Source of the DNA: an uncultured SAR116 cluster alpha proteobacterium
GTDB taxonomy: Bacteria; Pseudomonadota; Alphaproteobacteria; Puniceispirillales; Marisalimonadaceae
Assembly (NCBI GenBank): GCA_902543145.1
Contig: CACBXG010000002.1
Coordinates: 1 to 64,000, forward strand
DNA: 64,000 nucleotides
Direction of reading: 5' to 3'
The notes beneath the pieces are model-generated. The model had not been told where the DNA came from. It made no database searches and saw nothing but the letters and a program-made list of their open reading frames with translations. Of the stretch, positions 1 through 64,000 are shown piece after piece; position 1 is the first letter of the stretch, and each line of letters begins with the position of its first letter. Both the position numbers and the translations under genes were made by a program.

Positions 1-441
1 AATGGTATTGGTTTAGCCGCCACACAAATTGCAATTGATAAAAGATTAATTGTAATGGATTGTGGAAAAACAAAGTTTGAAACTCAAAATATATCAGAAG
101 AAGAATATAATGAAAAAATAAAGGATGAACAATTTGAACCTTTTCCAATTAAAATGATTAACCCAGAAATAATAAGTTTAGGTAAAAATCTTGAAGAAAG
201 AGAAGAGGGTTGCTTGTCTATACCTGGATACAATGCAAAAATCAAAAGACCATCATCCTTAAAAGTAAAGTATACTGACGAAAATAAAAAAGATAATATC
301 ATTGATGCTGAGGGATTGTTAGCAACTTGCATTCAACATGAAATAGATCATTTAAATGGTATTCTTTTTATTGATCATCTATCAAAATTAAAAAGAGAAA
401 TAATTCTTAAAAAAGCTATCAAAGAATACTCTAAAAATTAA
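1..441 (+). CDS. def: Peptide deformylase, 5' end missing
   Basis: Removes the N-formyl group from nascent proteins. The reading frame is open from base 1, so the gene begins before the window. All three family motifs are visible: G-x-G-L-A-A-x-Q at residues 2-9 of the fragment, EGCLS with the metal cysteine near residue 71, and HEIDH near residues 113-117 carrying the two metal histidines and catalytic glutamate. Only the first few dozen residues are lost. It lies 23 bases before fmt, the usual def-fmt pair. Confidence 0.95.
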   Translation, partial: NGIGLAATQIAIDKRLIVMDCGKTKFETQNISEEEYNEKIKDEQFEPFPIKMINPEIISLGKNLEEREEGCLSIPGYNAKIKRPSSLKVKYTDENKKDNIIDAEGLLATCIQHEIDHLNGILFIDHLSKLKREIILKKAIKEYSKN

Positions 442-464
442 AAGGTTACGAAAACGAGGGTTAG

Positions 465-1394
465 TTGAATATAATATTTATGGGAACTCCTGATTTTGCT
501 GTCCCCAGCCTAAGGTTTATTGAGAAAAATTATAATATAGTTGCTGTTTATTCACAACCTGCTCGCCCTAGTGGAAGAGGTATGAAAACAAAACTTTCTC
601 CAGTTGAAAAAAATGCAAAAGAATTAAATTTAAAAACAATTACTCCTTCAACTTTAAAACAAGAAGATGTGTTTCTACAATTTAAAAAACTAAAGCCAGA
701 TTTAGTTGTAGTTGTTGCATATGGTTTGCTTCTACCTGAAAAATTCTTGTTAACACCTAAATTTGGTTGCATTAACGGTCATGCTAGCCTTTTACCAAGG
801 TGGCGCGGTGCTGCTCCAATACAAAGAGCTATAGAAGCAGGTGATCGTCAAACTGGTTCATGTATAATGCTAATGGAAAAGGGTATGGATACTGGACCAA
901 TACTATCTTCAAAGTCAATAAATATTCATATTAGTGACACTTCTAAAACTATACATGATCAACTATCTAATTTGACAGCTGAAATGCTTGTGAAGACTAT
1001 TAAAAAATATATTGATGGAAAAATTTTACCAATTAAGCAAAAGGAGGATGGTGTTAAATATGCAGAGAAAATTGTTAAAGATGAGGCTATTATAAACTGG
1101 AATTTGCCCTCGATTAATATTTTTAATAAAGTAAGAGCTTTTAATCCTTTTCCAGGCACTTATACATTTTTATCGGGTGTTAAAATCAAAATTGTTGAAA
1201 CCAAACTTTGTAAAGATAGTCATCAATTTGAACCAGGTACAATAATTGAATGTAACAACAAAATAATTGTAGCATGTGGAAATAAATCATCGTTAGAGAT
1301 TAAATATCTTCAAAAATCTGGAAAAAACATCATCTCTGTCAAAGACTTTCTCAATGGAACTAAAATAAGTATTGGTGAAAAATTTGGAAGTTAA
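465..1394 (+). CDS. fmt: Methionyl-tRNA formyltransferase
   Basis: Formylates initiator Met-tRNA using 10-formyl-tetrahydrofolate. The start is TTG, followed at once by the typical N-terminus MNIIFMGTPDFAVPSL. The catalytic region reads NGHASLLPRWRGAAPIQ, with the Asn, His and folate-binding SLLP segment, and MDTGPI follows. The C-terminal third is the tRNA-binding barrel. At 309 residues it is full length. It sits between def and truA; its 3' end overlaps truA by about 20 bases, which suggests translational coupling. Confidence 0.95.
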   Translation: MNIIFMGTPDFAVPSLRFIEKNYNIVAVYSQPARPSGRGMKTKLSPVEKNAKELNLKTITPSTLKQEDVFLQFKKLKPDLVVVVAYGLLLPEKFLLTPKFGCINGHASLLPRWRGAAPIQRAIEAGDRQTGSCIMLMEKGMDTGPILSSKSINIHISDTSKTIHDQLSNLTAEMLVKTIKKYIDGKILPIKQKEDGVKYAEKIVKDEAIINWNLPSINIFNKVRAFNPFPGTYTFLSGVKIKIVETKLCKDSHQFEPGTIIECNNKIIVACGNKSSLEIKYLQKSGKNIISVKDFLNGTKISIGEKFGS

Positions 1395-2208
1395 TAAGAC
1401 TGTTAAATTTGCTTTACTAATTGAGTATGATGGCAATAACTTAGTTGGCTGGCAAAAGCAAAACGAAGGAATTTCTGTCCAAGGAAGTTTAGAAGAAGCT
1501 GCTAAAAATATTTTTAATCAAGAATTTGAAATTCAAGGTTCTGGCAGAACTGATGCTGGAGTTCATGCCCTAGGACAAGTGGCTCATATAAATCTTCCAA
1601 AAAATCATAAATTAACAACTAAACATCCATTTTATATAATATCTGCTTTCAACTCACATTTAAGAAAATCTAAAATTAGGGTAGTTTCTACTAAACAAGT
1701 TGAACCAGAATTTAACGCCAGGTTCAGCGCTATAAAACGTCATTATAAGTATAGAATTTTATGTCGTGCCGCAACACCTGGTATTGAAAAGGGCAAAGTT
1801 TGGCATTCAAGAAAAAAATTAAATATTCGATTAATGGAAGAAGGAGCCAAACACTTAATTGGGAAGCATGATTTTACAAGTTTTAGAACTATAAACTGTC
1901 AAGCCAAATCTCCCATTAGAACATTAAACAAAATATCACTATCATGTGTAGGTGATGAAATTATTATAAATATATCAGCAAAAAGTTTTTTACATAGTCA
2001 AGTAAGAATTATTGTAGGAACAATTTACAAAGTAGGTGACGAAACATTAGAGCCTAACGATATAAAAAACATTCTTGAAGGGAAAGATAGAAATCTAGCA
2101 GGGCCTACTGCTCCAGCAGAAGGTTTGTATCTTGAGAAAGTAGAATATCCAAATGATTTACTTGATGATAATTGGCCAATTATTTATGACAGTAATCAGT
2201 ATAATTGA
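1372..2208 (+). CDS. truA: tRNA pseudouridine(38-40) synthase
   Basis: Makes pseudouridine at positions 38-40 of tRNA anticodon arms. The motif GRTDAGVHALGQ contains the catalytic aspartate, and the N-terminal IEYDGNNLVGWQ is typical. The start is uncertain: TTG at 1372, GTG at 1375 or TTG at 1384 all overlap the end of fmt, and the family normally has fewer residues before the first strand. It is the last gene of the def-fmt-truA group and converges on the minus-strand membrane-protein gene 2 bases downstream. Confidence 0.93.
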   Translation: MVKNLEVNKTVKFALLIEYDGNNLVGWQKQNEGISVQGSLEEAAKNIFNQEFEIQGSGRTDAGVHALGQVAHINLPKNHKLTTKHPFYIISAFNSHLRKSKIRVVSTKQVEPEFNARFSAIKRHYKYRILCRAATPGIEKGKVWHSRKKLNIRLMEEGAKHLIGKHDFTSFRTINCQAKSPIRTLNKISLSCVGDEIIINISAKSFLHSQVRIIVGTIYKVGDETLEPNDIKNILEGKDRNLAGPTAPAEGLYLEKVEYPNDLLDDNWPIIYDSNQYN

Positions 2209-2209
2209 A

Positions 2210-2791
2210 TCAAATTGTCATTGATAATGAACGTGAAAACATTCCTAAACTTGCTTCAATAATAACTGATAAGAAAATCATACCCGTGGCTCCCCAACCA
2301 GTCAAACCAACTTCTTCTTTTCCAATACGCCATAAAGAAAAGGTAACCCAAATTACTACCATAATACCAAAAAATACAAAAATTGATGGAGGTAAAATCA
2401 AACCTAAAACAGCAAAACTTAACATTAAAATAGCCTGAAAAGACTGTATCCAATTAAATGGTATTATAAATTTAAAGAACTTATCACCCTTCCCAATTTT
2501 TTCAAAAATTGTGTTCACTAAGATTGAGAATAAACAAATGTCTATAATTGTAATTAGAAGTAATCTAGGTAATATTCCACTTTGAATATCACCATCAATA
2601 TTCGCTTTAATTCCATATGAAGCTAAAGTTGATACAACTGCATTCACAAAAAAAACTATCCAACAGCTATCCCAAAAACCATTTAAATTTAAGTTGAACA
2701 ATTGAGAAGAATTACCTTTTTTCGACATGAATTGAAAAGCAGAAAAAAACCCATCTTTTATTACAAAAGGATTTGGAGGAAATTTAATCAT
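2210..2791 (-). CDS. Hypothetical integral membrane protein
   Basis: A 193-residue protein with about five hydrophobic segments (roughly residues 45-65, 80-100, 112-135, 138-155 and 170-185) and no recognisable catalytic motif. ATG at 2791 overlaps the end of dapE by 8 bases; an in-frame TTG at 2800 is the alternative. As the last gene of the dapD-dapE series it is likely co-transcribed with them. I do not recognise the family with confidence. Placement downstream of dapE and before truA suggests a vertically inherited gene rather than an acquired one. Confidence 0.75.
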   Translation of the reverse strand: MIKFPPNPFVIKDGFFSAFQFMSKKGNSSQLFNLNLNGFWDSCWIVFFVNAVVSTLASYGIKANIDGDIQSGILPRLLLITIIDICLFSILVNTIFEKIGKGDKFFKFIIPFNWIQSFQAILMLSFAVLGLILPPSIFVFFGIMVVIWVTFSLWRIGKEEVGLTGWGATGMIFLSVIIEASLGMFSRSLSMTI

Positions 2792-3950
2792 TTTTTTCAA
2801 CTCTGAAATAATTTTGGAGGAATTTATTATAAATACTTGTTAACTTCATAATATCATCAACTTCAACATTTTCATCTATCTTATGCATTGTTTTTCCTAC
2901 CAAACCAAACTCTATTACAGGACATATTTTTGTTATGAATCTTGCATCTGAAGTGCCGCCTGTTGTAGATTTTTCGGGATTAACATTTACAACTTTTTTG
3001 ATTGCATTTTGAAGAGTTGATTTTAGCTCTTCATCACTTGTAAGGAAGGGTTCAGCATTACAAAAATAATCAAACTCATAGTTTTTAGTAATAGCATCAA
3101 ACTGGTTTTTTAGCATAGATTTTAACGAAGCAACTGAATGTAAGGTATTAAATCTTATGTTAAATTTTGCTTTTACCTCACCAGGAATAACATTACTTGC
3201 ATCATTATTCACATCAATTGTAGTAATCATTACAGAACTAGGCTGGAATTCATTAGTTCCTTTATCTAAATATATTTTTGCAAAAGGCTCTAGCATTTTT
3301 AAAAGTGAATTTATTGGATTTTCTGCTAAATCAGGATAACCAACATGACCTTGAATGCCCTTCACAATCAAAGAGCCAGTAAAACTTCCTCTTCTACCAA
3401 TTTTAATTGTATCTCCCATATGGTTTACATTAGTTGGTTCACCAACAATACAACCAGAAATTTTTTCTGACTTGTTTATAAGCCATTCAACTACCTTTTT
3501 TGTACCGTTTATTGCTTTTCCTTCTTCATCACTTGTAATTATAAAGGAGATACTACCATATTCTTTTAGATTCTTGTTTATCTCCATAAACTCTGACACT
3601 GCCGCTATAAAGGCTGCTATCCCAGATTTCATGTCTGCAGCACCTCTTCCCCATATTTTTCCTTTTTTAATTTCCCCACCAAAAGGATCTATGGACCAAC
3701 TTTGTTCATCACCAGTAGGAACAACATCTACATGACCTGCAAAGCAAATATTTGGTTCTAAGGAACCAAATCTTGCATATAAGTTTTCAACCTTTTCATC
3801 ACCCTGTCCAAAATTGATTTTTGTGCAAGTAAATCCCATAGGTTCTAAATATGAAATAATTAAGTCAATAGAACCTGCAGATGTTGGAGTTATACTTCTA
3901 CACTTAATTAAAGCTGAAGTTAACTCTACTGGGTTTAAAAAATTAGACAT
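2784..3950 (-). CDS. dapE: Succinyl-diaminopimelate desuccinylase
   Basis: M20-family zinc amidohydrolase that releases LL-diaminopimelate from its N-succinyl form in lysine and peptidoglycan synthesis. Visible metal-site motifs are AGHVDVVPTGD, GRGAADMKSG and the glutamate pair in TSDEEGKAINGT. GGTSDARF near the C-terminus and the dimerisation domain between are also typical. Length 388 is normal. It lies 12 bases downstream of dapD, which supplies the preceding step of the succinylase branch. Confidence 0.95.
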   Translation of the reverse strand: MSNFLNPVELTSALIKCRSITPTSAGSIDLIISYLEPMGFTCTKINFGQGDEKVENLYARFGSLEPNICFAGHVDVVPTGDEQSWSIDPFGGEIKKGKIWGRGAADMKSGIAAFIAAVSEFMEINKNLKEYGSISFIITSDEEGKAINGTKKVVEWLINKSEKISGCIVGEPTNVNHMGDTIKIGRRGSFTGSLIVKGIQGHVGYPDLAENPINSLLKMLEPFAKIYLDKGTNEFQPSSVMITTIDVNNDASNVIPGEVKAKFNIRFNTLHSVASLKSMLKNQFDAITKNYEFDYFCNAEPFLTSDEELKSTLQNAIKKVVNVNPEKSTTGGTSDARFITKICPVIEFGLVGKTMHKIDENVEVDDIMKLTSIYNKFLQNYFRVEKND

Positions 3951-3962
3951 AAAAGGCCTTAA

Positions 3963-4823
3963 CTAATCTCTTAAAAGTTCATTTACAGATGTCTTTGAAC
4001 GTGTCTGAGCATCAACTTTTTTTACAATAACGGCACAATATAAGCTTGGTCCTTGGGAACCATCAGTTAATGGTTTCCCTGGAAGAGAACCCGGAACTAC
4101 AACAGAATATGAAGGTACTCTACCTATATAGATTTCGCCTGTATTTCTATCAACAACTTTAGTAGATGCACCAATAAATACTCCCATAGATAAAACTGCA
4201 CCTGTTTCGATAACGACACCTTCTGCTACTTCAGATCTTGCTCCAATAAAACAATTATCTTCAATGATGACTGGTCCTGCTTGTACAGGCTCTAAAACAC
4301 CTCCAATACCTGCACCACCAGAAATATGAACATTTTTACCAATCTGAGCACAGGATCCAACAGTAGCCCAAGTATCAATCATACTTCCACTATCAACATA
4401 AGCACCAATATTTACAAATGATGGCATTAATACAACACTAGGTGCAATATAAGCAGAATGTCTTACCACACTTCCAGGAACTGCTCTAAAACCAGCTTTT
4501 TTAAAATCTTCATTATTCCATCCTGAAAACTTAGAGGGAATTTTGTCCCACCAATTTGCCGGACCAGTGTTTTGACTTTTTGGTCCTCCGGAAATTACGT
4601 CCATATCATTTATCTTAAAAGATAATAAAACAGCTTTTTTAAGCCATTGATTTACTTGCCAATTACTATTTCCCAACGGCTCAGCTACTCTTAATTTACC
4701 TTTATCTAGGTAATCTAAAGCAGTTTCAATAGAGTCTCTGATTTCACCAGTAGTATTTGGATTAATATCTTCATTACTATCAAAAACTCTTTCTATAACT
4801 GACTTCATATTATCTATATCCAT
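3963..4823 (-). CDS. dapD: Tetrahydrodipicolinate N-succinyltransferase
   Basis: Succinylates tetrahydrodipicolinate using succinyl-CoA in lysine biosynthesis. The middle of the 286-residue protein is a left-handed beta-helix made of hexapeptide repeats, visible as the run of short I/V/A-G units between about residues 115 and 225. The C-terminal segment with [11 protein letters not shown] is characteristic. It is followed directly by dapE. Confidence 0.95.
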
Positions 4824-4852
4824 AACGACCCCTTCAATTAAATTAAAACAAA

Positions 4853-5563
4853 TTAGCTTTTTTCAAATTTTAACATACTACTTAAAATAGATTTTATGTC
4901 TGATCCAGTGAAATTAATATATTCCTTTAAAATATCAGCTTCTTTTCTGTTAAAATCATTTTCAATCCATGCAGTACTCATTCCTAATTCACTAGCAGGC
5001 TTTAAGTTTTTAGCTGTATCTTCGAAAAAAATACTATTAGAGATATTACTATCATTAAGACCAAGTTTTTTTTTCATCATATGATAAGAGTTAAGATCTG
5101 GTTTGGCTATATAATTTGCATCTTTAATATCAAAAATAATCTCAAATTCTTCAAATATTCCCATTGATTTTAATATATTTTTTGCATGTTTAAATGTTGC
5201 ATTAGTGTAAATTGATTTCTTGCCTTTAATTTTACCTAGTAATGTTTTAAGTGTAATATCTTCATCTAATTCACTAAAATCTACATCATGTACAAATTCA
5301 AGAAATGGCTCTGGGTCAATTTTTTTTTCGATCATTAAACCTCTTAAGGTTAAGCCATATTTTTTATACATATTTCTTTGAAGTGTAAGAGCGTCAATCT
5401 CATTTAGATCAAAAAAATCTTTTATGTACTCTGTCATTCTTAATGAGACACGTTTAAACAAACCTAAATTAAAATCATAAATTGTATTATCTAAGTCAAA
5501 AATCCACTGATCATATTTTTCATTAAAGTCCATGGTATCTTTATTATTCAAAAATGATTTCAT
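4853..5563 (-). CDS. HAD-family pyrimidine 5'-nucleotidase-like hydrolase
   Basis: Motif I is FDLDNTIYD (residues about 22-30) with the nucleophile and acid/base aspartates. A threonine follows in [11 protein letters not shown] (motif II), and FFEDTAKNL is motif IV. The compact alpha-helical cap after motif I fits the pyrimidine 5'-nucleotidase (SDT1-like) subgroup, which is commonly found between argB and dapD in Alphaproteobacteria. Substrate is inferred from that placement. ATG at 5533 is an alternative start. Confidence 0.85.
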
Positions 5564-5572
5564 AAAATTATA

Positions 5573-6487
5573 CTAATTAGAACTTTTTCTAATGATAGTT
5601 CCTACACCATGTTCTGTAAAAAGTTCTAATAATAAAGAGTGAGGCATTCTTCCATCCATAATCACAGATGCCTCTGCACCACCTAAAACCGCATCAATGC
5701 AAGTTTTAATTTTTGGGATCATGCCACCAACAACTATTTTATTTTTTATTAATTCTTGTGCTTCTGAAATTGTTAATTCTGGAATCAATTTACCATTTTG
5801 GTCAAGAACTCCTGCGACATCAGTTAACATTATCATTCTTGAAGCTTTCATTGCAGCTGAAATAGAACCAGCAGCCGTGTCAGCATTTATATTATATGTT
5901 AAGCCATCTGTTCCAATACCAACAGGAGCAATTACAGGTATCATTTTTTCATTTATTAAAGCATGAATAACTTGAGGATCAATTTTTTCTGGTTCACCTA
6001 CATAACCAAGATCAATTGCTTTTTCTACATTAGAGTCAGAATTGTCATCAACTTTTGCTAACCTTTTAGCAGTTATTAAATTTCCATCTTTACCAGAAAT
6101 ACCAACTGATTTTGCTCCTGAATTAGCAATCGATGAAACTATTGCCTTATTAGTTACTCCACTAAGAACCATTTCAACAACATCAATTGTTGCCGCATCC
6201 GTTATTCGAAGTCCATTTATAAACTCGGTTTTTATTTGAAGCTTAGATAACATTTCACCTATTTGTGGACCACCCCCATGTACCACAACAGGAAGCATTC
6301 CTACTTGTTGTAATAAAACAATATCTTTTGCAAAGCTGTTTACATATTCCTTTTTACCCATTGCGTTTCCACCAAACTTTACAACAATAACTTTATTTGC
6401 ATAACGTTTCATAAAAGGTAAAGTTTCTGTAAGTAAATCAGCTTTTTTAAGCCATTCAGATTGAATTTGATCTTTATTTTTTTCCAA
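5573..6487 (-). CDS. argB: Acetylglutamate kinase
   Basis: Phosphorylates N-acetylglutamate, the second step of arginine synthesis. The amino acid kinase fold is clear: VVKFGGNAMG near residue 35 is the phosphate-binding lysine/glycine segment, VVHGGGPQIG near residue 68 is the substrate loop, and NINADTAAGSIS and VGGMIPKI are typical ATP and substrate regions. Length 304 is normal. It is 9 bases upstream of the HAD gene in the same strand series. Confidence 0.95.
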   Translation of the reverse strand: MEKNKDQIQSEWLKKADLLTETLPFMKRYANKVIVVKFGGNAMGKKEYVNSFAKDIVLLQQVGMLPVVVHGGGPQIGEMLSKLQIKTEFINGLRITDAATIDVVEMVLSGVTNKAIVSSIANSGAKSVGISGKDGNLITAKRLAKVDDNSDSNVEKAIDLGYVGEPEKIDPQVIHALINEKMIPVIAPVGIGTDGLTYNINADTAAGSISAAMKASRMIMLTDVAGVLDQNGKLIPELTISEAQELIKNKIVVGGMIPKIKTCIDAVLGGAEASVIMDGRMPHSLLLELFTEHGVGTIIRKSSN

Positions 6488-6561
6488 TGCTTTAACCGTC
6501 TAAAATTTATATCACTATTATTATCATATATTTTTGGATTTAATTATTTTTTTATCTTTTT

Positions 6562-7197
6562 TTATGCAAAGCTTGCTAAATATGTTCTCAGCATTTCAAT
6601 ACCATTATTTTTGAGACTTGAAGTAACCATTATTTCTGGGAAAGCAGCTGTGTATTTTGAAATAATTTTATTCGAATTGTCTTTTACTTTTGTAATTTCT
6701 TCATCACTCAATTTATCAATTTTTGTAAGAACTAAAACCCAACTTACTGCTGCTGTATCAAGTTCTTTCATTATAGTTTTATCTAAATCTCCAATACCTC
6801 GCCTACTATCAATTAACAAACATACAGTTCTTAGTGTTGGTCTACCTTTTAAATACTTTAAAGTAAGAGATGTCCACGATTTTATATCTTTCTTTGGTGC
6901 TTTTGCATAGCCATAACCAGGTAGATCAACTAATCTAAGACTATTGCTTTGATAGACAAGATCAAAAAATATCAATTGCCTTGTTCTTCCTGGTGTTTGG
7001 CTAGTTCTAGCTAAGGTTTTTCTATTTGTAAGGGCATTAACAAGTGAACTTTTCCCAACATTAGATCGACCTGCAAATGCTATCTCATTACCTTCTTGAG
7101 GAGGTATGACATTAATATCAAGAGCTGCAGCTATAAATTTACATTCCCCTGAAAAAATTTTTCTAGCTTTTTCAATTTCAAGATCATCATATAACAA
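6562..7197 (-). CDS. engB: Ribosome-biogenesis GTP-binding protein EngB/YihA/YsxC
   Basis: Small GTPase needed for large ribosomal subunit assembly. P-loop G1 is GRSNVGKSS (about residues 43-51), G3 is DLPGYG, G4 is TKID and G5 is TSSLK. The motif RTSQTPGRTRQL covers the switch I region. Length 211 is normal. It sits 13 bases downstream of yidC. Confidence 0.95.
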   Translation of the reverse strand: MLYDDLEIEKARKIFSGECKFIAAALDINVIPPQEGNEIAFAGRSNVGKSSLVNALTNRKTLARTSQTPGRTRQLIFFDLVYQSNSLRLVDLPGYGYAKAPKKDIKSWTSLTLKYLKGRPTLRTVCLLIDSRRGIGDLDKTIMKELDTAAVSWVLVLTKIDKLSDEEITKVKDNSNKIISKYTAAFPEIMVTSSLKNNGIEMLRTYLASFA

Positions 7198-7210
7198 TAA
7201 TTCAACCTAC

Positions 7211-8935
7211 TTATTTTGACTCTTTATTCATCTTATTCATAATTACCCATTGCTGACATATTGAAAGCAGATTATTCCATGTCCAATATATAACTAAACC
7301 AGCAGGGAAAGTCGCTAATAAAAATGTAAATGCAACTGGCATCCACGCAAATATTTTTGCCTGTATAGGGTCCGGTGGAGTTGGGTTTAGTCTTTGCTGT
7401 AAAAACATAGTCACACCCATTAACAATGGCCAAATACCAATATTTAAAAAGTCTGGTAAAAATGATGTGCTATAGGGAAGCAAACCAAATAGATTAAAAA
7501 TACTTGTTGGATCTTGAACAGATAAATCCTTAATCCACCCAAAAAAAGGTGTTTGCCTCATTTCAATTGAAACAAATAAAACCTTATATAGAGCAAAGAA
7601 GACAGGAATCTGAACTAAAATTGGCAAACATCCTGCCGCAGGATTCACTTTTTCTTTTTTATAAAGATTCATCATTTCTTGGTTTAATTTTTGTCGATCG
7701 TCTCCAACTCTTTCTCTCAATTTTTGAATCTGAGGTGTTAGCACTCTCATTTTAGCCATGCTCTTATATGATTTGTTTGCTAACGGAAAAAATAATAATT
7801 TAACAATTACTGTTATAGCTAAAATTGCTAATCCAAAATTACCTAAATAATCATTTGCCCAAGATAAAGCATAAAAGAAAGGTTTCGTTAAAAAATAAAA
7901 CCAACCAAAATCAATAGCCAAATCAAAATGTTGAATACTAAATTTTTGTTCATATTCGTCGAACAATGCCAATCTTTTTGCCCCTGCAAATGTCCTTGAT
8001 AAAAACTCACCTTTAGAGTTTGCAGAAATAGTTACAGCATTTCCTAAAAAATCAGTTTGATATTGCCCGCCATTTGAACTTAATTTTCTAAAAGTAAAAT
8101 TGTATTTCTGGTTTTGATCAGGTAATAGAGCTGTCATCCAATATTTGTCAGTCAATCCAATCCAACCCCCTGATTCTTCTGGCTTGATATTAATACCCTT
8201 TTTTCCAGCCTCAGTTAAATCACCATAACTTTGTTCAGATAATGTTCTATCAAAAACTCCGAGTGGACCCTCATGCAATACAAAAAAATCAATTGTTTCT
8301 GGTTCACCAGCTCTTCTAATTAAACCATATGGATATAAAATAACTGACTTAGCAGAACTATTTTCTACTCTCTGGTTAACTGTGATCATAAAAGTATTGT
8401 CAATACTTATGTCTTGATAAAAAGTAATTCCTTCACCATTATTCCACTTTAAAGTGACAGTTTTTTCAGGAGTTAAAATATTACTTGATGACTGCCATAA
8501 TGTTTTACCATTAGGTACTTTTATCCCTTCAGGGCTACTCCATCCAAATTCAATAAAATATGGTGTCCTACCATTAGACTTTAATAATAATTTAATCATA
8601 TCGCTCTCAGGCTCGAGTGACTCTCTATACTGAGTTAAAGTAATATCATCTATTCTGGCACCCCTTAGTGATATGGACCCTGATACCTCTTGACTTTCCA
8701 TTGAAATTCTTGGAACTGTTTTATTTTGTTCAGTTGGCTCAGTATTATCTGATGTAATAATTCCATTACCTACATTTTCAGGCAAAGGAATGTTTGAGAT
8801 GTCATTATTTTCTTTAGCGATTTTTTCTTGTTGATATAAATCTTTTTTGGGATCTACAAATAATATTTGATAGCCTATAAGCACAGCCATAGATAAGCAA
8901 ATTGCTGCAACTAAATTTCTTGTTTCTGGGTTCAT
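7211..8935 (-). CDS. yidC: Membrane protein insertase YidC
   Basis: Inserts and folds inner-membrane proteins. An N-terminal membrane anchor (residues about 5-25) is followed by the large periplasmic domain (about 60-330) and then the conserved C-terminal core with its membrane segments, including NPAAGCLPILVQIPVFFALY and the final FPAGLVIYWTWNN. Length 574 fits Gram-negative YidC. It is in the usual rpmH-rnpA-yidD-yidC-engB series. Confidence 0.96.
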   Translation of the reverse strand: MNPETRNLVAAICLSMAVLIGYQILFVDPKKDLYQQEKIAKENNDISNIPLPENVGNGIITSDNTEPTEQNKTVPRISMESQEVSGSISLRGARIDDITLTQYRESLEPESDMIKLLLKSNGRTPYFIEFGWSSPEGIKVPNGKTLWQSSSNILTPEKTVTLKWNNGEGITFYQDISIDNTFMITVNQRVENSSAKSVILYPYGLIRRAGEPETIDFFVLHEGPLGVFDRTLSEQSYGDLTEAGKKGINIKPEESGGWIGLTDKYWMTALLPDQNQKYNFTFRKLSSNGGQYQTDFLGNAVTISANSKGEFLSRTFAGAKRLALFDEYEQKFSIQHFDLAIDFGWFYFLTKPFFYALSWANDYLGNFGLAILAITVIVKLLFFPLANKSYKSMAKMRVLTPQIQKLRERVGDDRQKLNQEMMNLYKKEKVNPAAGCLPILVQIPVFFALYKVLFVSIEMRQTPFFGWIKDLSVQDPTSIFNLFGLLPYSTSFLPDFLNIGIWPLLMGVTMFLQQRLNPTPPDPIQAKIFAWMPVAFTFLLATFPAGLVIYWTWNNLLSICQQWVIMNKMNKESK

Positions 8936-9031
8936 TTTTCTCTCAATTTATATCTAATACAATTACATATCTTATTTTTTATATTTGTTTAACCTAAAGT
9001 ACCTTTTATTAAAAGAAATGAATTAAATAAT

Positions 9032-9256
9032 TCATTTTATGGGATCATGTCCACTTTTCCCCCATGGATGACATTTAATAATTCTTTTAAAACCTAACCA
9101 AATCCCTTTTTTTAGACCAAACTTGATTATCGAATCTTTTGTGTATTCAGAGCAAGTGGGTAAGTATCTACAATTATTTCCTAATAAAGGGGAAATAATA
9201 TATTTATAAGCATCAATTAGAGTAATTGAGGAAGATATTAAAAAACTTTTCATCAT
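9032..9256 (-). CDS. yidD: Membrane protein insertion efficiency factor YidD
   Basis: A 74-residue member of the YidD family, with the family signature YKYIISPLLGNNCRYLPTCS and then SEYTKDSI. The C-terminal GWKRI.KCHPWG-like segment is present as KRIIKCHPWGKSGHDP. It overlaps rnpA by 4 bases. Most YidD proteins assist YidC-dependent insertion at the membrane. Confidence 0.94.
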   Translation of the reverse strand: MMKSFLISSSITLIDAYKYIISPLLGNNCRYLPTCSEYTKDSIIKFGLKKGIWLGFKRIIKCHPWGKSGHDPIK

Positions 9257-9594
9257 AATCTACTCAAAAATTGTTTCAATTGGTTGTGCATCTCAAAAAA
9301 GGAAGCCTTCAAAATTGATTGTTTTGCTATTAATACATAACTATATTTTTCTTTAAACAAAATATTATCTTCTTTTAATAAGCTTGAGATTAATGCTCTC
9401 ATTCTTCTTTTTGCCCTATTTCTTTTTACTGCATTACCAATTCTTTTAGTTGCTGTGAAACCAAACATCAGCCCTTTATCTGCTATATTAGGGTTGCAAT
9501 ACTCTTGTAAAATGAAATTTTTGTTATGGGTTTTTTGCCCATACTTATTTGATAAAACAAAATCTCTTCTCTTCTTTAAGGTTACAAGTTTCAT
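9253..9594 (-). CDS. rnpA: Ribonuclease P protein component
   Basis: Protein subunit of RNase P, which matures the 5' end of tRNAs. The RNR signature reads GNAVKRNRAKRRMRALI (about residues 51-67). LKKRRDF near the start is the usual N-terminal segment. Length 113 is normal. It is translationally coupled to yidD (4-base overlap) and lies 57 bases after rpmH. Confidence 0.95.
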   Translation of the reverse strand: MKLVTLKKRRDFVLSNKYGQKTHNKNFILQEYCNPNIADKGLMFGFTATKRIGNAVKRNRAKRRMRALISSLLKEDNILFKEKYSYVLIAKQSILKASFFEMHNQLKQFLSRL

Positions 9595-9651
9595 CTTACC
9601 ATCTCATAAGCTATTTTACTTAACAAACAAGATATAGATACAATTAAAAAA

Positions 9652-9786
9652 TTAAGCTGAGAGCTTTTTTCTTCCTTTAGCTCTTCTACTACGAATTACA
9701 TTTCTTCCTCCAACAGTAGACATCCTTGATCTATATCCATGTCTTCTTTTTCTTACTAAATTACTAGGTTGAAATGTACGTTTCAT
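9652..9786 (-). CDS. rpmH: 50S ribosomal protein L34
   Basis: A 44-residue basic protein found by reading the minus strand from ATG at 9786. It begins [17 protein letters not shown] and ends GRKKLSA, which is the standard L34 sequence. It is the first gene of the series running down to dapE. Downstream come rnpA and yidD, as in most bacteria. Confidence 0.97.
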
Positions 9787-9863
9787 TGTTTTCCTGTATA
9801 AAATACAGCCTCTCGTATTAATTTAGGTGTTTTTAGACACTTTATATAAGTTAGTCAATATGA

Positions 9864-10355
9864 TTATTTTTGTGTACGCTCAGAAATTGTAGGAGCTGGC
9901 TTCATTTCCATATCCCAAGGAAAATATATCCATGTATCCTGAGAAACTTCTGTTATAAATGTGTCAACCTGTTCTCTACCACTTGGCTTAGCATATACTG
10001 TTGCATAATGAGCATTAGGTAAACTTGATCTTATAGCTTTAATAGTTTCACCAGTATCTACAAGATCATCAACTATTAGCCAACCTTCGCCATTATTTGC
10101 TATAGAAGACACTTTTAAGACTTTTACATCACCCTTAGTTTTTTGATTATAAGATAAAACACAAAAAGTATCGATTAATCTGATATCTAATTCTCTTGCT
10201 ACTATGGCGGCAGGCACCAGCCCCCCTCTTGTAACAGCAATTATTCCTTTATAGGGTTTCAATTCCGACAAACGCCAAGCTAGAGCTTTACTATTTCTGT
10301 GTATCTCTTCCCAAGACACTGGAAAAGATTTGTCATATGTATTTGTATTACTCAT
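9864..10355 (-). CDS. gpt: Xanthine phosphoribosyltransferase
   Basis: Salvages xanthine and guanine to their nucleotides. The PRPP-binding loop is [14 protein letters not shown] (about residues 92-105). The N-terminal [16 protein letters not shown] and [14 protein letters not shown] match the Gpt subgroup rather than hypoxanthine or adenine enzymes. Length 163 is normal. It is transcribed towards rpmH and away from the tRNA. Confidence 0.93.
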
Positions 10356-10476
10356 GTATTATATATAAATGTAAAGTTAATATTTTCTACACTAAAATTA
10401 ACAAAAATATAATATTTATTTTCTTACTTGATTATAACTATTTATGTAGATAACTATAATAAACATTTCATAACGT

Positions 10477-10553
10477 GCGCTCGTAGCTCAGCTGGATAGA
10501 GCACTAGACTACGAATCTAGGGGTCAGGAGTTTGAATCTTCTCGAGCGCACCA
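10477..10553 (+). tRNA. tRNA-Arg (anticodon ACG)
   Basis: A full cloverleaf can be folded by hand. The 7-bp acceptor stem is GCGCTCG with CGAGCGC. The anticodon stem is CTAGA/TCTAG around loop CTACGAA, giving anticodon ACG. The T-arm is AGGAG/CTTCT with one G-T pair, and CCA is encoded. It marks the border of the accessory region. Confidence 0.97.
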
Positions 10554-10622
10554 TTTCCTGTTAATATCAATTACTTAAAATAATAGATATTAAATACACC
10601 TCAGTGAATACTAAGTTTTGAC

Positions 10623-10662
10623 ACAGATTTGACACAGCAAGGCAGTGAAATGTATACTAACT
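10623..10662 (+). repeat. Degenerate 40-bp direct repeat, copy 1
   Basis: Begins CACAGATTTGACACAG and ends in the stretch AAATGTATACTAAC. It matches 33 of 40 positions of the copy at 13127-13166. It lies 69 bases after the tRNA-Arg 3' end. The element also contains the heptamer GACACAG twice with 11-base periodicity (10621-10627 and 10632-10638), as seen in arm-type recombinase sites. That role is inferred. Confidence 0.7.
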
Positions 10663-10675
10663 AGAGGTGGAAATA

Positions 10676-10821
10676 TGATACAAAATTATATTCAATGGGA
10701 AAAAAAACAAATAGATTGGTGGAAAGAAAAACTTGGTATTTCAAATCATGGAGTTGCCTGGATATCATTCATCAAGGGTGTTTTAGTAGGATTGTTAGTT
10801 TATCACTTTTTTATACTTTAA
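10676..10821 (+). pseudogene. Short single-pass membrane peptide, apparent frameshift
   Basis: The ATG at 10676 has a good ribosome-binding site (AGAGGTGG) and encodes an N-terminus rich in Trp, Lys and Glu (QWEKKQIDWWKEKLGI). That frame then runs into a stop after about 36 codons. The neighbouring frame, open from near 10696 to 10821, continues as a natural-looking membrane segment (WISFIKGVLVGLLVYHFFIL). Adding one base at the AT/T junction near 10740 would join them into a 48-residue protein. Either the gene is broken or the assembly has lost a base. The alternative is a 41-residue peptide from ATG 10696, which lacks a good ribosome-binding site. Confidence 0.55.
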
Positions 10822-10844
10822 GATTTAAGAGGTAGTTAAATATT

Positions 10845-10958
10845 ATGAGTAAAGATTTTAAAGTTTTTTTGGGAGTTGCAGGTTTTTTAGTTTTGTTAAA
10901 AGGTTATATATTTTTTAATATAAATCCTGCTATGTACCTCAACCCTTTAATAAATTAG
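10845..10958 (+). CDS. 37-residue single-pass membrane peptide
   Basis: Begins MSKDFKVFLGVAGFLVLLKG, with one hydrophobic helix at residues about 6-25, and ends PAMYLNPLIN. A ribosome-binding site AAGAGGT lies about 10 bases upstream. It follows the broken peptide gene by 23 bases in the same direction. The function is unknown. The clean start signal and helix-tail layout make it more than a chance reading frame. Confidence 0.5.
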   Translation: MSKDFKVFLGVAGFLVLLKGYIFFNINPAMYLNPLIN

Positions 10959-11076
10959 TGTTGGTAAATTTACCCCTACTCCAAAAAATTCATAAGTATA
11001 TTAGGTTTGGTTGTTATTCTATTATTTTTTTATTGTTGATTTTTATTTGGATTAGATTTTCTTATGTGATTCATTT

Positions 11077-11169
11077 TTAGAAAAAATATAAAGTTCCAAG
11101 AATTAACAAAACCCAACAAAGAGTTTCAATACTCACAACTTTATAAAATGTTTTAAGTCCTTTCCCCAT
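11077..11169 (-). CDS. Possible 30-residue membrane peptide
   Basis: Minus-strand frame from ATG 11169 with basic N-terminus MGKGLKTFYK and a single hydrophobic helix to the end. The ribosome-binding site is weak. It lies in the 10959-11341 interval, which otherwise holds no longer gene. It is supported only by resemblance in layout to the other tiny membrane peptides nearby. Confidence 0.3.
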   Translation of the reverse strand: MGKGLKTFYKVVSIETLCWVLLILGTLYFF

Positions 11170-11269
11170 TTAAATTTCTTGTCTCTATTTTAGCAAATAT
11201 AAAATATTTATAATAAAAGGTACTAAAATTACATTTATTAAGGAAGTAATTTTCCTCCCTTGAATTGCA

Positions 11270-11289
11270 AAAGAGTATTCGGACTCTTT
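11270..11289 (+). terminator. Small hairpin, possible terminator
   Basis: AAAGAGT pairs perfectly with ACTCTTT around the loop ATTCGG, followed by ATATTTTA. It could end transcripts from the short peptides upstream, or lie in the leader of the mini-protein gene at 11342. Weak, because the T-tract is interrupted. Nothing else is evident in 10959-11341 apart from the tentative minus-strand peptide. Confidence 0.35.
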
Positions 11290-11341
11290 ATATTTTACTT
11301 ATCTTTTTTGGTTTGCTCTAAAACGACACCATATAAGAACC

Positions 11342-11521
11342 ATGAGAGTAAGAACTAAGGAATGTTTTAAGTGTGATGAACCAAAAGAAGTTCTTTATCG
11401 ATGTAGATATAAAGAACTAAAAGATTGGGTGTTTCTATGCGGAATGTGTCTGCAAGAAGTCAAAATTGCATTTGTAGAAAGTTATCAATATGGTGGGACT
11501 TGGAAGAGTAAGAAGAAATAA
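11342..11521 (+). CDS. 59-residue five-cysteine mini-protein (putative zinc ribbon), member A
   Basis: Cysteines at 8, 11, 21, 33 and 36 give the spacing C-x2-C-x9-C-x11-C-x2-C. Two CxxC knuckles are the usual way to bind one zinc ion; the fifth cysteine between them is unusual. The C-terminus QYGGTWKSKKK is basic and could contact nucleic acid. Three other genes in this window (11694-11915, 20111-20344, 20668-20877) have the same cysteine spacing. The function is unknown. I recall similar short proteins in marine picoplankton but cannot verify this. It converges on the cysteine-rich peptide gene 18 bases away. Confidence 0.75.
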   Translation: MRVRTKECFKCDEPKEVLYRCRYKELKDWVFLCGMCLQEVKIAFVESYQYGGTWKSKKK

Positions 11522-11539
11522 ACTATTTTACTCTGTGCA

Positions 11540-11665
11540 TCAGTTAACTGACTCACTACAGCATCCATCACTGCAACAACTACTACTACACTCACCAGTG
11601 TTGCAACCATCACTACAACAACCATCTGCACAACAAGTATCTATTTTATCTGACAATTCATTCAT
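11540..11665 (-). CDS. 41-residue cysteine-rich, metallothionein-like peptide
   Basis: Minus-strand frame from ATG 11665, preceded by GGGAG seven bases upstream. Ten of 41 residues are cysteine, at 11, 12, 16, 17, 21, 26, 30, 31, 35 and 36. They are arranged as CC-x3-CC-x3-C, then C, then CC-x3-CC, with Asp, Ser and Gly between and no hydrophobic core. That composition fits a metal-thiolate cluster peptide or a modified (post-translationally processed) cysteine-rich peptide. It matches no metallothionein family I can name. The plus-strand frame over the same bases is its Gln-rich shadow. The copper operon lies 1.6 kb away on the same strand. Confidence 0.65.
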   Translation of the reverse strand: MNELSDKIDTCCADGCCSDGCNTGECSSSCCSDGCCSESVN

Positions 11666-11693
11666 TATAGAACTCCCGTATTAATATATACGA

Positions 11694-11915
11694 CTATAAA
11701 GTTATATTATATAGAGGTAATTCTAAATTAGAAAGTTTTAATCTACATCCTATGATTCTTTTGATGTTTTCAATCTGACTAATAAATCTAATTCTTACAC
11801 TTCTGATATCTCTAATACAGTTATAACAAATAGAAACCCCCTCTTTATGATGTCCATATTTACACCTCCATAAAGTCATGAATGGGTATTCACATTTACT
11901 ACAGAAATAACTCAT
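11694..11915 (-). CDS. 73-residue five-cysteine mini-protein (putative zinc ribbon), member B
   Basis: From ATG 11915, cysteines fall at 5, 8, 18, 30 and 33: C-x2-C-x9-C-x11-C-x2-C. An upstream in-frame ATG at 11948 exists, but 11915 has AGG nine bases ahead and places the first CxxC at the same depth as in the relatives. The C-terminal part (SQIENIKRIIGC, then LELPLY) matches member C at 20111-20344 (SQFQNIKSFIKC, then IELPFY), so these two are true paralogues and not just cysteine-pattern look-alikes. The function is unknown. Confidence 0.75.
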   Translation of the reverse strand: MSYFCSKCEYPFMTLWRCKYGHHKEGVSICYNCIRDIRSVRIRFISQIENIKRIIGCRLKLSNLELPLYNITL

Positions 11916-12102
11916 TTTTAAATACCTATCCCCTAATTTTCTAATCACTAATAATAATCTATAAATTCAATAAGTATCAATTCAAAAACACCCCCCCACT
12001 TAAAACTGACATGCAAAACCTAATCTATAAACCACCATAATGTTCAGAGAGAAATAGCAATTACTCTTTACCTTCAAAGAATATTTTGATTAGACTGTAA
12101 TT

Positions 12103-12729
12103 ATGGATAAAAAAAATAAAATTTCTTGTTCATGTGGTTCATGCCAATTATTTCTAAATGACCCATTACCTAAATATTCTGTAATGTGTGCATGTGAAGA
12201 TTGTAGGCAGGCATTGCGATGGGCAGAGATAAATGGGGGTAAAAAACCTAAAGATATACTCTATTCTGTATATTTTCGTTCAGATATTCAAAGTTATAAT
12301 GGAATTGAGAATATGATTGCAACTCAACTCAGAAGGGATGCAAGTTCAACGAGGATATATTGTAAGAATTGTTTTTCTTGTTTTGCTGTTGACCATGTTA
12401 ACTATCAAAATAATGTGTTTATGATTCAACCTGATTATTGTAAGCAGAATTTTAACTTGCAAATACCACCATTAGCTGTCCTTAATTTACAAGATTATCC
12501 GAGAGAATTTGCTGAACTAGACTCTGATACTATTCCTGTTTTTCATTCAAGAAAATATCCACAAGAGAGAAAAAGATTTTTATCCATTGAACCAATATCT
12601 GAGTATCTTACCCCACCAAAAATCCCTGCTGAAGGAATAACAATAAGAGAACTTATCACAAAAATTGGAAAAATTAGAGTATTGGATTTAATTAGAGGTG
12701 ATAATCTAGAGGAACTACAGAATGAATAA
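12103..12729 (+). CDS. GFA/CENP-V-like zinc-binding protein
   Basis: The cysteine layout CSCGSC (residues 9-14), CACEDC (29-34) and a later CKNC is that of the Mss4-like GFA fold, named after glutathione-dependent formaldehyde-activating enzyme. After the fold comes a 100-residue C-terminal extension not found in minimal GFA proteins, so it probably belongs to a longer uncharacterised subgroup. The reaction is unknown. The stop overlaps the start of the NTF2-like gene by 8 bases, so the two are coupled. Confidence 0.75.
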   Translation: MDKKNKISCSCGSCQLFLNDPLPKYSVMCACEDCRQALRWAEINGGKKPKDILYSVYFRSDIQSYNGIENMIATQLRRDASSTRIYCKNCFSCFAVDHVNYQNNVFMIQPDYCKQNFNLQIPPLAVLNLQDYPREFAELDSDTIPVFHSRKYPQERKRFLSIEPISEYLTPPKIPAEGITIRELITKIGKIRVLDLIRGDNLEELQNE

Positions 12730-13102
12730 GTTAATTCTTAAGCAGGAGGTTTTGGATGCGTATGATGGTTATGTTAAGGCATTTGTAAATGGAGATACAA
12801 AAGAAGTTGAAAACTATTTAAGTTTTCCTAATTATAGATTTTTAGATGGTAAAATAAAAAAATTTAAAGAATTTCATTCTAACCTAAATGAATTAAAAAA
12901 TAGAGGTTATAAAGATACAATTGCACTTAGCATTGATGTTGTAGAAATTAATGAAGAAAAAGCACATTTAGTTTTAAAAGAGGCATTGAGAGTTAAGGAT
13001 AAAAATGAACCACTTGAAGAAATAAGTTCATTTTATATTTTTATTAAAGAAGATGATAAATGGAAAATAAAATTCAGTTCTGCTTTCTTTTTTCCTAAGT
13101 AA
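12722..13102 (+). CDS. NTF2-like (SnoaL-type) small protein
   Basis: A 126-residue alpha+beta protein: two N-terminal helices (EVLDAYDGYVKAFVNGDT), then alternating strands ending in DDKWKIKFSSAFFF. This is the order seen in NTF2-like/DUF4440 domains. There is no diagnostic active site. It overlaps the GFA-like gene by 8 bases, so a joint role is likely. Confidence 0.65.
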   Translation: MNKLILKQEVLDAYDGYVKAFVNGDTKEVENYLSFPNYRFLDGKIKKFKEFHSNLNELKNRGYKDTIALSIDVVEINEEKAHLVLKEALRVKDKNEPLEEISSFYIFIKEDDKWKIKFSSAFFFPK

Positions 13103-13126
13103 TAATTAAGTACCCTCAGATTTTGT

Positions 13127-13166
13127 CACAGATTTAACACAGTAACGCTGTAAAATGTATACCAAT
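13127..13166 (+). repeat. Degenerate 40-bp direct repeat, copy 2
   Basis: Same orientation as the copy at 10623-10662, with 33 of 40 bases matching. The best-kept blocks are CACAGATTT, ACACAG and AAATGTATAC. Together the two copies bracket 2.5 kb that contains only small orphan genes and no recombinase. The stretch after it (13167-13300) holds no gene I can support. Confidence 0.7.
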
Positions 13167-13300
13167 TCAATAATAAATCTGTCAAAAATAAGTGGTTAAA
13201 GAGGAGAACTAAAAGAACTAGAAACATGATAAAGTTTCTAAATTGTTTGAAAGAGTTTTTATCTAACCAAATATTAGCAAGATCTTTATTAATTAAAGAT

Positions 13301-14173
13301 TTAACCTCCCATAGGTAAAGTCATCGAAGTGGTGATAATACTAGTTGAGGATAAGATAAGTAACGCAATGTACATTTCAATGCGAATGGATTTTTTTAGT
13401 TGAATCGAGCCGACTGTAGGCTCGTTTTTTATTAATGGAACATTTTTAAATTTATTTAGAGCACCAAATAAAAGTAATAAAGAAACTAAAGACATTTTAA
13501 TTAAAAATGCGTTACCATAAGAAGTGTCAAATAATAGATTAATGTCATTCATCAAAATGTATGCAAATGAACCTCCAGATATTATTAAAACAACTAAATA
13601 AAAAACAGCTAGAATACCAAATCTGTGGGCTATTACATGAAGATTACTTGTATTAGTAGAGGAGCACATATTGTATAATGGGATAAAAGATCCAAGCCAA
13701 AACGCCACACAAATGAGATGAAAAAATAGTAATATCTGTGCCAAAATACCAGATTTTTGGGAATGACCTGTATAAATAAATGATAAAAGAACAAAACCAA
13801 TACCTAGCCACCCAAGGACCCTTAGAGAGACTAATTCATATCTTGCGCTAATTAAAATTAGTGTAAAACCAATTAATGCAAAAATCGCTGCATATCCACC
13901 CTTAGATGTAAAAGCAAGCTCTAAAATAATTGGGTCTAAAATACTCAAAAATTCTCCACCTAAATTACCTGCTATGGAAAATATCATCCCAACTGATATC
14001 ATAAGGCCATACAAACAACTCTTTTGAGATAAAAAGTTACACTGTTCCATGTTGTCTATTGTTTGATACTTTCTAAAATGAAGATCAAACAATTTAGTTC
14101 CAACTACTACTAATCCAACTATATAGAATAGAACTTTTAAAACAGGAGTGAAAACTATCCATACATCCATCAA
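13301..14173 (-). CDS. copD: CopD-family copper-resistance membrane protein
   Basis: A 290-residue inner-membrane protein with about eight hydrophobic segments. The central FHLICVAFWLGSFIPLY carries the His and Trp expected of the CopD domain. CopD is thought to move copper from the periplasm to the cytoplasm together with CopC. It is the last gene of the copper operon, 31 bases after the multicopper oxidase. A 7-bp hairpin directly after the stop (13282-13300) may end the transcript. Confidence 0.85.
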   Translation of the reverse strand: MMDVWIVFTPVLKVLFYIVGLVVVGTKLFDLHFRKYQTIDNMEQCNFLSQKSCLYGLMISVGMIFSIAGNLGGEFLSILDPIILELAFTSKGGYAAIFALIGFTLILISARYELVSLRVLGWLGIGFVLLSFIYTGHSQKSGILAQILLFFHLICVAFWLGSFIPLYNMCSSTNTSNLHVIAHRFGILAVFYLVVLIISGGSFAYILMNDINLLFDTSYGNAFLIKMSLVSLLLLFGALNKFKNVPLIKNEPTVGSIQLKKSIRIEMYIALLILSSTSIITTSMTLPMGG

Positions 14174-14204
14174 ATATACCTTTTAACATCCTTAGATGTA
14201 TTTA

Positions 14205-15611
14205 CTAACTTTTCCTATAATTTGGTTTAACAGCTGTAAATTGGGTTGTTTTTATCTTAGGTTTTGAAGACATAAGTGGATTGCCTGTTCCATTTATTTT
14301 TGACATTTTTGGCAATTCACCTTTATACTCATAAGCCTGTTTTCCTATAGGATTTTTAAACCAACCGGGATCAGTGTAATCGCCTGGGGCTTGATCAGCT
14401 CTGACCTTAAGTATACTAAACATCCCTCCCATTTCAACAGAACCATAAGGACCATCTCCTGTCATCATTGGGATTGTATTATCTGGTAATGGCATGGTCA
14501 TTTCAGTCATATCAGCCATTCCTCGTTCACCCATAACCATATAATCTGGCACTAACTTCTTAATCTTTTCTGATACTCCTCTATGGTCAACGCCAATCAT
14601 AGTAGGCACATTATGGCCCATAGCATTCATTGAATGATGGCTTTTGTGACAGTGCATTGCCCAGTCTCCTTCTTCGTCAGCAATAAACTCTATTTGCCTC
14701 ATTTGGCCAACCGCTATATCACTAGTTACTTCTTTCCATCGACTCTCTGGTCGAGTTGGTCCACCATCTGTACCTGTTACCTCAAACTCTATTCCATGGA
14801 CATGAATAGGATGGTTTGTCATTGTTAAGTTTCCAATTCTTACTCTAACACGGTCATTTTTTCTTGCTATAAGGGGTGAAATTCCAGGAAAAATTCTGCT
14901 GTTCCAAGCCCATAAATTGAAATCAAGCATAGTCATTATTTTTGGTGTCTCTGAGCCAGGGACAATATCAAATGCATTTAGTAAAATACAATAGTCTCTA
15001 TCTACTTTGCTAATCCAGGGATGCTCTTTTTTTGGATGAGTAACCCAAAATCCCATCATACCCATTGCCATTTGTGTCATTTCGTCAGCATGAGGATGGT
15101 ACATAAAGGTACCTGGTCGTTTTGCTTTAAATTCATACACGAAAGTTTTTCCTGGACTTACAGCTAATTGGTTTAGCCCAGCTACTCCATCCATTCCATT
15201 TGGTAGTCTTTGGCCGTGCCAATGAATACTTGTATGTTCTGGCAATTTATTTGTAAGGAAAATTCTAACATTATCACCCTCAACAACTTCAATTGTAGGG
15301 CCAGGACTTTGTCCATTATATCCCCAAAGATTAGCATTCATTCCAGGTGCTAGTTCACGAACAACAGGTTCAGCAACTAAATGAAATTCTTTAAAGTTAC
15401 CATTCATCCTGTAGGGCAGTGTCCAACCATTAAGTGTAACAACGGGATTATACTCGGAAGTTTCTTTTAACTTATTTGGACTGATTGTTTCTGCAGACGT
15501 TTGTATTACCGGCTCGGGCAAACCTGCAAGTGAAGAGGTTGCAACCGATGCACCAGCTATTGCTGTACCTGCTAAGGCAGACATCTTTATAAATTCGCGT
15601 CTTGATTTCAT
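14205..15611 (-). CDS. Tat-exported multicopper oxidase (CopA/laccase type)
   Basis: Exported by the twin-arginine path: SRREF at residues 3-7, then a hydrophobic stretch ending near SLAG. Copper sites are complete: HWH (130-132), HPH (172-174), HPIHVH (267-272) and MHCHKSHH (319-326), with Cys321 as the type 1 ligand and Met331 placed as axial ligand. A Met-rich tail follows (about 365-395). Probably oxidises Cu(I) in the periplasm. At 468 residues it is shorter than classical CopA. Its place between the TolC-like gene and copD supports a copper role. Confidence 0.9.
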   Translation of the reverse strand: MKSRREFIKMSALAGTAIAGASVATSSLAGLPEPVIQTSAETISPNKLKETSEYNPVVTLNGWTLPYRMNGNFKEFHLVAEPVVRELAPGMNANLWGYNGQSPGPTIEVVEGDNVRIFLTNKLPEHTSIHWHGQRLPNGMDGVAGLNQLAVSPGKTFVYEFKAKRPGTFMYHPHADEMTQMAMGMMGFWVTHPKKEHPWISKVDRDYCILLNAFDIVPGSETPKIMTMLDFNLWAWNSRIFPGISPLIARKNDRVRVRIGNLTMTNHPIHVHGIEFEVTGTDGGPTRPESRWKEVTSDIAVGQMRQIEFIADEEGDWAMHCHKSHHSMNAMGHNVPTMIGVDHRGVSEKIKKLVPDYMVMGERGMADMTEMTMPLPDNTIPMMTGDGPYGSVEMGGMFSILKVRADQAPGDYTDPGWFKNPIGKQAYEYKGELPKMSKINGTGNPLMSSKPKIKTTQFTAVKPNYRKS

Positions 15612-15643
15612 TTAAGTCTCCTTTTTTTTAAAACTATCTCTGA

Positions 15644-17044
15644 CTAATGCCCTTTTTTTGCTTTATTTGAGGCAATTGGAATGGTTCTTGATCTTGCCCC
15701 AAATTTTCTTCCTACTGCAACACTATTTAAGTTAAGTTCTGCAGTGAATAAGTTTTGTAATGCGTCTATTGCTTTTATTTCAGCTGTTGATTTCTCAAGC
15801 CCGCTTTGCATCAATTCAAATACCCCAATTATCATTCCATTATAATTATAAGTTGCTTCTTCTAAGAGTGTTTCATGCATTGGAATAATTTGATCATAAT
15901 AATGTTTTGCAATATCAAAAGTTGTTCTGTAATTTTGGTAAGCTTCACGAAATTCAGAAGCTGCAGTTAGTATGACATTTTCATAAATCTTTTGCTTAGC
16001 AATTAGTTCTGCTTGAATTGTATCTCTTTGAAGATTACCCCAATCGAAGATTGGAATTTTAATTTCAAGTTCATAGCCTTTTTTGTTTGAGATAACCCCA
16101 TCATCTTTTATTCTATCATTTCTATATCCAAATTCGATATCTGTGTAAGAATTAATTTTTTCAACTCCTAACTGTTCCAATAACAACTCATATTCAATAC
16201 GAGCAGTTTTTACGTCAAATCTATCACTAATTTTATTGGCAATTTTCTCAATTGCTATTGGTGCTTTTGGTAACTCTGGTAGTTGTTTAGGTATTGTTAA
16301 ATTTTGGGCTTCACTTTTTGTTAGACCTATTTTACGTATCAAGTTTTCTCTACTAGATATTTTTCTCATTTTTGCCTTAGCAAGTGCTATAGTAGATTCT
16401 GAATAGATCAATTGTTGACGAATTCGATCACTAGTTGTCATATTACCAGTCTTTTTCATTCGTTTAGCAAGTTCAGCATTTGCAGAAAGAGCAATAAAGG
16501 CATTATCATAAAGTGTTAATTGTTGTTCTGAAGCAACCGCTTCAAACCAAGACATTCTTACATCATTTATTGCTCCATAAATTTCAGAGGCAAAATTTAT
16601 ATCATTCAAATCAATGGCAAGTTTAGAGGATTTTTGTTTAGTTGGTAGTGAGAGCAAATCAAGTAGCCCAAAACTTAAAAACCTTCCATATTCTATTTCA
16701 GAACCCTTAACCATTCGTTCAAAAGAGAAAACTGGATTAGAAATCCTTCCCTTTTGAGCTGCAGCTGATCCACTCCCGCGATATTTAAATAAAAGCGATT
16801 GAAAACTAGGACTTTTAGATAGCATTAATTCTACGGCTTCTTTTTCACCAACTTCTGATTTTAGAAGAGCTTTTGAATTATTTAATAATTCATTTTGTTG
16901 TTCCTGGTTAATAGCTGCTGTTATTTTACCAGCAATAACTATATTTTTGTTACTGTTAATTTTAGTTAAACTATCTTCAAATTTATAAGACGTACAACCA
17001 GATAATATCAATATTAAGCTGAAATAAAATAATCTAAATCTCAT
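15644..17044 (-). CDS. TolC-family outer-membrane lipoprotein (CusC-like)
   Basis: Outer-membrane efflux factor with two repeated OEP domains. ATG 17044 is chosen because it gives a lipoprotein signal (LILILSGC) at residues about 10-17; the longer upstream frame runs into the preceding gene. Long coiled-coil helices are evident at about residues 150-240 and 330-450, for example ASEFREAYQNYRTTFDIAKH. No RND pump or membrane-fusion partner is nearby, so it either works with proteins encoded elsewhere or has another envelope role in copper handling. Confidence 0.85.
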   Translation of the reverse strand: MRFRLFYFSLILILSGCTSYKFEDSLTKINSNKNIVIAGKITAAINQEQQNELLNNSKALLKSEVGEKEAVELMLSKSPSFQSLLFKYRGSGSAAAQKGRISNPVFSFERMVKGSEIEYGRFLSFGLLDLLSLPTKQKSSKLAIDLNDINFASEIYGAINDVRMSWFEAVASEQQLTLYDNAFIALSANAELAKRMKKTGNMTTSDRIRQQLIYSESTIALAKAKMRKISSRENLIRKIGLTKSEAQNLTIPKQLPELPKAPIAIEKIANKISDRFDVKTARIEYELLLEQLGVEKINSYTDIEFGYRNDRIKDDGVISNKKGYELEIKIPIFDWGNLQRDTIQAELIAKQKIYENVILTAASEFREAYQNYRTTFDIAKHYYDQIIPMHETLLEEATYNYNGMIIGVFELMQSGLEKSTAEIKAIDALQNLFTAELNLNSVAVGRKFGARSRTIPIASNKAKKGH

Positions 17045-17051
17045 TGTTAAC

Positions 17052-17369
17052 CTATTTTTTTTCCTCACTTTTTTCACGAGAGTAATATTGCCACCCTCCA
17101 ATTTCATCGACTGTGTTATTTGAAATAATCCAGTTTGATGTGTCCTCCCATTCCCAATTTTCATAAGAGTCAAAAATTGATTTATATATGTTTTTATTTG
17201 ATAAATTCTCCTCACTTTTAGCGGCAACTGAAGTAGAAATGGTACTTGCAATCAGTAAGAAAACTAGGCTTTTGAATGCTAATAAAAAATTTTGAAAATT
17301 AAAATGGTAAGCTGACATTAAAGTGTTAAAAAAATTAATTTTTGTGATTGATTCTTTTTTTATATTCAT
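17052..17369 (-). CDS. Small exported protein of the copper operon
   Basis: 105 residues (or 88 from the internal Met18). A hydrophobic signal segment ending near SVAA is followed by a short soluble part. Its end carries W-x-I-x4-TVDEIGGWQYYSRE. I recall the IGGW-x-Y pattern next to or within copper TolC operons of other Proteobacteria, but cannot check this here. It lies 7 bases before the TolC-like start and 15 bases after the CopC-CusF gene. The role is unknown. Confidence 0.65.
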   Translation of the reverse strand: MNIKKESITKINFFNTLMSAYHFNFQNFLLAFKSLVFLLIASTISTSVAAKSEENLSNKNIYKSIFDSYENWEWEDTSNWIISNNTVDEIGGWQYYSREKSEEKK

Positions 17370-17384
17370 CTTTTTTATAGTTAT

Positions 17385-18014
17385 CTATTTTGATTCAATT
17401 TTAATAAGTTCTAATTCTTTATTAACTTGAAACTTGACTTTGTCTCCCCTTTTAAGGTTTGAGATTATTTTTTTATCTGAGACATTAAATTCCATTGTCA
17501 TTGCTGGCATTAACTCACCTAATGGCCCATGTTTTATTGTTATTTTTGTCCCTCTTACGCGTTTAACTTGACCTTCACCATTCAACAGTTTTACATCAGT
17601 GCCTGATGTGTCTGAACCTTTTGGTGATACCTCAAATATAAATTCTCCCTTAATGGCATGACCATCTTCACTAAGTGCGCGCCATGCTGTTTTATAAATA
17701 CCGTCGTTTAATTTAGGTAGACTGATGATGTGACGTCTTAATTCTTTCATTAGATGATCTTTACTTAATTTTATCGGGGTTAAAGCTTCGTTCCCAAGAA
17801 GGCCACTAATTAATGATTTTTTTTGGTCTGATGTAACTTTTGAGAGCTCAACTTTGATCAATTTAGCTGGTGCAGTAAAAACAATTTCCATTTTTTCTGG
17901 AGCCTTTTGGATTATAGACCCATCTTTTGGTACTACAAAACCTACTGGCGAGTGAGCAAGAGCAGCTGAAAAATTCAGCAATAAACTTAATATAAATATT
18001 CCGAGTTTCTTCAT
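17385..18014 (-). CDS. Periplasmic CopC-CusF fusion copper chaperone
   Basis: A signal peptide ends at Ala20, leaving His21 as the mature N-terminus, the usual CopC copper ligand. The CopC domain runs to about residue 132 and includes SEDGHAIKG (115-123) with the second-site Asp/His. A CusF-like small barrel follows (about 145-207), with His162 and PAMTMEF giving Met172 and Met174. The aromatic that precedes PAMTM in E. coli CusF (Trp) is Met here. It is the first gene of the copper operon, behind a MerR-type promoter. Confidence 0.85.
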   Translation of the reverse strand: MKKLGIFILSLLLNFSAALAHSPVGFVVPKDGSIIQKAPEKMEIVFTAPAKLIKVELSKVTSDQKKSLISGLLGNEALTPIKLSKDHLMKELRRHIISLPKLNDGIYKTAWRALSEDGHAIKGEFIFEVSPKGSDTSGTDVKLLNGEGQVKRVRGTKITIKHGPLGELMPAMTMEFNVSDKKIISNLKRGDKVKFQVNKELELIKIESK

Positions 18015-18083
18015 TAATATTATCCAATAATTTTTAAACGATTTTGTGGTGAGTAAAAAAGTTTTTACGAGCCTTCATTATTT

Positions 18084-18114
18084 TATTTAATCTCTACCCT
18101 TAGGGGAGAGTCAA
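18084..18114 (-). promoter_or_regulatory. MerR/CueR-type promoter and operator of the copper operon
   Basis: On the minus strand, -35 TTGACT (18109-18114) and -10 TAAATA (18084-18089) are separated by 19 bases, the over-long spacing typical of MerR-regulated promoters. The spacer is filled by a dyad, CTCTACCCT / AGGGGAGAG (18092-18110), with 8 of 9 pairs. It lies about 70 bases before the CopC-CusF start. No MerR-family regulator is in the window. The rest of 18015-18342 is plain AT-rich sequence with no gene I can see. Confidence 0.7.
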
Positions 18115-18342
18115 CCATATTTTTAAATTTTATATATATTTTAAAAATATATCAAAATACCAAAATCATTCTAATGATTATTTCTCTATTATTTCCGGAG
18201 ATATCGATATTTTATTAAATAAATTATTTTATAAACCTTCTTATCAAAGAAGAGTGAAGAAAAAATTTTATTACTGTAATTTAAACATTAGAACCTAAAT
18301 TATTTTATTTAATTTTTAATATTATTTTGTTTAAATTATAAT

Positions 18343-19167
18343 ATGGTAAAAATTATTTTCAGCAGAAAAGGTCTCGATAGTACTGCCGGTGGGATCCCAA
18401 GTCCTAAAAAAGGAAAAAATATTCAAAGTTTTCCAATTCCATATAAAACAAATACGCTAACTTCATATGAGTATCTTGGTTTTGGGAAAGAAATAAATCA
18501 GTTATCTAAAAAAAAAATTAAACCTTCAGATACTTGTCATTTTGATCCCAACTTAGAAACTGGTCAGTTTGGCCAAGTAGGAGCTGCTCAAACACATCTC
18601 GAAAATAATAAGGTTGGAATAGGTGATATTTTTCTATTTTGGGGATGGTTTAGAGAAACTGTAGAATTTCATAATAAAATTTCCTTTTCAAAAACTGATC
18701 CTGGTCACTATAGAATGTTTGGCTGGTTTCAGATTGGAGAAATTATAAAACTTGGAGATGACCCAAGTTGGTATTTAAAGGAGAAACCAAAGCCAAGTTC
18801 GCACCCACACACCATTGGTAAATGGAAAAAAAATAATACTCTTTACATTGCAAAAAAAAATCTGGAAGGTTTTAAGTTAAAAAATTTTCCAGGGTTTGGA
18901 AAATTTAAAGCTACTAATATGACAAATTTAAGCTTTAACCCTTTAGTAAAAAAATCTAAATGGATTTGTCCTCAGTGGTTAAATCCTAAACGTGGTGGTT
19001 GTGGCATGTCATATCACAAAAATCTCAACAGATGGAAAGAAAATACAGTAGACATTGTTGGACGAGGCCAAGAGTTTGTTGCTAAACCTAAAAATGATAA
19101 AGAATGTAAAAAATGGTTAATGTCTATTTTTCAATCAGCTGATTTAAAAGAAAATATAAACGTTTAG
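18343..19167 (+). CDS. Nmad3-like protein (nucleotide modification associated domain 3)
   Basis: 274 residues. The N-terminus KIIFSRKGLDSTAGGIPSP, followed by the segments HFDPNL, FGQVGAAQTHL and GDIFLFWGWFR, agree with my memory of the Nmad3 family, found near DNA base-modification genes in phages and bacteria. The enzymatic role is unproven. No other DNA-modification gene is adjacent here. It is divergent from the copper operon and has no clear ribosome-binding site. Confidence 0.65.
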   Translation: MVKIIFSRKGLDSTAGGIPSPKKGKNIQSFPIPYKTNTLTSYEYLGFGKEINQLSKKKIKPSDTCHFDPNLETGQFGQVGAAQTHLENNKVGIGDIFLFWGWFRETVEFHNKISFSKTDPGHYRMFGWFQIGEIIKLGDDPSWYLKEKPKPSSHPHTIGKWKKNNTLYIAKKNLEGFKLKNFPGFGKFKATNMTNLSFNPLVKKSKWICPQWLNPKRGGCGMSYHKNLNRWKENTVDIVGRGQEFVAKPKNDKECKKWLMSIFQSADLKENINV

Positions 19168-19241
19168 ACTAAATGTATTCTTTAATGAGTTTATAAATCA
19201 ATAATGTTTACCAATGAATATTAGTTATTTAGAATATAAAT

Positions 19242-19875
19242 ATGAAATTAATTACTGCTACTCCAAGCCCATTTGCTCGTAAGGTACGTGTTGCTTTACT
19301 TGAAAAAAATATAAGTTATGAAGAAGTTATTGATATACCATGGAATTTAAACACCAAAACAAATGGTATTAATCCTCTTGGCAAAATTCCTATTCTTCTT
19401 TTAAAAGATCAAGAGCCTATGTTTGACAGCAAAGTTATAAATCAATATTTAGATTACTTAAAACCAAATCAACTTTTATATCCTAGGTCATTTCAAGAGA
19501 ACATTTCTGCTAGATTATTAGAAACAGTTGCAGATGGAATTTGTGACTCTGTTGTTTTAGTATTTTTAGAAAACTCTAGAAACAAAGATTTGAGAAGTAA
19601 AAATTGGATTAAAAGACAAGAGAAAAAAATTTTTGAAGGGGGTAAAGTATTTATCAAATTATCTTAAAGACAAACAATTTTTTGTTGGAAATAGTTTCAG
19701 CATTGCTGATATAAGCTGTTTTTCTTGCTTAGAATACATTGATCTTAGATTTCCAAAATTTGAATGGAAAAACAGATATAAAAATCTAAATAAATACTGG
19801 AATATTCATAAAATTAGAGATTCATTTAAAAAAACAAAACCAAAAACACAAATCATAGAACCTATTCAAGATTAA
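19242..19875 (+). pseudogene. Glutathione S-transferase with a frameshift
   Basis: The first frame (19242-19667) gives the thioredoxin-like domain: MKLITATPSPFARKVRVAL with the Ser-Pro-Phe active-site region, then GKIPILLL and DSKVINQYLD. The C-terminal helical domain continues in the next frame to 19875, with NSFSIADISCFSCLEYIDLR, the usual GST helix-capping segment. The frames join at a run of five G near 19638-19642, where losing one base restores IFEGVKYLSNYL. This is either gene decay or a homopolymer error in the assembly. Confidence 0.75.
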
Positions 19876-20014
19876 AAAAATAAACTTAACAAAATCTATG
19901 ATTATAATAATTTATTAATATAATAAAAATGCTTTTAAGTTTTAAATTAAACTGCCAAATTAAATTATTTATTGAAAAGATTATTTAGATTATCTCTGGA
20001 GTTGGGGATCAGTA

Positions 20015-20107
20015 ATGAGTAAATTGGGAATTATTTTAATAATTTTATTTGTAATTTTTATATTTTTTCCAACTATGTCTTATTGGATTAATCAGTGGAG
20101 TTTTTAA
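20015..20107 (+). CDS. 30-residue single-pass membrane peptide
   Basis: MSKLGIILIILFVIFIFF is a single hydrophobic helix, followed by a short tail ending QWSF. A GGAG/GGGG-rich region 10-20 bases upstream may be the ribosome-binding site. Its stop is 3 bases before the start of the five-cysteine protein at 20111, so the pair is likely translated together. The function is unknown. Confidence 0.45.
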   Translation: MSKLGIILIILFVIFIFFPTMSYWINQWSF

Positions 20108-20110
20108 AAG

Positions 20111-20344
20111 ATGTTTAAGTTAAATAGTTTTTGTAAAGAATGTTTTGATCCACATAAAATAATATGGAGTTGTAAAAAAAACTTTTTGGATAAAAATTGG
20201 ATTTATCTTTGTGGTAATTGCATAAGATATTATCAATATTTAAATGGTAAAGATTTTAGATCTCAATTCCAAAATATAAAATCTTTCATTAAGTGTAGTT
20301 TACAGTTGAAGGAAATAGAACTGCCATTTTATGAAGCAATGTAA
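20111..20344 (+). CDS. 77-residue five-cysteine mini-protein (putative zinc ribbon), member C
   Basis: Cysteines at 8, 11, 21, 34 and 37: C-x2-C-x9-C-x12-C-x2-C. The C-terminal half (SQFQNIKSFIKC, then KEIELPFYEAM) aligns with member B at 11694-11915, which shows common descent. It sits between a 30-residue membrane peptide (3-base gap) and a 96-residue membrane protein (8-base gap). The function is unknown. Confidence 0.75.
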   Translation: MFKLNSFCKECFDPHKIIWSCKKNFLDKNWIYLCGNCIRYYQYLNGKDFRSQFQNIKSFIKCSLQLKEIELPFYEAM

Positions 20345-20352
20345 ATAAAATT

Positions 20353-20643
20353 ATGGAACATATGATTTTTGAAATATTTATATTTTGTATGTTTATAATT
20401 TTAGGTGTTTTAATTTTTGGTATAATGAAATGGTTATTTAAATATTTAAAACTATGCTACCTCCACATTAATTGGAAAATTAAAATATTGATTATTTTTC
20501 CTCTAAGTGCTCTTATAATTATCCCTTGGTTTCTTTTTCAAACTCTAATTTTTAAAGGTTATGTAGAATTAATTATGGCAATTATATTAGGGTCTATCGG
20601 GTCTCACTATATTTTTGGTGATGAAGAAAAAAATGAAATTTAA
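20353..20643 (+). CDS. Small three-helix membrane protein
   Basis: 96 residues with hydrophobic helices at about 5-25, 44-64 and 70-86, and an acidic tail GDEEKNEI. No family recognised. Flanked on both sides by five-cysteine mini-proteins (gaps of 8 and 24 bases), so the four genes 20015-20877 look like one transcript. Confidence 0.6.
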   Translation: MEHMIFEIFIFCMFIILGVLIFGIMKWLFKYLKLCYLHINWKIKILIIFPLSALIIIPWFLFQTLIFKGYVELIMAIILGSIGSHYIFGDEEKNEI

Positions 20644-20667
20644 AAAATATTTATATATTATTATTCT

Positions 20668-20877
20668 ATGAAATATCATTATTGTTCAAGATGTAATCAT
20701 CCCTCTAAAAAATTATTTAATTGTAAGTACGAAAAAAATGACAATGATTATTTTGTTCTTTGTGCCAATTGTGCATTAAAGTGTAGCAAGATTTTTAAAA
20801 AAACTTTTAAATCAAAATCTGGAAAATTTGTTTCAATTGGTTTGTTAAAATCCAGGAAAGAAAGAAGTATTTTTTAA
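20668..20877 (+). CDS. 69-residue five-cysteine mini-protein (putative zinc ribbon), member D
   Basis: Cysteines at 6, 9, 19, 32 and 35: C-x2-C-x9-C-x12-C-x2-C, with a sixth at 39. The tail is strongly basic (KIFKKTFKSKSGKF, then KSRKERS). The family match rests on the cysteine spacing and the shared shape of the N-terminal half; the C-terminal half differs from members B and C. The function is unknown. Confidence 0.7.
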   Translation: MKYHYCSRCNHPSKKLFNCKYEKNDNDYFVLCANCALKCSKIFKKTFKSKSGKFVSIGLLKSRKERSIF

Positions 20878-20940
20878 TTCTATTCAAAAAAATATTGAAT
20901 AATCTTTACCTCTAATTTTAAATTTGTTTAAATTACGTGC

Positions 20941-21303
20941 ATGACAAAACCAATAAATATATATTCTAAATTCAATAAATTTTATGATTACTGGTCTCCA
21001 AAAGTAATATCTGAGATGAATAATTATCAATTCAAACTAGTTAAAATAAAAGGGGAATTTATTAAACATCATCATTCAGACACAGATGAAGTTTTTATTG
21101 TAATCAAAGGTAGTATGAAAATAGAATTTGATGCAGAAATCATAGAAGTAAATGAAGGTGAAATGATAGTAGTACCTAAAGGGGTGGATCACAAACCAAC
21201 TGCTGAAAACGAGTGTCATGTGATGTTAGTAGAACCAAAAGGAATATTAAATACTGGTAACGTAAAAGGAGATTTAACAGCTCCTAATGATGAATGGATT
21301 TAA
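20941..21303 (+). CDS. Cupin-domain protein
   Basis: A single-domain cupin of 120 residues. Metal ligands are in place: the HHH run at 43-45 with Glu50 in motif 1, and His84 in VPKGVDH as motif 2. Similar small cupins are often annotated as mannose-6-phosphate isomerase-like, but the substrate cannot be told. It lies 3 bases before the MORN-like gene. Confidence 0.8.
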   Translation: MTKPINIYSKFNKFYDYWSPKVISEMNNYQFKLVKIKGEFIKHHHSDTDEVFIVIKGSMKIEFDAEIIEVNEGEMIVVPKGVDHKPTAENECHVMLVEPKGILNTGNVKGDLTAPNDEWI

Positions 21304-21306
21304 GCA

Positions 21307-21888
21307 ATGATTTCAGTTTATGTAAAATTCATTTGGATGATTGTTTTTACATTCCTTATCTTTTTTATAGTTCGTTCTGTTCATAGTGAGACCATGAATG
21401 ATTTAATTTGGGAAAAAGGAATTTATTATAAAAAAAATACCAATATTCCTTTCAGTGGAAAGATAAATGGAAACATCAAAGGTCAGTTCCAAGAAGGAAA
21501 GAAAGAAGGTACATGGTTAAGATATTATAGTAATGGACAATTATTTTCTGTATCAAATTATAAAACTGGTAGAAAAAATGGTGCCTGGATTACTTACAAC
21601 AATAAAGGTCATTTAATAGAAAAAGGTCAATACAAAAATGATCTTGAAGAGGGTCACTGGATACGTCTATTTGAAAATGGTGAAATAAGCTACAAAGGTA
21701 AGTTTAAGAATGGCAAAAAATCAGGATCTTGGGTTGCTTTCTATTATAATGGACAATTGAAATATCAAGGGAATTATAAAAACGGGACCAAGGATGGTTA
21801 TTGGGAATATTTTTCTCCATCTGGTTATTTATATGAGGATTATTCTGGTTATTTTAAAAACAATAAAAAAGTTAGCAGTAAAATTTGA
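21307..21888 (+). CDS. YwqK-type MORN-repeat protein
   Basis: An N-terminal membrane/signal segment (about residues 6-25) is followed by five or six repeats of about 23 residues with the pattern KNGKK-x-G-x-W-x2-YY-x-NGQL. This is the MORN-variant repeat seen in YwqK-family proteins, which are often called toxin-antitoxin associated on weak grounds. No toxin partner is adjacent. Likely exported or membrane-anchored with a beta-sheet repeat surface. Confidence 0.8.
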   Translation: MISVYVKFIWMIVFTFLIFFIVRSVHSETMNDLIWEKGIYYKKNTNIPFSGKINGNIKGQFQEGKKEGTWLRYYSNGQLFSVSNYKTGRKNGAWITYNNKGHLIEKGQYKNDLEEGHWIRLFENGEISYKGKFKNGKKSGSWVAFYYNGQLKYQGNYKNGTKDGYWEYFSPSGYLYEDYSGYFKNNKKVSSKI

Positions 21889-21908
21889 AAAAAATTACTA
21901 ACTTAATT

Positions 21909-22154
21909 TTAGCCTGCAACTCCTCTTAGCATTGAAATAAATGGAATTATTTTAGATACAAAATTTTGAATTAGAGCAACAGGATTAATTCCAAATCTTG
22001 GCAAAATAAAAAATATCATTACTACAACCAATAGTGTTAAAATTATTGGAAAGATGAATTTAGGACTTCCATTCTCTCTTTTAGACATAAATAAATTAAA
22101 TACAAAATAAGCAATCGAAAGAATGATAACTAAAAAGATTATAAGTTTTAACAT
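21909..22154 (-). CDS. Small two/three-helix membrane protein
   Basis: 81 residues with helices at about 2-20, 32-52 and 60-75. No catalytic motif. It converges on the MORN-repeat gene. Its start codon and first codons lie in a 20-bp tandem duplication; starting in the outer copy gives only an eight-codon dead-end frame. Confidence 0.55.
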   Translation of the reverse strand: MLKLIIFLVIILSIAYFVFNLFMSKRENGSPKFIFPIILTLLVVVMIFFILPRFGINPVALIQNFVSKIIPFISMLRGVAG

Positions 22155-22180
22155 TTATTTATAAGTTTTAACATTTATTA
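22141..22180. repeat. 20-bp tandem duplication over a start codon
   Basis: Two adjacent copies of ATAAGTTTTAACATTTATT plus one base (22141-22160 and 22161-22180), differing only in the last base. Each copy carries, on the minus strand, the same start codon and first codons. Confidence 0.9.
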
Positions 22181-22193
22181 AGTTTATGCTTTA

Positions 22194-22340
22194 TTACTGT
22201 AAGTTTGGTTTTTTTGAAAAATGTTTAGTTAACATTTTTCTTATGTTGTCCTTAATTTTAGAGTAATTCCAAATACAGACAAATGAAGCTAAAGCTAAAA
22301 CAAATGTAGAAAATAAACTTGTTGTAGAACCAATACACAT
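22194..22340 (-). CDS. 48-residue single-pass membrane peptide
   Basis: Minus-strand frame from ATG 22340. It has a hydrophobic helix at about residues 8-24 and then a basic tail ending SKKPNLQ. The ribosome-binding site is weak. Its layout matches the other tiny membrane peptides of this region. No homologue recognised. Confidence 0.4.
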   Translation of the reverse strand: MCIGSTTSLFSTFVLALASFVCIWNYSKIKDNIRKMLTKHFSKKPNLQ

Positions 22341-22424
22341 AGTTTCACGTTAATTTAAGAATAGATACTTTTCAAGTTGTATTTAAAAAATTAAACATTT
22401 TTAATTTAATATTTTTTCTTATAT

Positions 22425-22967
22425 TTAATAAATATCTGTAAGCGACGAATTATTATTTTTTGGATTATTTACATCCATAGAAACACGATAAAAATTTATA
22501 TTATTGTTTGCATTACTATTAAAAATATCTTTTCCTAAAAGAAATGACGTAATTTCAGACTCTTCTAATAAGACAGGTTGTCTGTGATGTATATGATTTA
22601 TTTGATCTACGGAATTTCTTGTCAAAACTAAACAACCAATCTCATTATATAGACCGGCAAAATAATTAGTTTGGGAAAAGTGATAATAAGGTATTTTTTT
22701 ATTATCTTTTCTTTGCCACTCATACCAACCATTGTTAAAAATTATACATCTCTTTGAATTTTTAAATGATGGCTTTTCATTCATAGTTTCAGACCGACAA
22801 TTAATTAGGTTCATATCCTGTTTCCATAATGGAGAATATGACCATTTCATTAACAGAGATTTTTCTTTAGTTTTTACTGGTACTAATTGTGACGGACATA
22901 CATTATAAGATACTTCATATTCTAAATTGAATGCATTTTTTGACGAAATAACAAATCTTCCACACAT
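22425..22967 (-). CDS. yedK: SRAP (YedK/HMCES) abasic-site protein
   Basis: Forms a covalent adduct with abasic sites in single-stranded DNA. The start is set at 22967 so that the protein begins MCGRF, because the mature catalytic residue must be Cys2; an upstream in-frame start would bury it. YNVCPSQ, GWYEW (active-site Glu) and HHRQPVLL (active-site His) are all present. At 180 residues it is a little shorter than E. coli YedK. Confidence 0.87.
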   Translation of the reverse strand: MCGRFVISSKNAFNLEYEVSYNVCPSQLVPVKTKEKSLLMKWSYSPLWKQDMNLINCRSETMNEKPSFKNSKRCIIFNNGWYEWQRKDNKKIPYYHFSQTNYFAGLYNEIGCLVLTRNSVDQINHIHHRQPVLLEESEITSFLLGKDIFNSNANNNINFYRVSMDVNNPKNNNSSLTDIY

Positions 22968-23075
22968 CTGAATAGAATACCTTATTCTATTCAAAACTAG
23001 TAAAAAAAAAAAAATTAATTAATAATTATTATAAAGATTTAAAAATTAATGTTTATGTTGTTCTGAGTTAAACCT

Positions 23076-23453
23076 TTGCTTGGTGATATTATTTTAATTT
23101 TACATTTTCTTGTTGTAATTTTTATTACTGTTGGTTTTTTATTAGTACCTATTGGTTATTATTATGATTGGAGTTGGATAAAAAACTTTAAACTAAGATT
23201 ATTTCATTTTGGTCTAATGTTTATAGTGACATTCGAAACTCTTGTTGGCATAACTTGTCCATTAACCTCTATTGAAAATTATCTTCGAGGAATAAATAAT
23301 AGTAAATCTTTTATTTCTTTTTGGATTGAAAAGATTATTTACTGGGACTTTCCAACTAGTTTTTTTATATTTTTATATTTTGTATGTTTAGGATGGACAT
23401 TTTTAATGTGGAAGATTTATCCACCAAAGTTTAAGAACAGTTATTTGAAATAA
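23076..23453 (+). CDS. DUF2784-like membrane protein
   Basis: 125 residues with about four helices. The early HFLVVIFITVGFLL, ETLVGITCPLTSIENYLR and IYWDFP segments are those of the DUF2784 family of unknown function. The start is TTG at 23076; no better codon lies in frame. Confidence 0.75.
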   Translation: MLGDIILILHFLVVIFITVGFLLVPIGYYYDWSWIKNFKLRLFHFGLMFIVTFETLVGITCPLTSIENYLRGINNSKSFISFWIEKIIYWDFPTSFFIFLYFVCLGWTFLMWKIYPPKFKNSYLK

Positions 23454-23500
23454 TTTATCATAAATATTAGATTAAAAACTTTAACAAATAAGAGATTAAT

Positions 23501-23674
23501 ATGGATTTTAAATATGCTCAAAGTTGGTTACTTGGAATTGTTTGCTTTGTATATGGAATTTATAGAATTATAGGTGGATCGGATGAATCCTTTAATTGGG
23601 TAGATGCTGCAGCTATTTTTGGATTTTGCTATTCAATTTATTATACCCAACTAAAAAAATTAGGAGAAGATTAG
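23501..23674 (+). CDS. 57-residue small membrane protein
   Basis: Two hydrophobic helices (about residues 9-26 and 36-51) with the loop GGSDESFNWVD between. It follows the DUF2784 gene by 47 bases in the same direction. The function is unknown. The composition is protein-like, with Trp and Gly at helix borders, and the layout resembles the protein at 26429-26614. Confidence 0.5.
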   Translation: MDFKYAQSWLLGIVCFVYGIYRIIGGSDESFNWVDAAAIFGFCYSIYYTQLKKLGED

Positions 23675-23744
23675 AGATATTCAATTATGAATAAACATAC
23701 ATTTTGTATATATAAGTATGTATAATTTTATTAATTATTATATA

Positions 23745-23939
23745 TTAATTTTTTTTTAATAGATTCTTAATGCTGTTTAAAAGTTGTTGATTATCGTCTT
23801 TATACTTGAATTTTATTAATGCAATTTTATCATCAATGTTATTAGCTTTTTCCAGATAAGAGTTAAAAAAATTACTTTTCTTGGATTTTAGCTTTTCTTC
23901 AGTTTTAAATTTATTAAGCTTATTATTTTCTTTATTCAT
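23745..23939 (-). CDS. Short lysine-rich hypothetical protein
   Basis: 64 residues, a quarter of them lysine, predicted to be mostly helical. No ribosome-binding site is clear and no family is recognised. The low-complexity, AT-driven composition means this may be a chance frame. Confidence 0.3.
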   Translation of the reverse strand: MNKENNKLNKFKTEEKLKSKKSNFFNSYLEKANNIDDKIALIKFKYKDDNQQLLNSIKNLLKKN

Positions 23940-24035
23940 AAATTATAGTACCACATGACAGCTCTTAAAATAAATATAACTTGAAAATTTTTATTACTCT
24001 TTACGTTAAGCTATTAATCAGTTTAAAATTTACAT

Positions 24036-24368
24036 ATGATAAAAGATAAATTTTGCTTTGTATATGTAACAGTTGAGAATTTTGAGCAAGCAGAGCTAAT
24101 TGCTGAACTTGCGATTAAAGACAAATTAGTAGCATGCGCAAATATTTTCCCAGAGTCTCATTCCATGTTTGAATGGAAAGGAGAAGTTAAATTAGAAAAA
24201 GAAACAGTTTTACTTTTAAAAACATTAGTTAATAAATATGATTTACTTGAAAAGTTAATAATTAAAAATCACGTATACGAAACACCATGTATACTTAAGA
24301 TAGATGTTTCTAAGGGGCATAAAGATTTTTTAAAATGGGTTGAAACGTCTGTAAGTCTATCTGATTAA
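24036..24368 (+). CDS. cutA: CutA1 divalent-cation tolerance protein
   Basis: 110 residues of the trimeric, PII-like CutA fold. The signatures LVACANIFP, FEWKGEV and HVYETPCILKIDV are visible. Named for copper tolerance in E. coli, although its real role in most bacteria is unsettled. It is followed 1 base later by the DUF4174 gene. Confidence 0.92.
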   Translation: MIKDKFCFVYVTVENFEQAELIAELAIKDKLVACANIFPESHSMFEWKGEVKLEKETVLLLKTLVNKYDLLEKLIIKNHVYETPCILKIDVSKGHKDFLKWVETSVSLSD

Positions 24369-24369
24369 A

Positions 24370-24807
24370 ATGTATAAATTATATATGAAAAAAATATCTA
24401 CTTTTTTAATGATTTCGATTATGTCTATTTCAATGAGTTATGCTTCTGAAAAAATAATCTTGGAAGACTATATCAATTCTTTTGCATGGGAAAAAAGGAT
24501 AGTCCTTTTTATTTCAAAATCAAAATACGTTTATTTCATAAATGAAACCGATAATTTTTTTAAAAAAAACAAGTGTGAGAATAATAATAGAAATTTAAAG
24601 TATATTCGAATAGTAGGTGATGAAGTAAAAAAATATAATATTTCAGAAAAATTTAAAAACAAATATGGAATGTGGTTGATTGGTTATGACGGTCAAATAA
24701 AATCATATTCATCAGATATCTCATTATTAAAAGAAATTTATAATGTTGTAGACAAAATGCCTTTAAGGAAAGAAGAAATAATAAAACAAAAAATTAAATG
24801 TAACTAA
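24370..24807 (+). CDS. Exported DUF4174-like protein
   Basis: 145 residues, or 140 from ATG 24385, which gives a cleaner signal peptide (MKKISTFLMISIMSISMSYA). The mature part contains FAWEKRIVLFISKS and GMWLIGYDGQIKS, matching the thioredoxin-like DUF4174 pattern without a CxxC. Probably periplasmic. It is separated from cutA by a single base and so is co-transcribed with it. Confidence 0.7.
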   Translation: MYKLYMKKISTFLMISIMSISMSYASEKIILEDYINSFAWEKRIVLFISKSKYVYFINETDNFFKKNKCENNNRNLKYIRIVGDEVKKYNISEKFKNKYGMWLIGYDGQIKSYSSDISLLKEIYNVVDKMPLRKEEIIKQKIKCN

Positions 24808-24894
24808 TAAATTAAGTTGATAGTTGAATAAAATAAAAAAATTACCAAATATCTATATGATCACGAAATTAAAACATCTGCTATACTCTACAAA

Positions 24895-25572
24895 ATGATA
24901 TTTTATATAACACTACTTCTAATATTATCAATTGCCCCAATGATATGGCTAAATTATGTATTTACTAAAAATGACAAAATTCTAATAAACATGCCTTTTA
25001 CTGGATTAGAGTTCGGCAAAATTATTCTTAAGGAACTTGGTTTAAATGATGTTAAAATTGAAAAATCTTTAAGTATTGATCATTATGATCTTAGTGAAAA
25101 AAAAGTAAAAGTTTCAGAAAATCGTCTTTCTCGGAAAAGTCTTACTGCAATATCGATTGTCTGCCACGAAATTGGTCACGCAATGCAACATCATGAAAAA
25201 TATAAACCGCTTGAACACAGGACAAGCCTTGTTAAGAATACATCATGGATCTCACAGTTAGGTAGCGGGTTATTATTAATGGGTATACCGACAATCTTTG
25301 CAACTGGTTCTTATTCATTAATAAAAGTTTGTCTAATATTAGTATTATTATCACTTATAATAGGTGTAATAGTTCATTTAATAACTTTAGAAGTTGAATT
25401 AGATGCTAGTTTTAATAGAGCTTTGCCATTAATTAAAAGTAAAGTACCAGAAGAATATCATGACGCTTGTCAATCTATTCTTAAAGCTGCAGCTTTTACT
25501 TATGTTATTGGAGTTATAAGAAACTTTGTGTCACTAAGATTTATTTGGTTATTACTTTCAAGAATTAGATAA
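24895..25572 (+). CDS. YugP-type membrane zinc metallopeptidase
   Basis: An N-terminal membrane helix is followed by the zinc motif HEIGHAMQH (about residues 90-98). Two further helices follow at about 120-165, and then EVELDASFNRAL, which supplies the downstream Glu ligand expected for this family. Length 225 fits YugP. The substrate is unknown. Confidence 0.88.
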   Translation: MIFYITLLLILSIAPMIWLNYVFTKNDKILINMPFTGLEFGKIILKELGLNDVKIEKSLSIDHYDLSEKKVKVSENRLSRKSLTAISIVCHEIGHAMQHHEKYKPLEHRTSLVKNTSWISQLGSGLLLMGIPTIFATGSYSLIKVCLILVLLSLIIGVIVHLITLEVELDASFNRALPLIKSKVPEEYHDACQSILKAAAFTYVIGVIRNFVSLRFIWLLLSRIR

Positions 25573-25574
25573 TT

Positions 25575-25769
25575 ATGACTAATAAAAAACAAAAATATAT
25601 TATTACACTTTTAGTAGATAATAGAGAATGGAACAGCCAACCTATAGAAGGAGAATTGGGTGACCTTCAGAGTATAATTGATGAAGCATTAGAACAACAC
25701 AGAATTTCTAGATTTTTTACAATTAGACCAAAGCACGTAGAATTTAAAAGAGCAACGTTGCTTAAATAA
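25575..25769 (+). CDS. 64-residue hypothetical protein
   Basis: Starts 2 bases after the metallopeptidase. The sequence is balanced and globular (YIITLLVDNREWNSQ, then GELGDLQSIIDEAL) with a predicted strand-helix-strand. No family recognised. The tight spacing suggests co-translation with the peptidase. Confidence 0.6.
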   Translation: MTNKKQKYIITLLVDNREWNSQPIEGELGDLQSIIDEALEQHRISRFFTIRPKHVEFKRATLLK

Positions 25770-25780
25770 ACATATTTGAT

Positions 25781-26323
25781 TTAATCTATAAAATTAATTT
25801 CTTTAATATAAATATCTGCAGAATGATCTCTCCCAAATGCAACAACTCCTACAGATGTAATATTTTCAGGATTAATTTGTTTAGATAAGAAAATACTAGA
25901 CCTTTTAAATTCATTAATTGGTAATTTAAATATTTTGTAATCATTAACAACTTTAAAACTAATTTGATAATATTGCCACGGTAGTAAAGTACCAGATGTT
26001 CTCAGGTGAATAAAATAATTTTGATTATTACCTTTTGCAGTTATTTTAATAAATTTTGTGCCCTTTAAACTAGATTTTTCAAGTTTTCTTCTAATTTGAA
26101 TGAAACCACCCTTGTTTTCTGTGGAAACGTTTCCAGTCAAACGTGCATACAAATTATTGTTTTCATTAAAAAACTCGACTTTACCCGTAGATATCCCACC
26201 CATAACTTGATCTGAAATAAATTGCCACTTTTTTGGATTTTCAAAATTGTCTTTAAATATCGTATTACCTACTGCTTCTTGGGTTAAAATAAAGAAAAGA
26301 AAAATAAATTTAAAAATATTCAT
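25781..26323 (-). CDS. Exported CIA30-family protein
   Basis: A signal peptide (residues 1-19) is followed by a CIA30-like jelly-roll. SDQVMGGISTGKV is the diagnostic motif, and GKGNNQNYFIHLRT- and SVGVVAFGRD-like segments follow. CIA30 is a complex I assembly factor in mitochondria; the bacterial exported forms have no settled role. It is convergent with the small gene at 25575. Confidence 0.82.
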   Translation of the reverse strand: MNIFKFIFLFFILTQEAVGNTIFKDNFENPKKWQFISDQVMGGISTGKVEFFNENNNLYARLTGNVSTENKGGFIQIRRKLEKSSLKGTKFIKITAKGNNQNYFIHLRTSGTLLPWQYYQISFKVVNDYKIFKLPINEFKRSSIFLSKQINPENITSVGVVAFGRDHSADIYIKEINFID

Positions 26324-26428
26324 ACTAAATAAGAAAATTACGTTTTATAATGATAATTATTTTAATTTTATTTGTAATAAAAGTTTATCAATTTTTTAAT
26401 TTAACAAACTTAAAAATATTGGAACAAA

Positions 26429-26614
26429 ATGAAAAAACAAATTATTGGCTGGATTATTGTTGCATCTGCATTGATATGGGGCATATTAAGATGGATAGAT
26501 TTAGTTGAACCAAATTTTGTAATAAATTTTTTTGCCATTGGTGGCTTCTGCTTTGGAGTTTACCTTACTAAAGATCCAAATGAAGAAAATGATGAATTTA
26601 AATCTAATAATTAG
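26429..26614 (+). CDS. 61-residue small membrane protein
   Basis: Two helices (about 5-22 and 30-46), then an acidic tail (DPNEENDEF). No homologue recognised. It lies 37 bases before a short coiled-coil gene. Confidence 0.5.
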   Translation: MKKQIIGWIIVASALIWGILRWIDLVEPNFVINFFAIGGFCFGVYLTKDPNEENDEFKSNN

Positions 26615-26651
26615 CATTTAAATTTTAGGTAAATTTAAATTCGAGACTGAA

Positions 26652-26819
26652 ATGACCAAAAGAGATTATCCAAAAGAAATCAGCCAAGATGAGTGGTTAA
26701 AAAGACAAAATTATTTTCTTGAAGAACAAAACAAGAGACTAAAAAATGAATTAGCTGAATCTAAGGAATATATAAATGTACTTATTAACAAGTTGAAGTT
26801 ATATCAATCAAAACAGTAA
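26652..26819 (+). CDS. 55-residue coiled-coil protein
   Basis: Reads MTKRDYPKEISQDEWLKRQ and then a charged helix with heptad-like leucines to the end (residues about 15-52). It lies 13 bases before the MAPEG gene. A short coiled-coil of unknown role. Confidence 0.5.
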   Translation: MTKRDYPKEISQDEWLKRQNYFLEEQNKRLKNELAESKEYINVLINKLKLYQSKQ

Positions 26820-26832
26820 CCTGGAGAAAAAA

Positions 26833-27213
26833 ATGACGCTAACAAGTATTCTGATACTATCTTTTTTATTAGTCCTAATCCAAATTACCATTCCTGTACT
26901 AATAAGCCTGTTAACAAATAATGTAAAATTATCTTATTTATTCTCTTCCAGAGATAATATTGCAAATACTTCAATTTATATAGATAGAGCTAATAGATCA
27001 TTAAAAAATTTATTTGAAACACTACCAATATTTATTGGATTAATTCTTTTATCAATTATTAGTGATGTAGATAATTCTTTCCTAGCAATTATCTGGTTAT
27101 TAGCAAGAATAATCTATGTTCCAGTATATATTGTTGGAATAAATTATGTAAGGACAGGCATTTGGGCAATCGCTCTTATTTGTTTAATTATGATGAGTTT
27201 GAATTTTTTATAA
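26833..27213 (+). CDS. MAPEG-family membrane protein
   Basis: 126 residues, four helices. The family signature is visible as DRANRSLKNLFETLPIFIG, with the conserved Arg, Asn and Glu, followed by AIIWLLARIIYVPVYIVG and RTGIW. Bacterial MAPEG proteins are presumed glutathione-dependent membrane enzymes. The ribosome-binding site CTGGAG lies about 8 bases upstream. Confidence 0.85.
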   Translation: MTLTSILILSFLLVLIQITIPVLISLLTNNVKLSYLFSSRDNIANTSIYIDRANRSLKNLFETLPIFIGLILLSIISDVDNSFLAIIWLLARIIYVPVYIVGINYVRTGIWAIALICLIMMSLNFL

Positions 27214-27217
27214 GAAT

Positions 27218-27514
27218 TTAAGAATTTGAATCAACTATAACCTCACCACTGTAAACAATTTCTTTGGGGGATAAAGAATTTGGTAGGGAATTATGTTTTG
27301 ATAAATAAGATCTAATTTCCTTCAAATGTTTTTCATCGTCATATTTCCAGATACTTGTCACTTGGTTTTTAAGTGAGGTATTTTGTATCATTGTAAAATT
27401 TACTTTAAGTTTATCTTTAAGCGCATCTTCATAAATCTTTTGAGAAATAGTAATAAACATTTCTGCATGTTGTTCGTTTTGGAATGTTCTAACTGTTATT
27501 CTCATTATAGACAT
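27218..27514 (-). CDS. 98-residue hypothetical protein, possibly dimeric alpha/beta barrel
   Basis: The pattern strand (IMRITVRTFQ), helix (MFITISQKIYEDALK), strand (SIWKYDDE), helix, strand resembles the antibiotic biosynthesis monooxygenase (ABM) fold. No catalytic residue can be assigned. It is convergent with the MAPEG gene. Confidence 0.55.
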   Translation of the reverse strand: MSIMRITVRTFQNEQHAEMFITISQKIYEDALKDKLKVNFTMIQNTSLKNQVTSIWKYDDEKHLKEIRSYLSKHNSLPNSLSPKEIVYSGEVIVDSNS

Positions 27515-27611
27515 AAAAATATTCTATAAACTGATTACAAGAAATTCAAATATTTTATATGATACTACTTAAGTTTGATTTTTATTTGTAATAAAAAATA
27601 TTGAGGTATAA

Positions 27612-28586
27612 ATGGCCAAAGCAATAGTCTTAAGAGAACACGGTAATTCTAATGTTTTAAAATTAGAAGACATTGAAATCAAAAAACCAAAAGAAAATGA
27701 ACTCCTCATCAGACATACAGCAATAGGAGTTCATTTTCATGATATTTATGTTAGATCAGGGCTTTACAAAACACTAGAGCTCCCTGGAATACCAGGCCTT
27801 GAAGCGGTTGGTATGATAGAAGAAACAGGAGCAGGTATAGAGGACTTTAAAAAAGGAGATAAAATAGCATACATTACAAAAGATTATGGAGCGTATTCAA
27901 GCCACAGAATTTTGGATAAAAATCTAGCTGTTAAAATTCCTAATTTTATTTCAGATGAAATGATGGCAACTAATTTCTCAAGAGCAATTACAGTACAAAT
28001 GTTAATTGAAGAGGTTACCAAATTAAATGCTTCTGATACAATTTTAATTACAGCAGCCACAGGCGGTGTTGGAAGAATTTTTTCTCAATGGGCTAAATCA
28101 AAAGGAGCTGTTGTGATTGGTACTGTTGGAAGTAAAGAGAAAATTATTACAGCAAAAACTTATGGATGTGATCATACACTTACTTATAATCAAGAAGATT
28201 TTATAGAAACAGTAATGGAACTAACAAATGGTAATGGTGTAGATAAAATTTTTGATTCAGTTGGCAAAGATACATTTGAAAATTGTTTAAAGAGTATTAA
28301 AGTATGTGGACATTTAATAAATTTTGGACAATCATCAGGACCTCTTGACCCAATTTCAATGTCTGTTTTAGCTAGTAAATCCCTTACAATTTCAAGACCA
28401 ATTTTGTTTGATTATATTTCTGATTTAGCCTTATACCAAAAAATGGCTGATTCAGTTTTCCAAGCATTCAAAAATAATAAAATAACATTACCAGAATTTC
28501 AGCCTTTCAAACTTAAAGATGCTAATTTAGCTCACAATATGTTAGAATCTAGAAGAGGTGGTGGAAGTGTGTATTTGGAGCCTTAA
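27612..28586 (+). CDS. NADPH:quinone oxidoreductase
   Basis: A zinc-free MDR enzyme of 324 residues. N-terminal HDIYVRSGLY and PGIPGLEAVGMIEE are characteristic, and the nucleotide-binding loop is TAATGGVGRI (about residues 143-152). It lacks the structural zinc cysteines of alcohol dehydrogenases. GAGGT lies 5 bases before the start. Confidence 0.88.
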   Translation: MAKAIVLREHGNSNVLKLEDIEIKKPKENELLIRHTAIGVHFHDIYVRSGLYKTLELPGIPGLEAVGMIEETGAGIEDFKKGDKIAYITKDYGAYSSHRILDKNLAVKIPNFISDEMMATNFSRAITVQMLIEEVTKLNASDTILITAATGGVGRIFSQWAKSKGAVVIGTVGSKEKIITAKTYGCDHTLTYNQEDFIETVMELTNGNGVDKIFDSVGKDTFENCLKSIKVCGHLINFGQSSGPLDPISMSVLASKSLTISRPILFDYISDLALYQKMADSVFQAFKNNKITLPEFQPFKLKDANLAHNMLESRRGGGSVYLEP

Positions 28587-28619
28587 ATAAGTTTCTGTTA
28601 ATATAGAAAATTAAATATT

Positions 28620-29507
28620 ATGAAATTAGATACTTGGAAAAATCCTGAAGCAATTGTTAGCTGTGAGTGGTTAAGTCAAAATCTTAAGAACAATAATATT
28701 AGGATATATGATTGTACAACTTATCTACATTACAGAGATAATGATCCTACTTTACCCTACATAGTAGAAAGTGGCAGAAAAAATTATGAACTTTGTAACA
28801 TTCAAAATTCTAGTTTCTTAGATCTTCATCATGATCTTTCTGATCCAAATAGTCCGTTTAGGTTTACATTACCTAAACTTGAAATACTCGCAGATAGTTT
28901 TAAAAAAAAGGGAATAGGAAGTGATTATCACGTAATACTTTATTCAAGAAATGGGACACAATGGTCGGCACGTATCTGGTGGATGTTAAGAGCAGTTGGA
29001 TTTGATAGAGCGAGCATATTAGACGGTGGATTTAATCAGTGGCAAAAAATGAACTTACCTACTTCAAGAAGTAACTTAACCTTTTCACAATCAGATTTTA
29101 ATTTTTCACCAAGAAAAAATATTTTTATAAATAAAGACGTAGTATTAGAGGCAATAAATAATCCAAAGTTTAAAATTTTAAATTCATTAACCGCCGATAT
29201 TCATAATGGAGAAAATCCAAGGTATGGCAGACCTGGTAGAATACCAACAAGTATCAATGTACCATTTCATGAATTACTTGATAGTGAAACAGGTAAATTA
29301 AAAAAATTTGATGAATTGTCAAAAATTTTTCAATTAAAAGGCATTACCAAAGATAGCTGTGTTTTAAATTACTGCGGTGGTGGTATTGCCGCATCCTTAG
29401 AAGCATTTGTCTTATATCAATTAGGTTTTGAAAATATAACAATTTATGATAATTCACTTCATGAATGGGCAGCTGTTGATCAAACCTTACCAATGGAGAA
29501 TAGTTAA
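28620..29507 (+). CDS. Thiosulfate/3-mercaptopyruvate sulfurtransferase
   Basis: Two rhodanese domains. The first is inactive and ends ILDGGFNQW. The second has the catalytic loop NYCGGGIAAS (Cys near residue 253), replacing the more common CGSGV. Length 295 is normal. It is followed 57 bases later by rsmJ on the same strand. Confidence 0.88.
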   Translation: MKLDTWKNPEAIVSCEWLSQNLKNNNIRIYDCTTYLHYRDNDPTLPYIVESGRKNYELCNIQNSSFLDLHHDLSDPNSPFRFTLPKLEILADSFKKKGIGSDYHVILYSRNGTQWSARIWWMLRAVGFDRASILDGGFNQWQKMNLPTSRSNLTFSQSDFNFSPRKNIFINKDVVLEAINNPKFKILNSLTADIHNGENPRYGRPGRIPTSINVPFHELLDSETGKLKKFDELSKIFQLKGITKDSCVLNYCGGGIAASLEAFVLYQLGFENITIYDNSLHEWAAVDQTLPMENS

Positions 29508-29564
29508 TTTTTAAACTCTTATTAATTAAAAAATATCTTTGGAATCTAGTTACAAATAAAACTT

Positions 29565-30149
29565 ATGTTAAAATGTTCTTTTATTGAAGGCCCTATATTA
29601 CATAGATTAAAATACGGCAAAGGTAGAGGCCAAAACCTTGCTAAAGCTGTTGGTATGAAATTTAATAAAAATAGAAATATAATAGATGCAACAGCTGGAC
29701 TAGGATACGATTCTTTTATTCTTGCTTCTCTTGGAGCTAAAGTCACATTAATTGAACGATCACAAAAAATGCATGAACTCCTTCAAAATGGTATTAATGA
29801 AGGTATATCATTTGGTGGTGAAATTGAGAAAATTATAAATAGAATGGAATTATTATTTGGGGATTCTAAAGATATTTTACCAAAACTTACACCAGAAGTG
29901 ATTATGATCGATACAATGTATAAAGAGAGAAAGAAAACAGCTCTTGTTAAAAATAACATGAGGTTAGTTAGAGAAATAGTAGGACCTGATACTGATTATA
30001 TTGAACTTTTAGAAGTTGCTTTAAATTGCGCAAAAAACAGGGTAGTTCTCAAACAACCGAGATATGCTGAACCAATTAAAGATATTAAAAAATGTTCCCA
30101 CCAGATTATAGGAAAAACTATACGCTATGACATATTTATGACCAATTAG
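29565..30149 (+). CDS. rsmJ: 16S rRNA m2G1516 methyltransferase, RsmJ family
   Basis: Class I SAM methyltransferase. The SAM-binding segment is IIDATAGLGYDSFILASLGA, followed by VTLIERSQKMHELL, both close to RsmJ. IMIDTMYKERKK fills the catalytic D-P-M-[YF] position. At 194 residues it lacks the N-terminal extension of the E. coli enzyme (250). Confidence 0.82.
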   Translation: MLKCSFIEGPILHRLKYGKGRGQNLAKAVGMKFNKNRNIIDATAGLGYDSFILASLGAKVTLIERSQKMHELLQNGINEGISFGGEIEKIINRMELLFGDSKDILPKLTPEVIMIDTMYKERKKTALVKNNMRLVREIVGPDTDYIELLEVALNCAKNRVVLKQPRYAEPIKDIKKCSHQIIGKTIRYDIFMTN

Positions 30150-30266
30150 CTTTTTAATAAATTATTTTGTTGGTTTATAGATATAATCTATATATTTTTG
30201 AAAAATATTAAATATTCTTATTTATAAGACGTAATAATTAAGTAATTAATTTTGGAATTATTGATA

Positions 30267-30773
30267 ATGAAATTATATTTTTTACTATTTTCGCTCATTT
30301 TTTTATCTGGTTGTTTTCATGAAACTTCTCTCATAAATAATTATGGTGAAAGAATTGTAAAAATTCCAAACCAGACAGAATCAATTGATGACGTTATTAC
30401 TGGTAAAAATATTAACAAGGCTAATGTTTCATCATCAAATAAAGACATAAATTATACTAATAAAGTTGAAAGTATTGATTTTTCTTCTAGTAAATTTCTT
30501 AAAGGCGATCCTAACTGTATAAATATTATGAGAGTTAGAGTGCTTGGTAGTTTAAGCTATGACGAATTAATGTACGAACTTAGAAAAAGAGCTGCAACGA
30601 TGGGTGGAAATGCTATTGGTATTTACGATTTAAACGAAAATAAAGAAATCATCTACGCTAATAAAGAAATTGATGTAAAAAATAGTTTAAAAGTACGTTA
30701 TGAATTCATGAAGCAGACTAATTTACTTTCAAGCGTAACTGCTGATATTTTCAGATGTAAATCAGACGCATAA
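30267..30773 (+). CDS. Hypothetical lipoprotein
   Basis: ATG 30267 gives MKLYFLLFSLIFLSGC, a clear lipobox with Cys16; the upstream TTG would spoil it. The C-terminal half (about 85-165) with RAATMGGNAIGIYD resembles the fold of small exported proteins that sense or bind at the envelope, but no named family is certain. Two cysteines (one near the middle, one near the C-terminus) could form a disulfide. Confidence 0.7.
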   Translation: MKLYFLLFSLIFLSGCFHETSLINNYGERIVKIPNQTESIDDVITGKNINKANVSSSNKDINYTNKVESIDFSSSKFLKGDPNCINIMRVRVLGSLSYDELMYELRKRAATMGGNAIGIYDLNENKEIIYANKEIDVKNSLKVRYEFMKQTNLLSSVTADIFRCKSDA

Positions 30774-30815
30774 TCAAAAAGTTTTTTTAAAAAGAAAAAA
30801 TATTATGATCATAAA

Positions 30816-31019
30816 ATGAAATTTTTCATTTTAATAAATAGTTTCTTACTTCCATTTGCGTTGGCTTATCTGATAAAAACAACTCAAATTAGCAATTTTG
30901 TTGCTTTTATTATTATAATTTTTTTCACAATTTTAATAATTAGTTATTTAAGTAAAAATAATAAATATGCACAATTTTCTCTAAAAAGTTTCTTTTTTAA
31001 AACAAAGAAAAAAAATTAA
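30816..31019 (+). CDS. 67-residue small membrane protein
   Basis: Two hydrophobic helices (about 3-20 and 27-46) and a Lys-rich tail (FFFKTKKKN). It overlaps the end of the opposite gene by 4 bases. No family recognised. Confidence 0.5.
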   Translation: MKFFILINSFLLPFALAYLIKTTQISNFVAFIIIIFFTILIISYLSKNNKYAQFSLKSFFFKTKKKN

Positions 31020-31429
31020 GTTAAAGTTAGCGTATTAACTAAATTCATTGCTATTGCAGTACAACTTACAGAGGAGCCAATCATAATTGCCCTATCACCC
31101 CACTGCATCCCAACATAAATCCAACCAATACAACTAACCACATAAGCTATCTGCCCATAAAGAGTATATGAGGCACTTATTAGGAATATACCTGCTACTG
31201 CTAAAAGCATAGCAATCCATTTGACATACCAATCGCGCGTACCCGTTGGGGTTGTGGGTTTAATTTCATCATACTCTGTCTGAAGCTCTTCTAGTTCTTG
31301 CTTAAGTCTCTTCTTCTCTTGAGACAATTCCATTGCCAGCCTTCCAGCTTTTGTCATTGAACTTCCTGAAAGAGAAGTATTAGCCTCATTAGGTTTGTCA
31401 GAAATTACAGTAATATTTTTATCTTCCAT
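31016..31429 (-). CDS. Coiled-coil plus multi-helix membrane protein
   Basis: 137 residues from ATG 31429, chosen because AAGG lies about 8 bases upstream; a GTG at 31438 is the alternative. A charged coiled-coil (about 30-55, LSQEKKRLKQELEEL) precedes three membrane helices to the C-terminus. The helical part (YVVSCIGWIYVGMQWGDRA) recalls short membrane proteins common in marine phages and their hosts, a resemblance from memory only. Function unknown. Confidence 0.6.
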   Translation of the reverse strand: MEDKNITVISDKPNEANTSLSGSSMTKAGRLAMELSQEKKRLKQELEELQTEYDEIKPTTPTGTRDWYVKWIAMLLAVAGIFLISASYTLYGQIAYVVSCIGWIYVGMQWGDRAIMIGSSVSCTAIAMNLVNTLTLT

Positions 31430-31555
31430 AGTAATCACCTTAAATAATAATGTGGAATACCTTGTAAATTATTTTAAAAGATTGTCAAAATTTAGTTCAA
31501 AAATTTTTGAATTAACATAAAATATTTTAACTATAGAAATCAGGAGGAAAATTTT

Positions 31556-32047
31556 ATGAAATGGGAAAGTGGAGCTTTACTACATATACATATAGCGCCT
31601 AAAGCTTCAGCTAATATGATCGAATTGGAAGAAGCTGAATTAGTTGAAGGTAAAGGCATTGTCAATGATCGATACTATAACCAAACAGGTACATATTCTC
31701 CAAAACCAGACATTAGGGATATAACTTTAATAGAAAATGAGGTTCTAGAAGCATTAGCAGCTAATCAACCACCACTTCAAGAAAAACCTATTATTTTGAA
31801 ACCAATAGAACATAGAAGAAACTTAACAACTTCTGGCGTTCCACTTAATTATCTAGTTGGGAAAAAGTTTAAAGTTGGTGAAGCTATTTTATTTGGTGGA
31901 AGGCTTAATTTTCCTTGTAAATACCTCGCTGACCTTCTTAAAAAACCACTTGTTTTACCATTATATAATAGATCAGGTCTCAATTGCTCGATAGTTAAGG
32001 GTGGTAAAATTAGAAAAGGTGACCAGATTATTCAAATTGAAGACTAA
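31556..32047 (+). CDS. MOSC-domain protein
   Basis: 163 residues with the MOSC core: VEGKGIVNDRYY near the start, ITLIENEV, RRNLTTSGVPLNYLVGKKF and then a Cys in NFPCKYL as the expected sulfur-carrying residue. Related to the C-terminal domain of molybdenum-cofactor sulfurases. A strong AGGAGG site precedes the start. Confidence 0.88.
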   Translation: MKWESGALLHIHIAPKASANMIELEEAELVEGKGIVNDRYYNQTGTYSPKPDIRDITLIENEVLEALAANQPPLQEKPIILKPIEHRRNLTTSGVPLNYLVGKKFKVGEAILFGGRLNFPCKYLADLLKKPLVLPLYNRSGLNCSIVKGGKIRKGDQIIQIED

Positions 32048-32048
32048 A

Positions 32049-33251
32049 TTAAATATATGCAAGCATCCAACCACAAAGCGATATAAAAAACACTGCTGCC
32101 CATTGTGGTATTTTAGTAAAAAATAAAATTATAAAAGAAATTAAAATAAGAATAAAATCGTGATAACTTTTTAGACTAGTAATGATGATAGGATCATATA
32201 ATGCTGCAATCAATAGTCCTATCACACTGGCATTAACACCTTTAAAACCATTAATGATTAAATCAAATTTTCTTAATTGATTCCATATAGACAAAGTACC
32301 AAGAAGTAAAAGAAATGAAGGTAGGAAAATAAAAAACAAACAGAATATACTTGTAAACAAAGTATTGATTTCACTTTTTAAAAAAATTCCTAAATAGGAT
32401 GAAAATGTAAATAAAGGACCCGGTATAGCCTGTGATGCGCCATAACCTGCTAAGAATAAATCATTTTCAATCATACCACTAGCAACAAATTCTTCATTTA
32501 ATAATGGTAATACAACGTGCCCTCCTCCAAAAACTAAGGAACCAACTTTAAAGAAACTATTCGCTAAATTTAAAAGATTAGAATTAAAAATTTCATTTAC
32601 AATTGGGAGAATTATTAAAAAAGCAAAAAATAAAATTATTGGGAAAATCCTCCAAAAACCTATTTCAACAGAAAACTTTTGGTTTTTTCCTTTTCTTTTT
32701 TTTTCTCTATATACAAACACCCCAATTAGACCACTTAGAATCAAACACATTAATTGATTTAATGATGATGGAAAAATTATTAAAAACAAAGCTGTGAAAA
32801 TTGTAATTAAATATCCAACGTTATCTTTTAATAAATTTTTACTCATCCCCAATATTGCTTGAAATACAATTATGACAACAATTGCTTTCAAACCTTTTAA
32901 AACACCTTGAGGAATTGAATTGTCATAATTTAAAATTGCATAACCAAATAGCATAAGAATTATTACTGAGGGCATCGTAAAACCAACCCAAGCTAAAATA
33001 GCTCCTTTTACACCTTTGAAGTAATATCCAATAGATATACCAACCTGACTAGAGGATGGACCTGGCAGAAAATTACAAAGAGAAACAAAATCAGCATAAA
33101 GTTTTTCATCTAACCATTTTTTTTGTTTTACAAAGAAGTTTCGAAAATAACCAATATGGGCAATTGGTCCTCCAAAGGAAGTAAAGCCTAATAATAGAAA
33201 GGAGAGAAAAATATCTAGATTTTCAATTTTTATTTTATTATTTTTTTTCAC
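32049..33251 (-). CDS. chrA: Chromate efflux transporter, ChrA/CHR family
   Basis: Two homologous CHR halves in 400 residues. The first has GFTSFGGPIAHIGYF and NFLPGPSSSQVG; the second has VGSLVFGGGHVVLPLL and GYGASQAIPGPLFTF. About ten to twelve membrane segments. It exports chromate, or possibly sulfate, by family knowledge. Convergent with the MOSC gene 1 base away. Confidence 0.93.
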   Translation of the reverse strand: MKKNNKIKIENLDIFLSFLLLGFTSFGGPIAHIGYFRNFFVKQKKWLDEKLYADFVSLCNFLPGPSSSQVGISIGYYFKGVKGAILAWVGFTMPSVIILMLFGYAILNYDNSIPQGVLKGLKAIVVIIVFQAILGMSKNLLKDNVGYLITIFTALFLIIFPSSLNQLMCLILSGLIGVFVYREKKRKGKNQKFSVEIGFWRIFPIILFFAFLIILPIVNEIFNSNLLNLANSFFKVGSLVFGGGHVVLPLLNEEFVASGMIENDLFLAGYGASQAIPGPLFTFSSYLGIFLKSEINTLFTSIFCLFFIFLPSFLLLLGTLSIWNQLRKFDLIINGFKGVNASVIGLLIAALYDPIIITSLKSYHDFILILISFIILFFTKIPQWAAVFFISLCGWMLAYI

Positions 33252-33325
33252 TATTAAGTAGTCTAAATTTATTTTATTCTATGATTTTATACTACTAAAT
33301 AACTAATCTTAACAGAGGATTAAAT

Positions 33326-33772
33326 ATGAAAATTAAAAATGTAGTATTTTATATAAGCTTATTAATCTCCAGTATTTTTTCTATAACGCCTTTACTTGCT
33401 AATGAAGGTGCTCATGGAGTAGTTAAAGAAAGAATGGACAAATTTAAGATAAGCAAAAAAATGATGCAAACTATTCATAAATCTATTCAAAATGAAGACT
33501 TTGAAACAATAGAAAAATCCGCAACTACTCTCTATAATTGGAGTAAAGAAATGATAAAATATTTCCCAGAAGGAAGTGATGGAGCTCCTTCTGAAGCCTC
33601 TGCAGACATTTGGTTAGATCCAGAGAGTTTTAAAAAAGCAGTTAACAATTTTGAGTTAGCATCTTTAAAATTAATTAATAATTCTAAAGAAAAAAATTTC
33701 GACAATACAGTGGATTCTTTCCGAAGCCTTGCTGGAACATGTAAAGGATGTCACCAAAAGTTTAGAAATTAA
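33326..33772 (+). CDS. Cytochrome c' (c-556 type)
   Basis: A signal peptide (about residues 1-25) is followed by a four-helix bundle, with the heme site CKGCH at 139-143 near the C-terminus, as in cytochrome c'. A Met in RMDKFK near the start could be the sixth ligand of the low-spin c-556 form. Periplasmic; may bind NO or serve in electron transfer. It has an AGAGG ribosome-binding site. Confidence 0.92.
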   Translation: MKIKNVVFYISLLISSIFSITPLLANEGAHGVVKERMDKFKISKKMMQTIHKSIQNEDFETIEKSATTLYNWSKEMIKYFPEGSDGAPSEASADIWLDPESFKKAVNNFELASLKLINNSKEKNFDNTVDSFRSLAGTCKGCHQKFRN

Positions 33773-33795
33773 ATTATTTTAAAAGGTATAGCATT

Positions 33796-34845
33796 ATGCA
33801 AGGAATTGTATTTCTAGGAGACAAAAAATTAGAAATTCAGGATTTTGACGACCCTTCACCAGGGCCGGATGATGTGATTATTGAGATCAAAGCTTCAGGA
33901 ATGTGTGGAAGTGATCTCAAATTTTACAGAGCAAATAATGGTCCATCATCTCTAGGTCTTGGAGGTGATGATAAACCAGTTATTGCTGGACATGAACCAT
34001 GTGGTACTATTGTAGAAATAGGATCTAACGTTCCAAAAAAAACTTTTCAATTAGACACACGTGTAATGCAACATCATTATGAAGGGTGTGGCACCTGTTC
34101 ACACTGTTCCACAGGATGGCAACAACTTTGCATTGATGGAGTTAAAGCTGTTTTTGGTGTTACCGGACACGGTGCGCATGCTAAATATATGAAGTGTCCT
34201 GCTAGCACATTAGTTCATTTGAGAGATGAAATATCATTTGTAGCTGGTGCAGCAATATCATGTGGAACTGGGACCGCATGGGGAGCTTTAGAAAGATTAG
34301 ATTTAAAGGCAAGTCAAACTATAGCGATTTTTGGCATGGGACCCGTTGGATTGTCAGCAGTCATGTTAGCTAACAAAATGGGGTCAAGAGTTATTGCAAT
34401 TGACATAAATAAACAAAGGCTAGAGAGATCAGTTGAATTTGGAGCAGACATACTAATAAATCCTAACGAAAGCAACGACTTATTAGAAGAAATAAAGGAT
34501 TTAACAAAAGGTACTGGAGTCGATGCATCATTAGAAGCGTCATCTTCACCAGAGGCACGTTCATTGGCAGTAAAGAGTGTGAAAACATGGGGCAAAGCAT
34601 GCTTTGTAGGTGAAGGTGGAGATGTCACTTTAGATGTTAGTAATGATCTATTAAGGAGACAAGTTACACTTATAGGAAGTTGGACATTTTCAAAACATGG
34701 ACAAGCCCAATGTGCTGATTTTATAGTAGATAAAAAACTAAATGTTGATAATTTATTTACACACACGTGGTCACTAAACCAAGCAGAAGAAGCCTATAAA
34801 ATATTTGACAAGCAATCCGATGGGAAAGCCGTTATCATACCCTAG
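33796..34845 (+). CDS. Zinc-dependent alcohol dehydrogenase (MDR)
   Basis: 349 residues. Catalytic zinc ligands are in GMCGSD and GHEPCG; structural zinc cysteines are in GCGTCSHCSTGWQQLC. The nucleotide loop is IFGMGPVGLSAVM. The closest known types are threonine/sorbitol dehydrogenases; the substrate is not certain. It starts 23 bases after the cytochrome gene. Confidence 0.9.
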   Translation: MQGIVFLGDKKLEIQDFDDPSPGPDDVIIEIKASGMCGSDLKFYRANNGPSSLGLGGDDKPVIAGHEPCGTIVEIGSNVPKKTFQLDTRVMQHHYEGCGTCSHCSTGWQQLCIDGVKAVFGVTGHGAHAKYMKCPASTLVHLRDEISFVAGAAISCGTGTAWGALERLDLKASQTIAIFGMGPVGLSAVMLANKMGSRVIAIDINKQRLERSVEFGADILINPNESNDLLEEIKDLTKGTGVDASLEASSSPEARSLAVKSVKTWGKACFVGEGGDVTLDVSNDLLRRQVTLIGSWTFSKHGQAQCADFIVDKKLNVDNLFTHTWSLNQAEEAYKIFDKQSDGKAVIIP

Positions 34846-34860
34846 ATCTTTAAATCAATT

Positions 34861-36264
34861 CTATTTGTAATACGATTTCCAAGGTCCATAGTGTAAGCTT
34901 AGACTTATAAATAAGCCATAAATTATCAAACCAGACGACATAGTAATAAATAATAAATACGGACTAGCTACATCATTATATAAAAAGAATGAAGTTAAAA
35001 TCACAACAAAAATCAATCTTAAAAAGGTTCCTACAACTGGCCAAAACAAAGTATTGAATGCTTGACATACAAAATAAAGACCAAGACCAAGAGCAAAAAA
35101 TGCATAAAAAGGAGCAACTACTTTCAAATAAACTTCAGCAGCATCTATAGCTTGTGGATTATGTGTGAAAAAATTGGACCAGAGTTCAGGATAAAATGAA
35201 AAAAACAATCCTGTAATACCGACAATAAAAACAGAAAAAGCTGTACCCTTCCAAGTCATTTGTACAGCTCTTTTTAATTTTTTTGCACCAACATTTGCCC
35301 CTACTATTGCTATAAGTGCACCACCTACTCCAAAAATAATAGGGATCAAAAGCAATTCTAACCTAATTGCAATACCAAATCCAGCTGTCCAATGTGATCC
35401 AAAAATTCCAATCACTGCTGTGCAGAATAATGCTAATGAAATTGTCATTAAAGACTGACAACTTGCTAATGAACCTGATTTAATTAACTTTATAAATCCG
35501 TCGAATTGCAAAATTTTTGAAAATTTAAATGTATAAGAATGATTTCCAAAAAAATAAAAACCTAATATAAATGTTAATCCAAAAAAATATCCTGACAATA
35601 ATGAAATGGCAGACCATTCTAAAGAATTAAATAAATAATTTTCACTTAAAAAAATTACATTATTTTTTAAAATAAAATTTCCATCAAGATAATTAAAATT
35701 GAAACTTGCTAGTAAAACATGAGAAGACAGAACAATCAGCCAACTAAAAGCTGGTATTATTGTATTACCCGAACCTCTAGTAATAGAAATAATAATATTA
35801 AATAACCAAATCAAAAAAATTCCACCCAATAATATGTTACCATAAATTAAAGCTGCGCTGCTAACCTCTTGATCTATTTTCATAAAGATGAAAAATCTTT
35901 CTGAAATGGAAAAATAAAGTAACATCATAAGTAGTGCTCCCAACAATGAAATTAATATTGCTGACCTAAAGATACATTCTGCTAAGTGTAAGTTTTTGCT
36001 TCCAAAAGCTCTTGCAGTAGCGCCACTTATAGCCCCACCAAACGCGCCATTGGATAGCATACTTGTTAACATGAAAATTGGAAAAATATAAGCTACACCA
36101 GCTAATTCAGAAATGCCTATTTTACCTATATACCAAAGATCAAATATAACAGTACTCGCCGATAAAAAGGTTGCACATATATTTGGTATAGCTAATTTAA
36201 AAAAAATCTTATTGAATGGTAATTCAATTAGTTCATTAGAAATTTTTTTTTTATTCAAAACCAA
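34861..36264 (-). CDS. MATE-family efflux transporter
   Basis: 467 residues in twelve hydrophobic segments arranged as two six-helix halves. Typical segments are ELPFNKIFFKLAIPNI at the start, NGAFGGAISGATARAFG in half one and GVGGALIAIVGANVGAKK in half two. Exports drugs or metabolites in exchange for Na+ or H+. It is 10 bases downstream of the deacylase. Confidence 0.92.
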   Translation of the reverse strand: MVLNKKKISNELIELPFNKIFFKLAIPNICATFLSASTVIFDLWYIGKIGISELAGVAYIFPIFMLTSMLSNGAFGGAISGATARAFGSKNLHLAECIFRSAILISLLGALLMMLLYFSISERFFIFMKIDQEVSSAALIYGNILLGGIFLIWLFNIIISITRGSGNTIIPAFSWLIVLSSHVLLASFNFNYLDGNFILKNNVIFLSENYLFNSLEWSAISLLSGYFFGLTFILGFYFFGNHSYTFKFSKILQFDGFIKLIKSGSLASCQSLMTISLALFCTAVIGIFGSHWTAGFGIAIRLELLLIPIIFGVGGALIAIVGANVGAKKLKRAVQMTWKGTAFSVFIVGITGLFFSFYPELWSNFFTHNPQAIDAAEVYLKVVAPFYAFFALGLGLYFVCQAFNTLFWPVVGTFLRLIFVVILTSFFLYNDVASPYLLFITMSSGLIIYGLFISLSLHYGPWKSYYK

Positions 36265-36274
36265 TCTTTCAAGA

Positions 36275-38032
36275 TTAATTTATAAATTCTAATGTCTTTT
36301 CTTCATCCTTAACTGACTTAACAACAGTACCAGGTCTTTCTTTGGTAAATTTACCATTTTTGTAGGTAACTTTACCCGATACAATTGTAGTTACATATCC
36401 CTTGGTGTACTGCATTAATCTTTTTCCGCCTGCAGGCAAATCTTGGGTCATAAATGGATCAGAAGAACCCACATTTTCCCAGTCTATTATGTTGATATCA
36501 GCTTTTAAACCAACTTTTAAAAGGCCTCTGTCATTCAAACCAGCTGCGTTTGCAGTGTCAGAAGTTAATCTTCTTACTGTTTCTTCCATAGAATATGCTT
36601 TTTGCTTCACTGACCAATATGATATAAGCCAAGTTGGATACCCTGCATCTAAAATAAAACCAACATGAGCGCCGCCGTCACCTAGCCCCATTATAGCATT
36701 TTTATCATCAAGCATTTTTTTACATACACCAAATGTGTGATCAGCATAATTTACCAATGGAGCATAAATAAAGTTATTACCATCATTTTCTATAAGAATT
36801 TCATATGCTAGTTCTGGTGCCGTTACTCCCTTTTCTTTTGCCATTACTTCGATAGACTCTTCTGGCTTAGGATTATAATTAGGTGGTGAACCAAATCTAT
36901 ACATTTGAGTATATCCAATCCTATTTATTAGTGGGAAAGTACTTCCCTTAATTGGATCTTCAGATAAAATTTTATTTTTTATTTCATCTTTCCTCATTTC
37001 AATTACGCGTCTATCTAATGGCAAATCTGAAATAGACTTATATGTATCTGTTCCAGAAAATGGATTTTGACTTCCATTTAAACCTAATAACAAACCAATA
37101 GGTCTTGGAGTAACAACTGGTCTAATAGGCAAACCTTCTTTTTGAGCTTGTCTCGCCATTGCCATAAGATCTTCCCAGAAATGAGGCCTGTCATGTCTTT
37201 GAGTGCAACTAAAGACAACTGGTCTCCCTGAAATTTTCACAATTCTTTTTAGAACTTCAAATTCTGTTTCTGGATCGGGTTCATTCCAATCTGAAACTAT
37301 TTCCATAAATCCTGCACCTGCATCTGACAAACCCATTGCAATAGCAGTTAACTCATCTTCATGAGCTCTCAAAGTTGGAGTGTATTCTCCTTTTAAACTC
37401 TTATGACTGATTGTACGAGATGTTGAAAAACCAAAAGCTCCTGCATCAACAGCTTCCTTTGCAAGTTTTCTCATTATTTGCATATCTTCTTTAGTTGCAA
37501 CTTCGTGCTTAATTGCCCTTTCTCCCATCACATAAACTCTTAATGCTGCGTGAGGTAAAAGCGCGCATATATCTATGTCTAATTTATTTTTTTCAAGAGC
37601 CTTAATGTATTCCTCAAAAGTCTCCCATTGCCAGTTTAAACCCTCGTGCATAACAGGAGCAGGAATATCTTCGACACCCTCCATAAGTTCAACTAACTTA
37701 ACTCTATCTTCTGGTTTACAAGGAGCAAAGCCTACTCCACAATTACCCATAACAACAGTGGTTACACCATGGATTGATGAAGGTTTTAGTTGGCTGTCCC
37801 AAATCGCCTGCCCGTCATAATGAGTGTGGATGTCAACAAATCCTGGGGTTACAACTAAGTTAGTTGCATCAATAACTTGATTAGCTTTACCCGAAAAATC
37901 CCCTATAGCTTCAATTATACCATTTTTAATAGCTATATCACCTTGTTTTGACTTGGCTCCTGTTCCATCAACTAAAGTGCCATTTTTAATAATTATGTCA
38001 AAATCACTAATTTCTCTATTTAAGCCATCCAT
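36275..38032 (-). CDS. N-acyl-D-amino-acid deacylase (D-aminoacylase)
   Basis: Metal-dependent amidohydrolase. DIIIKNGTLVDGTGAKS opens the small beta domain, GFVDIHTHYDGQ carries the HxH pair, and MGNCGVGFAPC carries the family cysteine. MGLGDGGAHVGF supplies a later Asp/His. Length 585 fits the D-aminoacylase subgroup. Probably releases free D-amino acids. It shares its direction with the CoA-transferase upstream but is 82 bases from it. Confidence 0.9.
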   Translation of the reverse strand: MDGLNREISDFDIIIKNGTLVDGTGAKSKQGDIAIKNGIIEAIGDFSGKANQVIDATNLVVTPGFVDIHTHYDGQAIWDSQLKPSSIHGVTTVVMGNCGVGFAPCKPEDRVKLVELMEGVEDIPAPVMHEGLNWQWETFEEYIKALEKNKLDIDICALLPHAALRVYVMGERAIKHEVATKEDMQIMRKLAKEAVDAGAFGFSTSRTISHKSLKGEYTPTLRAHEDELTAIAMGLSDAGAGFMEIVSDWNEPDPETEFEVLKRIVKISGRPVVFSCTQRHDRPHFWEDLMAMARQAQKEGLPIRPVVTPRPIGLLLGLNGSQNPFSGTDTYKSISDLPLDRRVIEMRKDEIKNKILSEDPIKGSTFPLINRIGYTQMYRFGSPPNYNPKPEESIEVMAKEKGVTAPELAYEILIENDGNNFIYAPLVNYADHTFGVCKKMLDDKNAIMGLGDGGAHVGFILDAGYPTWLISYWSVKQKAYSMEETVRRLTSDTANAAGLNDRGLLKVGLKADINIIDWENVGSSDPFMTQDLPAGGKRLMQYTKGYVTTIVSGKVTYKNGKFTKERPGTVVKSVKDEEKTLEFIN

Positions 38033-38114
38033 AAAAAACTACCCCCCTAATCTTAATATTTTGTTATTTAAATTATTTGATGTCAATAAGTGATTTCATT
38101 TAAGTTTTTTGTAA

Positions 38115-39299
38115 TTAATTAATAATTTTATTTTTTCTAAGCATTTGTATCTGTTTGACTGATATTCCAATCTCTTTAAGTACATTATCTGTATCACCTC
38201 CTAACAGAGGTGCAGAATGTCTTACCTTTCCAGGAGTTTTACTTAATCTTGGAAATGCTTGATGCATTAAAATATTTCCATATTCCTTATTATAATGGTC
38301 AACAAGAACTTTCCTATCATTTATATATGGATGCTCTATTATTTCTGAAATATCTAAAACAGGTCCTACTGTTATTCCTTCTTTTGAAAAGATATGTAAA
38401 ACTTCTTCTCTGTTATATTTTTTAATAAATTTTGAAATAGGTTTATCCAAATCATCTTGATTATTTAGTCTGTCACTATTAGTCAAAAACCTTGGATCCT
38501 TAATCAAATCACTTGAACCTATTGTTAAGGCTAGTTTTTCCCACATTGACTGCATTGACGCTGACAAAGAAACATATTTATTATCTTTTGTTTTATATAT
38601 CCCTCTTGGTGCAGCCACATTACTTCTATTTCCTATTCTTGCTGGTACCTTACCTGAAATTTTATAACTTGCGGCCCATGGACCTAAAATTGAAAAAAAA
38701 GGCTCAAAAAGAGACAAGTCTATTACTTGGCCTCCAATATTATTTTTTTTTGATGCCAAAATAGCCATCAAAATGGCACCAAATCCTGTTAATCCAGCAA
38801 CCATATCAGCAAGAGCTAAGGGAGGTAAAAGAGGAGCTTGTTTTTCTTCACCAGTCATTGCTGCAAATCCACTCATGCCTTCTACCAAAGATCCAAAACC
38901 TGGAGCATTTTTAAATATCCCAGTTTGCCCCCAACCCGAAATTCTTAAAATAATTAATTTCTTGTTTAACTCATTTAATTGTTCTGGACCAATTCCCCAT
39001 TTCTCAAGAGTGCCAGGCACAAAGTTTTCGATAAAAACATCTGCTGATTTTACTAATTCTTTTAAAAGATCTAACCCTTCATCTTTTTTTAGATCTATCG
39101 AAATACTTCGTTTGTTTCTTGAATAAACAGCCCACCAGTGAGAGACACCATTTATTTTCCAATTTCTGAGATCGTCTCCTTTTCCTGGTTTTTCTACTTT
39201 GACAACATCTGCTCCAAAATCAGCAAACATATGACTTACCATATTACCAGCTGCCAAACGAGATAGATCCAAAATTTTAATATTTTCTAATGGTAGCAA
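38115..39299 (-). CDS. Class III CoA-transferase (CaiB/BaiF family)
   Basis: 394 residues. NIKILDLSRLAAGNMVSHMF and DVVKVEKPGKGDDLR at the N-terminus, NKRSISIDLKKDEG, and DVFIENFVPGTLEKWG (with the catalytic Asp nearby) define the family. It activates an organic acid by moving CoA from another acyl-CoA. The 3-hydroxyacyl-CoA dehydrogenase gene lies 19 bases upstream, pointing to use in a beta-oxidation-like route. Confidence 0.93.
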   Translation of the reverse strand: MLPLENIKILDLSRLAAGNMVSHMFADFGADVVKVEKPGKGDDLRNWKINGVSHWWAVYSRNKRSISIDLKKDEGLDLLKELVKSADVFIENFVPGTLEKWGIGPEQLNELNKKLIILRISGWGQTGIFKNAPGFGSLVEGMSGFAAMTGEEKQAPLLPPLALADMVAGLTGFGAILMAILASKKNNIGGQVIDLSLFEPFFSILGPWAASYKISGKVPARIGNRSNVAAPRGIYKTKDNKYVSLSASMQSMWEKLALTIGSSDLIKDPRFLTNSDRLNNQDDLDKPISKFIKKYNREEVLHIFSKEGITVGPVLDISEIIEHPYINDRKVLVDHYNKEYGNILMHQAFPRLSKTPGKVRHSAPLLGGDTDNVLKEIGISVKQIQMLRKNKIIN

Positions 39300-39318
39300 A
39301 ATTTAAATTTCCTATTTT

Positions 39319-40251
39319 CTATGTTTCATCATTATCAATTTTTAATTTTCTAAGTTGTTTCAACAAGAAATTTCTTTTTTTAGCTCTTTTTTCTAAATCG
39401 TCTTCACTAAGAACCTTTCTTCGTTCTAACTCTAGTTTTTTACCTGCATTTTCTGACCAATCTGGTATTTTATTTTGTGATTTAGCCATTTCAATAAATA
39501 TAGATCCATATCTAGCCATATAATCTTTGATTCCACCTGGTGCATTTAAATCAATTGTTTCAAAAGGTCCCATAAATGCCCATCTCAGACCTAATCCGTC
39601 TTTTATAGTTGCATCAATATCTTCAGAACTAGCATATCCTTCTGAGTATAATCGCATCGCCTCATTTAAAAGTGCACCTTGTAATCTATTTAGTATAAAC
39701 CCATCAATTTCTTTATTAACGGTTACAATAGATGAACCTGAGAGTTTAAAAATTTCTTTAGCTTTTTCAATCGATTTTGTTGATGTGTTTTCACCTGGGC
39801 AGATTTCTACACATGGTATAAGATGTGGTGGATTAGCAGGGTGTGCTATTAGGCATCTATGTTGTCCTCTAAGGTTCTGTGTTATTTTTGAAATTGGTAT
39901 GGCTGAAGAAGATGACCCTATCACAACATTTTGAGGTGACAAATTATCTAACCTTGCAAATAATTCTTGTTTAACAGATAAAATTTCAGGTGCACTTTCT
40001 TGGATGTACTCGGCTTTAGCGCATAATTCTTCAAGTCTTACATTTTTAGAAATTTTATTTAAACATTGATCAACATCAACTTTGTCATCTATAGCTTTTA
40101 ATTCTTCAAGAAACAAAGTAACTCTTTCTTCATAACCATTAAAAACTTCAGGATATGGGTCATAAACAAAAACATTAAAACCACTTTTAGAAAATATTGC
40201 CGCCCAACTCGAACCAATTAATCCACCACCAATTATACCAATATTTTTCAT
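39319..40251 (-). CDS. 3-hydroxyacyl-CoA dehydrogenase family protein
   Basis: 310 residues. The Rossmann motif GIIGGGLIGSSWA opens the protein. Catalytic-region segments are CLIAHPANPPHLIPCVEICPG (His-Glu pair) and FILNRLQGALLNEA. The size and the AHPANPP motif resemble the lambda-crystallin / L-carnitine dehydrogenase branch. First gene of a minus-strand set with the CoA-transferase. Confidence 0.9.
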   Translation of the reverse strand: MKNIGIIGGGLIGSSWAAIFSKSGFNVFVYDPYPEVFNGYEERVTLFLEELKAIDDKVDVDQCLNKISKNVRLEELCAKAEYIQESAPEILSVKQELFARLDNLSPQNVVIGSSSSAIPISKITQNLRGQHRCLIAHPANPPHLIPCVEICPGENTSTKSIEKAKEIFKLSGSSIVTVNKEIDGFILNRLQGALLNEAMRLYSEGYASSEDIDATIKDGLGLRWAFMGPFETIDLNAPGGIKDYMARYGSIFIEMAKSQNKIPDWSENAGKKLELERRKVLSEDDLEKRAKKRNFLLKQLRKLKIDNDET

Positions 40252-40383
40252 GAAAATTCCTTTAAAGTTTATTTCTATTGATTTTTATTATTTATAATTC
40301 AACTAATAGAATAACTTAAATTATTTATTTAAATTTTGAAAATCGTTATAGTTTAACACTAATTTAATTTTTGGGATTAATTT

Positions 40384-41316
40384 ATGGGACAATTGGTCAG
40401 TGGCGTTTGGACAAAAAGCTCAGTTTCAAACAATCAAAAAGACGGAAGTTTTAAAAGAGTAGATAGTGTTTTCAGAAATGAAATAAGTGTTAATGGCCAA
40501 GTTTATAAACCTGAAACAAATAGATATCATTTATATGTAAGTTATGCCTGTCCATGGGCTCATAGAACATTAATATTCAGACATTTAAAAAAACTTGAGA
40601 ACCATATCTCTGTGGATTATGTCCACCCAGATATGCTTGAAAATGGTTGGTCCTTTTTGAAAGACTTTCCAAAAACAACAGGTGATAGCTTGTATGGTAA
40701 AAAATATGTACATGAAATCTATCAAATTTCAGATAAAAATGTATCTTCGAAAGTAACAGTTCCTATTTTATGGGATAAAAAAACTAATACAATTGTAAAT
40801 AATGAGTCTGCTGAAATAATCCGCATAATGAATAGTGCATTCAATGATATTACTAAAAATTATGATGATTACTATCCGTCAAATTTAAGAATTGAAATTG
40901 ATAAAATTAATAAAGTAATTTACGAGAACATTAATAATGGTGTTTACAAATCTGGTTTTTCAAGAACTCAAGAAGCGTATGAAGATGCAGTAACAAAATT
41001 ATTTTCATCATTAGAAATGATTGACGAAATTCTAGAGGATAAAGAATATTTAGTTGGAAATGTGCTAACTGAAGCAGATATCAGATTAATTCCTACATTA
41101 TTAAGATTTGACTGCGTTTATTATGTTCATTTCAAATGTAATTTGAAAAAAATAAATGAGTTTAAAAATATTAGTTCTTATGTAAAAAGAATGTTTAACA
41201 ATCCAGCTATAAATACAACAACAAATTTTGATCATATCAAAAGACATTATTATTATTCTCACGAACATATAAATCCATATAGAATTATACCTTTAGGTCC
41301 AAACTCACCAATTTAA
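40384..41316 (+). CDS. yqjG: Glutathionyl-hydroquinone reductase (Xi-class GST)
   Basis: Reduces glutathionyl-hydroquinones. YACPWAHRT has the catalytic Cys56 in the CPWA motif that distinguishes this class, and VDYVHPDMLENGW follows. The C-terminal helical domain contains the helix-capping segment LTEADIRLIPTLLRFDCVYY. Length 310 is normal. It could serve quinones formed in aromatic degradation. Confidence 0.92.
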   Translation: MGQLVSGVWTKSSVSNNQKDGSFKRVDSVFRNEISVNGQVYKPETNRYHLYVSYACPWAHRTLIFRHLKKLENHISVDYVHPDMLENGWSFLKDFPKTTGDSLYGKKYVHEIYQISDKNVSSKVTVPILWDKKTNTIVNNESAEIIRIMNSAFNDITKNYDDYYPSNLRIEIDKINKVIYENINNGVYKSGFSRTQEAYEDAVTKLFSSLEMIDEILEDKEYLVGNVLTEADIRLIPTLLRFDCVYYVHFKCNLKKINEFKNISSYVKRMFNNPAINTTTNFDHIKRHYYYSHEHINPYRIIPLGPNSPI

Positions 41317-41325
41317 ATTGTTGTA

Positions 41326-42093
41326 TTACTTTCTTTTTGAATAAATTGAACATGCTGATCCAAACTCAGCAAACAAACATCTGTTTAATTCGTTTTTTTC
41401 AGGTTCATATTCGGCATGCCACTGAACGCCTATTGCAAATGAAGAATGATCAGGAATACTAACTGCTTCAATAACACCATCATCTGAAAAAGCTTCTATT
41501 CTTAAATTATTAGCAATAATATCGATAGCCTGACCATGAAGCGAATTAACTAAACAAGAGTCCTTTTTAAGTAATTTTGAAAAATAGCCGTTTTTTACAA
41601 AATCAATTCTATGTTTTAATTTAAAAATTTGCTCAACCGTTACATCGTCACCTCTGGGCATACGATGATCATTTTTGTCATCCAGCAAATGTACCCGATA
41701 ATGCAATGTTCCACCATAGGCTACATTCATTTCTTGGATGCCTCTACAAATTCCAAAAATTGGAATACCTAAGCTAACACATTTAGGTATCATTTCTAAA
41801 ACAATCTCGTCTCTTCCAACATCGATGGGCTCATCTGGCGGGAACGGATTACCTCCAAAATGATGAGGTTCAACATTTGCTCTACCCCCTGTTAAAACTA
41901 TACCATCAACTTTTTTTAAGAGTAGGTCTAAGTCTTTACCTTTTATATATGAGGGAATTAAAATTGGTATTGCATTACTAAACTTTGAAACTGCATTAAC
42001 ATACCTTAAACCTGTTGAATGAGAAACTTGCCTACCACCAAAATTAATAATTTCATTAGTTGATATACCAATTATTGGTTTAGTTGAAGACAT
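41326..42093 (-). CDS. puuD: Gamma-glutamyl-GABA hydrolase-like class I amidotransferase
   Basis: Peptidase C26. The nucleophile is Cys116 in GICRGIQEMN, and the His/Glu of the triad are in GVQWHAEYEPE. IDGIVLTGG- and GGNVEP-like segments (VDGIVLTGGRANVEP) are typical of PuuD. Hydrolyses gamma-glutamyl amides, for example in putrescine breakdown; the exact substrate is inferred. Confidence 0.87.
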   Translation of the reverse strand: MSSTKPIIGISTNEIINFGGRQVSHSTGLRYVNAVSKFSNAIPILIPSYIKGKDLDLLLKKVDGIVLTGGRANVEPHHFGGNPFPPDEPIDVGRDEIVLEMIPKCVSLGIPIFGICRGIQEMNVAYGGTLHYRVHLLDDKNDHRMPRGDDVTVEQIFKLKHRIDFVKNGYFSKLLKKDSCLVNSLHGQAIDIIANNLRIEAFSDDGVIEAVSIPDHSSFAIGVQWHAEYEPEKNELNRCLFAEFGSACSIYSKRK

Positions 42094-42130
42094 GACTTAT
42101 TTGAAACTTCCTATTATTTTAAATTTTTAA

Positions 42131-42856
42131 TTAACAACCTAGTTGCTTTGCTAAGTCGTTTAAATCTCTTGAAACAATATCCCATTTTATATCACCTTTA
42201 TAATCACTTACTTCAGTAATATCAAACAACTTATCCTTGCCATATTCAAAAGGTCTATGAACATACGCAGTTTTCATCCCTTGTTGTCTTGCTGATCTAA
42301 GATCGTCTTCGTGTGCAGCAACCATCAAACATTCTTCTGTTTTTAAATCAAGAGCACTACAGGCTTTTAAGTAAGCTTCTGGCTCAGGTTTATAATGACC
42401 AGTTACTTCTGCTCCTAAAATAACATCCCAATTGAGATTTGAAAATTTTGCCATATTAACTATTAAGGCTATATTTCCATTAGATTGGGTAGCAAGGATA
42501 TATTTATTCTTAAGGGCATTAAGACCTTCGCTGCTATCTGGCCAACCAGGAAGTCTATGCCAAGCTTTTACAAGCATTTTAAAATCTTCATCTGATAGAT
42601 GTTGCAAATTAAATTTTGAAGCAATTTTTTTCAAATTTTCCATGTGTAAAATATCAAGTATAGTAAATGATCTTCTACCCTTTCTGATTTCTTCCATGGC
42701 TGGTTGATATTCTGCTCTCCAAGCATCAGCAAAATCAAAAGGATCTAGAGAGATATCGTTTTTCTTAGCAATACTTTCTACCTCTCTTGCTATCCCACTC
42801 CTCCAATCAACAACTGTACCAAAAACATCAAACAGAAGCGCTTTAACTTTTAACAT
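42131..42856 (-). CDS. 2-haloacid dehalogenase-type HAD hydrolase
   Basis: ATG 42856 gives MLKVKALLFDVFGTVVDW, with nucleophile Asp10. AMEEIRKGRR supplies the Arg region of the cap, LATQSNGNIAL is motif II, KPEPEAYLKA motif III and VAAHEDDLRSARQQG motif IV. These match type II haloacid dehalogenases (Asn/Arg/Lys pattern), though many such proteins act on other small acids. Confidence 0.86.
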   Translation of the reverse strand: MLKVKALLFDVFGTVVDWRSGIAREVESIAKKNDISLDPFDFADAWRAEYQPAMEEIRKGRRSFTILDILHMENLKKIASKFNLQHLSDEDFKMLVKAWHRLPGWPDSSEGLNALKNKYILATQSNGNIALIVNMAKFSNLNWDVILGAEVTGHYKPEPEAYLKACSALDLKTEECLMVAAHEDDLRSARQQGMKTAYVHRPFEYGKDKLFDITEVSDYKGDIKWDIVSRDLNDLAKQLGC

Positions 42857-42975
42857 TTTGCCTCCAATCAATTAATATGTTAAGTATATTTTATAAGTAT
42901 TCTTAAAACTCAAATTTAATCTAGTTAAAAAGTATAACACCTATTTAAATTTTTATTATAGATCTGTTCAGTTTC

Positions 42976-43890
42976 ATGAATAAAGATAAATCGAAAGAAA
43001 TAAAATCATTATCTCCTGCTTTGCTAGCTGTACTCTTTATGGTTTTATCAGGCATTTTTGCAACAACTATGCATTGTTTAATAAGGTTTGCAACTGAGGA
43101 TAATCATCCATTTGAAGTTGCTTTTTTTAGAACAATATTTGTTCTACTCATTTTTCTTCCTGTAGTTATAAAAAATGGTATGGCATCGCTTAAATCTAAT
43201 AATGTTAAATTACAATCATTTAGAGCAGTTGTTGGCAGTATAGCTATGTTATGTATGTTCTATGGTCTTAGTATAACAGAATTGGCAAAAGCAACTGCGC
43301 TTATGTTTACTGTTCCTATTTTTGCAACAATATTAGCAATTATTTTTCTAAAAGAGATTGTTGGAATAAGAAGATGGCTTGCAATGTGTGTGGGATTTAT
43401 GGGAGCATTAATTGTTTTAAGACCAGATGTTGAATTAGGTTTTGGGCCATTACTAATTTTATGTGCTTCATTAATGTGGTCTTCTTCTATGTTAATGGCA
43501 AAGAAACTTACACAAACAGATACAACTGTAAGTATAACATTTTGGCAAGCAGCAGGTCTCATACCTGCAACATCCATACTTGCCATACAAGTTTGGGTTT
43601 GGCCTACTTTTGAACAGCTAATAATGTTTTTATTTATTGCTATAGCTGGAACTTTAGTTCACTGGTTTTTAAATGAAGCTCTCAAGAGAGCTGACATTAC
43701 TGCACTTCTTCCACTAGACTATTTAAGGTTAATTTGGTCAGTATCACTAGGTTTTATATTTTTTAACGAAATACCACATGTTGGTTTATGGCTTGGGTCA
43801 GCGCTAATACTTGGGGCTTCAACATATATAGGTATAAGACAAGCAAAAAAGAAAGAACAGTTGAGTAATAATACAAATATAAATTTATAA
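42976..43890 (+). CDS. DMT-superfamily (EamA) transporter
   Basis: 304 residues with ten membrane helices in two EamA halves. FEVAFFRTIFVLLIFLP and ELAKATALMFTVPIFATILA lie in the first half; the second ends HVGLWLGSALILGAST. Substrate unknown. Convergent with the SDR gene 2 bases away. Confidence 0.9.
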   Translation: MNKDKSKEIKSLSPALLAVLFMVLSGIFATTMHCLIRFATEDNHPFEVAFFRTIFVLLIFLPVVIKNGMASLKSNNVKLQSFRAVVGSIAMLCMFYGLSITELAKATALMFTVPIFATILAIIFLKEIVGIRRWLAMCVGFMGALIVLRPDVELGFGPLLILCASLMWSSSMLMAKKLTQTDTTVSITFWQAAGLIPATSILAIQVWVWPTFEQLIMFLFIAIAGTLVHWFLNEALKRADITALLPLDYLRLIWSVSLGFIFFNEIPHVGLWLGSALILGASTYIGIRQAKKKEQLSNNTNINL

Positions 43891-43892
43891 CT

Positions 43893-44627
43893 TTAACGAC
43901 CTCCAGAAACAGGTATAACTGAACCAGAAATATAGCTTGATTTGTCACCTAATAACCACATGACCGTTTTAGCAACTTCTTCTGCACTACCTATCCTTCC
44001 AAGTGGAACTGATGGCATTAATCTATCAACCCTAGACGCATCACCTGCTTTGGCATGAATTTCAGTATCAATCAAACCTGGTGCAACAGCGTTAACTCTT
44101 ATTCCAAATTTTCCAAGTTCTTTTGCCATCCCATAAGTAAGAGAATGAATAGCACCCTTTGACATTGCATAGTGAACAAATTCTCCTCCACCACCAATGT
44201 CTGCGGCAATTGAAGACATATTAACTATTGTTCCAGATTTCTGAGAAATCATAACTCTTGCTGACTCTTGAGCTACATAAAAGGCTCCTGATATATTTGT
44301 ATCTACGACCATCTTCAAGTCGTCTGGACTAAGATCTTGTATTGGTGAAATTGGTCCTGTTATTCCTGCATTGTTAAAAACACCATCAATTGTTCCAGCT
44401 TTATCTAAGAAATTATTAAACATACCTTTAACAGATTTATTATTAGCTACGTCACATTGTAATATAATTCCGTCACCACCTGAGTCTCTAACTTGTTTAA
44501 GACATTGTTCTGCTGCCTTTGAATTTTGATTATAGTTAATTCCTACAAACATTTGTGCTTTAGCGGCTTCAATTGCAGTAGCCTTTCCAATGCCTTGGCT
44601 TGCTCCTGTAATTAAAATATTTTTCAT
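43893..44627 (-). CDS. Short-chain dehydrogenase/reductase
   Basis: 244 residues. NADP-binding GASQGIGKA at 8-16, NNAG, and the active site with Ser in NMSSIAAD and Tyr/Lys in YAMSKG are complete. C-terminal SYISGSVIPVSGGR is typical. Substrate unknown; it lies 17 bases downstream of the hydroxyacid dehydrogenase and is probably co-transcribed. Confidence 0.92.
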   Translation of the reverse strand: MKNILITGASQGIGKATAIEAAKAQMFVGINYNQNSKAAEQCLKQVRDSGGDGIILQCDVANNKSVKGMFNNFLDKAGTIDGVFNNAGITGPISPIQDLSPDDLKMVVDTNISGAFYVAQESARVMISQKSGTIVNMSSIAADIGGGGEFVHYAMSKGAIHSLTYGMAKELGKFGIRVNAVAPGLIDTEIHAKAGDASRVDRLMPSVPLGRIGSAEEVAKTVMWLLGDKSSYISGSVIPVSGGR

Positions 44628-44644
44628 TGATATTTCCTTTTTTA

Positions 44645-45664
44645 TTAGATTTTTTTAAATTTTTCTCGAAAAATTCCTAATACTTCTGAATTCACTGGCC
44701 TTTGTGGATCCTTCCCATCAAAAATATCTAAAAGCTGTGTTGCAACAAATTGAGACATTTTATTTCGACTATCTCTTGTAATACCTGCTGTATGAGGGCT
44801 AGCTATTACATTTTCAAGTTTTAAAAGTTTATGCGTTGACGGAGGTGGCTCAAACTCCCATACATCTAAACCTGCCCCTGCTAAATGTCCTTCTATAAGT
44901 GTCTTATATAAATCGTCTTCGTTATGGATTGATCCTCGAGAAGTAGTAACAAAATAACTTCCTTTTTTCATTTTCTTAAACCAATCTTTATTGATCATAT
45001 TATTTGTTTCTGTATTTAAGGGTATATGAACAGAGACAACGTCACTTTCTGATAATAAAATATCTAATTCGGTTTTGCTTGCATGTTTCTTTTTAAAAGT
45101 TTCTTCAGATAAGTAAGGGTCATAAGCCAAAATATTACAATTAAATGCAACTTTACATATTTCTGCAACTCTGCCACCTGTATTTCCAAGACCTATAATT
45201 CCAACATTTTTATTTAAAAGATCCTTACCCATTAAACTCACTCTTGGCTCGTTCCAACCTCTTCTCAGAGCGTGGTCACATTCACCAATTCTTTTAAATA
45301 AATTCAAAATCATGCCTACTGCGTGCTCTGCAACACCTTCAGCATTTCCACCAGTCTGATTAACTACTAATACACCCGCCTGAGTACATGCATCAACATC
45401 AATGGTGTCGTAGCCTGCACCAGAAGATGAAACAACAAGTAAGTTTGGTATTTTAGTTAAAAATTGTTTATCAACTTGTAAATATTTTGGAACTTCATCT
45501 CTAGCTGCCCCTACCTGATAGGCATCCGCTTTTTGCAAAATTGACATGCACTTTTCTTCATTATCTGAACTATTGATTTTTAATATTTCAACTTTAGATT
45601 GAGAATGTAAAATATCTAAACCATTTTGGGCAGGCAAGGTATCAAGGTAAACTATTGTAGGCAT
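44645..45664 (-). CDS. D-2-hydroxyacid dehydrogenase
   Basis: 339 residues. NAD loop GIIGLGNTGGRV, then TTSRGSIHNEDDL (Arg) and GLDVWEFEPPP (Glu) with SPHTAGIT (His) make up the catalytic set. It reduces a 2-oxoacid or oxidises a D-hydroxyacid. First gene of a pair with the SDR. Confidence 0.9.
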   Translation of the reverse strand: MPTIVYLDTLPAQNGLDILHSQSKVEILKINSSDNEEKCMSILQKADAYQVGAARDEVPKYLQVDKQFLTKIPNLLVVSSSGAGYDTIDVDACTQAGVLVVNQTGGNAEGVAEHAVGMILNLFKRIGECDHALRRGWNEPRVSLMGKDLLNKNVGIIGLGNTGGRVAEICKVAFNCNILAYDPYLSEETFKKKHASKTELDILLSESDVVSVHIPLNTETNNMINKDWFKKMKKGSYFVTTSRGSIHNEDDLYKTLIEGHLAGAGLDVWEFEPPPSTHKLLKLENVIASPHTAGITRDSRNKMSQFVATQLLDIFDGKDPQRPVNSEVLGIFREKFKKI

Positions 45665-45811
45665 ATTATCCTCATATCAAAAACACTCTGATATGATATT
45701 CATTTTCTAAATTCATGCAAAGTAATTGAAACTATTTTTTAAAATACATTTTTCGAGATACTTTTATATAATAATAATATATCGAATTAATAAATACTTA
45801 TGAGGATTAAA

Positions 45812-46198
45812 ATGATTAATAGAATATTAATACCAGATATACTTCAACCTGTAAGTCACTATTGTCATGTTGTTAAAGCAAATGGTGTAGTTTGGGTTTC
45901 AGGATTAGTCGGAATGAATTTTGACGGCACAATTCCAGAAAGCACAAAAGATCAATTTGATATTGCCATGAGAGATCTAAATACTTGTCTTGTTGCGGCT
46001 GGCAGCTCTTCAAATGATGTAGTGAAAGTGAGAGTTTTTTTAACTAACATTAACGATAGATCTATCATTAATCCAAAAAGAATTGAATATTTTGGAGAAC
46101 ATAAGCCTGCATCAACTTTATTAGAAGTATCTGCTCTTGTAGACCCTAGAATGAAAGTTGAAATTGAAGCTGAAGCAATTGTTACAAAATTACAATAA
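45812..46198 (+). CDS. RidA-family protein
   Basis: 128 residues from ATG 45812, chosen because GAGGA lies 7 bases upstream; the earlier ATG at 45800 carries the ribosome-binding site in its own codons. VVWVSGLVGMN near the start and VKVRVFLTNIND are RidA segments. The conserved Arg of enamine deaminases near position 105 is replaced in the segment ASTLLEVSALVDP, so activity may differ. Coupled to the amidase 14 bases on. Confidence 0.83.
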   Translation: MINRILIPDILQPVSHYCHVVKANGVVWVSGLVGMNFDGTIPESTKDQFDIAMRDLNTCLVAAGSSSNDVVKVRVFLTNINDRSIINPKRIEYFGEHKPASTLLEVSALVDPRMKVEIEAEAIVTKLQ

Positions 46199-46212
46199 GA
46201 AAGAGAGTTTAG

Positions 46213-47529
46213 ATGGAATTAATTAAACTAAGCGCTAATGAAGCATTGAAAATGATGGAAGAAGGTAGTCTTTCATCTGAAGAGTATGTTAAAGCATTTT
46301 TAAATCAAATTGAATTACGAGAACATGATGTTGGTGCTTGGATTTTTTTAGATCCTAAACTTGCATTAGAGCAAGCAAGAGAAGCTGATAAAAGATGGAA
46401 AGATAAAAGCGCAGGTAAATTGAATGGTCTTCCAATTGGTATTAAAGACATTATTGATACAAAAGATATGCCTACAGAAAATGGATCTCACTTATGTAAA
46501 AACAGAAACCCATCTAAAGACGCTCATTTAGTTAGATTACTGAGGAATGAGGGTGCTGTTATTATGGGTAAATGTGTTACAACTGAGTTTGCCTTGTCAG
46601 GTCCTGGTAAAACAAAAAACCCAAAAGATTTAGAATGCACCCCAGGTGGCTCCTCTTCGGGTTCGGCTGCTGCCGTTTCAGACTATATGGTACCTCTAGC
46701 AATTGGATCACAAACAGGCGGTTCTGTTTTAAGACCCGCATCATTTACAGGTATATTAGGATTTAAACCAACATTTGGAACAATATCTAGATCTGGAATG
46801 TCACCAATTTCTCAAAGATTAGACCACCCTGGTATTTATGCAAATTGTGTTGAGGACATAGACTTAGTTGCCTCAGTGATTTTATCATATGACAGTGATG
46901 ATTTAGATATGATTCAAGATTACCAATATAAAAGAACTGTGAGTTTAAATAAGCCAATTAAATTTGGATTTGTTAGAGGGCCTGTTTGGAATTTTGGTAA
47001 TGAGGATATGAAACATGGAATTGAAGAGTTTGTAAAAAATGTACAACTTGACATTGAAGAGTTAGACCTTGGAAAAGATTTTGATGATGCAGCTAAAGCA
47101 CACGAAATTATAATGAACGGATCTATTGCTAATTCTCTAATGAATTATTACCAAATTGATAAATCTAATCTACACCCCTTTACTGTTAAGAGAATCGAAG
47201 CAGGAATACCAGTATCAGCAAGTGACTACGTTTCAGCAATAGAACAAGCAAAAAAAATGGAACAAATTTTAAAACAATTTTTTAAAAAATATGATGCTAT
47301 TATTACCCCTGCAGCACCAGGACAAGCACCTCGCGATCTAATGAATACTGGTAATGCAATCTTTAACGGATATTGGACTATGATGGGAGTTCCAGCAATC
47401 AGCCTTCCTTTTTTAAAAGGTAAAGATGATTTACCAATTGGCATTCAATTTATTGCAAATTGGAGTGAGGATTTAAAATTATTGGAAATATGTAAATATG
47501 TTTTAGAAAAAGAAAAGCTTGCTAACTAG
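46213..47529 (+). CDS. Amidase-signature family amidase
   Basis: 438 residues. Ser-Ser-Lys catalytic set: Lys in GLPIGIKDIIDT, Ser in GGSSSGSAAA and the nucleophile Ser in GSQTGGSVLRPAS. Hydrolyses an amide of unknown structure. With RidA upstream and a TRAP receptor converging downstream, import and hydrolysis of an amide or acylated amine is plausible but unproven. Confidence 0.92.
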   Translation: MELIKLSANEALKMMEEGSLSSEEYVKAFLNQIELREHDVGAWIFLDPKLALEQAREADKRWKDKSAGKLNGLPIGIKDIIDTKDMPTENGSHLCKNRNPSKDAHLVRLLRNEGAVIMGKCVTTEFALSGPGKTKNPKDLECTPGGSSSGSAAAVSDYMVPLAIGSQTGGSVLRPASFTGILGFKPTFGTISRSGMSPISQRLDHPGIYANCVEDIDLVASVILSYDSDDLDMIQDYQYKRTVSLNKPIKFGFVRGPVWNFGNEDMKHGIEEFVKNVQLDIEELDLGKDFDDAAKAHEIIMNGSIANSLMNYYQIDKSNLHPFTVKRIEAGIPVSASDYVSAIEQAKKMEQILKQFFKKYDAIITPAAPGQAPRDLMNTGNAIFNGYWTMMGVPAISLPFLKGKDDLPIGIQFIANWSEDLKLLEICKYVLEKEKLAN

Positions 47530-47544
47530 AGAAGTCAGCAAGCT
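47516..47544. terminator. Hairpin between amidase and convergent TRAP receptor gene
   Basis: AGCTTGCT (47516-47523) pairs with AGCAAGCT (47537-47544), followed by AAATTATTTATATATTT. It overlaps the amidase stop codon and could act in both directions. Confidence 0.6.
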
Positions 47545-47559
47545 AAATTATTTATATAT

Positions 47560-48576
47560 TTAAAGTAAACCTATTTTCTTCATGTAAGAAAGATTTGACT
47601 CTAAAGCCTCTTTTGCGAGTGGGCTTTTTGATGCAGCAGAATTCCACGCCTCAACAGCGATTTGTCTGAACTTTGCTCTCTCACTAACTGGCCAGTCAAT
47701 GATTGTTAAGTCACCAGCTGCCTTATCTTTTGCAACTTGAGCTCTACCGTCAAGGCCAGCATCTCTCAGCTTAGCTGTCCAAGTCATGTAGGTCCAAACT
47801 GTTAGAGCAGTTTGATGTTGTTTACTCAACTTATTAAAAACTTTCTTGTTAATAATAGTTTGTAGGTTCGCCATTGAGTGAATACCAGGGTAAAGTGGGT
47901 ACTTTGCAATCTTATGAAAACCACTAGCATGATTGTTAATATAAACAGAAGCATCAGCGGCATCAACAATACCCTTTTCTAGAGAAGTATAAACCTCAGA
48001 GAAAGGAATTGAAGAAGGTGAAGCACCTGCTCTTCTGAAAACATCAGCGGCTAAACCTTCAGGTGATCTAATTTTAACACCTTTAAGATCAGCTACGCCA
48101 TTGATTGGAACCTTTGAAACAAGAGCTTCTTTTCCGTAAGGACCACAACCTAGAACAAGAATTTTACCTGGTAAAACGCTATCATATATTTTTTGAAGCA
48201 TTTCTTTTCCACCACCATGCATACAATATTCTTGATATTGTTTCGGTGTATCGTAACCTGCAATCAAGTCCCCCATAATTGCAAAAGCTGGATCTCTTCC
48301 TGCAAAGTATGCAATAGCATTGAAATCACCGTCTAGGATACCGTTTGCAACCGCATCAATTGTTTCTCTGTGAGGTACAACAGACTTTGTTGGTAATCCT
48401 TCAATTTGTAATTTGCCATCAGTAAGATCTGATAATATTTTTGCCTTTTCACCCATATAAGTGTGAGCCCAGTCACCGGCTTTGGAACTCATTTGAAATT
48501 TAAGCTTTTTCGCACTAGCAGCGCCTGTAAAGGTAAGGCCAGCTACGACTAAAGCGCTTATTAAATATTTTTTCAC
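47560..48576 (-). CDS. dctP: TRAP transporter substrate-binding protein
   Basis: 338 residues from GTG 48576, which has GGAGG six bases upstream and gives a clean signal peptide (KKYLISALVVAGLTFTGAASA). DctP signatures include LKGVKIRSPEGLAADVFRRA (with the substrate-carboxylate Arg) and PFSEVYTSLEKGIVDAAD. Periplasmic receptor for an organic acid. It is preceded by a tiny membrane peptide and divergent from the fused permease gene. Confidence 0.92.
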   Translation of the reverse strand: MKKYLISALVVAGLTFTGAASAKKLKFQMSSKAGDWAHTYMGEKAKILSDLTDGKLQIEGLPTKSVVPHRETIDAVANGILDGDFNAIAYFAGRDPAFAIMGDLIAGYDTPKQYQEYCMHGGGKEMLQKIYDSVLPGKILVLGCGPYGKEALVSKVPINGVADLKGVKIRSPEGLAADVFRRAGASPSSIPFSEVYTSLEKGIVDAADASVYINNHASGFHKIAKYPLYPGIHSMANLQTIINKKVFNKLSKQHQTALTVWTYMTWTAKLRDAGLDGRAQVAKDKAAGDLTIIDWPVSERAKFRQIAVEAWNSAASKSPLAKEALESNLSYMKKIGLL

Positions 48577-48598
48577 TATATTCCTCCTTTTGTGAAAA

Positions 48599-48721
48599 TT
48601 AGCTGAAACCATCAGCTATATAAAACATCATCCATGTAATGAAAACCGCGAAAGCAAATCCAGCAATCCACGCCCAGGGACCGTAAGTATCTACATGATC
48701 GCTTCTAACAGGTTTAGCCAA
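48599..48721 (-). CDS. 40-residue TRAP-linked membrane peptide
   Basis: Found by reading the minus strand between dctP and the permease. AGGAGG lies five bases before TTG 48721, giving MAKPVRSDHVDTYGPW, then one hydrophobic helix and the tail YIADGFS; an in-frame ATG at 48745 would add eight residues that overlap the ribosome-binding site. The spacing to dctP is 22 bases. The composition (Gly-Pro-Trp before the helix) is protein-like. It may be a third small subunit of this TRAP system, by inference. Confidence 0.7.
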   Translation of the reverse strand: MAKPVRSDHVDTYGPWAWIAGFAFAVFITWMMFYIADGFS

Positions 48722-48831
48722 AATTTCCTCCTTGGTTCTTGACATACTAAAATTAATGTCTCTAATAGATACTATTATAGTTCTTAATTCTAAGACAATT
48801 GCAAGTTAAAAATTCGTATGGGGGAAATTTA

Positions 48832-50889
48832 ATGGCAGAAACAGTCCAAAAGCAAAATTTAGACTTGGATAATATGGAAAATTTTGAGACTGGGAAAGAT
48901 CGTTTTGCCTTTTTTGACCACTTCAGCAAGTTTTCTGGGCTAGCTGTAGCACAACTTTATTTAATATGTGCTGCTGTGACAGGATACGAAGTTATATCAA
49001 GATACGTGTTTGATGCCCCTACTCAGTGGGTATTTGAAGTTGTAATGGTTTTAGCTGCAACAGCATGGATGTTGTCAGCTGCTTACGTAACTTTGCACAA
49101 ACGTCATATTGGAATAACAGTCTTTTATATAATGGCATCGGATAGAGGTAAATGGTGGCTTGATCTTATTGCGTATGTGGTTGGCATAATTGCTCTTTGG
49201 TTACTAATTGATGATTCAGTCATTCGTGCTCTTGATTCAGTAATGATGCTTGAAAAGGCTGGAAGTGCGTGGAATTCTCCACAGCCAATGATTTTAAAGT
49301 CTATGCTTACTATTGGTGCAACGACTTACATAATTCAATTAATGATAAACCTATACAGGCATTTTAGCTCTAACATTGCAAAAAAAATAGTTTTAGGAAT
49401 TTGTGGTTTGATAATTTTGAGAATCACTTGTGTTATAATAGTCCACTTCATAGGAGAAGAGAGTTTCGCTGGATATATAAACTCCATCTATGCCGCAATC
49501 GGAAGTCATATTAATCCACAAGATTACCTTAACATGCAGGATATGAATATAGGTACTGCAAGCATATTAATTGTCGTGTTAATGCTAGTATTAATGATGA
49601 CAGGTATGCCTCTTGGGGTTGTTACCTTATTTGTGTCAGTTCTTAGTGCTCTTTGTTATTTTGGTTATGGAGGACTTTATTTAGTCTCAACCAATGCTTT
49701 TGGTCTATTAGAAAAATATCCATTAATTGCAGTACCGCTATTTGTATTAATGGCTTCTATTCTAGAAAGAGCTGGCGTAGCAGAAGATTTATTTGACGCT
49801 ATGTCAATTTTTGCTGGAAAGCTTAGAGGTGGTGTTGCAATTCAAACAATTGCCGTTGCAGTTGTGTTGGCAGCAATGTCAGGTGTTATGGGCGGAGAGA
49901 TTGTTATGCTAGGTTTAGTCGCTTTACCACAACTCTTGAGATTGGGTTATGACAGAAAAATGTCTATTGGTTTAATTTGTGCTTCTGGTGCACTAGCAAC
50001 CCTTATTCCGCCTAGCATCATCATGATTATTTATGGCTTATCTGCTCAAGTAGCTATTGGAGATCTTTTTATGGCTGGAGCTGTTCCTGGTTTAATGCTT
50101 GCTGGGTTATATGCTATCTATGTACTAGCCAGATGTAATATTAACCCTGCAATGGCACCTACGGCAGAAGAAGTAGCAAAAGCAAGAAAAAAAGAAATGA
50201 AAATGTCTAAAGATAAACTCTATGCAGTTTTCTTGAGTATCTTTTTGATATTCTGCGTTATGGGTTCAATTTATGGTGGAATTGCATCGGTAACCGAAGC
50301 TGCAGCAGTTGGAGTTTTAGGTGCTATTTTTGTTGCTTGGTTTAGAAACTCATACAGTTGGAATTTATTACAAGTAGCTCTTGCTGGAACAATGTCCACT
50401 GTTGGAACAATTATTTGGCTAATTTTAGGAGCAGTAGCATTTGTTGGAATTTATAATCTTATAGGTGGCGCAGATTTCATGAGATCCTTGTTTTCAGGAT
50501 TAGGATTGCCTGCTATAGGAATTGTTTTTGTTATGATGGGAATATTAGTTATCCTTGGAACGTTTATGGAGTGGATTGCAATAGCATTTATAACAGTTCC
50601 TGTGTTTGCTCCTGTTGTTGTTGGAATGGCACCAGAATTAGGATTAGAACCTGAGTGGGCAGCTGTGTGGTTTGGTGTGTTATTTGTTATGAATATTCAG
50701 ATTTATTTTCTTTCACCACCATTTGGACCTGCATGTTTTTGGTTAAAATCCGTTGCACCAGCAGATATAACCTTACAAGAAATTTTTGTATCTGTTCTTC
50801 CATTTATAGCTCTACAAATAACGGGGATGTTATTAGTAATGTTTTATCCCGACATTGCTCTTTGGTTTCCAAAATGGCTTGGATCATAA
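48832..50889 (+). CDS. dctQM: TRAP transporter fused DctQ-DctM permease
   Basis: 685 residues from ATG 48832, which follows GGGGGA; an upstream in-frame ATG is unlikely. The N-terminal DctQ part (about 25-200, with CAAVTGYEVISRYVF) is joined by extra helices to DctM (about 245-685), with GMPLGVVTLFVS, SGALATLIPPSIIMIIYG and VTEAAAVGVLGAI. Na+-driven uptake with the receptor encoded divergently. The end overlaps terC by 6 bases on the opposite strand. Confidence 0.93.
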   Translation: MAETVQKQNLDLDNMENFETGKDRFAFFDHFSKFSGLAVAQLYLICAAVTGYEVISRYVFDAPTQWVFEVVMVLAATAWMLSAAYVTLHKRHIGITVFYIMASDRGKWWLDLIAYVVGIIALWLLIDDSVIRALDSVMMLEKAGSAWNSPQPMILKSMLTIGATTYIIQLMINLYRHFSSNIAKKIVLGICGLIILRITCVIIVHFIGEESFAGYINSIYAAIGSHINPQDYLNMQDMNIGTASILIVVLMLVLMMTGMPLGVVTLFVSVLSALCYFGYGGLYLVSTNAFGLLEKYPLIAVPLFVLMASILERAGVAEDLFDAMSIFAGKLRGGVAIQTIAVAVVLAAMSGVMGGEIVMLGLVALPQLLRLGYDRKMSIGLICASGALATLIPPSIIMIIYGLSAQVAIGDLFMAGAVPGLMLAGLYAIYVLARCNINPAMAPTAEEVAKARKKEMKMSKDKLYAVFLSIFLIFCVMGSIYGGIASVTEAAAVGVLGAIFVAWFRNSYSWNLLQVALAGTMSTVGTIIWLILGAVAFVGIYNLIGGADFMRSLFSGLGLPAIGIVFVMMGILVILGTFMEWIAIAFITVPVFAPVVVGMAPELGLEPEWAAVWFGVLFVMNIQIYFLSPPFGPACFWLKSVAPADITLQEIFVSVLPFIALQITGMLLVMFYPDIALWFPKWLGS

Positions 50890-51492
50890 ATAGTTATTAA
50901 TGTAAGGGTAGATTTGCAACCAACCATCTAGAGTCATTTTAGATGATAGGTAAACTAAAAAAGCAAGACCTAAATATGATAACCATTTAAACTTAGTTAA
51001 TAGTTTAACAATAGCAGTTGCAAACAAAGCCATTATTAATATTGCAAAGGCTATTCCTAAAATTAAAAGGGTTTTATTATCCCTTGCTATTGCCGTAATG
51101 GCTATAACGTTATCAAGAGACATTGAAATATCGGCTATAATGATAGTTATCAGTGCTCCCCTGAGACCTTTTCCAGACACATCTTTTTGGAGCTTTTCTT
51201 TTTCTTCATCTTTTGAAGAAAATTCTTTTATGTCATTGTAAAATTTCCAACAAACCCAAAAAAGTAATAATCCACCTAATAAAAGTAATCCAGGAATGCT
51301 TATTAAATAAGAAGCAATAAGAGCAAATAAAATTCTAAGAACGGCAGCTGCCATCAATCCAATAAAAATTACTTTTTTACGACTTTCTTCAGGGACTGCT
51401 GCGGCTGCCATTCCAATTATTAGAGCATTGTCTCCTGATAGCACAATATCAGCTATTATAATCTGAGTAACATCTAATATCCACTCTAACAA
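50884..51492 (-). CDS. TerC-family membrane protein
   Basis: 202 residues, about seven helices. DIVLSGDNALIIGMAAA and ADISMSLDNVIAI carry the two conserved Asp-Asn pairs thought to bind metal. The size fits the YjbE/YkoY-like TerC proteins implicated in Mn or Ca handling. Cytoplasmic loop is Lys/Glu-rich (DIKEFSSKDEEKEKL). Confidence 0.9.
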   Translation of the reverse strand: MLEWILDVTQIIIADIVLSGDNALIIGMAAAAVPEESRKKVIFIGLMAAAVLRILFALIASYLISIPGLLLLGGLLLFWVCWKFYNDIKEFSSKDEEKEKLQKDVSGKGLRGALITIIIADISMSLDNVIAITAIARDNKTLLILGIAFAILIMALFATAIVKLLTKFKWLSYLGLAFLVYLSSKMTLDGWLQIYPYINNYL

Positions 51493-51637
51493 AATATGTC
51501 TCCACTTAATGACGGTTAAGTAACATTGTTTAGACTTTTTATCAATTATGTCATTATTTTAATAAAGTAATTAATGGGAATTATATTGATATGAAAAGAG
51601 AAATATCTATTATAAATTTTCAACGAAAGAAAAAAAT

Positions 51638-53233
51638 ATGAATGAAACATTTAATTTTATTATTGTAGGTGCAGGTTCAGCAGGTTGTGCCGTAGCTAAC
51701 AGATTATCCAAAAATCCTGAAAACAAAATATTATTAATTGAAGCTGGTAACAATTCACACCCTCTTTCAAGACTTCCCGCTAGTTTTGCGCTATTAATTG
51801 ATAATCCAAGTGCTAATTGGAGATATAGATCTGAACCAGAAGAAAATACGTCAAATAGACAAATTCCTATACCACGTGGAAAATTACTTGGCGGTTCTAG
51901 TTCTATTAATGGGCTTGTATATGTTAGAGGGAACAAACTCGATTATGATACTTGGGCTCAATTGGGTAATACTGGTTGGTCATATGATGACGTATTACCA
52001 TTTTTTAAAAAAATGGAAAATTACCAAGGGGAGATCACAGAAGTTAGGAGTACAGATGGTCCTCTAAAAATATCTGAAGTAGTAGACAGAAATCCTATTT
52101 ATGAAGGATTATTTAAGGGTGCAGAAGAAATTGGTATTCCTATTAACAAAGACTATAATGGTCATGAACAAGAAGGCATAAGCTATACCCAAACTACTAT
52201 TTTTAAAGGTGAAAGAATGAGCGCAGAAGTAGCTTATTTAAAGCCGATTAGATCAAGAGAAAATCTTACTATAATTACTAATTCACTTGTTACAAAGTTG
52301 TTGTTTGATGGTAAGACGTGTATTGGAGTAAAAGTTAAAAACAAAAATAAAATTAAGGATTTTTTTGTTCAGAACGAAGTTATTTTATGTGGAGGAGCTA
52401 TAAACTCACCACAAATATTAGAGCTTTCTGGAATTGGAAATAGATCTATTTTAGAAGAAAAAGGAATATCTTTAGTTCATGAATTAAAAGGAGTTGGAGA
52501 AAATTTAAGAGATCATTTAGGTCCAAGATTAGTATATAATATTACTAAAAGAGGAATATCATATAATGATAAAGCTCGAGGTATCAATTTAATAAAACAA
52601 GTTCTAGCTTATGCTTTTAAGAGACAAGGTTTTTTAACTTTACCATCAGCTCCAGTTCTTGGTTTTTTCAAAACTAGAAAAGAATTAGTTGCACCGGACA
52701 TTCAAGTACATTTTATTCCATATAAGGTTGTATTAAATAATGGGAAAAGAACCTTAGGAAAGGAACCAGGTATTACCTGCACTGTTAATCAAAACTTACC
52801 TGAAAGTAAGGGAACCATTCATATTAAATCAGATAATCCAGAAGAATATCCTAGTATAAAATATAATTTTTTATCGAGTCAGTTAGACAGAGATACTCTT
52901 GTCGCGGGAGTTAAATTAATTAGAAAACTTATGCAGTCAGAAGCAATGAAAGAATTTTGTGATACCGAAACTCAACCTGGTTACGATTTTTCTTCAGATG
53001 AAGACATTATGCAATTTATTAGGAACAAAGCTGAGACGCTTTATCATCCTTCAGGGACATGTAAAATGGGATTTGACCAAGAATCAGTTGTTGACAAAAA
53101 TTTAAAAGTTCATGGCATTAAAGGTCTTCGTATTGCTGATGCATCAATAATGCCAACGCTAGTCTCCGGGAATACAAATGCAGTTTGTATGATGATTGGT
53201 GAACGTTGTGCTGACTTTATATTGAATAACTAA
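51638..53233 (+). CDS. GMC-family oxidoreductase (choline dehydrogenase-like)
   Basis: 531 residues. FAD site IIVGAGSAGCAVANRLS, GMC signature 1 GGSSSINGLVYVRG and signature 2 region GAINSPQILELSGIG. The active-site His is near HPSGTCKMG (about 477-485). Oxidises an alcohol; choline-like substrates are one possibility. The methyltransferase follows after 2 bases, so the pair is one unit. Confidence 0.92.
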   Translation: MNETFNFIIVGAGSAGCAVANRLSKNPENKILLIEAGNNSHPLSRLPASFALLIDNPSANWRYRSEPEENTSNRQIPIPRGKLLGGSSSINGLVYVRGNKLDYDTWAQLGNTGWSYDDVLPFFKKMENYQGEITEVRSTDGPLKISEVVDRNPIYEGLFKGAEEIGIPINKDYNGHEQEGISYTQTTIFKGERMSAEVAYLKPIRSRENLTIITNSLVTKLLFDGKTCIGVKVKNKNKIKDFFVQNEVILCGGAINSPQILELSGIGNRSILEEKGISLVHELKGVGENLRDHLGPRLVYNITKRGISYNDKARGINLIKQVLAYAFKRQGFLTLPSAPVLGFFKTRKELVAPDIQVHFIPYKVVLNNGKRTLGKEPGITCTVNQNLPESKGTIHIKSDNPEEYPSIKYNFLSSQLDRDTLVAGVKLIRKLMQSEAMKEFCDTETQPGYDFSSDEDIMQFIRNKAETLYHPSGTCKMGFDQESVVDKNLKVHGIKGLRIADASIMPTLVSGNTNAVCMMIGERCADFILNN

Positions 53234-53235
53234 AA

Positions 53236-54060
53236 ATGGTAAATAGATCTGATATAGAAACTTTTTGGACACGAGGTGACATTCATTCAAGAATCCATAA
53301 AGCTATGTCAGAGGCTGGTTTAAATGAAAGAAAATTAGATATTGAAGATTTATTTCCTATTGATCAGTATCATGCTCGAGGGATTGCAGCTACTGTAGAT
53401 CTTGGGAAAAGAATGCCAATATCTGAAAACCAAAGAATCATAGATATTGGATGTGGACTTGGAGGACCTGCAAGATATTTTGCAAAACAATTTAAATGTT
53501 TCATAACAGGAATAGACATAACACCTAGCTTTATAGAAATTGGTAATAAGTTTAACAATCTTACCTCAATGTCCAAGCAAGTATCTCTTCAAATAGGAAA
53601 TGGTGAAACTCTAGATTTTGAAGATGAAACTTTTGACGGTGGATATTCGCAACATGTAACTATGAATATCAAAAACAGAAAAGAATTTTTTTTGGAAGCA
53701 TTTAGAGTTTTAAAAAAAGGGACTTTTTTTGCTTTTTCAGAACATGGATTAGGACCAAAAGGAAATCCAATTTTCCCATTACCATGGGCAGATACATCTG
53801 AGATGAGTTTTTTATTGCCTCCTGAAAGTACAATAGCCTTATTAGAAGAAATTGGATTTTATGATATTCAAATTATTGAAACATCAGAGAAATATATCTC
53901 TGGCTATGAAAAAATGATTGATATTAAATATGAAAAGGAAAAACCTATTCTTGGAATTCATGTGATTGGTGGAGCTACAATGAAACAAAGATCTATTAAC
54001 TCAATGAAATCTATTAAAGAAAAGCGTACTTTACCATTTGAGATTGTTTGTAAAAAATAA
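53236..54060 (+). CDS. Class I SAM-dependent methyltransferase
   Basis: 274 residues. IIDIGCGLGGPARYFA is the SAM site, followed by GIDITPSFIEIG and NGETLDFEDETFDGG. The family is near sarcosine/dimethylglycine and related small-molecule N-methyltransferases. Because it follows the GMC gene by 2 bases, action on a shared small alcohol or amine is suggested, not shown. Confidence 0.88.
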   Translation: MVNRSDIETFWTRGDIHSRIHKAMSEAGLNERKLDIEDLFPIDQYHARGIAATVDLGKRMPISENQRIIDIGCGLGGPARYFAKQFKCFITGIDITPSFIEIGNKFNNLTSMSKQVSLQIGNGETLDFEDETFDGGYSQHVTMNIKNRKEFFLEAFRVLKKGTFFAFSEHGLGPKGNPIFPLPWADTSEMSFLLPPESTIALLEEIGFYDIQIIETSEKYISGYEKMIDIKYEKEKPILGIHVIGGATMKQRSINSMKSIKEKRTLPFEIVCKK

Positions 54061-54063
54061 TTT

Positions 54064-54756
54064 TTAAAAATTTAAAATTATTCTTTTATTCATTTTACCT
54101 TTATTTTCTATTTTTACAGATTTAACGTGATCAATCTCAGATGTTTTATTTACGTGAGTTCCACCACATGGCTGAAAATCAATATTATCTCCAATTTTTA
54201 TCATTCTTATTTGTCCAGATCCTCTTGGCGGTTTTACAGACATAGTTCTAACTAATTCTGGATTTTCATCTAACTCTTTATCTGTGATGCTTGAAATATA
54301 AATTGAATAATCTTCATCAATTAATTGATTAATTTTATTTAATACTTCTTCTTTGTCAGGCTTGCTTTCAAGATCAAAGTCTAGACGACCTCTTCCATCA
54401 CCTATAGATCCTCCCGTAACAGGAAAAGGTATTATTGAACATAATAGATGAAGTGAAGTGTGCACTTTCATGTAACTATATCTTTTTACCCAATTTAAAT
54501 TTAATTTAACCTCTTCATTTTTTTTTAAACCGTCAATATCTTCAACTAAATGGACTAATTTATTGTCAATATATTTAGTTCCATTAATGTTAATAGTTTG
54601 ATTATCTACTGTAATGGAACCATCATCTCCAGGCTGTCCACCACCCTCTGGATAAAAAATAGTTTCATTTAGAACTAAACCTTCAGACACAGTTTCAGAT
54701 ATTATTGTTTTATGCTCTTTCAAATATGAATTGTTTCTGAATAACTCAATTGTCAT
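54064..54756 (-). CDS. AlaX alanyl-tRNA editing protein
   Basis: Free-standing editing domain that removes Ser or Gly from tRNA-Ala. Zinc ligands are HTSLH (about residues 99-103) and CGGTH (about 197-201). The upstream barrel domain (ETIFYPEGGGQPGD) is present. Length 230 fits the mid-length AlaX-M type. Convergent with the methyltransferase. Confidence 0.92.
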   Translation of the reverse strand: MTIELFRNNSYLKEHKTIISETVSEGLVLNETIFYPEGGGQPGDDGSITVDNQTININGTKYIDNKLVHLVEDIDGLKKNEEVKLNLNWVKRYSYMKVHTSLHLLCSIIPFPVTGGSIGDGRGRLDFDLESKPDKEEVLNKINQLIDEDYSIYISSITDKELDENPELVRTMSVKPPRGSGQIRMIKIGDNIDFQPCGGTHVNKTSEIDHVKSVKIENKGKMNKRIILNF

Positions 54757-54855
54757 TTTAATACCTTTAATATATCTTAGACTTTACTAATAAATCTCAA
54801 AATAGAATGTTATAAAAATTTGCTAAATTGTAAATAAATTTGAAGGATAAATAAA

Positions 54856-55560
54856 ATGGATATTAATGGTAAAAAGGCTATTGTTTTTGGAGGGACATCC
54901 GGGATAGGGCTCTCAGCAACTCAAATGTTATCTGATAAAGGTGCTCATGTAGTAGCACTTAGCCGAAATCCAGAGAAATTAAAAAATGTTCCCAAAAATG
55001 TTACAACCAAAAAAATGAATGTTTTAGACAGAGATGCTTTAGAACAGTTTTTTCAAGAAATAGGCGAGTATGATATTTTAGTTAATTCTGCTACAGGCGG
55101 TGCCAGAGCTGTTGGTCCATTCTTATCTATGGATTTAGACGGATACAGAGCGTCATTTGATAAGTTGTGGGGATATACTAATGTAGTCAGATATGGTACT
55201 AAATATCTTAAAGACAATGGAAACATTGTTTTAGTAAGTGGCTCTCCTGCTAGAAAATGTAGACCTGGACAAATTGCCATTTCATCTGTAGGTGGTGCTG
55301 TAGAAGCATTTGCAAGAGGTATAGCCCCTGAGATAGCTCCAAAAAGAATTAATATAGTTTCACCTGGAATTATTGATACTCCCATGAGTCCACTTCAAGG
55401 TAAAGAAAGAGAAGATTATTATAAAAACACAACAAACAACAATTTAATTCCTAGAGCAGGAACTCCAGATGAAGTGGCTGCTGGAATAATTTTTGCGATT
55501 GAAAACGAATTCATTACCGGAACAACAATTGATATTGATGGTGGTTGGTTAATTTCGTAG
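54856..55560 (+). CDS. SDR-fold protein without the Tyr-Lys pair
   Basis: 234 residues. The nucleotide loop VFGGTSGIGLSA and NSATGGARA are SDR-like, and TGTTIDIDGGWLIS closes the protein. Where YxxxK is expected, the sequence reads AISSVGGAVEAF: Tyr is replaced by Ile and Lys by Gly. The Ser in VLVSGSPA remains. It may use another mechanism or bind without catalysis. It has a GAAGGA ribosome-binding site. Confidence 0.85.
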   Translation: MDINGKKAIVFGGTSGIGLSATQMLSDKGAHVVALSRNPEKLKNVPKNVTTKKMNVLDRDALEQFFQEIGEYDILVNSATGGARAVGPFLSMDLDGYRASFDKLWGYTNVVRYGTKYLKDNGNIVLVSGSPARKCRPGQIAISSVGGAVEAFARGIAPEIAPKRINIVSPGIIDTPMSPLQGKEREDYYKNTTNNNLIPRAGTPDEVAAGIIFAIENEFITGTTIDIDGGWLIS

Positions 55561-55568
55561 AAAAAATT

Positions 55569-55596
55569 AAGAAGAGTATATTTTTATACTCTTCTT
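55569..55596. terminator. Bidirectional terminator
   Basis: A perfect 12-bp stem, AAGAAGAGTATA (55569-55580) with TATACTCTTCTT (55585-55596), and a TTTT loop. It lies between the convergent SDR-like and DUF445 genes, A-rich before and T-rich after on each strand. Confidence 0.85.
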
Positions 55597-55604
55597 TATC
55601 CATT

Positions 55605-56297
55605 TTACAAAATATCAAATCCAATGGGACTTAGTACTAATCCTAAAAAACCACCAAAAAAACCACCCCAAACTACGAGCCATCCAAGGTGCTCCTTAAT
55701 CATTTTTTGAATTATATGTTTTATATCTTCAGGAGACAAATCAGCTAATCTAGCGTCTAATATATTTTCAATCTTTGATAATAAAGACGCAGTAGTATCA
55801 GAACTATTATCATTCGAAGTATTTTCAGTTACAAAGTCTTCAATAATTATTTTTAATTTTTTAGTAAAAGGTTCTTTAAGAGGATCGAGAGCTTTTCGGC
55901 CACCAACCATTGCCAACATACCACCTAATTGTGTACCCTCTATTGCTTCTACTAAACCTATAAAAACCTTATCAAAATCAATCTTATTAATGATTGTTTC
56001 CGAAGTACTAACTTTATTATCTAGTAAAAAATTATTTATCTGAGTTTCAGTAAATAACTCTTGTAAAATAAGGTTCTTTATTCCTAGTTTAATATCTTCG
56101 AATTTATCTAGGATAACTCCAGATCCATATAAAAGAGGCACTTTTTCAAACAACATATGAATAGCTAACCAATTGGTTATACTTCCCGATAAAGCAAATA
56201 CTCCTGTAATAATAATGAATGAATACTTTTCTTGATAAAAATAACCCACAATTATAATTAATACCGATAATAAATTTGTGATTAGAGATTTATTCAT
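55605..56297 (-). CDS. DUF445 membrane protein
   Basis: 230 residues with helices at both ends (about 5-45 and 205-225) and a soluble middle. FALSGSITNWLAIHMLFEKVP is the DUF445 signature, and the C-terminal WLVVWGGFFGGFLGL fits too. Function unknown. Confidence 0.85.
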   Translation of the reverse strand: MNKSLITNLLSVLIIIVGYFYQEKYSFIIITGVFALSGSITNWLAIHMLFEKVPLLYGSGVILDKFEDIKLGIKNLILQELFTETQINNFLLDNKVSTSETIINKIDFDKVFIGLVEAIEGTQLGGMLAMVGGRKALDPLKEPFTKKLKIIIEDFVTENTSNDNSSDTTASLLSKIENILDARLADLSPEDIKHIIQKMIKEHLGWLVVWGGFFGGFLGLVLSPIGFDIL

Positions 56298-56323
56298 TAT
56301 TCATAAATCCTCATAAACTCAAT

Positions 56324-57181
56324 TTACAACTCTGGCGCTGCAATCACTGGGTTTTTTAAAACTCCTAACAACCCAATATCAACTTCAACAATATCTCCTG
56401 GGACCATATATACAGGTGGATTTCTTTTATCTCCAACACCACCAGGGGTGCCAGTTACAATGACGTCCCCAGATGATAATGCTGTAAATTCTGAAATATA
56501 ACTTATTAATCTTGGTATTGGAAAAATAAGATCATCTAATGTGGCTTTCTGCATTACATTTCCATTTAATCTTAATTCAATCGGCAACTTTCTGTAATCG
56601 CCTACTTCACTCGGTGTAACTAAATACGGTCCAAACCCACCTGTTCCTGGGAAAGTTTTGCCTGGAGTAAATTGAGAAGTGTGCCTTTGATAATTTCTTA
56701 CACTCCCATCATTATAACATGTATAACCAGCAATATGATTTAATGCATTTTTTTCGGAGATAAACCTACCACCTTTACCGATAACAATGGCCATTTCAGC
56801 TTCATAATCAAAACGATCAGAGTTGTTGGGTTTGATCAAAGGTTGCAAGTGAGCAACTTGAGAGTCTGCAAATCTTGTGAAAATTGTTGGGTTATCAACA
56901 TCAGGTCTACCAGTTTCTTTTTTATGTTCTAAATAATTTAACCCAATGCACATAATTTTTTCTGGATTTGGAATTACAGGTAAAAATGTAAAATCTGAAC
57001 AAGATAAATCTTTTGTTTTACCAGCTATATACTCTTCTGCCTCATTTTCCATATTAAGTGATATTAATTCTTTAATAGAATTAATTTCTGGATCTAGTTT
57101 GCCAGTAAGATCAACAATTCCATCTTTTACAACCGCTCCAAAACCTGATTTTCCTAACCTTGTAAAACTTAATAGTTTCAT
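56324..57181 (-). CDS. Fumarylacetoacetate hydrolase-family protein
   Basis: 285 residues. GLNYLEHKKETG, then FDYEAEMAIVIGKGGR with the metal Glu residues, and VIVTGTPGGVGDKR. Members hydrolyse or decarboxylate dicarbonyl acids, typically products of ring cleavage. As the last gene of the aromatic operon, 13 bases after a dioxygenase-like gene, it is the likely hydrolase or isomerase of that route. Confidence 0.92.
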   Translation of the reverse strand: MKLLSFTRLGKSGFGAVVKDGIVDLTGKLDPEINSIKELISLNMENEAEEYIAGKTKDLSCSDFTFLPVIPNPEKIMCIGLNYLEHKKETGRPDVDNPTIFTRFADSQVAHLQPLIKPNNSDRFDYEAEMAIVIGKGGRFISEKNALNHIAGYTCYNDGSVRNYQRHTSQFTPGKTFPGTGGFGPYLVTPSEVGDYRKLPIELRLNGNVMQKATLDDLIFPIPRLISYISEFTALSSGDVIVTGTPGGVGDKRNPPVYMVPGDIVEVDIGLLGVLKNPVIAAPEL

Positions 57182-57194
57182 TTTATTTCCTCTC

Positions 57195-58037
57195 TTAAGA
57201 TCTCATAATTGCTTTTCCCCATAAATTGAGGGTTCTTTCTTCCTGAGGCCAGTTTTTTGGCGGCCGACCAATAACCGTTTCCAATTCAGCTGATATTTCT
57301 ACCCAATTTCCATCAATATCTTCGATAAATACGAATAAATTATTTCCTGGACCATGTCTACCGGGTCCCCATAACAACTTTATATTATTTTGTGCAAAAT
57401 GATCACACCATATTTTTATATTATTCCATTCACCAGCTTCATATGAGTGATGATCCATACCATTTTGTGAAGACTTAAAACACGCAATTGTATGATGCTC
57501 ATGATTTGATGTTGTAAAACAAGTTGCAAGTTCACCAGTACTTTTTAAAACTCTATCAGTTACTTGAAAACCAAGTTTTCTCTGATAAAAATTTTGAAAC
57601 GCCTCAACGTCTTTGGATGCAAAAGTTATATGTTGTAAAGGTGCATGTATGCCTTTTACAGAAAAATCATTCTCTTTTTTTAGGACGCCAAAACAAATCA
57701 CATTATTATCAGGATCTTCTAATGAAAAGGATCCTAATTTATAAAACTCTGAAACAAAAGCATTAATTTCACATTTATTAATTTTTAAAAATTCTTTATA
57801 TCTCTCTAAATTTTCTTCATTTTTACATACCATTCCTGCATAACCGAGTGTCTTGTTTTTTCCTGTTGTTATAATAATTTTTCTACCTGGCCCCTCGCAC
57901 AAAAACTTTTGATTTGTCAGCCTTTTTATCTTCATATTCATTACATTTGAATAAAATTCAGCTAACCTTTTTGGATCACGACTTTTAATTTCAAGATGGT
58001 GTAATGAAAAATTAGCTTGAACAGCATCTAAAGACAT
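57195..58037 (-). CDS. Extradiol dioxygenase-like VOC protein (second copy)
   Basis: 280 residues, two VOC domains. The C-terminal domain has His in LQHITFASKD, HH in MDHHSYEAG and Glu in GNWVEISAE, which fit a type I extradiol metal triad, plus GPGRHGPGN with a further His. Probably cleaves a catecholic ring, or opens a related product. It is in one operon with another dioxygenase at 60296. Confidence 0.83.
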   Translation of the reverse strand: MSLDAVQANFSLHHLEIKSRDPKRLAEFYSNVMNMKIKRLTNQKFLCEGPGRKIIITTGKNKTLGYAGMVCKNEENLERYKEFLKINKCEINAFVSEFYKLGSFSLEDPDNNVICFGVLKKENDFSVKGIHAPLQHITFASKDVEAFQNFYQRKLGFQVTDRVLKSTGELATCFTTSNHEHHTIACFKSSQNGMDHHSYEAGEWNNIKIWCDHFAQNNIKLLWGPGRHGPGNNLFVFIEDIDGNWVEISAELETVIGRPPKNWPQEERTLNLWGKAIMRS

Positions 58038-58041
58038 ATAT

Positions 58042-58824
58042 TTACCTTATTGAATTTGTTTCATGATGATACTTTTGAATATCGTCAAAAATTTCATTAA
58101 TATATTTTTCTACTAATAAACCATAAGTTGTAAGATTAGCATATATTATGGGCTCATGCTCTAAAAGAAAATCATCTAAGTTGAATATTGAACTTAAAGA
58201 CGCTTCAATACCTAATTTTTTGTTACTTATTGATACTGCAAAACCAATAAGACCTTTATCTACTTGACCTTCAGTAAAACAATATCCTTTTTTTTTATCA
58301 CTTTTTAAATCTTTCAAAAAAATATTCTTATCTTCATCTGATTTAAAATTCTCTAATTTAATTAAATTTTCTAATCTTTTGCCAGTAATTTGCATAATAA
58401 TTGCCCTAGAAGTTGCACCATTCATTAAAGGCATTAATTTACCTCTTTGATAACTTGTATTTTTTTTAAAAGATGGACTTTTGTAGTCAGCAACACACAT
58501 TACATTATTTCCATATAGTCTCGCTAAAACGTTAACACTTGTTATAGGATTTTCATTAGCTAGTTTTTTTAGAAATGGTTGTCCAGCTCTAACTAAAGGA
58601 TCAGAAAAGTTAATTATTCTATTAAATTTAATGAATGCCGGTCCCAATCTAAAATAAGACCCTGATGCACTTTCAAGAAATTCTGCTGTGACCATTTCTC
58701 GGACAATTCTATAAATTGTACTAGATGGTGTTTTAAGTGATTTTGAAATTTCCAAGACAGTCCAAGAACTTCTCTCTTCGGAAAAAAGATCTAGGATTTT
58801 TTTATACCTTAAGAAACCAGACAT
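58042..58824 (-). CDS. IclR-family transcriptional regulator
   Basis: 260 residues. The N-terminal winged helix (about 5-65, with SWTVLEISKSLKTPSSTIYR) is followed by the effector domain (about 80-250). IclR proteins commonly control aromatic and acid catabolism. It sits inside the operon between the monooxygenase and the second dioxygenase-like gene, so it may regulate its own transcript and the divergent TRAP genes. Confidence 0.9.
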   Translation of the reverse strand: MSGFLRYKKILDLFSEERSSWTVLEISKSLKTPSSTIYRIVREMVTAEFLESASGSYFRLGPAFIKFNRIINFSDPLVRAGQPFLKKLANENPITSVNVLARLYGNNVMCVADYKSPSFKKNTSYQRGKLMPLMNGATSRAIIMQITGKRLENLIKLENFKSDEDKNIFLKDLKSDKKKGYCFTEGQVDKGLIGFAVSISNKKLGIEASLSSIFNLDDFLLEHEPIIYANLTTYGLLVEKYINEIFDDIQKYHHETNSIR

Positions 58825-58832
58825 CTTTATCT

Positions 58833-60299
58833 CTATAGAGCATAAATATCATTATGACAAAAACGAGAGAACTCTTTTAAGTCACTTTTATCTGTGCTAG
58901 CAAGAACAAATCGATCGGGTCGAATTATTAAACTGTTTGAATTGAATTTTTTTAAAATTGTTTCTATTTCTGGTATATCAATTGAACTGTAAGTTCTAAT
59001 TTTTAATATCTTTTCTTTTACCTTCTTATTGGTAATTAAGATTGGATAACATGAAAATAAATCATCAAATTCTTTATTAAAATTAATTTTTAGAGATGGA
59101 AAAATTTTGCCTCTATTTTTATCATTGAGATTGCCTAATCCTTTTCCCAGTTGAGGCTTTATACTATTCATTTTTATTGTACCATCTTTTTCCTCGTAAA
59201 CAGTGTCTGAAACCTTTGATCCACCAATTGAATTAAGTAACTCGCCCATCTTCATAGCAGTATTTATATAATCTCTAACATTTGAAGATCTCTCACTTTG
59301 ATAAGTATCAAGTAATCTCTCATTGTGTCCTTTATTACAACATATGCTAATTTTCCAAGCTAAATTAGATGCATCTCTTATTCCAGCACACATCCCTTGT
59401 CCCATAAATGGCGGTGTCAAATGAGCAGCATCTCCAACTAAAAATTGACGACCCCTTCTCCATTTTTTTGCAATTGCTGATTGAAATGTATAAACAGTTT
59501 TTCTTTCAATCTCTACTTCATCTTTAGACACCCATTGACTTAAAAATTTCCAGAGTGTTTTATTTTCAAAAAATTTTTCCACACTTTCTTTTTCATTTAG
59601 AGCAATTTCCCATCGTCTTCTTTTTCCTACATTTCTGCAGTACGTAGCTGGTCTTTTTGAGTTGCAATATTGTATTGTTCTATCTGGCAAATTTGATTTT
59701 TTTGTTTTTAAAATTAAATCTATAACAGCCCAACGTTGTTCGAAACCTAGATGTTCCATTTCGCTTTTTATTTGCTTCCTTAGAAAAGAGTTAGCGCCAT
59801 CACAGCCAATCACATATTTAGACTTTACAGAAAAATTCTGTTTAGTTTTTAAATTTTTGTATTGAATGATTGAATAATTTTTATGACTAATGGTTTTGTA
59901 TACTTCAGAGTTTTGAGAAATAATTACCTTTTCAAATCTCTTTAATTTATAACGTAGGCTTCTTTCTAAATCAGGTTGATGAAACCGATAACTAGGATAC
60001 CATCCATTTTCTGTAATAACTTTTGGTCTTGGCCAGTCAAGAAGAAGGTCTCCTTTTTCATCAATAAATCTAGTGCCTTTATTAATAATTAATTTTTTTG
60101 TTAAACTTTTAGTTATGCCAATAGTATTAAATACTCTCATAACTTCATCATCAAAATGAACCGCTCGTGGTAGATTATATATACTTGCTTCTTTTTCTAA
60201 AATTAAAATAGATAAATTGTTCATAGCTAAAAGATTAGCTAATGTGCCTCCTGCAGGACCTAATCCAATTATAACAACATCAAAATCTTGATTACTCAT
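58833..60299 (-). CDS. FAD-dependent aromatic monooxygenase (MhpA-like)
   Basis: 488 residues. FAD site VVIIGLGPAGGTLANLLA, LPRAVHFDDEVMRVF as in MhpA (3-hydroxyphenylpropionate hydroxylase), GCDGANSFLR (the DG motif) and FLVGDAAHLTPPFMGQG. Uses NAD(P)H and O2 to hydroxylate a phenolic ring. Shorter than E. coli MhpA (554) at the C-terminus. It overlaps the upstream dioxygenase by 4 bases. Confidence 0.9.
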   Translation of the reverse strand: MSNQDFDVVIIGLGPAGGTLANLLAMNNLSILILEKEASIYNLPRAVHFDDEVMRVFNTIGITKSLTKKLIINKGTRFIDEKGDLLLDWPRPKVITENGWYPSYRFHQPDLERSLRYKLKRFEKVIISQNSEVYKTISHKNYSIIQYKNLKTKQNFSVKSKYVIGCDGANSFLRKQIKSEMEHLGFEQRWAVIDLILKTKKSNLPDRTIQYCNSKRPATYCRNVGKRRRWEIALNEKESVEKFFENKTLWKFLSQWVSKDEVEIERKTVYTFQSAIAKKWRRGRQFLVGDAAHLTPPFMGQGMCAGIRDASNLAWKISICCNKGHNERLLDTYQSERSSNVRDYINTAMKMGELLNSIGGSKVSDTVYEEKDGTIKMNSIKPQLGKGLGNLNDKNRGKIFPSLKINFNKEFDDLFSCYPILITNKKVKEKILKIRTYSSIDIPEIETILKKFNSNSLIIRPDRFVLASTDKSDLKEFSRFCHNDIYAL

Positions 60300-61270
60300 T
60301 TTTTACTAACATTTTGGTACAACCAAGGACAATCAATTATCATAGGTGATCTTTTGCCTTGCTGAGCTGTTTCAATACGTTTTTTTCTAAATTTTAATCT
60401 TTCATTATCCGGTAAATATAATCTTTCGTGCCCCCAAAAACTTGGACCTTCGTTTGTTTCATGAGGAACCCATGTATTAGGATCAATAATTCTACCACCC
60501 CATCCATTTTCAATAAAAAAACCTGAAGGAGTATGTGCATAAAAAGAAGTCATATAATCGTTTGTGTGTCGTCCCAAGGTGTAAGCTATTCCATTTTTAT
60601 AATTATATTGTAATAAATCATATCCTTGCCCAACATCGTCCAAGTTTTTATATTCTACCATGAAATGATGAAATCCTTGTTGGCCGCTACCAATTAGAGC
60701 AAAACTGTGATGGCGTCCATTTACATGAAAAAAACATAATGAAATAGGATCAAAACTATAATCACTTATTTTGAAATCTAAAATATCTCTGTAAAAAGGA
60801 ATTAACATATCAACATTAGATACATGTAAAACTGCGTGACCAAGTCCGCAAACGTCAGTGTTAAATCCAGAAATTGGTCTTCCCGGGACAAATGGACTGT
60901 TATCAATATGAGGCCTATAAACAAGTTCAATTCTATTCCCTACTGGATCATCAAAGTATATTAGTTCATTAACAAACCTCATATCAGTAAGGTTTTTGTC
61001 CCCTAAAAAAACATCTATTCCAGCATCCTCTAACTTTTTAGCATATTTTTGAAGATCTAATTTTTCTTCTACTTCCCAGCCAAGAAAAGCAAGTTTATCC
61101 CCAGGTTCACCAGAGATTGTGAACCTTTGCTTTTGATCATCCATACGAAAAAATAGAGATTTTTTTGAATGATCAGTTTTTTGCATTCCCAGATTCTTAG
61201 TTGCAAAATCTTTCCAATCATCAATTTTATCTGAATTAACTCCAATATAACTAAGAGCATTAATTGACAT
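60296..61270 (-). CDS. Type I extradiol ring-cleavage dioxygenase (BphC-like)
   Basis: 324 residues, two VOC domains. Metal ligands fit His145 (GLGHAVLH), His201 or 202 (FHHFMVEYK) and Glu254 (FFIENGW). His187/188, His235 and Tyr244 lie where BphC has its catalytic His195, His241 and Tyr250, so the active site looks complete. Opens a catechol-type ring next to the hydroxyls. First gene of the aromatic operon. Confidence 0.9.
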   Translation of the reverse strand: MSINALSYIGVNSDKIDDWKDFATKNLGMQKTDHSKKSLFFRMDDQKQRFTISGEPGDKLAFLGWEVEEKLDLQKYAKKLEDAGIDVFLGDKNLTDMRFVNELIYFDDPVGNRIELVYRPHIDNSPFVPGRPISGFNTDVCGLGHAVLHVSNVDMLIPFYRDILDFKISDYSFDPISLCFFHVNGRHHSFALIGSGQQGFHHFMVEYKNLDDVGQGYDLLQYNYKNGIAYTLGRHTNDYMTSFYAHTPSGFFIENGWGGRIIDPNTWVPHETNEGPSFWGHERLYLPDNERLKFRKKRIETAQQGKRSPMIIDCPWLYQNVSKK

Positions 61271-61338
61271 AAAATAAATCCTCGTGACGATTTAGTAAAA
61301 TAATACATCATTTTGATAAAAAAACAATAATTTTATAC

Positions 61339-61363
61339 TAAATTTCTCATAAATTGAGAATTT
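61339..61363. promoter_or_regulatory. Inverted repeat, candidate IclR operator
   Basis: AAATTTCTCA (61339-61348), spacer TAAAT, TGAGAATTTT (61354-61363): nine of ten pairs match. It lies in the divergent region between the aromatic operon (start 61270) and the TRAP receptor gene (start 61467). IclR-family proteins bind palindromes of about this size; the assignment is inference. Confidence 0.5.
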
Positions 61364-61466
61364 TGAAAATTATTAAAAAAATAGAATTTGATTTATAAAA
61401 ATATCTAGTTAATGATTTAGGTTAGTAAGATTAAAATTATTTTAAATTTTATATGGAGGAATACTA

Positions 61467-62501
61467 ATGAATAAATTGATTGGCGTATTAGCGACAACAA
61501 TTGTCAGCGCTGGATTATCATTTTCAGCATTAGCTGATAAGGTTACTCTAAAATTTCACACAATGGTACCAATGCCAGCAAATTCAAATGCTAAATTTGT
61601 TAAACCATGGGCTGACAAGGTAAAAAAAGAAAGTAATGGAGAAATCATTACCGAAATGTATCCATCAATGCAACTTGGAGGTAAACCACCACAGCTAGTT
61701 GACCAAGCTCGTGAAGGTGTTGTGGATATTGTATGGACAGTAGCAGGCTATACTCCTGGTAGATTTCCAAGATTATCAGTTTTTGAATTACCTTTCATGC
61801 CAACAAGCGCAAAAATAACTGCCCAGGCTGTTCAAGAATTTGTGGAAACTGCTGGAGCTGAAGATCTTAAAGATTATAAAATACTTGCAGTTCATGTTCA
61901 TGCCCCAGGTATGATACACACTAAAAAGACATTAATTAAATCAGTAAGTGACTTTAAAGGTCTGAAGCTAAGAGGCCCAACACGTTCAGCAACAAATTTA
62001 TTAAAAAAGTTAGGAGCGACTCCTGTTGGTATGCCAATACCTAAAGTTGCGCCCTCACTTTCAAAAGGAGTTATTACAGGTATGGTTGTTCCTTGGGAAA
62101 TAATGCCATCTTTTAAACTTCAAGAATTAACTAAATCGCATACTAATGTTGCTGGAAATAGGGGGCTTTATACAACACCATTTCTTTTTGTAATGAATAA
62201 AGCAAAGTACGATTCATTATCACCAGCCCATAAAAAGGTTATAGATAATAATTCTGGTATGTCATTAGCTAGACAAGCAGGTATATTATGGGACGATTTT
62301 GAAGGACCAGCTCGTGCATTAGCAGTTAAAGCTGGGGGCGAATTTCACACTCTAACCGGAGCACCTTTAGCTGAGATAAAAAAAGCAGCAGATCAAGTAA
62401 TTCAAGATTGGATTAAAGATGCTAACAGTAAAGGTCTTGATGGACAAAAACTTTACGATACTGCAAAGTCTTTAATTTCAAAATATGAAAAAATGATGTA
62501 A
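61467..62501 (+). CDS. dctP: TRAP transporter substrate-binding protein
   Basis: 344 residues with a signal peptide ending SFSALAD. Typical DctP segments are FKGLKLRGPTRSATNLLKKLG (substrate Arg) and YTTPFLFVMNKAKYDSLSP. A strong TGGAGGA site lies before the start. The neighbouring aromatic operon suggests an aromatic or acid ligand. Followed by dctQ. Confidence 0.93.
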   Translation: MNKLIGVLATTIVSAGLSFSALADKVTLKFHTMVPMPANSNAKFVKPWADKVKKESNGEIITEMYPSMQLGGKPPQLVDQAREGVVDIVWTVAGYTPGRFPRLSVFELPFMPTSAKITAQAVQEFVETAGAEDLKDYKILAVHVHAPGMIHTKKTLIKSVSDFKGLKLRGPTRSATNLLKKLGATPVGMPIPKVAPSLSKGVITGMVVPWEIMPSFKLQELTKSHTNVAGNRGLYTTPFLFVMNKAKYDSLSPAHKKVIDNNSGMSLARQAGILWDDFEGPARALAVKAGGEFHTLTGAPLAEIKKAADQVIQDWIKDANSKGLDGQKLYDTAKSLISKYEKMM

Positions 62502-62512
62502 TTTCCCTAAAT

Positions 62513-63043
62513 ATGCATTTTGGGAAAAAAATCTTTAAAGTTAAAATACGTCCAAATAATAAATTTGGACGTATTTTACATTTAATCTCTAGATATTTTG
62601 CAATCTTCGGTGGCTTTATACTTTTATCAGCTGCTTTAATTAGCATTTTTTCTATTTTTGGGAGAGTAGTCTTTTCATCCCCTATTCTTGGTGATTTTGA
62701 ATTAGTTGAAATAGCTTGTGCAGTTGCAATTGGTTCTTTTTTGCCATTATGCCATCTTAAAGAGGGCAACGTCATTGTAGATTTCATAACTGCTAAACTT
62801 TCCAAAAATAAAATTTATTTTTTAGACTCAATTAGTTCTTTTATATTTGGTGTAGTGGCTTTCTTCTTTAGCTCTCGAATGATTTTAGGAGCAAAAGATA
62901 TGTACGTTTATCAAGAAGAAACTATGCTTTTAGCATTTCCTGTTTGGTTGCCTTTTTTACCTGTAATTGCTTCTTTTTTTCTTCTAACCATATGTTGTTT
63001 TTATACATTCATAATAAAGATTAATCTAATTGTAGGAAAATAA
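62513..63043 (+). CDS. dctQ: TRAP transporter small permease
   Basis: 176 residues, four helices; GGFILLSAALISIFSIFGRVVF and the Glu of DFELVEIACAVAIGSFLP are DctQ-like. ATG 62513 is the only plausible start in frame, so its first codons run through a 15-bp hairpin (62543-62577). It is 11 bases after dctP and 3 bases before dctM. Confidence 0.88.
   Translation: MHFGKKIFKVKIRPNNKFGRILHLISRYFAIFGGFILLSAALISIFSIFGRVVFSSPILGDFELVEIACAVAIGSFLPLCHLKEGNVIVDFITAKLSKNKIYFLDSISSFIFGVVAFFFSSRMILGAKDMYVYQEETMLLAFPVWLPFLPVIASFFLLTICCFYTFIIKINLIVGK
62543..62577 (+). terminator. Intercistronic hairpin within the start of dctQ
   Basis: AAAATACGTCCAAAT pairs without mismatch with ATTTGGACGTATTTT around the loop AATAA: a 15-bp stem. 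It lies 40 bases after the dctP stop, inside the beginning of dctQ. It may stop part of the transcript or shield dctP mRNA, so that receptor exceeds permease. Confidence 0.7.
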
Positions 63044-63046
63044 CTT

Positions 63047-64000
63047 ATGGATAAATTTACACTTGGTATTATTGCTTTTCCTATATTATTTTCTATGCTG
63101 GCACTAAGAATGCCAATTGGTTTGGCTATGCTAATAGTTGGTTGTTCAGGAACAATTATAATAGCAGGATGGCTTCCAATTCTATCTCAGGTTAAAACTA
63201 GTGCGTGGCATTTATTTTCTAATTATTCTTTATCTGTCATTCCTTTATTTTTATTAATGGGAAATTTTGCTGGCAAAGCTGGTATGAGTGAAGCACTTTT
63301 TAAATTTACTGGTGCTTGTCTTGGTCACAGAAAAGGGGGAGTTGCAATGGCAGCAATTGGTGCTTGTGCAGGATTTGGAGCTATTTGTGGATCATCACTA
63401 GCAACTGCAGCCACTATGGGTAAAGTTGCTTTGCCAGAATTAAGAAGACTTGGCTACTCTGGTGCTTTAAGTACAGGAACTCTGGCTGCTGGAGGAACAC
63501 TGGGAATATTAATTCCACCATCAGTTATACTAATTATCTACTCAATTTTGACAGAACAAAATATTGCTAAAATGTTTTTAGCCGCCTTTATCCCAGGTAT
63601 TTTGGCAGCTCTAGGATACATACTTGCAATTGCTTTATATGTTAGGTTTGTTAAAAATTCAGGACCAACAAAAGCTAGAGTTGGTTGGAAAAATAGGTTG
63701 TCTTTATTTAAGGATATATGGCAGATAATTCTAATTTTTATAGTTATGATTGGGGGTATCTATTTAGGTTGGTTTACTCCTACAGAAGGTGGCGCTATCG
63801 GTGCAGGTGGAGCTGGACTAATTGCAATTTCCAATAAAAATTTTAAGTTTCAAGACTTGGTTGAAGTTATTGAGAATACTGCAATTACTTCTGCTATGAT
63901 TTTTTTAGTGCTTTTAGGCGCAGAATTTTTCAACTCATTTATAGCATTAACACAACTTCCAAATCAACTAGGCGAGATTGTCTTAGAAAATAACTTTTCA
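63047..64000 (+). CDS. dctM: TRAP transporter large permease, 3' end missing
   Basis: Open from ATG 63047 to the end of the window (318 codons of about 425). Typical segments are LRMPIGLAMLIVG, CGSSLATAATMGKVALPELRR, GTLGILIPPSVILIIYS and TPTEGGAIGAGGAG. Separate from dctQ here, unlike the fused permease at 48832-50889. Confidence 0.92.
   Translation, partial: MDKFTLGIIAFPILFSMLALRMPIGLAMLIVGCSGTIIIAGWLPILSQVKTSAWHLFSNYSLSVIPLFLLMGNFAGKAGMSEALFKFTGACLGHRKGGVAMAAIGACAGFGAICGSSLATAATMGKVALPELRRLGYSGALSTGTLAAGGTLGILIPPSVILIIYSILTEQNIAKMFLAAFIPGILAALGYILAIALYVRFVKNSGPTKARVGWKNRLSLFKDIWQIILIFIVMIGGIYLGWFTPTEGGAIGAGGAGLIAISNKNFKFQDLVEVIENTAITSAMIFLVLLGAEFFNSFIALTQLPNQLGEIVLENNFS

Follow-up and report, generated by a model that had tools for sequence, protein, structure and literature searches.

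Four short open reading frames in a genome of SAR116, an abundant marine clade with small genomes, have a nearly identical arrangement of five cysteines. Do they form one protein family, what fold do the cysteines build, and how did the copies come to lie where they are? We addressed these questions in a 64,000-nucleotide stretch of DNA (the window; positions 1-64000 of contig C2 in a 1.9-Mb assembly that is 76% complete) and in related genomes. The four genes are the following.

11342-11521, plus strand: protein A, open reading frame of 59 aa, YGGTWK type
11694-11915, minus strand: protein B, 73 aa, SQ-x2-NIK type; an upstream GTG at 11948 would give a longer open frame
20111-20344, plus strand: protein C, 77 aa, SQ-x2-NIK type; genus backbone
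20668-20877, plus strand: protein D, 69 aa, SKSGKFVSIGL type; adjacent to C at 10 of the 16 C-bearing loci compared

The five-cysteine family and its distribution

Proteins A and B read exactly C-x2-C-x9-C-x11-C-x2-C, and in C and D the second gap is x12. The exact pattern occurs four times in the six frames of the window and is absent from each of 30 mononucleotide shuffles, as expected from the original prediction of an exact spacing common to the four genes. The signatures SQ-x2-NIK-x2-I-x-C and LP-x-Y, said to be common to B and C, were likewise found in both sequences; B has to be placed on the minus strand. The proposed four copies in 9.5 kb are all present but fall into two loci and form no single cluster.

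By profile-profile comparison the four open reading frames belong to one family, with matches of A to B/C (97.1%, E 5e-11), of B/C to D (95.9%, E 6e-9) and of A to D (96.2%, E 3e-9). A fifth type, E, is encoded directly before the A-type gene in some loci. A scan of the sequence collection returned at least 587 pattern matches; 525 of the matches listed are relatives, and the best 80 of these were retained, as 79 loci. The x9/x11 spacing is exact in 76 of the 80 A-type loci, and the four misfits (L094, L118, L123 and L157) each lack a cysteine with the spacing unchanged. We also counted uninterrupted open reading frames with the four outer cysteines and x9, which was imposed by the search pattern, leaving the second gap free to vary from 9 to 12. 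This gap equals 11 in all sequences of types A (92/92), B (15/15) and E (4/4), and 12 in all those of types C (19/19) and D (12/12). For pairs restricted to dS of 0.1-1.2, the median dN/dS is 0.20 in A (421 pairs), 0.16 in B (90), 0.16 in C (82), 0.20 in D (45) and 0.17 in E (5); the family is thus under purifying selection, with medians of 0.16-0.20. The shuffles, the dN/dS values and the spacing across the 80 A-type loci together reject a chance origin of the pattern.

The library searches did not place A-D in separate known families. All their Pfam matches are below cut-off, led by KDM6_GATAL against D (E 0.0019, 18.5 of 27 bits), and type E has none; NCBIfam gave no match to A-D, and the best PHROGs match reached only E 0.037. 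A known defence part was rejected (no PADLOC match for A-D at E 0.1), as were a phage gene (A and B are unmatched in 50,697 phage records) and a plasmid gene (a composite A-type query is unmatched in 72,556 plasmid records). IMG/VR gave no locus with the single A protein and one with the A1 profile. Titles and abstract openings in the open-access literature collection that we searched contain no report on the family. A constrained family for which the searched libraries give nothing above cut-off is a defined target for tests of function.

In the genome under study, the C query recovered the four window genes and, besides these, an A+B pair on contig C46 and one B gene on contig C18, seven hits in all. 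The A query added a decayed A-type copy at C2:215365, which has lost two outer cysteines. With cross-hits between types included, the C query matches 36 of 61 genomes (E <=0.01) and the A query 37 of 61 (E <=0.001). Of 37 genus genomes, our own counted, 22 retain C itself at >=72% identity. The family has multiplied within SAR116; in-frame stops in several of the A-query matches indicate that its copies also die. Outside the group the A-type is rare, being present in 5 of 385 genomes of the class and 3 of 398 of the phylum (our own included in both), in 2 of 148 genomes of one gammaproteobacterial order, and in 9 of 118 of one family within that order. According to record titles, the hosts of the best 80 of the 525 relatives are SAR116 and other alphaproteobacteria, Litoricola, Porticoccaceae, Halomonadaceae, Granulosicoccus, Burkholderiales and Methylophilaceae. 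Marine Alpha-, Beta- (Burkholderiales, Methylophilaceae) and Gammaproteobacteria all include carriers of the A-type. Because 45 of the 77 inner branches of the A-type protein tree are unresolved, we make no claim on the direction of transfer.

Two loci in the window and the elements of relatives

The surroundings of the four genes contain the following features.

10477-10553, plus strand: tRNA-Arg(acg), integration site; the insert is bounded on the left by its 3' end
10554-18305, no strand: 7.75-kb insert relative to the empty site of relative G032
10617-10636, no strand: left integrase-arm-like repeat pair TTTGACACAGATTTGACACA, intact
10645-10821, plus strand: 58-aa small protein, membrane-like by eye, upstream of A in several relatives
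11540-11665, minus strand: cysteine-rich metallothionein-like peptide, differing from its versions in relatives by a 5-residue deletion and a premature stop
12103-12729, plus strand: GFA-like cysteine protein (PF04828 at E 0.0023, below cut-off), right-end module as in L215 and L216
12722-13102, plus strand: NTF2-like protein (DUF4440 at E 2e-4, below cut-off), right-end module as in L215 and L216
13121-13165, no strand: degenerate copy of the arm-like repeat at the right, 38 of 45 positions matching 10616-10660
20353-20643, plus strand: 96-aa small protein between C and D, membrane-like by eye, in 13 of the 16 C-bearing loci compared

The empty site of G032 (locus L024) fixes the borders of the insert: window positions 10079-10553 correspond to 1-476 of L024, and 18306-19131 to 496-1320. 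It follows that A, B and a set of copper genes (CopC-CusF, CopD, multicopper oxidase and outer-membrane efflux genes) are inside the 7.75-kb insert, and that C, the 96-aa protein and D are outside. The A/B pair owes its place to mobility, as cargo of an element at tRNA-Arg(acg) that has since decayed. Searches with integrases and a resolvase as queries found no remnant in 10400-13400 at E up to 1, and with as many as 8 mismatches in 40 allowed, no right attachment site was found in window 1-26000. In L085, the closest relative (97.6% over 9 kb), fragments of an integrase are present upstream. A second locus, made up of C, the 96-aa protein and D, lies in the backbone just past the insertion point and is kept in many genus members. 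Among the 16 C-bearing loci, most of which have short flanks, D and a cupin gene accompany C in 10 and Nmad3 precedes it in 9.

The original prediction, which had advised a look at the neighbours, missed the mobile-element setting. At the 80 A-type loci, some of them from close relatives so that the tRNA counts are not all independent, ARAGORN placed 23 tRNAs upstream of A in the same orientation and 3 upstream in the opposite one; downstream it placed 1 in the orientation of A and 0 against it. Several tRNAs take part, for Arg(acg), Arg(tcg), Tyr, Met, Ser, Leu and Val, and in 7 of the 18 loci where a tRNA is upstream in the orientation of A (L089, L090, L113, L119, L137, L140 and L144) the tRNA 3' end is repeated downstream of A. 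The sequence TTTGACACA is located near the tRNA/integrase end or the right repeat in 9 of 14 loci checked. Its absence from the other five (L094, L133, L137, L140 and L144) implies that the tRNA-linked islands are not all of one kind. We counted 36 exact arm pairs, spread over 21 of 61 genomes (reversed control, 0), and 17 of the 36 are within 6 kb of a family gene, against 0.47 expected at random.

Seven regions were read, four chosen without a family gene nearby and three with one. The latter three (L216, L217 and L218) have the same order of tRNA-Arg, arm pair, 327-aa integrase, five-cysteine gene(s), arm pair and tRNA-end repeat, the repeat beginning 110 bases after the arm start. Three of the former (L212, L213 and L214) are complete elements without a five-cysteine gene. 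The fourth, L215, measures 1.9 kb, has no integrase and carries GFA-like and NTF2-like genes as in the window. Elements of this kind without a five-cysteine gene, together with free-standing copies beside other genes, show that the family genes are optional cargo. A and B are carried by a small element that integrates at the tRNA-Arg 3' end and that in relatives includes a tyrosine integrase as well as arm-like repeats in pairs; the window copy has lost its integrase and right attachment site, with the cargo left behind.

These elements recall the tRNA-linked integrase islands of which the text excerpt of PMC10187409 tells. They also resemble tycheposons, described in the excerpted part of PMC10872708 as elements of 4-200 kb with a tRNA border, a tyrosine recombinase and variable cargo, three features common to the elements reported here. 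The tRNA border and recombinase are found in L212, L213, L214, L216, L217 and L218 (two integrases, of L216 and contig C46, were scanned and are PF00589, at E 3e-27 and 3e-29), and the window copy and L215 have no integrase. In contrast to the tycheposons of that excerpt, the seven regions are 1.9-9.4 kb long (L215 being under 4 kb), lie at tRNA-Arg and have TTTGACACA pairs at both ends. Carriers of a few kb give a clear view of streamlined genomes trading genes at tRNA hotspots.

Predicted fold and the fifth cysteine

In a zinc ribbon, both CxxC knuckles are on β-hairpins. The AlphaFold model of A (pLDDT 82.3, pTM 0.59) has strands at residues 17-22 and 30-32, a helix at 34-43 and a strand at 49-55 (YQYGGTW). 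The model of C repeats this order of elements within residues 1-50 (block means of 80-86), and its tail, residues 55-77, is under 50. The second CxxC is predicted at the start of a helix that follows a β-hairpin (34-43 in A, 35-48 in C), a placement that does not support a zinc ribbon. Thus, of the claim of an undescribed mini zinc-ribbon family, the single undescribed family stands, on the profile comparisons and the libraries without a match above cut-off, but the zinc ribbon does not. The order of elements in both models, from which zinc is absent, is that of a treble clef, defined in the text excerpt of PMC4999995 as an N-terminal knuckle, a β-hairpin and a helix, with two ligands from the knuckle and two from the helix start. 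The predicted fold is a treble clef, with a weak likeness to ZZ/RING-type fingers.

The fifth cysteine, the middle one in sequence, is constant in types B (15/15), C (19/19), D (12/12) and E (4/4), and in A it is conserved in 81 of 92 sequences. The 11 exceptions have Val (5), Ile (4) or Ser (2), so that the outcome named beforehand as speaking against the family, no conservation of this cysteine among homologues, was found in half. All nine Val/Ile sequences come from a single gammaproteobacterial family, where they make up the full set of homologues found. Among the 76 exact x9/x11 A-type loci, 74 have Cys and 2 Ser, and the misfit L094 has lost the middle cysteine as well. Since hydrophobic residues can take its place, the fifth cysteine would occupy a core position of the hairpin and not act as an essential metal ligand; it is probably not a zinc ligand.

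Candidate functions and neighboring genes

The reading that we favor, with confidence only slightly on its side, is a family of single-zinc treble-clef mini-proteins with a tail that binds nucleic acid or the ribosome, the A/B pair being cargo of a tRNA-Arg element. Its members, of 55-80 residues, would probably hold one zinc by the four outer cysteines; the fifth cysteine, in the first hairpin strand, would have a structural role, and a short, type-specific basic C-terminal tail would contact nucleic acid or the ribosome. Protein A has 14 K/R against 8 D/E, and in the 59 rows chosen for the A-type alignment YGGTWK never varies and K58 hardly does. The surplus of positive charge in A, the invariant motif and the mostly basic end point to such binding, and a nucleic-acid- or ribosome-binding adaptor is the most likely function on sequence grounds.

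The main rival, which we consider rather unlikely, is that the proteins are ZZ-like adaptors that read peptides or a protein partner, perhaps as adaptors or regulators of proteolysis that cargo copies retune. ZZ/RING-like treble clefs (CBP ZZ, p62 ZZ and B-box) have the same order of knuckle, hairpin and helix, their YRC of the first strand and helix C-x2-C align in profile matches, and they are among the best structural matches for A, tied and weak. Protease neighbors hint in the same direction but were noticed in three loci only: in the gammaproteobacterial family the A-type gene overlaps a LonB-type protease gene (L171 and L175), and in a Halomonas bin (L114) FtsH is 3' of it. However, all scores are below thresholds or near noise, and β-glucuronidase appears at E 0.3-0.5 in the same lists; PF00569 (ZZ) matches only 2 of 59 A-type members at all, with a best E of 0.14. 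The tail is different too, and the second zinc site of ZZ and UBR is missing. In ZZ domains this site uses a further Cys, two residues beyond the middle one, plus two His; that Cys is absent from every row of two alignments (26 and 19 rows). The UBR box (PF02207) gives a weak profile match to A residues 8-40, at 13.4 bits for window A against a cut-off of 25.2 and a best E of 5.5e-4 for other members. According to the excerpt of PMC4999995 the UBR fold is a circular permutant whose knuckle is split and which holds a third zinc; the knuckle of the five-cysteine family is N-terminal.

A bolder version, which we hold to be quite doubtful, sees a bacterial family of half-ZZ fingers that keep one zinc site and, of the other, a relic cysteine. 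They would serve as exchangeable adaptors, possibly acting on AAA+ proteases, and would spread as cargo of a new family of very small tRNA-Arg elements, whose integrase-less forms (L215, 1.9 kb) perhaps move in trans. If true, streamlined SAR116 cells would gain a mobile repertoire of host-control mini-proteins.

The company of a Cys-rich peptide near A in SAR116 loci and of the copper genes in the A/B insert could suggest that the proteins are metal-stress cargo, buffering or sensing metals together with the metallothionein-like peptide and the copper genes. We regard this as improbable: L090 has the same A-B module without copper genes, none were noticed in nine other loci viewed, and the cysteines look structural. 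It is just as hard to credit that the genes regulate the element or belong to a phage satellite, controlling excision, replication or a helper phage, as their recurrent position 1.3-2.2 kb before the right repeat and the serine recombinase about 1.2 kb away from the A-type gene in IMG/VR contig L164 might indicate, given full elements without a five-cysteine gene, free-standing chromosomal copies and the lack of A and B matches in phage records.

A constant operon partner was rejected, none being universal among the loci compared. A glmS homologue is within 6 kb in 10 of the 80 A-type loci, with its 3' end toward the A-type gene in all ten: seven share the strand of A and stop 119-972 bases upstream of it, and the other three lie past A on the opposite strand. 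In the gammaproteobacterial family an A-type gene also adjoins COQ7 (L166). In 13 of the 80 loci the start of A overlaps with the gene of a 93-aa protein, and another kind of gene lies directly 5' of the family gene in L016, L065 and L116.

Genes of the insert at tRNA-Arg(acg) and just beyond it

The following features accompany the five-cysteine genes A and B in the insert or lie directly past it, in the part of the window that leads to gene C:
11540-11665: metallothionein-like Cys-rich peptide of ~50 aa (CCADGCCSDGC...), near A
13301-18014: CopD, multicopper oxidase, outer-membrane efflux protein and CopC-CusF fusion, within the insert
18343-19167: Nmad3 (nucleotide modification associated domain 3; E 6e-57), directly past the insert
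19242-19875: glutathione S-transferase-like gene (assigned by eye), in two overlapping frames

In the locus comparison, the copper genes are 96-100% identical in L085, the closest relative of the window copy, and are absent from the equivalent site of L090, and were thus acquired or lost independently of A and B. The metallothionein-like peptide, for which the Pfam search returned no match, also occurs near A in the SAR116 loci L085, L086, L089, L090, L137 and L144, and 33 locus entries match it when overlapping entries are counted.

Beyond the insert, Nmad3 was also found in 9 of the 16 C-bearing loci compared. The split of the glutathione S-transferase-like gene is perhaps a frameshift; four relatives (L017, L018, L020 and L026) also have matches to both of its pieces.

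A small element without an integrase

The 1.9-kb element L215:562-2561 lacks an integrase gene, and possesses an exact tRNA-Arg end repeat and paired integrase-arm-like repeats at both ends. It is possibly a non-autonomous form.

Neighbors of A-type genes in other genomes

In two genomes from a single gammaproteobacterial genus (L171:1498-3164 and L175:1498-3164), a LonB-type protease gene is overlapped at its end by the A-type gene, and in a Halomonas bin (L114:326-3048) an ftsH gene lies downstream of the A-type gene. A 93-aa protein (..LLEREPNTSIL..), without a match in the Pfam search, touches or overlaps the start of A in 13 of 80 loci; its carriers are alpha- and gammaproteobacterial, and include L092, L098, L099, L108, L112 and L113.

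The 3' end of glmS is the classical target of Tn7. Where a glmS homolog is located within 6 kb of an A-type gene, its 3' end is directed towards that gene in all ten loci (L095, L101, L108, L112, L118, L124, L130, L135, L147 and L158). In Vreelandella azerica, a DDE transposase gene (L121:5453-6895) precedes the A-type gene by ∼1.1 kb.
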